Part shown: positions 1 through 33,946 of the stretch, one piece after another
Layout of the letters: each line of letters begins with the position of its first letter
How positions within the stretch are numbered: the first letter of the stretch is position 1
Assembly: GCA_016182365.1 (NCBI GenBank)
Contig: JACOXO010000019.1
Span: 1-33,946 of the forward strand
DNA length: 33,946 nt
DNA from: Candidatus Gottesmanbacteria bacterium
GTDB taxonomy: Bacteria > Patescibacteriota > Microgenomatia > JACOXO01
Direction of reading: 5' to 3'
Notes under the pieces: model-generated
Database searches by the model: none
What the model was told of the DNA's origin: nothing
What the model saw: only the letters and a program-made list of their open reading frames with translations
Translations under genes and position numbers: made by a program

Positions 1-569
1 ATAACAAGAACTGATGCTGCTGCCAGTGCATCGTAAATATTTGCCTTTGTAAATTTCAGTTTTCTTCCGAAAATATCTTTTTTTCCTATGTAGTTATTTA
101 AAGCTTTAAACCCGCTAAAAGCAAGACATATTCCAGATGTGCCCCAACGAAGTGGAGTTGTTTTACTATCAGTAATAATAACACCGATATTTTTTCTTTT
201 AAATTTTTTTACTAAATATTCTCTAATTGTATTAGCACTATTTTGCGGGTTTTTGGGCCAAAGGATATACATATTATTTCCATTCGATTCATCAATTCCT
301 GAAGTTGGTACAATAATGTTATTTTTAATCGTTATTATAAATCCATACTGGGTAGGTTTTTCTAAAAAATAGTCTGCCTCCTGTTTGATTAGCTTGGATT
401 TATTGGAGTTTTTTAAAGGAGCTACATTCTTTTCAATAATCGAAACTACTTTTGATGTTATTACAAGAATGGATCTATCAGCAATTTTTTTAATATACTT
501 GTCCAAAAAATCTGTAATCGTCTGTTTTCCAACAACGACTTTTTCTGTTTTAATGGCTTGAATATTCAT
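1..569 (-). CDS. CofE-like F420-0:gamma-glutamyl ligase family protein (C-terminus truncated by window edge)
   Basis: Absent from the ORF track because no stop lies in the window. The minus strand is open from ATG at 569: MNIQAIKTEKVVVGKQTITDFLDKYIKKIADRSILVITSKVVSIIEKNVAPL...LIKQEADYFL...ITIKNNIIVPTSGIDESNGNNMYILWPKNPQNSANTIREYL...VGVIITDSKTTPLRWGTSG...KKDIFGRKLKFTKANIYDALAAASVLV. The SGIDESN, YILWPK and ITDSKTTPLRWG blocks are typical of the CofE/FbiB ligase fold. Confidence 0.85.
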   Translation of the reverse strand, partial: MNIQAIKTEKVVVGKQTITDFLDKYIKKIADRSILVITSKVVSIIEKNVAPLKNSNKSKLIKQEADYFLEKPTQYGFIITIKNNIIVPTSGIDESNGNNMYILWPKNPQNSANTIREYLVKKFKRKNIGVIITDSKTTPLRWGTSGICLAFSGFKALNNYIGKKDIFGRKLKFTKANIYDALAAASVLV

Positions 570-583
570 ATAATTATTTCCAG

Positions 584-589
584 TATAAT
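584..589 (+). promoter_or_regulatory. -10 element of recG (TATAAT, 11 nt before ATG)
   Basis: Perfect TATAAT at 584-589. No good -35 was recognised. Confidence 0.5.
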
Positions 590-600
590 ATACTACGAGT

Positions 601-2628
601 ATGCAAATCACTGATAGAATCACCCAAGTGTCTGGCATAGGACCAGCCTATGCAAAAAGGCTGGAAAGACTTGGAATTTATAAGGTTTCTGATCTTCTTT
701 ATCATAAACCGCTTCGTTATATTGACTATTCAGTAGTCTCAGCAATAGGGCAGATTCAGGAAGGTGAAACTGTAACAATAAGAGGGAAAGTTAAAACTAT
801 AACCAGCAATTTTATAAGAGGAAGAAGACTGACAATTCAAAGAGCTGTTATAGAAGATGAAACTGGAGAAGTACAACTGACTTTTTTCAACCAGCCGTTT
901 CTTGTGAATATGTTTATTGGCAATATGGTTGGAATATCAGGAACGGTTAAAAAATTTGGCAATAAATTAACATTTGACCAACCTGAATATGAAGTTTTAA
1001 GATCAGTTGGTGGAATTCATACAGGAAGAATAGTTGCTGTCTATCCGCAGACCGAAGGAATATCTTCAAAATGGTTAAGGGTAAAAATTGCCTTTGTTTT
1101 AAACAACGTTGAAAACTTTGATGACCCAATACCTATAAAAGTAATCCAAGAAAATAATCTGATGAATCTGAGTAAAGCATTAAATAATCTTCACCATCCG
1201 GAGTCTATCAACGATATTGAAAATGCCAGAGGGAGATTGGCATTTGATGAGCTTTTATACCTCCAGTTGGCTTCGATTATAAGAAAGAGACTGTGGAGAT
1301 CCAAAAAGTTATCGACTAAGTTAGAAGTTAACAGTCATTTAACTGAAATTAATCAATTTATTGCCAACCTTCCATTTGATCTTACAGATGATCAAAAGCG
1401 AGCAATATCGGAAATACTAGCCGATTTAAGAAACGACCGTCCAATGAATAGACTACTATCTGGTGATGTTGGATCAGGTAAAACTGTGATTGCTGCTGTT
1501 GCCCTTTACCTTTCATCTTTAAATCGTACCCGCTCTCTATTTATGGCTCCTACGGAAATTCTAGCTACTCAACATTATCAAACGCTAACAAAACTATTTT
1601 CCCCAGTTAACATTAAGGTTGGTTTAACAACATCAAGTACTAAACAAAATACCCAAGATTCTGATGTGTTAGTCGGTACTCATGCGCTACTGCATGACCA
1701 AAATTATCTAAAATCAATATCCTTAATTGTGGTTGATGAACAACACCGATTTGGCGTCCAACAGCGAAGCTTCCTCTCTTTAAACTCCGGCAATCCGCAT
1801 CTTCTGACAATGACTGCAACTCCCATACCAAGAACAATTGCCTTAACCATATATGGAGAACTTGATGTGTCAACAATTGTGCAAATGCCAAAAGGCAGAA
1901 AAAGGATAAAGACATTTGTTGTTGATAAAAGTAAACATATCAAAGGTTATGACTGGATAGCAAAGCAAGTACTTGGCAGTAAAAAAACAGGTGATAGAGA
2001 GCAGGCTTTTATAGTTTATCCTTTAATTGAGGAATCTGAGAAGATGACTGAGATTAAAGCTGCAACTAGCGAGTATTTGAAACTCAAAAAAGGGCCTTTT
2101 AAAAATTTGAATGTAGGACTTTTACACGGAAAACTAAAACCTAACCAGAAACAGAAAATAATGAAAAGCTTTAAGGATAAAAAATTGGATATTTTAATAT
2201 CAACAACAGTTATAGAGGTAGGTATGGATATACCAAACGCAACTATAATGGTAGTTGAGCATGCTGAAAGATTTGGTCTTGCTCAGCTGCATCAGCTAAG
2301 GGGAAGGGTTGGAAGAAACAATAAAGAATCATGGTGTTTCCTATTCTCAGATATGAAATCTGAGAGACTAAAAGCTATGGAAACAAATTATTCTGGTATT
2401 ACCCTTGCCGAGATTGACCTTAGGATAAGAGGGGGAGGAGACATATTTGGAATTAAACAACACGGCGCTAGTGAGCTTAAATTTGCTTCATTTTCTGATA
2501 GTGGTATTTTACGGCAGGCAAGAAAATCTGCCCAGGATATATTAGATAAAGATCCCAAGCTTATAGATCATCAAAATATTAAAAAAAACTTATCTTCCCT
2601 TTTGGATTTAAAAGTTCTCCCAAATTAA
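601..2628 (+). CDS. recG: ATP-dependent DNA helicase RecG
   Basis: 675 aa with an N-terminal OB/wedge region, Walker A LLSGDVGSGKTVIA, DEQHRFGVQQR, TATPIPRT and QLRGRVGR motifs. Confidence 0.97.
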   Translation: MQITDRITQVSGIGPAYAKRLERLGIYKVSDLLYHKPLRYIDYSVVSAIGQIQEGETVTIRGKVKTITSNFIRGRRLTIQRAVIEDETGEVQLTFFNQPFLVNMFIGNMVGISGTVKKFGNKLTFDQPEYEVLRSVGGIHTGRIVAVYPQTEGISSKWLRVKIAFVLNNVENFDDPIPIKVIQENNLMNLSKALNNLHHPESINDIENARGRLAFDELLYLQLASIIRKRLWRSKKLSTKLEVNSHLTEINQFIANLPFDLTDDQKRAISEILADLRNDRPMNRLLSGDVGSGKTVIAAVALYLSSLNRTRSLFMAPTEILATQHYQTLTKLFSPVNIKVGLTTSSTKQNTQDSDVLVGTHALLHDQNYLKSISLIVVDEQHRFGVQQRSFLSLNSGNPHLLTMTATPIPRTIALTIYGELDVSTIVQMPKGRKRIKTFVVDKSKHIKGYDWIAKQVLGSKKTGDREQAFIVYPLIEESEKMTEIKAATSEYLKLKKGPFKNLNVGLLHGKLKPNQKQKIMKSFKDKKLDILISTTVIEVGMDIPNATIMVVEHAERFGLAQLHQLRGRVGRNNKESWCFLFSDMKSERLKAMETNYSGITLAEIDLRIRGGGDIFGIKQHGASELKFASFSDSGILRQARKSAQDILDKDPKLIDHQNIKKNLSSLLDLKVLPN

Positions 2629-2636
2629 TATTCTAC

Positions 2637-2665
2637 TTGCACGGATTGCTAAAACAGGGTAAAAT
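2637..2665 (+). promoter_or_regulatory. rpmF promoter, predicted leaderless
   Basis: TTGCAC (2637-2642), 17-bp spacer, TAAAAT (2660-2665), 6 nt, ATG at 2672. Confidence 0.7.
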
Positions 2666-2671
2666 ACATAT

Positions 2672-2848
2672 ATGGCACCACTTCCTAAGCGGAAACTATC
2701 AAAAAGAAGAGGAAGAGTAAGGTTTAACGGACAAAGAAACGGGCTTATGGTTGCTACTCAAACCGTAGTATGTCCTTCCTGTAAAAAAGTTACTCCAGCT
2801 CACCGGGCTTGCAGATACTGTGGCTTTTACAAAGGGAAAAAGGTCTAA
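2672..2848 (+). CDS. rpmF: 50S ribosomal protein L32, zinc-ribbon type
   Basis: 58 aa, below the ORF-track cutoff: MAPLPKRKLSKRRGRVRFNGQRNGLMVATQTVVCPSCKKVTPAHRACRYCGFYKGKKV. CPSC...CRYC zinc ribbon and L32 N-terminus. Confidence 0.93.
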   Translation: MAPLPKRKLSKRRGRVRFNGQRNGLMVATQTVVCPSCKKVTPAHRACRYCGFYKGKKV

Positions 2849-2859
2849 AATTACTTCTC

Positions 2860-3222
2860 ATGAAAAAACCCACTGACCCCAGACATTTAGCAAGAATAAA
2901 AATCGTGGAAGAGCTTTTTGCTCAAAGCTTTGCCAGTCAAAAAAAATTATCCTCAAAAACCAAAGACATTATCAAAAACTTGAATATTATTGACCAAGCC
3001 ATATCTCTGGCAGCCCCACAATGGCATATTAGTAAGATAGCAAAGATAGATTTGGCAATTCTCCGTCTTTCAGTTTATGAACTCTATATTGACAAAAGAG
3101 AACCAATCAAAGTTATAATTGATGAAGCAGTTGAGATTGCCAAAAGTTATGGAAATGATAAAAGTCCATCCTTTATAAACGGGGTTCTGGCAACAATTGT
3201 TAAGAAAGAAAAAAATGAATGA
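2860..3222 (+). CDS. nusB: Transcription antitermination factor NusB
   Basis: In-frame ATG at 2860 avoids overlap with rpmF (track start 2809 rejected). AKIDLAILRLSVYEL...PIKVIIDEAVEIAKSYG...FINGVLATI is NusB-like. Confidence 0.92.
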   Translation: MKKPTDPRHLARIKIVEELFAQSFASQKKLSSKTKDIIKNLNIIDQAISLAAPQWHISKIAKIDLAILRLSVYELYIDKREPIKVIIDEAVEIAKSYGNDKSPSFINGVLATIVKKEKNE

Positions 3223-3451
3223 TATACAAAATTATGTACTAACTATAATTGCTGAAAAAATTGGTGCTAGCAAGGATACAACTGATGTTAATGACAATTT
3301 ATTTGCTGATTTGAATGCATCCAAACTTGAGAAAGCTGAGATAATTGCCAGTTTAGAGGAAAAGTATCATATTACTTTTGATATTGAAGAACTTAGTGGA
3401 CTTAATACGCCTTTGGGTATTATTGAATATATAGAAGACAATGTCGAATAA
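3215..3451 (+). CDS. Acyl-carrier-protein-like protein with a non-canonical phosphopantetheine site
   Basis: MNDIQNYVLTIIAEKIGA...NDNLFADLNASKLEKAEIIASLEEKYHITFDIEEL...GIIEYIEDNVE. ACP-like pattern and size in an ACP-rnc gene order. Starts at ATG 3215, overlapping nusB by 8 nt. Confidence 0.82.
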   Translation: MNDIQNYVLTIIAEKIGASKDTTDVNDNLFADLNASKLEKAEIIASLEEKYHITFDIEELSGLNTPLGIIEYIEDNVE

Positions 3452-4133
3452 TACTACGCAATTAGAAAAGACCATCGGAATAAACTTTAAAGATAAGAAG
3501 TTGTTGCTTGATGCTATCACCCATAGATCTTTTCTTAACGAAAGCCCGGAAAATATCCAATCTAACGAAAGACTGGAGTTTTTGGGGGACGCTGTCCTGG
3601 AACTTTTGGTTTCTGACTATCTTTTTAGAAGGTTTACAGACTTTCCTGAGGGAAAATTGACAAATTTAAGATCAGCAATTGTCAATACAAAAACATTAGG
3701 AGAAATAGGTAAAAAGCTTAAATTTGGTGATTATCTAAGACTTTCAAAAGGAGAAGAAGCGGGAGGAGGCAGAACAAATAGCTCTCTACTTGCTGATGTT
3801 TTTGAAGCTGTTTTGGGCGCTATATTTATAGATCAAGGTATTGTAATTGCCAAAAAGTTTTTAGATAAATACCTTTATAGCCAAACCGCAGAAATCTTAT
3901 CAATAGGCACTTATAATGACTATAAGAGTATGCTCCAGGAAAAAGCGCAGGAAAAATTCCGGATTACTCCTACTTACGAGGTTATAAAAGAAGAAGGGCC
4001 TGATCACAATAAAACTTTTTACTCAAGAGTTTTAGTTGGTGAGGTTAAACTTGGAGAAGGGAAAGGGAAGAGTAAACAGGAAGCAGAACAGGACGCTGCA
4101 AGAGTCGGACTTGAACAGTGGGAGGCAAAATGA
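3441..4133 (+). CDS. rnc: Ribonuclease III
   Basis: Signature NERLEFLGDAVLEL, DVFEAVLGAIFIDQG, and a C-terminal dsRBD ending GKSKQEAEQDAARVGLE. Confidence 0.96.
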   Translation: MSNNTTQLEKTIGINFKDKKLLLDAITHRSFLNESPENIQSNERLEFLGDAVLELLVSDYLFRRFTDFPEGKLTNLRSAIVNTKTLGEIGKKLKFGDYLRLSKGEEAGGGRTNSSLLADVFEAVLGAIFIDQGIVIAKKFLDKYLYSQTAEILSIGTYNDYKSMLQEKAQEKFRITPTYEVIKEEGPDHNKTFYSRVLVGEVKLGEGKGKSKQEAEQDAARVGLEQWEAK

Positions 4134-4149
4134 TAGAATCACTGAACCA

Positions 4150-4386
4150 ATGGCTGTAAAACTAAGACTCAAAAGATTTGGAAAAAGATCAATGCCAACC
4201 TACCGTTTGGTAGCAATTGATGAGAGTCAAAGGAGACAGGGCTCAGAGGTTGAAGTTTTGGGCAATTATAATCCCCACCGTGATCCGGCTGAAATTAATT
4301 TTAAAGCCGACCGTATACAATACTGGCTTTCGGTTGGAGCTAGACCTTCCGATACTGTGAGAAGTCTTATTAAAAAGGCAAGATAA
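4150..4386 (+). CDS. rpsP: 30S ribosomal protein S16
   Basis: MAVKLRLKRFGKRSMPTYRLVAIDESQRRQGSEVEVLGNYNPHRDP...RIQYWLSVGARPSDTVRSLIKKAR. Internal ATG at 4150 preferred over track start 4036. Confidence 0.95.
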   Translation: MAVKLRLKRFGKRSMPTYRLVAIDESQRRQGSEVEVLGNYNPHRDPAEINFKADRIQYWLSVGARPSDTVRSLIKKAR

Positions 4387-4649
4387 TGGAAGACTTTTTA
4401 AAATACATTATTCCATTTTTAATAGATAATAAACAGAGCTTCCGTGTTGATAAGAAGGAGGAGGGCGAAAGCACCGTTATATTTACCATTCATGTAGCCA
4501 AAGAAGACATGGGTAAAGTAATCGGAAAAGAGGGAAGAACAATTCAAAGTATCAGAAATTTAATTAAAATCCTTGCGGTTAAAGAAAATAAACGGGTAAT
4601 GGTCGAAATCGCCGAACCCGAAGGATCAACTATTCCTGCTACCGAATAA
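4386..4649 (+). CDS. khpA: KH-domain RNA-binding protein (KhpA/YlqC family)
   Basis: IHVAKEDMGKVIGKEGRTIQSIRNLIKILAVKENKRVMVEI contains the GxxG KH motif (GKEG). Adjacent to rpsP as in many bacteria; ATG overlaps the rpsP stop. Confidence 0.9.
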   Translation: MEDFLKYIIPFLIDNKQSFRVDKKEEGESTVIFTIHVAKEDMGKVIGKEGRTIQSIRNLIKILAVKENKRVMVEIAEPEGSTIPATE

Positions 4650-4653
4650 TCCC

Positions 4654-4681
4654 TTGACAAGGCTTACAAAAGTGCTATAAA
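4654..4681 (+). promoter_or_regulatory. Promoter of the 4689 ORF, predicted leaderless
   Basis: TTGACA (4654-4659), 16-bp spacer, TATAAA (4676-4681), 7 nt, ATG at 4689. Confidence 0.75.
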
Positions 4682-4688
4682 CAACATC

Positions 4689-5021
4689 ATGAAAAATAAA
4701 GAAGGCTCTCCTATAAAAATTTTTACAAGAGGGTTATTAATAGCTTCTGCAATTACTGCTGGATCTATTTTAGCTAGAGAAACTGGTTTATTTAATCCAT
4801 CAATACAGCCCGAAAAGCCTGTACCAATAACTAAGCCGACTCCAACACCAGATAAAAAAGTGCTTAGACGTTCTCCTAAAGAATCCGGACCATCCATCTT
4901 GGTTGTAGAACAAAAGCAGGAAAGAATTTTTACTAGAACAAATGCTGTTGCAAACACCGGAGGAAATGTCCAGGTAGACATTGCTTCACCAGACTTTAAT
5001 GTTTTTATCTACAGACCATAA
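4689..5021 (+). CDS. Small secreted or membrane-anchored hypothetical protein
   Basis: N-terminal basic/hydrophobic segment (IKIFTRGLLIASAITAGSIL), then a Pro/Thr-rich linker (PEKPVPITKPTPTPD). Own consensus promoter. No family recognised. Confidence 0.6.
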   Translation: MKNKEGSPIKIFTRGLLIASAITAGSILARETGLFNPSIQPEKPVPITKPTPTPDKKVLRRSPKESGPSILVVEQKQERIFTRTNAVANTGGNVQVDIASPDFNVFIYRP

Positions 5022-5029
5022 TAAATCTT

Positions 5030-6082
5030 TCACTTTTTTTCCTTGAGTTTATAATAACTTGTCTTGGTGGAACCGAATTTTTGTACTAGTCCCTTTTTTA
5101 CAAGTGAAGCAAGAAGTGCATGTGCCTGCTGTCTGGTTACTCCTAAAATATCAAGAATGTCATTTGTTTTAACAGCCTTTTTATCAATAATAATCTCAAG
5201 AACTTCTTCTTCCCGTCTGGTAACCAATACTCTTTTATCAGCTTCAATATCATCAAGATTTTTTCTCTTCAAATCATTTATTCTAGCAGCGGCAGCCTGA
5301 AGTGAATATGCAATTCCTTCAAGAAAATATTCAAGCCACTTTATATTATCTCTGCGGTCCGCACTATGAAGCATATCTGAGTATTGACTTCTATCAATAT
5401 CATAATAATCATCAAGAATAAAGTATTTAGCCACGTCGTATTGATTAAGAAGCAAAAAGTAGGCGGTAAGAATTCTGGCTAGCCTTCCGTTTCCGTCAAA
5501 AAATGGATGTATAAAGGCAAATTCGTGATGCATAATTCCTGCTTTTATAAGAGGATGAAGCTCACTTTTTTCATTTACCCAAGAATAAAGTTTTGACAAC
5601 GCCTTTTCTATTTCCTCCCGGCTGTGGAAAGGAGGATTGTGTTTAACAACAAGTTCAAGTTTTGTCCTGTGACCTATAAAGACTGAACTGTTTCTAAAAT
5701 CATTTAAACTTTTATCATCCAACCCTTGCATTAAAAGTTTATGCAAGTTTTTGGTAAGAGCAAGGCTTATTGGTTCATGCTTATTTACCAGGATATTGAT
5801 TTTATTTAATGTGGCAAAATAATTTTTTACCTCCAATTCTGATTTAGTTGTAGGCAGTCTATCTCCAAGAATAATGTTGGTAACGTCTTTAGGGGACAGG
5901 GGATTACCCTCGATACTGGTTGAGTGGTGTGTTGCCAATACCTGGTTTTCTTTTGTTAGTCTTAAAGCAAGTGATGGTATCAGGCTTTCACCTAAAATCT
6001 GCCCATAAAGCCTTTCGATTTTAGATAAGGTATTTATGATTTTGGGAGTATAAGAAAATTTGGGATTGAAGCTAGGTTTCAT
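5030..6082 (-). CDS. Fic family protein with C-terminal winged-helix domain
   Basis: Fic motif HPFFDGNGRLARIL, putative inhibitory motif STSIEGN, C-terminal HTH (VKTNDILDILGVTRQQAHALLASLVKKGLVQKFG). Confidence 0.93.
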   Translation of the reverse strand: MKPSFNPKFSYTPKIINTLSKIERLYGQILGESLIPSLALRLTKENQVLATHHSTSIEGNPLSPKDVTNIILGDRLPTTKSELEVKNYFATLNKINILVNKHEPISLALTKNLHKLLMQGLDDKSLNDFRNSSVFIGHRTKLELVVKHNPPFHSREEIEKALSKLYSWVNEKSELHPLIKAGIMHHEFAFIHPFFDGNGRLARILTAYFLLLNQYDVAKYFILDDYYDIDRSQYSDMLHSADRRDNIKWLEYFLEGIAYSLQAAAARINDLKRKNLDDIEADKRVLVTRREEEVLEIIIDKKAVKTNDILDILGVTRQQAHALLASLVKKGLVQKFGSTKTSYYKLKEKK

Positions 6083-6088
6083 AAATTT

Positions 6089-6117
6089 AGTATAACATAA
6101 CTTAAAATAATTGTCAA
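6089..6117 (-). promoter_or_regulatory. Promoter of the Fic gene at 6082, predicted leaderless
   Basis: Minus strand TTGACA (6112-6117), 17 bp, TATACT (6089-6094), 6 nt, ATG at 6082. Confidence 0.75.
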
Positions 6118-6130
6118 GATATATGTAAAG

Positions 6131-7120
6131 CTAATTGTAAGGTGACTTTGCCGGTTTGTAATATACACCCTTGGTTGTACCAAGCTTGATTATAAAACCA
6201 CCATCTTGTAGTCTTTTAAGGTCAAATCTAAGGGTTCTTTCATTTACTGCCATAAATCTCCTTCTTATCTGGTCAAAGTTAACGAGGCTATGGTCTTTTA
6301 TAATATTATAAATTTCTGCCCTCCTTGGCATTAGAAAATCCTCCGGATTGGGTTCTTTTTTACTTAGTAATAGTTCTTTGGTGGCAAGAGAAGCTTCTGA
6401 CAATATCTCCAGCATAAATTCAACATAATTTGTTGCCTCCTTCTCAGGTTCCTCAAGACTGCGGTAATAACCACTTCTGTTATTATCCAGGTTCTGTTCA
6501 AAATTAATAACACCCTTCATACCATAACCACCCTGGATTAATATTTTTTGAAGAAGAATTCGGCCAACCCTTCCATTACAGTCTATAAATGGGTGGATTT
6601 TTTCAAATATATAATGTCCAAGTACGGCTAAAATAGGTGTAAATCTTTCTTTAGGGTTTTTAATATAGTCTATGAATTTTGTGAGATTTGATTGAATATA
6701 GCGGGGTGGGGGAGGAAGATAAATTGCAATTCCGGCAGCATTATATATTGCGCTTGGCTCAGTTCTAAAAACGCCGGCTTCAGGAGATAATTTATCCATA
6801 ACCAATTTATGTATATCAGCAATATCTTTAATAGTTATGTCACGACCGGCAGTCTTATTTATAAAATTTAATGCTTTTAAGATGTTAAATATTTCAATCT
6901 TAGATTGAGTCTTTGACGGGGACTCTAGATCAGCTTCAGTTAATTGGTTACCCTCAATCCTTGCAGAATAAAGAGAACTTTTTAAGGTAGAACTTCTCCT
7001 TATATTCATTTCAACTTCAGCAGGAATACTAATTGAATCAATTACAGCTTTACTGGATTCAATACTCGAAAGATACTGTGATATTTTTGCAGTAAGTGTG
7101 TATTTTGGGGGTATCAACAT
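6131..7120 (-). CDS. Fic family protein with C-terminal winged-helix domain, variant Fic motif
   Basis: Motif HPFIDCNGRVGRIL (Gly to Cys), inhibitory-like SARIEGN, C-terminal HTH (LVNFDQIRRRFMAVNERTLRFDLKRLQDGGFIIKLG). Confidence 0.9.
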   Translation of the reverse strand: MLIPPKYTLTAKISQYLSSIESSKAVIDSISIPAEVEMNIRRSSTLKSSLYSARIEGNQLTEADLESPSKTQSKIEIFNILKALNFINKTAGRDITIKDIADIHKLVMDKLSPEAGVFRTEPSAIYNAAGIAIYLPPPPRYIQSNLTKFIDYIKNPKERFTPILAVLGHYIFEKIHPFIDCNGRVGRILLQKILIQGGYGMKGVINFEQNLDNNRSGYYRSLEEPEKEATNYVEFMLEILSEASLATKELLLSKKEPNPEDFLMPRRAEIYNIIKDHSLVNFDQIRRRFMAVNERTLRFDLKRLQDGGFIIKLGTTKGVYYKPAKSPYN

Positions 7121-7170
7121 ATTACCTAATAATACCTAATGTTGCCAAATATTACCAGATATTTCCTATA
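7121..7170. repeat. Five tandem degenerate 10-bp repeats, candidate operator array
   Basis: attacctaat / aatacctaat / gttgccaaat / attaccagat / atttcctata; consensus ATTACCTAAT, immediately upstream of the Fic ATG (7118-7120). Confidence 0.7.
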
Positions 7171-7194
7171 AATACTTAGGACCAAGACAAACAC

Positions 7195-7223
7195 TTGCAA
7201 TAAAATTCGCGATTATTTATAGT
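7195..7223 (+). promoter_or_regulatory. Promoter of the cupredoxin gene, predicted leaderless GTG start
   Basis: TTGCAA (7195-7200), 17 bp, TATAGT (7218-7223), 6 nt, GTG at 7230. Confidence 0.7.
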
Positions 7224-7229
7224 AAATAT

Positions 7230-7673
7230 GTGAGCAATAAATTGATTATTACACTTATAGTAATTGCGGCTTTAGTATTTGGTGTATTTTATTTTTATAA
7301 TATTTTTGTAGCTAATAATAACCTCACACCTAATCAATCTGACCAAGATAGGTCTTTTGACGCCATAAACGGAGACGGATCAAATCAACCAACAAAATCG
7401 CCTGAGGAAATAAAAATCATTACCGAACTAGAAAATCATACTGTATTAATTAAGGACAATGCCTTTTCGCCAGAGTCAATTACAATAAAAGTTAATGACC
7501 AAGTAATCTGGGAAAATAACGATAATACACAGCATCGAGTCAAAGGTGATGACTGGGGCGGAGCCACAATTAATAATGGTGGGAAATTTGCCCAAGCTTT
7601 CGATAAACCAGGAACCTACGCGTATATTTGTGAAATCCATCCTGAAATGAAGGGAACAATAATAGTCAAATAA
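7230..7673 (+). CDS. Membrane-anchored cupredoxin (plastocyanin/azurin-like)
   Basis: N-terminal TM segment. IKDNAFSPESITIKVNDQVIWENNDNTQHRV...GTYAYICEIHPEMKGTIIVK has His...Cys-x2-His-x2-Met copper ligands. Confidence 0.92.
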   Translation: MSNKLIITLIVIAALVFGVFYFYNIFVANNNLTPNQSDQDRSFDAINGDGSNQPTKSPEEIKIITELENHTVLIKDNAFSPESITIKVNDQVIWENNDNTQHRVKGDDWGGATINNGGKFAQAFDKPGTYAYICEIHPEMKGTIIVK

Positions 7674-7676
7674 GAA

Positions 7677-8330
7677 TTATTGTAAAATATTTTTTTTAGC
7701 ATAATTTTCTACTTCAGCTTCAAGATATGACTTGATTTTAGATTCGGAATAAGATTTATCTATAAAATTGATAGGAAGTTCTTTTAAGTCTCCGAAATAT
7801 GATAATTGTTCTAAAAATTGAGTTTCCACAAACTCGCCGGCAAATTTTCTCTTAGCAAGATTGATAATTTTTTCTATAGTAAAATATTTTCCTTTCAGTA
7901 AAAAGAATAAATCAACATAGTCTCTCCAGATAGCACGCCTTCCGATTGTTTGTGCTTTGTCAGCAGCAATATCTGCTATAGAAGCAATTGGTAAACCTAT
8001 TGTGCTGATAGTAGGAAAGAGCGGTTTATAGTAATACCATAGAAAGGTTATATTTACTCCGTCATTAGTCTTAAAACTTATTTGATCTCCCGTATTGATA
8101 TAAAAATCGACCCTGCCAAATACTTCTTTAATTTTTAACCGTAAAGTATTATCAATTGCTTTACTTACAAAAATATCAAAATCCTCGCTCCTTCGATGAT
8201 TCAGTTGTAAAGCTAAACCAGTTCCACCGGCTAAATAAGCAGTTTTACTAAAAACAGCTAACTGTTTAAATACTTTCTGTCTTATGTTATCCAATAACTC
8301 GAGGTGTATTTTTGACATAGTATTTTTCAT
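7677..8330 (-). CDS. Nucleotidyltransferase, AbiEii/AbiGii toxin family
   Basis: AYLAGGTGLALQLNHRRSEDFDIF nucleotidyltransferase motif and KAQTIGRRAIWRDYVDLFFLL. Start could be internal (MSKIHLELL). Confidence 0.87.
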   Translation of the reverse strand: MKNTMSKIHLELLDNIRQKVFKQLAVFSKTAYLAGGTGLALQLNHRRSEDFDIFVSKAIDNTLRLKIKEVFGRVDFYINTGDQISFKTNDGVNITFLWYYYKPLFPTISTIGLPIASIADIAADKAQTIGRRAIWRDYVDLFFLLKGKYFTIEKIINLAKRKFAGEFVETQFLEQLSYFGDLKELPINFIDKSYSESKIKSYLEAEVENYAKKNILQ

Positions 8331-8583
8331 CAGGTTTCCAATTTTTCAAATCAAGAAGAATATTCTTAACAAAGTAAAACCTTGATCTGCGGTAGTCTTT
8401 AAACGCTGATTTAAAAATCCTGATAATATCTTTTTTTGAATAATTCTCAAATAGCCATTTAATATCAGTAAGTGAGCCATAGGCGAAGATTTGATGAATA
8501 ATATAGTATTTATCCTTTTTTGAATCCAGAAGATCGACTTTTGTTGACCATAAGACTGGTTGAAGTTTCTTAGGAATCGCCAC
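8287..8583 (-). CDS. DUF6922-like partner protein of the AbiEii-type nucleotidyltransferase
   Basis: DIKWLFENYSKKDIIRIFKSAFKDYRRSRFYFVKNILLDL. GTG start at 8583; overlaps the downstream gene by 44 nt. Confidence 0.65.
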   Translation of the reverse strand: MAIPKKLQPVLWSTKVDLLDSKKDKYYIIHQIFAYGSLTDIKWLFENYSKKDIIRIFKSAFKDYRRSRFYFVKNILLDLKNWKPDEKYYVKNTPRVIG

Positions 8584-8589
8584 ATAAAT

Positions 8590-8618
8590 ATTATATCAAT
8601 TTTTCCGTTTTTTGGCTA
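8590..8618 (-). promoter_or_regulatory. Promoter of the DUF6922-like gene, predicted leaderless GTG
   Basis: Minus strand TAGCCA (8613-8618), 17 bp, perfect TATAAT (8590-8595), 6 nt, GTG. Confidence 0.5.
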
Positions 8619-8636
8619 TGGTGCGACTTCCTGGAA
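8616..8636. repeat. 21-bp direct repeat copy 1 (CTATGGTGCGACTTCCTGGAA)
   Basis: Identical to 9354-9374. On the minus strand it encodes FQEVAP-stop; adjacent in-frame minus-strand residues read ITSRNFQEVAP*. Confidence 0.9.
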
Positions 8637-8651
8637 GTTCCGGCTCGTAAT

Positions 8652-9047
8652 TTAAAACTTTCTTACTAAGATTGAATGCTTTTTTAGCCAGCCGGATATT
8701 TTTTCAAAAGTAAACTGCTTTTTTTGAATATTTAGAGTAAAGTTAACGGTTTCTTCAACTGGATGTTTTAACAAATAACCATTAATACGTAAAAAGCGGA
8801 CAGTTGCGGCAAGCGCTGTCCTTTTGTTTCCATCATCAAAAGGATGGTTTTGAATTAAAGAATGAATAAGTGCTGCTACTTTTTCAAAGATAGAAGGATA
8901 TAGATCTAATCCTCCAAATGTTGCTTTTGGTCGTTCAACAGATGAATGAAGAAGAGTAAAACTAAAAATTCCTGGTTTACCCCCAGTTTCTTTAATAATC
9001 CTGTCATGAATTGCCAAAACTTCTTCAATACCAATATAGTTTGTCAC
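8652..9047 (-). CDS. doc: Doc (death-on-curing) family toxin
   Basis: HPFDDGNKRTALAATVRFL Doc motif; N-terminus YIGIEEVLAIHDRII. Confidence 0.93.
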   Translation of the reverse strand: MTNYIGIEEVLAIHDRIIKETGGKPGIFSFTLLHSSVERPKATFGGLDLYPSIFEKVAALIHSLIQNHPFDDGNKRTALAATVRFLRINGYLLKHPVEETVNFTLNIQKKQFTFEKISGWLKKHSILVRKF

Positions 9048-9052
9048 GGTAC

Positions 9053-9298
9053 TTATAAATGAGCCAGTTTCTCAAGAATAGGCTGATATTCTTCCATAAA
9101 TCCATCAAGCCAATCTTTAAATTCCGGTGTAAGTGTTTTCTTTGCAGCCTGAGATTTGGGCTTAACAACAAGTGTTCTCATTGGAGTATTTATCTCCAAA
9201 GCAACTTCTTCCCCAATTTTATAATTTGCACTCTGCAAAAACTCTTTAGGTATGGTAATTGCGGCGCTGTTGCCGACTTTGATTATTTTTTGAATCAT
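9053..9298 (-). CDS. AbrB/SpoVT-fold antitoxin
   Basis: MIQKIIKVGNSAAITIPKEFLQSANYKIGEEVALEI is a swapped-hairpin AbrB N-terminus, directly upstream of doc. Confidence 0.92.
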   Translation of the reverse strand: MIQKIIKVGNSAAITIPKEFLQSANYKIGEEVALEINTPMRTLVVKPKSQAAKKTLTPEFKDWLDGFMEEYQPILEKLAHL

Positions 9299-9309
9299 AA
9301 ATCCTCCCT

Positions 9310-9351
9310 TGTTATAACATTATTATAACATAAATTGGAATACCTTATCAA
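9310..9351 (-). promoter_or_regulatory. Toxin-antitoxin promoter/operator with SD leader
   Basis: Inverted repeat TGTTATAA-cатта spacer (CATTA)-TTATAACA at 9310-9330 overlaps the -10 TATAAT (9322-9327). -35 TTGATA (9346-9351), 18-bp spacer. SD GGGAGG before the antitoxin ATG. Confidence 0.7.
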
Positions 9352-9353
9352 TA

Positions 9354-9374
9354 CTATGGTGCGACTTCCTGGAA
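9354..9374. repeat. 21-bp direct repeat copy 2, the 3' end of the surface-protein gene
   Basis: CTATGGTGCGACTTCCTGGAA, identical to 8616-8636. Confidence 0.9.
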
Positions 9375-11690
9375 ATGTCTGTAGGGGCGTCTTAATTCCT
9401 GAGGGGCTGTAAAGGCAAAGTCTGGCCTGTAATTGAATTTTTCCGCTGGTAATGTTGAATTTCCTGCACCCAGATCACGATTAAGAACAAACTCTTTGGC
9501 AACAAATGTACCATTTAGAGATAAAGCTGTGGAGGATAAGCCGGTTAAAAAATCTTTATCAGTATAGTAAAATCCTTCAACCGTATCGACCGCAGAGTCA
9601 ACAGTTATATCTTTACTTACAACAAATCCTAAAAATGAACCAGGGGAAACCGTTACATTTTCATCAATTGTCAAATCACCATCAACAAATATAACAGCAT
9701 TACCCGTAAACCCTGTCCATCCTTGTAAAGTAACACCGGATACTTCGTAAGCTATAGTATTACCAAGGCTCCCGCTACCAGCAGTTAAATTCCCCGGAGT
9801 TAGAGTTGATCCACCTGATGGAGTATTTGTTGAATCAAAGCGTGAAAGAAGTTCAGCATAACTTAAAAGTTCAGGGAAAGCTGTTGAAGCAGCATTTTTT
9901 CCAGGTTGACCACTACCCGGATTAATTGAGGTTGAGTAAGATACTCCCTCCGATGCTTTATTATTAATTGCTATATTAAATTGTTCACCAGATGGAACTG
10001 CGCTAGAAATAGATCCGGTTTTACTTAAAGCATTTCCTCCTAATGTCTGAAACCATCCTGCAGCAGGCGCTGGAGTAAATGTAGGTGTTGGAGGAGGCGT
10101 AGTAGGGGTGGCAGTTGGAGGCTGGGTAATAGGAGGACCTGTTACACAAGCTTGACTATAACCGTTATCAGCAGCATCTCCGCTAGTGCCAGGCGGCGGT
10201 GTGTAAGGACCGCTCCCGGCAATTACTGAGCCGTTAGATCTAGCGCAAAAAAGCCTATAAAAATATCCTTGACCGCATCCGGTCACATCAGTGTAAAAAG
10301 TGCTTGTTTTACTAAGTGACACATAATCAACCCCTCCTCTTCGTATTAAAACATGATCAAAGTTAGGATCTGCTGCGCCATTTATCGTCCAGGTTAAATG
10401 TATTCGGTCTGGATAGACATAGTCGCTGGCAACAAGGTTAGTTATTTGACAAGCACTGGTGGATACAAAATAGTTGTTATTGTAATAATACCCCGCAGCA
10501 TTACAAGCGCTACCAAAATCATAATAAATCCAATCTGCTGAACCAACAGTTCCAGGTGAGCTTGCTGAAGATGACGAAAAACCAGAAGGATTTGTCTTAA
10601 CCATAGAATAATATCTATAGCAAGGAGATGCAGGTGCGTCAACCCGCCAGTTACAAGTTTGTCCTGCCTGACAACGGTTTACTGTCTGAGGAGTATCATT
10701 TGAAATATATGTTCCATAGGATCCGGAAGTGGGAACACTATTTTTACCGTAAAGAGTAATTGTACCGCCATCCACCCATGTAGTTGTTCCGGTTAGATAA
10801 AGATTACCCCTAAAATACCAACCATTGGTAGGAGGAGTCGGTGTATCAACAGTAGGAATATAATCTCCAAATGAAATGTATGCGGGATCAAATGTATACC
10901 AGGCCACGGTATTAGGAGTACTACTTACATATCCAGGTGGATCTATTTCAACTACATCTGCAAGCCCCAAAGGATTATTACAAACCTGTCCTGTCAAAGT
11001 ATACTCACCATCGCCATCAGTTGTTGTAAACGCAAGAAGAGGCCCTAAAGGATTATTATTTTGTCTAAGTTCAACCCTTACACCAGGAATGCCTGATTCT
11101 GTAGGCTGGCCTAAAGCAAAAGGATCTTTAATTCCATCCTGATCTTTGTCATCAAAAACAATCCCAGAAACACTCCTGGGAGTAGTACTCGAACAAACAC
11201 CGCCAGTAGGCGTTGGAGTTGGTATAGGTGTATTAGTTGGAGTAGGTGTTGGGTTTGGACACTGTCCTGGTGGAGATCCACTAGTCCAAGTATTATTTAC
11301 TTCAATACTTTCAGAGATAACATTTGTAGAGTCAGCAAGAATATCCCAACCTGTAATACCATTAATTATCCCCTGACTATAACTAGAACTCGTCCAAGTA
11401 ACAGTTGTTGAATTACCAACAGGTAGGCTATTGATAGTAGTAGACGCATACTGTGTACTAGTACTAAATATTGCACCTCTAACTTCAAAACTCGTGGATA
11501 TATTTGTACCACCTTGGTTTCTAACTGTTGCAGTGTACTGAATAGCATTACCCGAAGTTATACACGCACTTGCATTAGTAATTGTAAGATCAGCGGGAGA
11601 AGAAGTAGGAGGTGGTCCTTGAGAATAAGATCTACTAAATAAAGAAGTTATTAGAAATATAAAAATGATTAGAAATCCAATTTTTTTCAT
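9354..11690 (-). CDS. Large secreted/surface protein with CARDB-like and SdrD B-like domains
   Basis: Signal peptide (MKKIGFLIIFIFLITSLFSRSYS), CARDB-like DLTITNASAC..., PTPTPTNTPIPTPTPT linker, SVSGIVFDDKDQDGIKDP...GIPGVRVEL (SdrD B/Cna B-like), C-terminus YRPDFAF...RRPYRHFQEVAP. Confidence 0.82.
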   Translation of the reverse strand: MKKIGFLIIFIFLITSLFSRSYSQGPPPTSSPADLTITNASACITSGNAIQYTATVRNQGGTNISTSFEVRGAIFSTSTQYASTTINSLPVGNSTTVTWTSSSYSQGIINGITGWDILADSTNVISESIEVNNTWTSGSPPGQCPNPTPTPTNTPIPTPTPTGGVCSSTTPRSVSGIVFDDKDQDGIKDPFALGQPTESGIPGVRVELRQNNNPLGPLLAFTTTDGDGEYTLTGQVCNNPLGLADVVEIDPPGYVSSTPNTVAWYTFDPAYISFGDYIPTVDTPTPPTNGWYFRGNLYLTGTTTWVDGGTITLYGKNSVPTSGSYGTYISNDTPQTVNRCQAGQTCNWRVDAPASPCYRYYSMVKTNPSGFSSSSASSPGTVGSADWIYYDFGSACNAAGYYYNNNYFVSTSACQITNLVASDYVYPDRIHLTWTINGAADPNFDHVLIRRGGVDYVSLSKTSTFYTDVTGCGQGYFYRLFCARSNGSVIAGSGPYTPPPGTSGDAADNGYSQACVTGPPITQPPTATPTTPPPTPTFTPAPAAGWFQTLGGNALSKTGSISSAVPSGEQFNIAINNKASEGVSYSTSINPGSGQPGKNAASTAFPELLSYAELLSRFDSTNTPSGGSTLTPGNLTAGSGSLGNTIAYEVSGVTLQGWTGFTGNAVIFVDGDLTIDENVTVSPGSFLGFVVSKDITVDSAVDTVEGFYYTDKDFLTGLSSTALSLNGTFVAKEFVLNRDLGAGNSTLPAEKFNYRPDFAFTAPQELRRPYRHFQEVAP

Positions 11691-11759
11691 ACTCTTAGCA
11701 TCCTTATTCCATGCTAAACTATGAGAATAGAAAAATCAACTATTTGAAGGGGGGGAAAA

Positions 11760-12308
11760 TTATTTAGTAACTAGTGGAAACCAAAGTTTTTTGATTACCG
11801 AAGTACATTTCTTGAGTGTTGATCCAAAAAATGTGTTATCAGAATCACCTTGTCCCATTTCGTAGACTTCATGATTCCAATCAGCTTCTACATACCATCC
11901 TTGTTCACTATTTAATATTTCTGGGTCTATAGGTTCGGATTTCCATGACAATTGAGCTCCTTCAAACGGTTTAAGCGAAGGGGTTTCTACACTAGCTACG
12001 TGTGCATCAAAAGCTTCACCTGAAACGTTAACAACACCTGCAGCTGTAGTAACATTATCTACTTGTTTTAATCCATTGTTACCTATTTTAGCATTAAAAA
12101 CTACTTGATTTTGGTCGTTATAGCATGCTGAAGCATCAGTAACAGTTAAATTTGGACCTTCAGTACTACCTGTAGGTACTGGGATAGGTCCATCCGGACT
12201 TTGAGAAGATGTTACAGGAATTACTGAACCTAATTCTAATACACCAAGTGCCAATGTAATTGCTAAAACCTGTTTAAAATGGGAAAATTCGCGACCTCGT
12301 TCATTCAT
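11760..12308 (-). CDS. Secreted CARDB-like single-domain protein
   Basis: Signal-like N-terminus. PNLTVTDASAC parallels DLTITNASAC of the neighbouring 778-aa protein. C-terminal KKLWFPLVTK tail. Confidence 0.7.
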   Translation of the reverse strand: MNERGREFSHFKQVLAITLALGVLELGSVIPVTSSQSPDGPIPVPTGSTEGPNLTVTDASACYNDQNQVVFNAKIGNNGLKQVDNVTTAAGVVNVSGEAFDAHVASVETPSLKPFEGAQLSWKSEPIDPEILNSEQGWYVEADWNHEVYEMGQGDSDNTFFGSTLKKCTSVIKKLWFPLVTK

Positions 12309-12318
12309 AATATAACCT

Positions 12319-12347
12319 ATAATATCATACTATAGTGCTGGTGTCAA
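12319..12347 (-). promoter_or_regulatory. Promoter of the 12308 gene, near-leaderless
   Basis: Minus strand TTGACA (12342-12347), 17 bp, TATTAT (12319-12324), 10 nt, ATG. Confidence 0.6.
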
Positions 12348-12350
12348 ATT

Positions 12351-13613
12351 TTATCTGGTGTTTCCTGAATACAGAAATTTTCCGTTTACTAAAACAGGTC
12401 TATCATTAACTTCAGCAATAAAGGTAAGCTGATTTTTATTTACCGAATTAGCTGTATAAATTGCGTCAGGATTAAATGGTAATTGTTCATCTATATCCCA
12501 AAATACTCCCACGCCCATTGAATAAGCAGGAACTCCATTTTCATCTTCACCAATAACGACTATTTTGTCTCCACCAACCTGCTCAGGAGAAAAAACAGCT
12601 TTAAAATTTCTTACAGCACCTGAATAGTCTAATCGTGCAATACCATCCTGATCCCATTTATATAACTCCCATTCACCATTCCCTCTTTGAACACCAAATC
12701 TATCTCCACTAATTACATAGTTTTGTACATCACCAATTTCATTTCCTCTTGTTTTTACCTGAAGCGATTGTAAATCCTGCAATTCGTTTCCAAAAAACCC
12801 TCTTTCCAGAACTCCGGCAGAACGGGATAGATCTTCTACAGATTCGAGAAAATAATAATGAAGTCCTTCAATATTAAATTTTATATTTGCCGGATGAGAT
12901 TGAGTAGGTTTTTCAGGTGAACCTAAAAACTCACCTGTTGTTAAGTTTATATGTGTAAATTGAATAACTGCGGGATCTGGATCTGCATCTCCTTGACCTT
13001 CCTGATATTTATATCTGGAATAGGGCATACCTATATGTAAAATTTCATTTTCTCCATATTTAGTTACCGATGTTCTAAGGGGTTGTACACTCGCAACAGC
13101 AGGCACTTTTGATCCAGTAAACTCAGATGCCCAATTATTTGCCTCACGTGAAACTACAAATTCATATTCATTTCTATCTTGAGGTGTTTTCTCTAAAGTT
13201 GCCATCAGTTTTCCATTATCTGTTCTTACAATTGAGGGAGCTGCTTTATCAATACCACTATAATTCTTTATAGTTTCCGGTTCTGCGAAAGTATTTCCTT
13301 GATAAGACATCTTCACAACGCTTAATCCATCTCCTGAATGTTCTGGTGAATAAAGTGTTCCAGTATCTCCGTTTGCATCAACTAGCACATTTTGTGCTTT
13401 TACTTGAAAGTGGGGAATTTCAACAGTTGTCCATTCAACTCTAATAGGTTTTTCCACTTCTCTATGTACAACTGTTGGCGCAGTTTCTTGAGATTGAGAA
13501 CTGTTAACTAAAGTACTAGGTAAATTAGAAACAAAGGGATAGATGGCAGCGCCTGCAAAAGATTCGGCTGCTTTTCTCATAAATGCTCTTCGGGACAGTT
13601 CGTTGTTTGCCAT
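12351..13613 (-). CDS. Tat-signal exported protein of unknown function
   Basis: MANNELSRRAFMRKAAESFAGAAIYPFVSNLPS is a twin-arginine-like signal. The rest looks like a beta-rich extracellular domain. Confidence 0.7.
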   Translation of the reverse strand: MANNELSRRAFMRKAAESFAGAAIYPFVSNLPSTLVNSSQSQETAPTVVHREVEKPIRVEWTTVEIPHFQVKAQNVLVDANGDTGTLYSPEHSGDGLSVVKMSYQGNTFAEPETIKNYSGIDKAAPSIVRTDNGKLMATLEKTPQDRNEYEFVVSREANNWASEFTGSKVPAVASVQPLRTSVTKYGENEILHIGMPYSRYKYQEGQGDADPDPAVIQFTHINLTTGEFLGSPEKPTQSHPANIKFNIEGLHYYFLESVEDLSRSAGVLERGFFGNELQDLQSLQVKTRGNEIGDVQNYVISGDRFGVQRGNGEWELYKWDQDGIARLDYSGAVRNFKAVFSPEQVGGDKIVVIGEDENGVPAYSMGVGVFWDIDEQLPFNPDAIYTANSVNKNQLTFIAEVNDRPVLVNGKFLYSGNTR

Positions 13614-13662
13614 ATTAAGATCCTATAATAACATATTATAAGTTGCTACACAAATTTTTGCC

Positions 13663-13744
13663 TAAAAAAAGGAGCCATCATGGCTCCTTGTATTACAAGG
13701 TTTGTTCAACTATCTTAAGTAGTTGACCTTGATTTAACATTCCA
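13663..13744 (-). ncRNA. Candidate small RNA or attenuator leader (about 80 nt)
   Basis: Own minus-strand promoter (13751-13778), stem-loop TCAACTA-cttaaga-TAGTTGA, terminator AAGGAGCC-atgat-GGCTCCTT plus T-tract. No ORF reported in the track. Confidence 0.55.
13664..13689 (-). terminator. Rho-independent terminator
   Basis: Minus strand AAGGAGCCATGATGGCTCCTT followed by a T-run; perfect 8-bp stem, 5-nt loop. Confidence 0.85.
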
Positions 13745-13750
13745 ACGTAA

Positions 13751-13778
13751 ACTATATCACACTTTTTTATTTTGTCAA
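13751..13778 (-). promoter_or_regulatory. Promoter of the candidate small RNA/leader
   Basis: Minus strand TTGACA (13773-13778), 16 bp, TATAGT (13751-13756). Confidence 0.65.
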
Positions 13779-13798
13779 ACTATGCTATTGTTTTTATA

Positions 13799-14215
13799 AT
13801 GAATAAAAAATATCTGTTTGGACTAATTGTTTTAATCATTATCATCGTAGGGCTTTATTACCTAAGTAAATCTAATAAGCGGGTTTTACAGGAAACTCAG
13901 GTTACTAAAGAACAAATATCAAGTCCTCCTAACTACGAGAGTATTTCCGGAACAGTTTCAAACATTGACAATCTTTTGATTGATATTAAAGATCCTCTGG
14001 GAAAAGGTTACACTGCAAACCTGACTTTACAAACTAAATATATAAAAATACCTGTACCTGCTCTTTTAGTTGAAAATCCTGATATGAATAAGGAAAGCCC
14101 ATCTGATATTAATCAGATTCAACAAGGGGATAATGTGTCGTTGTTATTTGCTGCCGATTCAAATGATGTAAATACGCTATATTTATATTCAAATAACCCT
14201 GCCGATTTTCAATAA
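13799..14215 (+). CDS. Membrane-anchored hypothetical protein
   Basis: MNKKYLFGLIVLIIIIVGLYYLSKSNKRV N-terminal TM anchor and a small extracytoplasmic domain. Track start 13772 extends upstream; ATG 13799 is more likely. Confidence 0.65.
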   Translation: MNKKYLFGLIVLIIIIVGLYYLSKSNKRVLQETQVTKEQISSPPNYESISGTVSNIDNLLIDIKDPLGKGYTANLTLQTKYIKIPVPALLVENPDMNKESPSDINQIQQGDNVSLLFAADSNDVNTLYLYSNNPADFQ

Positions 14216-14218
14216 TTA

Positions 14219-15163
14219 ATGGATGAACAATCTGAACAACCTCGAAAAATAAGCAGAAGAAAATTTCTCAGAGTAGCCGCTGGCGGAATTATATCTCCAT
14301 TCCAAGAACCTCAAGTTGATCCAGCTGTAAAAGAGCATGTTAGGAAATATCTCGATGGAAAAGATACTGGTTTTAGGGCCGCTTCAGCGGCGAAATTATC
14401 TCCCTATTTAACACGGGAAAGTTTGGCAGGAAAACTAGCAATTGAAGTTCCCCAAAATTTCAATTTTATTCCTGAAATTAAAAACATTCTTATGCAATAC
14501 TATGATGACTGTGTCCCCGCGTCCATAGCTCACTTATCCGCATGGTTATTTGGAAACGGTTCATTAATTTTTTCACCTCGTTTTCTATATTGGTTTCGGA
14601 ATAGGAATAATGGAGCAACATACCCCACGATATTTGACGCATGGACTGGACATGGAAATGCCACAACTGAGGTAGTTCCTTATGGACCAGGCCTTGATAT
14701 AGATACAAAACCAACAAATGAGCAACTTGCAAAAGCAGCAGCGTATAAAATAAATCAAAACGATATTATCAGCGTTCATTCAGGCTACCAAATATTTCCA
14801 AACATCGATGAGTTGGCAGAAATTATGTATCAAAATGGTCCAATACTTGCCGCTGTTAAGGCTTATTCGCCTGAATGGGATATCTGGAAGGAAGATAAAA
14901 TAATTGGAAAGCCAGGAAATGAGGGGAATGTATTTAAACATGCGGTACTATTGGTTGGAGTAAATAAGGATGAAGGGTACATTAATTTTGCTAATTCTTG
15001 GGGTGAAAATTGGGGAATGGGAGGATTTGGGAAGATATCAATACCAGATTGTTATGATGGTGGAACATTTACTGAAATGTGGGCTGTTGATAGTCAAGCT
15101 ATCCGAAGTAGACTTCCACCAATTCAAAGAAGACAATTCGCACCCTTGATTACTAGAGGCTGA
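14219..15163 (+). CDS. Tat-signal papain-like (C1-type) cysteine peptidase
   Basis: ISRRKFLRVAAGG twin-arginine signal; catalytic Cys in YYDDCVPAS, His in FKHAVLLVGVN, Asn in NSWGENWG; C-terminal RRQFAPLITRG. Confidence 0.87.
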   Translation: MDEQSEQPRKISRRKFLRVAAGGIISPFQEPQVDPAVKEHVRKYLDGKDTGFRAASAAKLSPYLTRESLAGKLAIEVPQNFNFIPEIKNILMQYYDDCVPASIAHLSAWLFGNGSLIFSPRFLYWFRNRNNGATYPTIFDAWTGHGNATTEVVPYGPGLDIDTKPTNEQLAKAAAYKINQNDIISVHSGYQIFPNIDELAEIMYQNGPILAAVKAYSPEWDIWKEDKIIGKPGNEGNVFKHAVLLVGVNKDEGYINFANSWGENWGMGGFGKISIPDCYDGGTFTEMWAVDSQAIRSRLPPIQRRQFAPLITRG

Positions 15164-15938
15164 AGATGGATACTTTTTGGACTGTTTCGGCAGAAGGAGT
15201 ACCTTCAACGGGAATATCCAAAAGTTGGGGAGGATCTTTAAGGCTAAGCGCTTTGTCAATACTCTCCTGTACAGATTTATTGATTTCAGGAAGTGGCGAA
15301 TCAACCGCGCCTAGCTTTGACGGCAGTGGATAGTAGAATGAATTCACACTCAATGTTCCTCTAGTATAACCATCTTTTGTATTAAGACCTACTGACGATA
15401 TGTTAATAAGAGGAACTGTGTCTAAAAGTTTACTAATATAGGCTACCACTTTATCTGTTGGACCACCTATGTTGATTCCAAAAGATATTGGTTTATTTTC
15501 TACGGTATCCGAATCAATAATTCCAGGCTTTATTACTAATCCTTCATAAATTACCTCATTATCTCTTTGCAGCATGGATAGGGTGTTTATAAGTTGAGGT
15601 ATATTTTTCTCAGAAGGGAGTACTTTTTCCAATCTTTCAAATTCACCAAGAACCATTGAATTTTTAATTTCGTTTAATTTATTTAGCTTTTCTTCCAGTC
15701 TTGCAAGAACTTCTGCATTTTTATTGTTTTCATCAATCGAGACACGAATTTCGGTAATTTGGGGTATGAGAAAGAACCAGGTAAGCGAAATAACCATAAT
15801 TATTGTCACAACAGGAAACAAAAACAGTTTAATATGTTTAATAACAATCGGACTTACTTCGACTTTACCTTTTTTTAGATCTTTAATCTCTTTAAGGTCC
15901 TTTAACTGATTAAATTGTATTGGTTTTCCTATATTCAT
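15153..15938 (-). CDS. pilO: Type IV pilus inner-membrane protein PilO
   Basis: Single TM, coiled coil, and position directly after pilM-pilN. PilO-like architecture. Confidence 0.75.
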   Translation of the reverse strand: MNIGKPIQFNQLKDLKEIKDLKKGKVEVSPIVIKHIKLFLFPVVTIIMVISLTWFFLIPQITEIRVSIDENNKNAEVLARLEEKLNKLNEIKNSMVLGEFERLEKVLPSEKNIPQLINTLSMLQRDNEVIYEGLVIKPGIIDSDTVENKPISFGINIGGPTDKVVAYISKLLDTVPLINISSVGLNTKDGYTRGTLSVNSFYYPLPSKLGAVDSPLPEINKSVQESIDKALSLKDPPQLLDIPVEGTPSAETVQKVSIFSL

Positions 15939-15943
15939 TTGAT

Positions 15944-16474
15944 CTATTGATTGAATGTAATAGTAAAATCTATTAATAACTCTCCAGCGCTTTTGTCCAG
16001 TCCTTCCATAATAACCTCAGATACGCCAAGATTTGTTTTGTTTAATAATCCATAAGTTATATCTTCAACTTGAGAAACGCTGGATGCTGCAACCTGCAAG
16101 TTGATAATATTTCCTTCAACAGCAAACTGAACAATAGGATTTTCTAATCCTATAGCTTCTTGAACTTTATTGTAAATTTGGTTGGGATAATACCTTTTTT
16201 TAAAAATTGAATCTATTTGTTTACCTTTATCAGCATAAGCTATAAAAATGCTTTCTGTTGATTTTTCAGACTCTATTTGCCTCTTTGTGCTTTCAATATT
16301 TTGGGTTAAGTCCTTTAATTTCTGGCTTTCAAAGTATCTGAATCCAAAAATAGATACTGCAAAGATTATAAAAAGAACAAGAAAGACTATACTTGTTTTG
16401 CTAATGTATGATGCGACTTTCGCTAACCTCGGCGAAATTACATTTTTGCGAATTAGTAAATTGATTTCACTCAT
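15944..16474 (-). CDS. pilN: Type IV pilus assembly protein PilN
   Basis: MSEINLLIRKNVISPRLAKVASYISKTSIVFLVLFIIFAV; position between pilM and pilO. Confidence 0.75.
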   Translation of the reverse strand: MSEINLLIRKNVISPRLAKVASYISKTSIVFLVLFIIFAVSIFGFRYFESQKLKDLTQNIESTKRQIESEKSTESIFIAYADKGKQIDSIFKKRYYPNQIYNKVQEAIGLENPIVQFAVEGNIINLQVAASSVSQVEDITYGLLNKTNLGVSEVIMEGLDKSAGELLIDFTITFNQ

Positions 16475-16476
16475 TT

Positions 16477-17505
16477 CTAACTCTCTCTCATTGCAAGCCC
16501 AATGGCTACGGTGTACATTGAAGCTTCAGATTGCCCAATTGGCGTTGTCTTCTTATCAATATTTGATATGCTGCTTAGAGGATTACCTACCTGTGTTTCA
16601 ACTCCTAAAGTTTCGGCAAAGTAGGGGACAATACCAGGAAGAAGGCTGCTGCCTCCAGACAAAACAATTACTTCAAGTTTATCATTTGGATTTTTCTCCT
16701 GAAAAAATCCTATCCCTTTTTTCATTTCAGAAAGAATCGAATCAATAAGGGGTTTTAAGGATCTATATACTTTCCCTTCAAGCTGATTAGGATCAAGCCC
16801 ATATGTTTTTTTATATTCCTCTGCCTGGCCTTCCTCAAGCTGTAAATCTTGCTTTACAGCTCTTGTTAATGACATACCGCCAGTACCGACTGATCTAGTA
16901 AAAGCTAGAACACCCTGACGCACTATAGAAAAATCTGTAGTTCCGGCGCCCATGTTAACTACCATAAGGTTAGCCACAGTAGGAAGGCTGGCCGACAAAC
17001 TTCTGGTTGCCGCGATAAGTTCTGTCTCCAAGCTTACAGCAACCAGGCCGGCAAGCTCCAAAACCCGCTGATATTTCAGGGTAATTCTTTTGGGTGCACC
17101 AACCAGGAGTACCTGATTCTTTTCATTTTCTTTGCTCCCCTGAAATAATATTTTCCAATCAAGAGTAACTTCATCCAGAGGAACAGGTATATACTGTTCT
17201 GCTTCCCACCTTATTGATGATGCCAGCTCCCTTTCAGATAATGCAGGTGTTTCTATTACAAATGTAAATACCTGTGATTCAGGTAAAGCAATTTTAACTT
17301 CATTATCTGAGACTTTACTGTCCCGTACAAGTTTTTTAATAGCTTGAGCAACGGCCTCTTGCTCAACAGGATTTTCTGATACCATTCCACCTGGTGGTGT
17401 TGCTGAAAATCCGTGATTAATTAGAGAAAATGTTTTTCCGGCTTTGGATAATTCAACAATTTTTAATGTATTTGAACCAATATCAAGACCTATTAATGTA
17501 TTCAT
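16477..17505 (-). CDS. pilM: Type IV pilus assembly protein PilM
   Basis: IGLDIGSNTLKIVEL...SSIRWEAEQYIPVPLDEVTLDWKIL...VVNMGAGTTDFSIV...VIVLSGGSSLLPGI; actin-like ATPase fold. Confidence 0.93.
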   Translation of the reverse strand: MNTLIGLDIGSNTLKIVELSKAGKTFSLINHGFSATPPGGMVSENPVEQEAVAQAIKKLVRDSKVSDNEVKIALPESQVFTFVIETPALSERELASSIRWEAEQYIPVPLDEVTLDWKILFQGSKENEKNQVLLVGAPKRITLKYQRVLELAGLVAVSLETELIAATRSLSASLPTVANLMVVNMGAGTTDFSIVRQGVLAFTRSVGTGGMSLTRAVKQDLQLEEGQAEEYKKTYGLDPNQLEGKVYRSLKPLIDSILSEMKKGIGFFQEKNPNDKLEVIVLSGGSSLLPGIVPYFAETLGVETQVGNPLSSISNIDKKTTPIGQSEASMYTVAIGLAMRES

Positions 17506-18365
17506 TTTGTTAGGTCCTTGTTACTCCAAACAGCGTAATCGAAGATATCATTTGGTGAAGAATAAGTTTGAACAACATTCCATCTTCTCTCAACACCACT
17601 ATTGGTCTGGCCTGTTGAAACAATATTTTTCCCCTGCTCAGGAATTATTCCACCATCACTTCCTTTTGCAGCAATTTTCGTTTTTGTGTAGACTGGACGA
17701 ACTCTTATAGCAATTGGGGTATCATTAATATTGTCGTAAGGAATACTAGCATCCATATTAAAGTTAAAAAGAGTCCAGTATTTTTGGTTAGTTCCTGCCA
17801 TGCTGCATTGATCACCATTTTGAGCCGGTACAAAATCATTACTTCTCGAAACCGGATCAAATGCCTCTCTTACAACTTTATATTCAGAACCAGATTTAAA
17901 TAGCAGCGATACATCTAATGCTGGTGTAGTTCCGGTTACTAAATCTTCCCAGCAAAGATTAATACTGCCTCCGTTATACAGTCTGACTGAATCATCGGGG
18001 CCACTACCATCGGCTTTCTGACCAACCAACCATATAGTTTGAGTATCACCTTCAGCTATTTCTGTTGGAAATGTAAAGATGTCATTTGACGGCCCATATG
18101 AGTTTAATTGAACGTTATAGCTTGCACCACTACCAACAGACACAGAACCACCAGGCGGTGTATAATTAATAAGACCAGTTTTTAATACCTCCTCAATTCC
18201 AGCCTCTGCTGCAGAGAAAGCCCGGGATGATTCTTCAATTTGATTTGATAACCTTACATCTGTAATTGAACGGGAAGCAACGGCAAGACCTATTGTAAGA
18301 CCAACAGCCATTACAAGAAGAATAATAAGAATAATTTCACCCCGCTGACTTTTATATTCAGACAT
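17502..18365 (-). CDS. PilX-like minor pilin/pilus assembly protein
   Basis: MSEYKSQRGEIILIILLVMAVGLTIGLAVASRSITDVRLSNQIEESSRAFSAAEAGIEEVL; PilX N-terminal-like. Internal ATG at 18365 matches a promoter 6 nt upstream. Confidence 0.8.
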   Translation of the reverse strand: MSEYKSQRGEIILIILLVMAVGLTIGLAVASRSITDVRLSNQIEESSRAFSAAEAGIEEVLKTGLINYTPPGGSVSVGSGASYNVQLNSYGPSNDIFTFPTEIAEGDTQTIWLVGQKADGSGPDDSVRLYNGGSINLCWEDLVTGTTPALDVSLLFKSGSEYKVVREAFDPVSRSNDFVPAQNGDQCSMAGTNQKYWTLFNFNMDASIPYDNINDTPIAIRVRPVYTKTKIAAKGSDGGIIPEQGKNIVSTGQTNSGVERRWNVVQTYSSPNDIFDYAVWSNKDLTK

Positions 18366-18371
18366 ATATTC

Positions 18372-18401
18372 AGTATAACGAGTGGCTTTAACTAAAGTCA
18401 A
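18372..18401 (-). promoter_or_regulatory. Internal promoter for pilX-like/pilM/pilN/pilO, predicted leaderless
   Basis: Minus strand TTGACT (18396-18401), 18 bp, TATACT (18372-18377), 6 nt, ATG at 18365. Confidence 0.65.
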
Positions 18402-18959
18402 CTATAATCCAGTATTGCGGACAACAACACTTGTTTGAAAATCAATACTGTTTTTTTCCTCGGGCCTTAGGGTAACACCGGCTGCCGGAGGCAGCTGGTG
18501 AATTGTAAAATCAATTGAAACTACAGCTGGACCTGATCCGGTTTTTGTACAAATAAAATTACAGTCAGGATGAGGTTCAACAGCTACTTTACTTGATGTT
18601 AATTGTGAATTTCCCGTAGCTGAATTAGAGGCTATATATACCGTACTAAAGTAGAGAGGACATTGAAAAGTCGTAGTTTGGCTATCCTGGTTGACTATGT
18701 CAATTTTGTCATGTTGGGTTGTACCGTCACAGTATGTAGTAATATTTTCAATTGTTTGCGCGTTTCTGATCATTCTTTCCATAACAGACATTGCATAGTC
18801 ACCTGTTTGACGTGTTTCATTAGTTATAGCTGTTTTTGCAGCACCCCTTAAAGCGCTGAAAAACAACTGAACAACAACAGCTATTATTACCAGTACAAGC
18901 CCTGTTACAACTAGTAACTCTATTAGCGTGAATCCGTTTTTAAGTTTTAGTTTGACCAT
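18402..18959 (-). CDS. Prepilin with N-terminal methylation motif (PulJ/PilW-like)
   Basis: MVKLKLKNGFTLIELLVVTGLVLVIIAVVVQLFFSALRGA. Internal ATG at 18959 preferred over track start 19037. Confidence 0.87.
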   Translation of the reverse strand: MVKLKLKNGFTLIELLVVTGLVLVIIAVVVQLFFSALRGAAKTAITNETRQTGDYAMSVMERMIRNAQTIENITTYCDGTTQHDKIDIVNQDSQTTTFQCPLYFSTVYIASNSATGNSQLTSSKVAVEPHPDCNFICTKTGSGPAVVSIDFTIHQLPPAAGVTLRPEEKNSIDFQTSVVVRNTGL

Positions 18960-19372
18960 TTTGTAAAAACTGTTGATGCTGATGATGAATGATTTTGACC
19001 TCCACTTATCCAGGTAACTGTAACAGTAATATTGCAAGTTTGATTATTTGGACATGAAACGTCTACAGTTCTAGTAAAACCAGTTGCAGGAATATCTGAT
19101 GCCCCACTAAAATTCCAAACACCTGCTGAGCTTAATAAACCGTTAACTTGTCCAGATTCACTATAAAGAGTTGTCCAACTTGTATCTCTAATACTTCTTA
19201 CTGCTTCTATTCCTTCATTTATATATTTATTTGCAATGCTTTTATTTTTGGAAAAAGTCGAGTTTTTAATAGAAACTGTTACTGCAGTAACTAAAGCAAC
19301 TAAAACCAAAGCAACAATACCAACAGCAATAATCACTTCAATAATCGACTGACCAGAATTATTTTGTCCCAT
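18947..19372 (-). CDS. PilV/PulI-like minor pseudopilin
   Basis: MGQNNSGQSIIEVIIAVGIVALVLVALVTAVTVSIKNS; class III-like prepilin signal (GQSIIEV). Confidence 0.8.
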   Translation of the reverse strand: MGQNNSGQSIIEVIIAVGIVALVLVALVTAVTVSIKNSTFSKNKSIANKYINEGIEAVRSIRDTSWTTLYSESGQVNGLLSSAGVWNFSGASDIPATGFTRTVDVSCPNNQTCNITVTVTWISGGQNHSSSASTVFTKWSN

Positions 19373-19374
19373 AT

Positions 19375-19878
19375 TTAATAAATTGTACCTACAGTAATGT
19401 TTCCGCTTGTTGTGATTGTAATATCAATTTTTTTTAATGTTACCGAACTTATTAAAGTTATCGTTTGCAATGATCCTTGAGTCACACCTTGTCCTAACGG
19501 CTTAAAATCAACATTACCTGATGTAGGAGAGAGGGTAATATTTGTTGGTGTTTTATAAGTTTTTGTATTAAAAGTTAGTGAACCGCAGGATCCTGAAATT
19601 TGGTAAGTATTATTAGCTGTAATTGAAAATCTCCAGTGATCAAGATCATATGATGATAGAGCAGTGGTACATATATTTTCATCTTTCTCACTTGTTAAGG
19701 CTCTGTTTTGTGCATCTCTTAAAGCACTTTTTATATCCTCAGCAGTTTGCTTTAATACCTGAGACTGATTAAAATTATTGTATCCTGCAATACCTACTCC
19801 CATCAATATCAACATGATTATTACAACAACAATAATTTCTATTATTGTAAAGCCGAAAGAGACAGAACTATATCTCAT
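19375..19878 (-). CDS. GspH/FimT-like pseudopilin
   Basis: SFGFTIIEIIVVVIIMLILMGVGIAGYNNFNQSQVLKQTAEDIKSALRDAQNRAL. Confidence 0.82.
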   Translation of the reverse strand: MRYSSVSFGFTIIEIIVVVIIMLILMGVGIAGYNNFNQSQVLKQTAEDIKSALRDAQNRALTSEKDENICTTALSSYDLDHWRFSITANNTYQISGSCGSLTFNTKTYKTPTNITLSPTSGNVDFKPLGQGVTQGSLQTITLISSVTLKKIDITITTSGNITVGTIY

Positions 19879-20345
19879 GGGTTAGGGATAAAATAATTGT
19901 AATTTATTGAAGGATTCCCGCTATTATGAATATATCCACAGGGATTATTCCCATCTGTTGTACCATTTCCATTTGAAACATTCTCCATAACAGCGAAAAG
20001 ACAATATTTGTATGCAGTTGGAGGTAACATATTTGTATATTTATACCCGCCCGCAGCTTGAGAAGAAATTGGTTTCGGATCAACCGGAAGATCGTTTATG
20101 TAAGTAGGTTCTAAAGCAGTTAATCCTGTGTCTACTCTTTGGGCCCCAGATACTAAAATATACGCTCCACTATTATCTGCTCTATATAGTTCTAATGCAG
20201 CTGCAACATTGGCAAGATCTGCTTTTCTTTTTGCGTCTCTTGAATTTTTGCTAGCAGTTGAGTAACTTGCAATAGCAACTGATGCTAAAACTACAATTAT
20301 CGTTGCAGCGACCAATACTTCTATCAATGTGAATCCTTTTTTCAT
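19875..20345 (-). CDS. Type IV pilin-like protein
   Basis: MKKGFTLIEVLVAATIIVVLASVAIASYSTASKNSRDAKRKADLANVAAALELYRADNSGAY. Confidence 0.9.
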   Translation of the reverse strand: MKKGFTLIEVLVAATIIVVLASVAIASYSTASKNSRDAKRKADLANVAAALELYRADNSGAYILVSGAQRVDTGLTALEPTYINDLPVDPKPISSQAAGGYKYTNMLPPTAYKYCLFAVMENVSNGNGTTDGNNPCGYIHNSGNPSINYNYFIPNP

Positions 20346-20346
20346 A

Positions 20347-20736
20347 TTATTGTAAATTTTTGATTGGCAGTATTGTTAATATCTCTCCAGTTGCAGTTAT
20401 TGTATATCCCGATACACTGCAACCAGTACATGGATAAGCAACTCCTGTTTTTGGATCAATCGGATATGCGTCTAATACTGTTGTTGCCGGTGGCAACGCA
20501 CAAGTAATTGGATTACCTGCTCCTGGCATAGTAGCCGGGTAGTTATAGCCGCATATTGAATAGTATTGTTCCAGCGCATTTTGAATTGTTTTTAAATCTC
20601 CCTGGCGTTTCGCGTCTCTTGCTTTTTTTTGTGCAGTTGAATAGGAAACACTTGCAAGACTAATAAGTACACCAATTATGGAAATTGAAACCAGCAACTC
20701 AAGTAGAGTAAAACCCCAAGATTTTTTATTTAACAT
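20347..20736 (-). CDS. Type IV pilin-like protein
   Basis: WGFTLLELLVSISIIGVLISLASVSYSTAQKKARDAKRQGDLKTIQNALEQYY; SD AAGGAG upstream. Confidence 0.9.
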   Translation of the reverse strand: MLNKKSWGFTLLELLVSISIIGVLISLASVSYSTAQKKARDAKRQGDLKTIQNALEQYYSICGYNYPATMPGAGNPITCALPPATTVLDAYPIDPKTGVAYPCTGCSVSGYTITATGEILTILPIKNLQ

Positions 20737-20745
20737 ATATTCTCC

Positions 20746-21195
20746 TTATGGTTCAATAATTTGATACGGTATACCTGTTGCACTTCCACCCCAGTTACAA
20801 CTAGAAGTGGTATCGCCATCTGGATCGGATTTGTTCTCAAGACATGCTGTTAACGTGTAAGTTAAATCAGAAGTTTGATTGTAAGTATATTGCGATCCGG
20901 AAGAAGGATCACATGGGAACTTATTAAGATAGGTATCTCCGGCAAGAGAAACCCAGGACTGATCACAAGTAATACTAGTATATTGAGCATTTGTAGGATA
21001 TTTTTTAATTGGGGTTTGATTATCTTTGAATAGTTCAAAGGCTTTTTGGATTTGCCGCACGTCATTTTTTCTTTGCGCATCTCTGGCTCTTTCCCTTGCG
21101 CCCATAAAATTGGGAACAACAACGGCTGACAATACGCTTATAATTCCAATTACCACCAATAATTCTATTAATGTAAAACCTCTATTTTTTCTCAT
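20746..21195 (-). CDS. Type IV pilin-like protein
   Basis: MRKNRGFTLIELLVVIGIISVLSAVVVPNFMGARERARDAQRKNDVRQIQKAFELF. Confidence 0.9.
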   Translation of the reverse strand: MRKNRGFTLIELLVVIGIISVLSAVVVPNFMGARERARDAQRKNDVRQIQKAFELFKDNQTPIKKYPTNAQYTSITCDQSWVSLAGDTYLNKFPCDPSSGSQYTYNQTSDLTYTLTACLENKSDPDGDTTSSCNWGGSATGIPYQIIEP

Positions 21196-21701
21196 GGTGT
21201 ACTGTTACTTGATGATATACCATAATTACATTCTACACTTCCTATCGTATCACAATCTGTAGTTATTGCAGGAGTAATTATTTGCGAGTCGTTAGTATTT
21301 TCCAGTCTTGCATATAATCGATAGTAACTGCCATCACTTGAACTGTAAAAATACTGGTAATTAGTAACAGGATCTTTAGCCAGTGTTTGCAGATAAACAG
21401 TTGCCGCATTGGTTGGGCTGCACATTGGTCCACCGCCCCATGAACAATCGCCATCACAAGTACCACCACATGCAGCAATTAAACCGTTGTTTGATATAGG
21501 ATATTGGCCATGGTCATTGTAGTAAAATTCTAATGACCTGGAAACTTGCGTCAGGTCTGCCTTTCTCCTGCCGTCCCTTCCTTTTTTCTGGGTTGAAGTG
21601 AAACTAGATAAACCAGCAGCAGCAAGTATAGCTATAATTGCCATAACAACTATTAACTCTATGAGTGTAAAACCGAACTTATGGTTGTTTTTGGTATTCA
21701 T
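21192..21701 (-). CDS. Type IV pilin-like protein, Cys-rich
   Basis: KFGFTLIELIVVMAIIAILAAAGLSSFTSTQKKGRDGRRKADLTQVSRSLEFYYNDHGQYP; CGGTCDGDCSWGGGPMC. Confidence 0.9.
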   Translation of the reverse strand: MNTKNNHKFGFTLIELIVVMAIIAILAAAGLSSFTSTQKKGRDGRRKADLTQVSRSLEFYYNDHGQYPISNNGLIAACGGTCDGDCSWGGGPMCSPTNAATVYLQTLAKDPVTNYQYFYSSSDGSYYRLYARLENTNDSQIITPAITTDCDTIGSVECNYGISSSNSTP

Positions 21702-21718
21702 ATTTCTATACTACCATA

Positions 21719-22186
21719 TTATTGTAAAGTAGTATTTGGGCTTGATACTCCATAGTTATAACTATTTCCAGGACCACAACCGCCACTGCAACCAACATCT
21801 GTAATTACAGGATCCTTTTTATACTCTAAATCCGCATAAATCCGATACCAACTTCCAGCGGCATCTGTCTCATAAAAGTATGGATTACTATCCTGAGGAT
21901 CGCAGGGAATTTTTGCTATATATGATCCTAGAGCTACATTGCAATTTGTCATAAGGGGCTGGTCGGGATAACGGTTGTTATCATTATAATAATCTTCCAT
22001 TTTTACTTTAAGCATTGCAAGATCTGATTTTCTATCAGCATCCCTACCTTTTCCAACTTGAGTAAAGTAATTCCCAGAGGCTAAAAAAGCTGAGGCAAGA
22101 AGAGCAATTAATGCTATAACAATAAGAAGTTCCATTAATGTAAACCCAGAATTTTTAAGAAGATTATGAGCAGTTGTTTTTCCCAT
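21719..22186 (-). CDS. Type IV pilin-like protein
   Basis: SGFTLMELLIVIALIALLASAFLASGNYFTQVGKGRDADRKSDLAMLKVKMEDYYNDNNRYPDQP; GCSGGCGPGNSYNYGVSSPNTTLQ tail. Confidence 0.9.
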   Translation of the reverse strand: MGKTTAHNLLKNSGFTLMELLIVIALIALLASAFLASGNYFTQVGKGRDADRKSDLAMLKVKMEDYYNDNNRYPDQPLMTNCNVALGSYIAKIPCDPQDSNPYFYETDAAGSWYRIYADLEYKKDPVITDVGCSGGCGPGNSYNYGVSSPNTTLQ

Positions 22187-22884
22187 ATGAAAGTTACGAT
22201 TGTTGCCAACACCAAAAACGGACCAAAAGGTATATGCTGGCCGAACTTTGCTTTATGTAATAATAATAGTATGATACCCACCCCTGCTCCTGTCAAGAAT
22301 GCTATGTAAAAGGCGATAATAATTTGCGGATAACCAAGCAACAATCCCATGACTAGTGAAAACTTTACATCGCCAAACCCCATTCCTTTTCCGCGAGTTA
22401 GGGTATATATGATCCATAAAAACGCGAAAGCCCCAATAGAAGTTAATAACCTATTCATAAGTAGCTGTGGAGAATAAACAATATTAAACAGTAAAGATAT
22501 TGATATAAGCGCAAAAACCAGGCTGTTGGGAATAATAAGATATTTCCAGTCTGCGATAACAATTGCCAGAAATAATGAAAAAACAACCATCAAAAAAACA
22601 GTGTGTGGAAATCCAGCTGTATAAATCCCTAAGAAAGCAAAGGCTGTTGTTAATTCTACAATTGGATATTGGATGGATATTTTCCTATGGCAAAATCTGC
22701 ATTTGCCACCAAGCATAAAATAAGATAAGACCGGTATAAGGTCTATAGCCAACAATTTCTTATGGCAATGATCACAAACAGATCTATCATTAAAAATATT
22801 TTTCCCTTTTGCCAGCCTCATACCTAAAACATTTACAAAAGACCCTATACAAACACCGATAATAAATATTGTAAGCTCTATCAT
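22135..22884 (-). CDS. pilD: Type IV prepilin peptidase
   Basis: Two CxxC pairs (CDHC, CRFC), first Asp IADWKYLIIPN, GMGFGDVK second Asp. ATG at 22884 (MIELTIFIIGVCIGSFVNV). Confidence 0.94.
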   Translation of the reverse strand: MIELTIFIIGVCIGSFVNVLGMRLAKGKNIFNDRSVCDHCHKKLLAIDLIPVLSYFMLGGKCRFCHRKISIQYPIVELTTAFAFLGIYTAGFPHTVFLMVVFSLFLAIVIADWKYLIIPNSLVFALISISLLFNIVYSPQLLMNRLLTSIGAFAFLWIIYTLTRGKGMGFGDVKFSLVMGLLLGYPQIIIAFYIAFLTGAGVGIILLLLHKAKFGQHIPFGPFLVLATIVTFIWEKQLLIIFLKILGLH

Positions 22885-22916
22885 TATTAACAAAAGTATA
22901 GTATAGAATATAGAAA

Positions 22917-25220
22917 ATGAGAATAACAAGACAGGATATGTTAGCTTTGATTATTATATTTTTAGCTGTTGCTTTTTTCTTCCGTCCTCTTTTTTATCCC
23001 AAACCACAAATGTTTATTACACCGGAAATGGGAGTTTCAGATATCTGGCAATTAAACTTTCCTCTAAAAGTTTTTTTGCAAGAATCAATACGCTCAGGTC
23101 AATTACCTTTATGGAATAAGGGCATGGGTGGCGGATTCCCGCTTATTGCTGAAGCACAGATAGGAGCTTTTTTTATACCAAACCTGCTTCTTTTTTATTA
23201 TTTACCCTCTTACCAGGCATTTAATTTAAGTTATGTAGTAACATTTCTAACAGTAAGTTTTTCGATGTATTTTTTGGGAAGGCATTTTAAATTATCTGTT
23301 CCCGCCAGCATTCTCGCGAGTATAACTTTTTCATTTAGTGGCTTTTTTATTGCTCATATTTCCCATTTAAACGTTATTCAGGCAGCAGCTTTCTTACCTC
23401 TTATATTTTTATTAAGTGACTTAATTTTGACCGGCAAATCAAAAAAGTGGACCGTTGCGATAATAGTTTTATATTCTATTATCTTATCTCAACAAATATT
23501 CGCCGGATTTCCTCAAATGGTTTTCCTAACTTTGTTTCCGGTATTTTTTTACATTGTCTACCTGGCTATTATAAAGTTTAGAGCAAAAGAATTGTTGAGT
23601 TTGCTAAAGCCATTTTTGTTACTTATTGCTGCAATCACTTTAGGGTTTTTTCTTTCGGCAATACAGCTTTTACCTACATTTGAATTAACCAATTTATCTC
23701 TAAGAAGTGGGGGATTAAACTCTCAGGAAGTTCTACAGTACTCATTTAAACCTGAATTATTTAAAACTTTTATTAATCCCTGGGCTGCTGGCTCTCCCAA
23801 AGATGGTTCATATCCAGATTACACAAAATTTGATGGTGCAATTTTTTGGGAGAATATAGGGTATGTTGGTATTCTACCTCTAATTCTGGTGATATTTGCT
23901 TTATTTAATCTTAGAAAAAATAAGTTTGTTTTGTTTTTCTTTATCTTATTATTTCTTTCTATACTTCTTATGTTGGGAAAAAATTCACCTTTATATGTAT
24001 TGCTTCTTTTCCCTCCAATCAGTTTTTTCAGGATACATTCAAGATTTATTTTGCTAGTTATCATGTCTTTATCTCTACTTTCAGCTTTTGGCCTGGATTA
24101 TTTTTTAAATATCCTAAGGAGAAAAGTGGTCGTAATTTTTTTTATTGGCTTATCTGCTGTTTTTATTACATATATAGATATTATGAAAGTTTGGTTTAAT
24201 TACCATGCGCTTGCGGATGTACAAATCTGGCTTTCTGAACCTGAAACAGTACAATATTTAAAAAGCGTCGACCACGGTAAATTCTTCTCCCTTAACAGAT
24301 TTAGCCTTTGGAGATACTACTTTTTAACATTCGGATGGACAAAACCTCTAGATTATATTTCTGCAAGAAACGGATTGCATCCTAATCTTAATATTCTTTA
24401 CAATCTTCCAAGCGCCGAAATCTATACTGCTTTATTTACCAAAAGATTGCTGTACTTTAGCGGACTTATCCAGTCAGGCCTGGAAATAAGACAAATTGCA
24501 ACATCTATTGCCAGCCCATCTGCAAGATTATTATCTGCAAATAATATTACCCATATTATCGCAACTGATGATTTTAAAACCGAAGGATTTACAAAAGTAT
24601 TTGAAACTAAAGAACATGTATTCAATTTTTCCAATTTATCAATTTTTAAAAATGAAAACGCTATTGGCAGGGCTTATTTTACCAACAATTATAAAACAGC
24701 AGATATTCTATCTGAGGCCTTTGATATTCTTCTGGATAACTCATTTGAACCCGGGAATATGGTGGTTTTGGAAAAAGATGTTGATATAAAAAAGGTGAAT
24801 TCTACAGATCAGAAAGAAGCGATAATAAAAATTACAAAAGATGAACATCAAACTTTATCACTTGCAATTGACGCTCCTTATAAAGGACTTATTGTTGTAA
24901 GTGACAGTTATTATCCGGGTTGGAAAGCATATATTGATAATCAGGAAAAAGAAATTCTGGCTGCAAATATTAATCAAAGGGCGGTTATTGTACCGAAAGG
25001 AAAGCATGAAGTAGTTTTCCGTTTTGAAAGTGAAACATTCCAAAAGGGTAAGACTATAAGTTTTATTAGTCTAATTATTATAGTGATTCTAACTTTGTTT
25101 CAACTTCGCTCTTTTTCTCATCAAAGAGTTTCTGATAATATTCACTCTTCTGGTTATCGGAATAACATTGCTGGTAAACGGAAGAGAGTTGCTCGTAAAC
25201 TTCAACCAAGAAAGGATTAA
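22917..25220 (+). CDS. YfhO-family-like polytopic membrane protein (putative GT-C type)
   Basis: Multiple TM helices; PEMGVSDIWQLNFPLKVFLQESIRSGQLPLWNKGMGGGFPLIAEAQIGAFFIPNLLLF and C-terminal VVSDSYYPGWKAYIDNQE...VPKGKHEVVFRF are YfhO-like. Confidence 0.85.
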   Translation: MRITRQDMLALIIIFLAVAFFFRPLFYPKPQMFITPEMGVSDIWQLNFPLKVFLQESIRSGQLPLWNKGMGGGFPLIAEAQIGAFFIPNLLLFYYLPSYQAFNLSYVVTFLTVSFSMYFLGRHFKLSVPASILASITFSFSGFFIAHISHLNVIQAAAFLPLIFLLSDLILTGKSKKWTVAIIVLYSIILSQQIFAGFPQMVFLTLFPVFFYIVYLAIIKFRAKELLSLLKPFLLLIAAITLGFFLSAIQLLPTFELTNLSLRSGGLNSQEVLQYSFKPELFKTFINPWAAGSPKDGSYPDYTKFDGAIFWENIGYVGILPLILVIFALFNLRKNKFVLFFFILLFLSILLMLGKNSPLYVLLLFPPISFFRIHSRFILLVIMSLSLLSAFGLDYFLNILRRKVVVIFFIGLSAVFITYIDIMKVWFNYHALADVQIWLSEPETVQYLKSVDHGKFFSLNRFSLWRYYFLTFGWTKPLDYISARNGLHPNLNILYNLPSAEIYTALFTKRLLYFSGLIQSGLEIRQIATSIASPSARLLSANNITHIIATDDFKTEGFTKVFETKEHVFNFSNLSIFKNENAIGRAYFTNNYKTADILSEAFDILLDNSFEPGNMVVLEKDVDIKKVNSTDQKEAIIKITKDEHQTLSLAIDAPYKGLIVVSDSYYPGWKAYIDNQEKEILAANINQRAVIVPKGKHEVVFRFESETFQKGKTISFISLIIIVILTLFQLRSFSHQRVSDNIHSSGYRNNIAGKRKRVARKLQPRKD

Positions 25221-27063
25221 GCTCATACGCTCTCAATAAAACATCTCTAGCATTGTCACATTTATCTGAATTAAAATAAGCTTTACCCAAAAGATAATGT
25301 ATGTTTGCATCATATGGTTGATACTTTAGTGCTCTCTCAAGATGGGGGATACTATCCTGGTAACGGTTTACCCTAAATAAGCCTTCAGCAAGATCATAAA
25401 GGGCCATAGCATATATTTTTTCAGTGTCAGAGAGCATTAAATGGTTATATTTAGATAAAGCACCCGTAGTTGGATCGTGATAACTTTCCCAAAGTTCAAT
25501 ATTGGTCCTTATAGTCTCATCTTCTGAAGGTATATCTTCTTCCGTAGCAAAATGTTCCAACAATAAACCTTTTCTATTGAAAAAGCCGCCTGAACCTTCA
25601 ATAGGAGTCATAGAAAATATTGGAAATTTTCCACTATTTTCTTTAAAAAAGTTAGCTATAAAATTATCGTCAAATTGAGGAATGTTTAAATTCGGATAAT
25701 GGTTTTTTAAATCTTCTATATAATATTCTCTATATAGCTTTGAATGGTGAAGAAGCTTTACATCCGGTCTGTACTTTTGTGTATAGTAAACGTATTGTGT
25801 GTTAAAAAGAGAAGTATCTCCTGAAAGTATAAGTATGGAATTAGGTAGTACTGTATCAAGTATATCAATACCAAAATTTTCTGCTGTCCTGTCGTTTTTA
25901 AGACTTTCAATTTTAGTATAGTGAGCTGAGAAAAAACTTAAAGGGAAAACTATAAAAACTATTTCGGTAAGTGTAATCAAAGGTAAGATGCTCTTTTTAC
26001 CAACTAAAATTTTAAATAATTTATCAATAATTAATGATACTGTCATAATGCCGTAACCAAACCAAACTGCAACAAATATATATGAGGGGAGGAGAAATCT
26101 TTCATATGTTGCTAGACTAAAATCAGCGGTCAAAGGGTAAGCTGCATAAAAAAGAAAAATTGGACCTGCCATAAGAAAACCTGCCATAAAAAGATACCAG
26201 TATTTTCTTTGAGTTATAAACTGATAAACACATCCCAAAAAAACAAGAACCATGCCAATAAGTGTAAAATCCGTTGTAAGAAATCTGAAATACGCTTTAA
26301 ACTGGTATAGTCTTGCAAAAGGCGCATTTATTACAAAACCACCGGCAGTAAACGAACCATAATCTGCTCTGGTTATAAGCCTTATAAAATTATGCAGATT
26401 AACAGGGTCACTCCAATTCAAGGGCGGGTTATATGATGCTGCAATTGGTAAATATAAATATGGGAGTAAACCGATCAGGAAAAATAAAAATGTTATTAGT
26501 ATGCTTTTTACATTTAAAAGGGGGTTAAGTTTTTTCCTGATTATTACAAACCAAAATATTATTGCCGGGACAAAAAAAAGGATAATGTGGTGATGAGAAA
26601 AAGAAAGACCTAAAATTAGAAAAAAAAGATATAACAGATTTTTTCTTGGCTTTTTATCAATAGCAATTAAAAGATATATAAGTAGGGACATTAACATAAG
26701 ATTTAATGAAAAAACTTCAGGTACTTCTGAATAAAGCCAAAAAAGATAACTAAATCCTAAAGTCAAAGCCGAGATAAAAGAACATATCTTATTTTTAATT
26801 ATGTTATTGGTAATTAAATAAACTAAAGTAACTGTTATAGAAGCGGGGATTGAGGATAATAAACCAACTTCAAAAGCTGGAGTCGAAATTTTAAGCCGTG
26901 TTAACAAATGTCCTATTGCTGTATACAACGGATAACCAGGTGGATGAGATATACCTTTTAAAAAAGCGGCTACCACCAAATCACCTGCATCTCCACCGTA
27001 AATGCTGGTTGTCTGTAATTGTAAATATATGAATCCTATTAAAATAAGCAATATGAAACCCAT
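25078..27063 (-). CDS. DUF2723-type polytopic membrane protein with C-terminal TPR repeats
   Basis: GGDAGDLVVAAFLKGISHPPGYPLYTAIGHLLTRL is DUF2723/PMT-like; C-terminal TPRs (HLERALKYQPYDANIHYLLGKAYFNSDKCDNARDVLLRAYELNP). Confidence 0.87.
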   Translation of the reverse strand: MGFILLILIGFIYLQLQTTSIYGGDAGDLVVAAFLKGISHPPGYPLYTAIGHLLTRLKISTPAFEVGLLSSIPASITVTLVYLITNNIIKNKICSFISALTLGFSYLFWLYSEVPEVFSLNLMLMSLLIYLLIAIDKKPRKNLLYLFFLILGLSFSHHHIILFFVPAIIFWFVIIRKKLNPLLNVKSILITFLFFLIGLLPYLYLPIAASYNPPLNWSDPVNLHNFIRLITRADYGSFTAGGFVINAPFARLYQFKAYFRFLTTDFTLIGMVLVFLGCVYQFITQRKYWYLFMAGFLMAGPIFLFYAAYPLTADFSLATYERFLLPSYIFVAVWFGYGIMTVSLIIDKLFKILVGKKSILPLITLTEIVFIVFPLSFFSAHYTKIESLKNDRTAENFGIDILDTVLPNSILILSGDTSLFNTQYVYYTQKYRPDVKLLHHSKLYREYYIEDLKNHYPNLNIPQFDDNFIANFFKENSGKFPIFSMTPIEGSGGFFNRKGLLLEHFATEEDIPSEDETIRTNIELWESYHDPTTGALSKYNHLMLSDTEKIYAMALYDLAEGLFRVNRYQDSIPHLERALKYQPYDANIHYLLGKAYFNSDKCDNARDVLLRAYELNPFLVEVYEQLSSVYQQCYSDNQKSEYYQKLFDEKKSEVETKLESL

Positions 27064-27069
27064 TTTTCG

Positions 27070-27098
27070 ATTCTATATTACAACTTTATTGTTTACAA
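27070..27098 (-). promoter_or_regulatory. Promoter of the DUF2723 gene, predicted leaderless
   Basis: Minus strand TTGTAA (27093-27098), 17 bp, TAGAAT (27070-27075), 6 nt, ATG at 27063. Confidence 0.65.
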
Positions 27099-27118
27099 CA
27101 ACCAGCATTTGACGATTT

Positions 27119-27631
27119 TTATTGTATACACCAATAACAGCTAGTCGAACCACCTGCAGTTTCAGCTACGCAACCTGTAGTTGATGAGCCAATATTGTTA
27201 AACACCACATTAAGATCCTGTTTAAATGACTTTGATTCAGGAATGAAACAAGCAATCATACTTTCTGTACTTGGAGAAGTAATATAAATTCTTGCCAAGT
27301 TGTTAACTCCAGCTAAAGTATAAAATTTGTTTTTTAATTCTCCAGCTGTAATTAAAGTACTGATTGACGCCGTTACCGTTCCTGATGTCATTGGTTGGGC
27401 TGAGAAAGTAGTTGTAGCCCCTCCTACATTCCATGGTAAATTTGCATTTGTTGCATAGAATCTAAGTACCGCATTGTAAAATTCCGATGTTGTGTTTCTT
27501 GTTGATGTGTCTCTTCCTTTCTTAAGCTGTTCAAACGGATCAATTGCTGCTAAAAGTCCCACTGCTAAAGCACCTAAAAGCGCAATAACAATAAGAAGCT
27601 CAATAAGCGTAAAACCTTTTTTATGATTCAC
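27119..27631 (-). CDS. Type IV pilin-like protein encoded beside pilC
   Basis: KKGFTLIELLIVIALLGALAVGLLAAIDPFEQLKKGRDTSTRNTTSEFYNAVLRFYATN. GTG start with strong SD (GGGAGGTGAG). Confidence 0.9.
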   Translation of the reverse strand: MNHKKGFTLIELLIVIALLGALAVGLLAAIDPFEQLKKGRDTSTRNTTSEFYNAVLRFYATNANLPWNVGGATTTFSAQPMTSGTVTASISTLITAGELKNKFYTLAGVNNLARIYITSPSTESMIACFIPESKSFKQDLNVVFNNIGSSTTGCVAETAGGSTSCYWCIQ

Positions 27632-27649
27632 GTATAATTCTCACCTCCC

Positions 27650-28852
27650 TCAAAATTGATTTGTTAAATTGTAAATCGGCATTAATATCGAAATAACAAT
27701 AAAACCAACTCCTACCCCTAATACAACCATGATAAGTGGCTCCATAGCAGTTGTCAAGGTTTTTATCCCTTGTTCTGCCTCAGCCTCAAAAAAGGTGGAA
27801 ATCTTAAGCAAAGTCTCATCTAATTTACCCGTTTCTTCACCTACGGAAATCATCTGGCCCAGAATTGGCGGAAAATCCGGATTTTGGGATATAGGAATAC
27901 CTAAAGGATAACCCTTTTCAACTTGCTTTGCCACTTCTTTAAGATCGTTCTGATATGTAACGCTGTCAACTGCTCCACCGACAATCTCAAGAGACTGTAA
28001 GATAGGTATCCCTGAACCGGCAAGGATCCCTAAAGTTCTTGAAAATTCAGTTAATACAAGCTGTTTTTTCAAGTTTCCCCAAATCGGCAGATCAAGTATA
28101 AACCTGTCCCACATTCTGGCTCCAATTGGTGTTTTTTTCCAGCTTCTCCACGCAACAAAACCGCCCCACAGCATAATAATAAGCAGCCACCAGAACCTAA
28201 CAAAGAATTCAGAAACGGCTATTAGTAGTTGTGTAGTTGGAGGAAGCTCAGTACCGAAATCTTTATATAAATCCGTAAGTCTTGGTACAACAACTGTCAT
28301 CATTATAAAAACGACTACAATCATACCTATTAGGATAATCGCAGGGTAAATAAGTGCCCCTTTGGTTTTTGTCCTAAATTCCCGTTGTTTCTCAAGATTT
28401 GAGGCAAGGCGAGCAAATACTTCTTGAAGTTTTCCCGATGCTTCTCCAGCCTGGACAAGTGATATGTAAATTGCTGAGAAGTGTTCGGGATATTTTCCCA
28501 AAGCTTTTGAAAAACTTAAACCCCCTTCTATCTCCTTAAGCATTCCGGACACAACTTTACCAAATGCCGGGTTGGTAGCCTGGAGTTTTAAAATGTTTAA
28601 TGAATCAGTAAGAGTAAGACCAGCTGTTAACATTGTTGATAATTGCTGAGTGAAAGTAACAATATCGTTAAATGATACCCTTGAGAATTTTATAGTTAAT
28701 TGAGAAAAAATCGATGGTTCCTGGCCGATAAGGCTTATGATAAAAAGGCCCTGACCCCTCAGAAGTACAGCCGCTTGTTTATCTGAAGTAGCGTCAACTA
28801 AACCGCTTAAGAACTCACCATTTTTATTTTTAGCCTTATATTTAAATAACAT
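27650..28852 (-). CDS. pilC: Type IV pilus inner-membrane platform protein PilC
   Basis: GspF/PilC family: FTQQLSTMLTAGLTLTDSLNIL, EFSRTLGILAGSGIPILQSLEIV, MISVGEETGKLDETLLKIS. Confidence 0.95.
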   Translation of the reverse strand: MLFKYKAKNKNGEFLSGLVDATSDKQAAVLLRGQGLFIISLIGQEPSIFSQLTIKFSRVSFNDIVTFTQQLSTMLTAGLTLTDSLNILKLQATNPAFGKVVSGMLKEIEGGLSFSKALGKYPEHFSAIYISLVQAGEASGKLQEVFARLASNLEKQREFRTKTKGALIYPAIILIGMIVVVFIMMTVVVPRLTDLYKDFGTELPPTTQLLIAVSEFFVRFWWLLIIMLWGGFVAWRSWKKTPIGARMWDRFILDLPIWGNLKKQLVLTEFSRTLGILAGSGIPILQSLEIVGGAVDSVTYQNDLKEVAKQVEKGYPLGIPISQNPDFPPILGQMISVGEETGKLDETLLKISTFFEAEAEQGIKTLTTAMEPLIMVVLGVGVGFIVISILMPIYNLTNQF

Positions 28853-28862
28853 AATTTAATAA

Positions 28863-28959
28863 ATCCGAAGCACGAAATCCGAAATACGAAACAAATTATA
28901 ATTTATTAAATTTAAATTTTTAAAACATTGTTTCGAGTTTCGATATTCGAATTTCGAAT
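28863..28959. repeat. Imperfect long inverted repeat built from CGAA/TTCG units
   Basis: Left arm ATCCGAAGCACGAAATCCGAAATACGAAACAA (28863-28894); right arm TTGTTTCGAGTTTCGATATTCGAATTTCGAAT (28928-28959); AT-rich centre. Confidence 0.8.
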
Positions 28960-28961
28960 TT

Positions 28962-30014
28962 TTACTTTACAAGTCTGAATAATTCTTCCGGTTTAAGAGC
29001 GTAATTTGAGGCAACTTCCATACTCACTTTCCCTTCTTTAACTAGAGTTGCAAGAGAACCTTCCAATGTCTCCATGCCTAAGTCTTTTGAAGTTTGGATA
29101 ATATTATCAATAAGATGAGACTTGCCTTCCCGTATTGTACTTCTGACTGCTGATGTACCTAATAGAACCTCGACGGCAGGGATTCTGCCTCCACCGATTT
29201 TTGGTAGAAGCCTTTGCGAAAGAATGGCTTCAAGATTTGCAGCCAACTGCATTCTTATCTGAGGTTGCTGCACTGATGGAAATACATCAACAATTCTGTC
29301 AATACTTTGAGCTGAAGAATTAGTATGCAGCGTTGCAAACACAAGATGCCCGGTTTCAGCTATAGTTAAAGCTGAAGCAATCGTTTCAAAATCCCTCATT
29401 TCTCCTATTAATACAACATCAATATCTTCTCTTAAAGCACTCCTTAATGCCCCATCCCAGGAATGGGTATCGAGACGCATTTCTCTTTGGGAAACAAGGC
29501 CTTTTGACTTTGGATAAATATATTCAATAGGATCTTCAATTGTAATTATATGCGCATCCCTTGCCATATTTATCTCATTTAGCATGCTAGCCAATGATGT
29601 TGATTTTCCATGACCTGTTGGACCGGTAACAAGAATAAACCCCTGCCTTAGCTTTGTAAGCTGATGGCAAATTTGTGGCAAACCCAACTCTTCAACAGTT
29701 CTTATTTTCTCTGGAATAAGTCTTGCTGCAAGAGCTATTGATCCTTTTTCAAAATAGACATTAACTCTAAAGTTAGCGCCACTAATTGAATAGGAAAAAT
29801 CAAATTCCCTGTTGGCAAGAAATATATCTTTTTGATCTGGTGAGAGTATTTCAAAAACATACTTTTCGGTAACTTCAGCTGCCAGTACTCCGGCTTCTGA
29901 TACTGGCTGTAAAACACCATCTATCCTTAAGGTTGGCTTGTACCCAACAACAAGATGCAAATCAGAAGCGCCTTTTTGTGATGTTAGCGCTAATAAGTTT
30001 TTTACACTATCCAT
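28962..30014 (-). CDS. pilT: Type IV pilus retraction ATPase PilT
   Basis: Walker A GPTGHGKST, HIITIEDPIEYIYP, REMRLDTHSWDGALRSALREDIDVVLIGEMRD, LHTNSSAQSIDRIVDVFP. Confidence 0.95.
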   Translation of the reverse strand: MDSVKNLLALTSQKGASDLHLVVGYKPTLRIDGVLQPVSEAGVLAAEVTEKYVFEILSPDQKDIFLANREFDFSYSISGANFRVNVYFEKGSIALAARLIPEKIRTVEELGLPQICHQLTKLRQGFILVTGPTGHGKSTSLASMLNEINMARDAHIITIEDPIEYIYPKSKGLVSQREMRLDTHSWDGALRSALREDIDVVLIGEMRDFETIASALTIAETGHLVFATLHTNSSAQSIDRIVDVFPSVQQPQIRMQLAANLEAILSQRLLPKIGGGRIPAVEVLLGTSAVRSTIREGKSHLIDNIIQTSKDLGMETLEGSLATLVKEGKVSMEVASNYALKPEELFRLVK

Positions 30015-30017
30015 AAA

Positions 30018-31715
30018 TTAATCCTGTGCAACTCTTAGTACTTCCTCAATTGAGGTAACACCCTCAACAACTTTTAGGTATCCATCCTGTTTCATAGTTA
30101 TCATCCCTTCGCTGATAGCCTGTTTTTCAATATCCTGAGATGATGCTCTTTGTAATATAAGATGGCCAATTTTTTCTGATACCGGCAAAACCTCAAATAT
30201 ACCAACCCTACCTAAATATCCTGTATTGGCACATTCATTACAACCCTTACCCCTATAAATCTTGCTCATGGTATTTTGGTTATATAATGATCCTAACACT
30301 TTTTTAATATCGGCAACAACTTCTGGCGGGGGAATTATAGAAGTTTTACACGATTGACATATCTTTCTGCAAATACGCTGGCCCACAACACCATTCAATG
30401 ATGAAACTACAAGGAAGGGTTCTGCTTTCATATCCATAAGCCTTGGAATTGCACCAGCCGCGTTATTAGTATGTAGTGTTGAAAAAACTAAATGGCCAGT
30501 AAGAGCTGCTTGGATTGCCAGGTCAGTAGTTTCCTGATCCCTAATCTCTCCTACCAGAATGATATTAGGATCCTGCCTTAAGAAGGCTCTAAGCCCGTTT
30601 GCAAAAGTCAAACCTGCCCCTGGGTTTATCTGTACCTGGTTAATTCCGGCAATTTTGTACTCAACAGGATCTTCAAGAGTAACAATATTTACCTTAATAG
30701 TATTCAACTTTGATAAAATCGCATAAAGAGTAGTTGTTTTACCTGATCCGGTAGGACCAGTAACTAGAATTATGCCGTGAGGTCTATCTATTTGGACTTC
30801 AAGATTTTTAAGAGCAATTCCTCTTAAACCCAACTCAGGAAGTTTTGGCACACCGCCGGATTTTTTCAAAAGACGCATAACCACTTTCTCTCCCCAAACG
30901 GTAGGAAGAGTTGAAATACGAAGGTCAACCTCATCGCTGCCCATTTTGAAATTAAACCTTCCATCCTGGGGTATACGCCTTTCATCAATCTTCATCTGTG
31001 CCAGAATCTTGATTCTGGAAACAACGGCATCGTGCACCTTTCGCGGAAGTGCCAGTTTTTCAGTTAGAATTCCATCAATTCGATAGCGGACTCTTGTTTC
31101 TTTCTCCTCAGGTTCTATATGAATATCTGAAGCCCTACTTTTCATTGCAAATTCAAGAATTGTTGAAACAATTTTTGCAATCGGCGCTTCCCTGATTATT
31201 TCCCCAATTTGTTTTGCATCTATTGTATTGATATCAGGCCCAACTGTTTCTTTTAATGCCTCTGTCACCTCTGAGGATAAATTTTGGGCATACTGATCAT
31301 CTATAGCGCGTTTAATATCCTCAGGCAACCCCAGAAAGCTTTTAACTTTTTTACCTGCTTTTTTTTCTACAAACTCAATAATCTGCAAATTTAAAGGATC
31401 ATCCATTGCAACATAAAGTTCTCCGGTTTGAGGATCCATAAAGAATGGAAATATGGTGTAGCGTCTTGCCACAGGTTCGGGAATTAACGATAGCACTTCA
31501 GGGGATATACCTTTTCCGGCAAGTTTTACGTAATCAATACCCAAAAGTTTAGCTCTTCCCTGGGCTATTTGTTCTTCGTTTGCCAAATGCTTCTTAAGAA
31601 GGATGTCCTGCTCACTTGTTCCGGTGTTATATGATTCAACTTTGATCTGCTGACCAACTTCAGCTGGAATTACTTTATTTTCAACAAGTACATCAACAAT
31701 TGATTGGGCAGACAT
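30018..31715 (-). CDS. pilB: Type IV pilus extension ATPase PilB
   Basis: GPTGSGKTTTLY, LRAFLRQDPNIILVGEIRD, Cys motif CRKICQSC...CNEC. ATG at 31715 preferred because the track start (31730) lies within the predicted -10. Confidence 0.93.
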   Translation of the reverse strand: MSAQSIVDVLVENKVIPAEVGQQIKVESYNTGTSEQDILLKKHLANEEQIAQGRAKLLGIDYVKLAGKGISPEVLSLIPEPVARRYTIFPFFMDPQTGELYVAMDDPLNLQIIEFVEKKAGKKVKSFLGLPEDIKRAIDDQYAQNLSSEVTEALKETVGPDINTIDAKQIGEIIREAPIAKIVSTILEFAMKSRASDIHIEPEEKETRVRYRIDGILTEKLALPRKVHDAVVSRIKILAQMKIDERRIPQDGRFNFKMGSDEVDLRISTLPTVWGEKVVMRLLKKSGGVPKLPELGLRGIALKNLEVQIDRPHGIILVTGPTGSGKTTTLYAILSKLNTIKVNIVTLEDPVEYKIAGINQVQINPGAGLTFANGLRAFLRQDPNIILVGEIRDQETTDLAIQAALTGHLVFSTLHTNNAAGAIPRLMDMKAEPFLVVSSLNGVVGQRICRKICQSCKTSIIPPPEVVADIKKVLGSLYNQNTMSKIYRGKGCNECANTGYLGRVGIFEVLPVSEKIGHLILQRASSQDIEKQAISEGMITMKQDGYLKVVEGVTSIEEVLRVAQD

Positions 31716-31717
31716 AA

Positions 31718-31759
31718 TTCCTTTTATCATAGCTTCAGTTCGGATATAATGTCAACGTA
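31718..31759. promoter_or_regulatory. Interleaved divergent pilB / holB promoters
   Basis: Minus: TTGACA (31750-31755), 18 bp, TATGAT, 10 nt, ATG 31715. Plus: TATAAT (31745-31750), 8 nt, ATG 31759. Confidence 0.6.
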
Positions 31760-32436
31760 TGCATTCATTTATAATTTTAGGTACTGATAGGGATAAAGTT
31801 GAAAATTCTGCAAGAGAAATTATTAGCCGATATAAAATAAAAAAATATAATTTAATAACAGTTGATGATACTAGCATTAAAAGTGTCCGGGAAAAAATAA
31901 TAAAGCTTATCAATAACTCCCAAAAACAAGAATTTCAGGCGCTAGTTATAAATGAAATTGGGAAACTGCGTGAAGACGCCCAGCAAACTCTTTTAAAAAC
32001 TTTAGAAGAACCCCCAGTTAATACGATTTGTATTATCATGGGTACTTATTCTGATTTTATCTTACCTACAATATTATCAAGGAGCCAAATAATCCCTGTT
32101 AATAATAAACAAGTTGAAATAGATGTCAAAGAATTTAGTAACTATTGGCAACCTATTATTACTGCAACTGGTTTATCTGAAAAACTTATTGCCGCAACAA
32201 GAATAAGCCAGGATTATAGCAATAAAAACCTATTATTAGACTGGTTGGATAGACAAATCTTATTTTTCAGATCTGTTATGTACAAAAGGACAACTGGAAG
32301 TATAAAAGGTAAAATGAATGCTTTGGAAATTGGCCTAATAATTAAAAATCTGCTTAATGCCAAACGCTACATAAGCGGCAATGTCAACACAAAATTGGTA
32401 ATTGATAATTTGCTTTTAAGCTTACCATCCAAATAA
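31759..32436 (+). CDS. holB: DNA polymerase III delta-prime-like subunit (no recognisable Walker A)
   Basis: ALVINEIGKLREDAQQTLLKTLEEPPVNTICIIMGTYSDFILPTILSRSQIIPV. Confidence 0.78.
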   Translation: MHSFIILGTDRDKVENSAREIISRYKIKKYNLITVDDTSIKSVREKIIKLINNSQKQEFQALVINEIGKLREDAQQTLLKTLEEPPVNTICIIMGTYSDFILPTILSRSQIIPVNNKQVEIDVKEFSNYWQPIITATGLSEKLIAATRISQDYSNKNLLLDWLDRQILFFRSVMYKRTTGSIKGKMNALEIGLIIKNLLNAKRYISGNVNTKLVIDNLLLSLPSK

Positions 32437-32459
32437 CTCTCTGCGTTTTTAGATTTACC

Positions 32460-32492
32460 AGAGGTGGCGTAGCTATTCCACCTCTAAGGTGG
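32460..32492 (+). other. Three-part complementary segment with two mutually exclusive hairpins
   Basis: AGAGGTGG (32460-32467), CCACCTCT (32478-32485), AGGTGG (32487-32492). Confidence 0.55.
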
Positions 32493-32506
32493 AAATTTAA
32501 ATAGCA

Positions 32507-32535
32507 TGGACAGCGCTTTTATGTTGTGTTAAAAT
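32507..32535 (+). promoter_or_regulatory. gyrB promoter with extended -10
   Basis: TGGACA (32507-32512), 17 bp, TGT-TAAAAT (-10 at 32530-32535). Confidence 0.6.
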
Positions 32536-32582
32536 GACTTTAATAAAGCGATAAATGCGCTTATTTTTGTTTTAAATGACAT

Positions 32583-33946
32583 ATGCAGAAAACCTCATAT
32601 ACGGGAAAAGATATTGTAGTTTTGGAGGGGTTAGAGCCGGTTCGGAAAAGGCCGGCAATGTATATAGGATCCACAGATTCTTCGGGAGTCCACCATTGTC
32701 TTACAGAAATTGTTGACAACTCCCTTGATGAAGCTTTGGCTGGGTTTGCCAAAAACTGCTGGGTAGTTTTGCACAAAGACTCAACAGCAACAGTTGCTGA
32801 TGATGGCCGGGGAATTCCTATTGATTTTCTTCCTAAATACAACCAGAGTGCTTTGGAAATTGTAATGACCAAGCTTCATGCCGGAGGCAAGTTTGAAAAT
32901 AAAGCATATAAAGTTTCAGGAGGTTTGCATGGTGTTGGGGCATCAGTTGTTAATGCCTTGTCCGAAGAATGTATTGTTGAGGTTAATAGAGATTCTAAAA
33001 CATATACCCAAACTTATCGAAGAGGAAAACCTTTTAACAAACTAACCGAAGTCAAAGAGCAAAGAAAGCACCCTTTTATCCCAAGTAGAAAAACAGGTAC
33101 ACTAACCTGGTTTAAATTGGATAGTCAGATTTTTAAAGATACGACATTAAACCAAGAAAAAATTGTTGACCAGCTAAAACATAGAGCTTACATTGTACCT
33201 GCAATTACGTTTCATTTCCTTGATGAAAGAGATGGATTTAAATATCATTTGCATTTTGAAGGCGGAATTAAAAGTCTGGTTCGTGAACTTAACCGTAATA
33301 AACCTACAATTCATGATGTTATATTTTTCAAAAAAACAGAGAATGAAGTGGAACTAGAAATTGCAATCCAATATAACGACGGCTTCAATGAAAATGTTGA
33401 AAGCTTTGTTAACGTAATAAATACTCCGGAAGGAGGAACACACATTAGCGGATTTAAAACAGCTTTAACCAGGGTGATTAACGATTATGCTAAAAAAACT
33501 CTTGGTGAAAAAGACAAAAAGGAAATTGATATTATTGGTGAGGACACAAGAGAAGGATTAACTGCTGTGGTTCTGGTTAAAATGTCATCGGTTAATCTCC
33601 AGTTTGAAGGACAGACTAAATCAAAGCTAGGAAATGCGGAAATCCAACCATTTGTCGCTGTTGCAGTTAAAGAATTTTTAGATCTTTATTTTGAGGAAAA
33701 TCCAGGAGTCGGAAGAGCAATTCTGGAAAAAGTTTTCCTGGCATCCCGAGCACGCCTTGCTGCCAAGGCAGCCAAAGATGCAATAATAAGAAAGGGAGCT
33801 CTAGAAGGAGCATCTCTTCCGGGTAAACTTGCTGATTGCCAGGAAAAAGACCCTAAATTGTCAGAGATATTCATAGTGGAAGGAAATTCTGCAGGCGGTA
33901 CAGCAAAGATGGGAAGAGATAGAAAGTATCAGGCAATTTTGCCTCT
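32583..33946 (+). CDS. gyrB: DNA gyrase subunit B / type IIA topoisomerase ATPase subunit (C-terminus truncated by window edge)
   Basis: Absent from the ORF track because no stop lies in the window. MQKTSYTGKDIVVLEGLEPVRKRPAMYIGSTDSSGVHHCLTEIVDNSLDEALAG...DDGRGIPI...GGLHGVGASVVNALS...TPEGGTH...FIVEGNSAGGTAKMGRDRKYQAILP. Confidence 0.96.
   Translation, partial: MQKTSYTGKDIVVLEGLEPVRKRPAMYIGSTDSSGVHHCLTEIVDNSLDEALAGFAKNCWVVLHKDSTATVADDGRGIPIDFLPKYNQSALEIVMTKLHAGGKFENKAYKVSGGLHGVGASVVNALSEECIVEVNRDSKTYTQTYRRGKPFNKLTEVKEQRKHPFIPSRKTGTLTWFKLDSQIFKDTTLNQEKIVDQLKHRAYIVPAITFHFLDERDGFKYHLHFEGGIKSLVRELNRNKPTIHDVIFFKKTENEVELEIAIQYNDGFNENVESFVNVINTPEGGTHISGFKTALTRVINDYAKKTLGEKDKKEIDIIGEDTREGLTAVVLVKMSSVNLQFEGQTKSKLGNAEIQPFVAVAVKEFLDLYFEENPGVGRAILEKVFLASRARLAAKAAKDAIIRKGALEGASLPGKLADCQEKDPKLSEIFIVEGNSAGGTAKMGRDRKYQAILP

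Follow-up and report, generated by a model that had tools for sequence, protein, structure and literature searches.

A short promoter–terminator unit and its possible role as a leader attenuator in a Candidatus Gottesmanbacteria genome

A short minus-strand unit between divergent genes

The window, by which we mean the whole stretch of 33,946 nt analyzed here, contains a compact minus-strand unit (13778–13663) flanked by two divergent genes, 12351–13613 on the minus strand and 13799–14215 on the plus strand. The unit opens with the promoter TTGACA-16-TATAGT (13751–13778), which scores 11 of 12 matches in a promoter scan and carries the TG of an extended −10 box, and it closes with an intrinsic terminator (13663–13689) recovered by a terminator scan as a 9-bp stem with a T-run. 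The terminator hairpin (13689–13669; AAGGAGCCATGATGGCTCCTT) comprises nine pairs, five of them G–C, with a run of seven Ts, two of which are paired. If transcription starts ~7 nt 3′ of the −10 box, the predicted transcript is ~80 nt long (13664–13744). A preliminary description of this DNA, made from the letters alone, had proposed just such a promoter followed by ~80 nt and a terminator, and both scans agree with it in sequence and coordinates. The sequence strongly indicates the promoter, the extent of the transcript, and the terminator, and a separate short transcript with a promoter and terminator of its own is well supported. Given that the unit lies in the gap between divergent genes, no ordinary-sized gene ends at its terminator; the absence of a gene between the promoter and the terminator counts in favor of an attenuator.

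A putative leaderless mini-ORF and start signals in the genome

The predicted transcript includes a putative leaderless mini-ORF of 15 codons (13693–13740, minus strand; MLNQGQLLKIVEQTL and a stop codon), with an ATG 10 nt past the −10 box and a stop codon 3 nt ahead of the terminator stem. Post hoc, an ATG at this place with an in-frame stop is found in 8.2% of dinucleotide shuffles, an ORF of at least 10 codons in 2.1%, and one of at least 15 codons in 0.5%. The peptide has three glutamines and four leucines among its 15 residues and no run of a single amino acid. In a published analysis (PMC3160421), leaderless genes are recognized by a TANNNT signal ~10–12 bp upstream of the start. Among 151 ATG-started genes with a 50-nt upstream gap, we count 65 −10-like boxes 6–12 nt ahead of the start against a background of ~22 derived from larger offsets, and 16 Shine–Dalgarno-like motifs against 12 in the control; both counts are approximate because start calls were mechanical. 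The minus-strand gene at 12308 resembles the mini-ORF in its spacing, with TTGACA-17-TATTAT followed by 10 nt and then ATG. Judged from a sample of 668 kb, taken in stretches that include the window, out of a genome of 1.04 Mb, many genes of this organism seem to be translated from leaderless starts.

The downstream gene

The gene that begins 57 nt past the terminator (12351–13613, hereafter 13613) encodes a 420-amino-acid ORFan with an N-terminal RR motif; the protein has no Pfam match and no relatives in genome contigs, 93 other genomes of the class, or viral contigs. It had been described as Tat-exported. The RR motif is present (SRRAFMRKAA), and a second RR-motif protein is encoded in the window at 14219 on the plus strand (SRRKFLRVAA), but a search of the 92%-complete assembly turned up no TatC, so that export by this route is doubtful. 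Past the terminator lie a second promoter-like site, TAGGCA-18-TATAAT (13635–13664, minus strand), and a TATTAT box (13630–13625, minus strand), the latter 11 nt before the ATG at 13613 and thus in a leaderless position. From these sequences, the 13613 gene seems to have a promoter of its own. This is the main argument for reading the unit as an autonomous short RNA, either a trans-acting sRNA or the mRNA of a 15-residue peptide, with 13613 expressed from its own promoter; the strong promoter and terminator of the unit also agree with such a role, although no target was identified. An additional point against an attenuator is that in a read-through RNA the 13613 ATG would follow an extended leader, whereas this genome seems to favor leaderless starts.

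Fold and competing helices

The full-length RNA is predicted to fold with a free energy of −24.1 kcal/mol (z = −4.1), a value reached by none of 200 shuffles. Removal of the terminator leaves a leader with a z-score of just −1.6, and the significance of the fold therefore derives mostly from the terminator. Ahead of the terminator is a hairpin, TCAACTA-7-TAGTTGA (13706–13726, minus strand), which is supported by folding; its stem, described earlier as perfect, consists of 7 bp, all paired. The same two arms separated by a loop of 4–10 nt occur only once in the genome. We considered whether this dyad is instead a DNA-level operator that binds a regulator, the RNA reading being incidental. A perfect dyad near two divergent promoters and unique in the genome would suit an operator; however, 7-bp inverted repeats of this kind are very common (470 in 339 kb), a single copy speaks against a regulon, and the terminator is left unexplained, so we regard an operator as decidedly improbable.

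Three short segments on the minus strand lie around this hairpin. Segment 1 (CAAGG, 13727–13731) coincides with codons Gln4–Gly5 of the mini-ORF, segment 2 (CCTTG, 13696–13700) can pair with either segment 1 or segment 3, and segment 3 (CAAGG, 13686–13690) shares bases with the terminator's 5′ arm. The preliminary description had pointed out this choice of partners, with four bases of the downstream CAAGG shared with the terminator stem, and folding reproduces both helices. They occur together in 0.23% of dinucleotide shuffles and the antiterminator alone in 6.4%, in tests that were chosen after the sequence had been seen and whose values are post hoc. The 1:2 helix with the hairpin (−9.7) and the 2:3 helix with the hairpin (−10.3) are nearly isoenergetic, and as long as the terminator lacks its 3′ arm the 2:3 antiterminator is favored (0.81 versus 0.18), which counts for an attenuator. 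At full length, the complete terminator structure (~−24) prevails over the alternative (~−15 to −16) with a terminator probability of 0.9997. That the antiterminator is ~8 kcal/mol worse than the terminator, takes four of the nine terminator pairs, and leaves five counts against an attenuator: thermodynamics alone cannot prevent termination when the 2:3 helix removes so few pairs, and a stalled ribosome or another factor would be needed.

These helices bear on two further explanations. The first is an insulator, in which the terminator would serve chiefly to halt stray minus-strand transcripts arising in the divergent promoter region and the plus-strand neighbor and so shield the promoter of 13613, the RNA itself being inert. 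Such a role is improbable: it suits the position between divergent genes and the scarcity of strong terminators in the genome, but leaves unexplained the 11/12 extended −10 promoter, the position of the mini-ORF, and the competing helices. The second is a metabolite riboswitch with the terminator as its expression platform, as had been suggested because mutually exclusive helices precede a gene. Here, the fold upstream of the terminator is weak, as noted above, and the space for an aptamer is just ~55 nt; the searches described below, in which neither a family match nor a conserved aptamer was found, make a riboswitch the least probable of the explanations that we weighed, and a very improbable one. 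The suggestion of an sRNA or attenuator with its own promoter is upheld in part: the sequence bears out the promoter, the terminator, and the exclusive helices, but not the riboswitch.

Searches for homologs

The Rfam search that had been recommended yielded no match near the threshold of any family, and no credible match to the unit appeared at gathering or at relaxed thresholds and filters. Elsewhere in the genome, the same database identifies an AdoCbl-II riboswitch (L141, 18142–18222, plus strand) above its gathering score. Comparisons of the DNA with the rest of the genome, 58 relatives, phages, and plasmids gave short chance matches only, and no exact 19-mer of the element occurs in viral contigs. 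A covariance model built from the single sequence retrieved nothing convincing from 374 genomes of the class, the best match (E = 0.0034, one genome) being at chance level, and in its own genome its only matches were the element and the complementary strand at that site. Homologs of the neighboring papain-type protein were also not found, and without homologs of this protein or of 13613 there are no syntenic intergenic regions to align. We also scanned 51 PilM loci of related bacteria and found no convincing counterpart; the PilM encoded in the window shares no more than 49% identity with those of Gottesmanbacteria, Woesebacteria, and Levybacteria, and our searches turned up no genome nearer than the same class. 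Lacking homologs, the unit offers no covariation, which counts against an attenuator; the missing conservation across the 374 genomes and the missing Rfam match likewise count against an autonomous RNA.

Promoter–terminator pairs elsewhere in the genome

The 668-kb sample contains 39 strict terminators and 427 promoters with at least 10 of 12 matches. Defining a pair as such a promoter and a strict terminator 30–200 nt apart, we find nine pairs, compared with 0, 1, 0, 0, 0, and 1 in six first-order Markov simulations; promoters with at least 11 of 12 matches account for three of the nine observed pairs and for none of the simulated ones. This excess argues that the unit is statistically real; it does not amount to evidence of transcription. 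Two pairs were set aside, one in stretch L150 that sits in a gene and one in L016 (5448) whose terminator-like hairpin falls within the gene served by its promoter, leaving seven convincing pairs, the window unit included. L016 also contains, just 5′ of a tRNA-Glu gene, a tRNA-like 5′ half with a long stable hairpin (9135–9210, minus strand) that may be a tRNA remnant.

The six other convincing units precede co-directional genes or RNA genes, which counts for an attenuator; siblings placed mostly in gene leaders speak against an autonomous RNA. Two lie on the minus strand of L137. The first (13541–13412) combines an 11/12 promoter with two tandem terminator-like hairpins just ahead of rpoB, and the second (1777–1677) has a promoter, a terminator, and a leaderless ORF running across the terminator just ahead of a gene identified as rplC from reading the sequence. 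One unit in L027 lies ahead of a tRNA-Ala/23S region, and one in L030 ahead of a gene for a secreted protein. The unit in L031 (4129–3937, minus strand) has a leaderless ORF (MKQTLKTSTMAMVAV) and ends in a terminator ahead of a gene for SAM hydroxide adenosyltransferase (SAM_HAT), with the segments AAACCTCC, GGAGGTTT, AAACCTCCG, and GGAGGTTT in this order. The unit in L138 (17942–18123, plus strand) has the promoter TTGACA-18-TATAAT, a leader ORF (MNRQNLLINVINVLLIGGIDVLGGM) rich in leucine, isoleucine, and valine, repeated competing GGAGG/CCTCC segments, and a terminator, and is followed by two small ORFs and then, ~0.7 kb away, by ilvA. Judged by their sequences, the L031 and L138 units resemble classic leader-peptide attenuators in having a 1:2:3:4 arrangement of segments, and the latter, within this genome of the Microgenomates type, is a probable branched-chain amino-acid attenuator. 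The genes behind the siblings mostly lack boxes comparable to those of 13613; rpoB has AATAAT boxes and no −35. These siblings, like the leaderless 15-codon ORF and the promoter-like boxes of 13613, were overlooked in the preliminary description. By analogy, the attenuator-like siblings make a leader reading of the window unit likelier, and the unit would belong to a recurrent leader/attenuator type among the short-transcript units of this genome.

A conditional-terminator leader as the preferred reading

Taken together, we tentatively favor, at somewhat less than even confidence, the interpretation that the unit is a conditional-terminator leader of the attenuator type serving 13613. RNA polymerase would start near 13744 on the minus strand, make ~80 nt, and by default stop near 13664, and the 5′ end of the RNA would fall at or a few bases ahead of the ATG of the leaderless 15-codon ORF. 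A ribosome held early in the ORF, at Gln4/Gln6, would mask segment 1 and leave segment 2 free to pair with segment 3; the 2:3 pairing would shorten the terminator stem and allow more read-through into 13613, whereas unhindered transcription would lead to the terminator. We infer from this arrangement that the mini-ORF may be translated and that read-through into 13613 may be regulated. More speculatively, the lineage might use leaderless leader peptides, made from the extreme 5′ end of the RNA, as attenuator sensors before many genes, that of the exported-looking ORFan among them; in the present case the stop codon is near enough to the terminator for a waiting ribosome to block it. We consider this broader proposal unlikely.

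The leader-peptide attenuators of trp, his, and ilv share with the unit a promoter, a short ORF, alternative 1:2, 2:3, and 3:4 pairings, and a terminator before a gene. In contrast to them, the ORF of the unit is leaderless, has no diagnostic codon run, and ends after segment 2; the antiterminator is weak, a second promoter may be present, and 13613 is not known as an amino-acid synthesis gene. The position of the stop codon, the missing codon run, and the gene's lack of a known role in amino-acid synthesis count against an attenuator, and no match was seen between the leader codons and a pathway of this ORFan. A comparison with short RNAs bears on the autonomous reading. Like the intergenic sRNA units predicted by sRNAscanner, ~40% of whose high-scoring predictions are estimated to be genuine (PMC2916834), the unit has a promoter and a Rho-independent terminator ~80 nt apart, but unlike them it lacks conservation and a target and has an ORF at a leaderless position. 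Another strong terminator in the genome ends a member of a known sRNA family, DUF3800-II (RF02961). This pairing of a short RNA with a strong terminator parallels the unit and favors the autonomous reading, although the DUF3800-II RNA has no match to the unit in sequence or structure. With these points and those given above, we consider an autonomous RNA possible, if somewhat less likely than an attenuator.

For these ultra-small bacteria, our literature searches turned up no work on attenuation or on leaderless genes. With no relatives, the window element is of interest chiefly as an instance of the recurrent set. If these recurrent units are real attenuators, they would represent control of transcription by leader RNAs acting through leaderless ORFs in a genome seemingly without Shine–Dalgarno signals.
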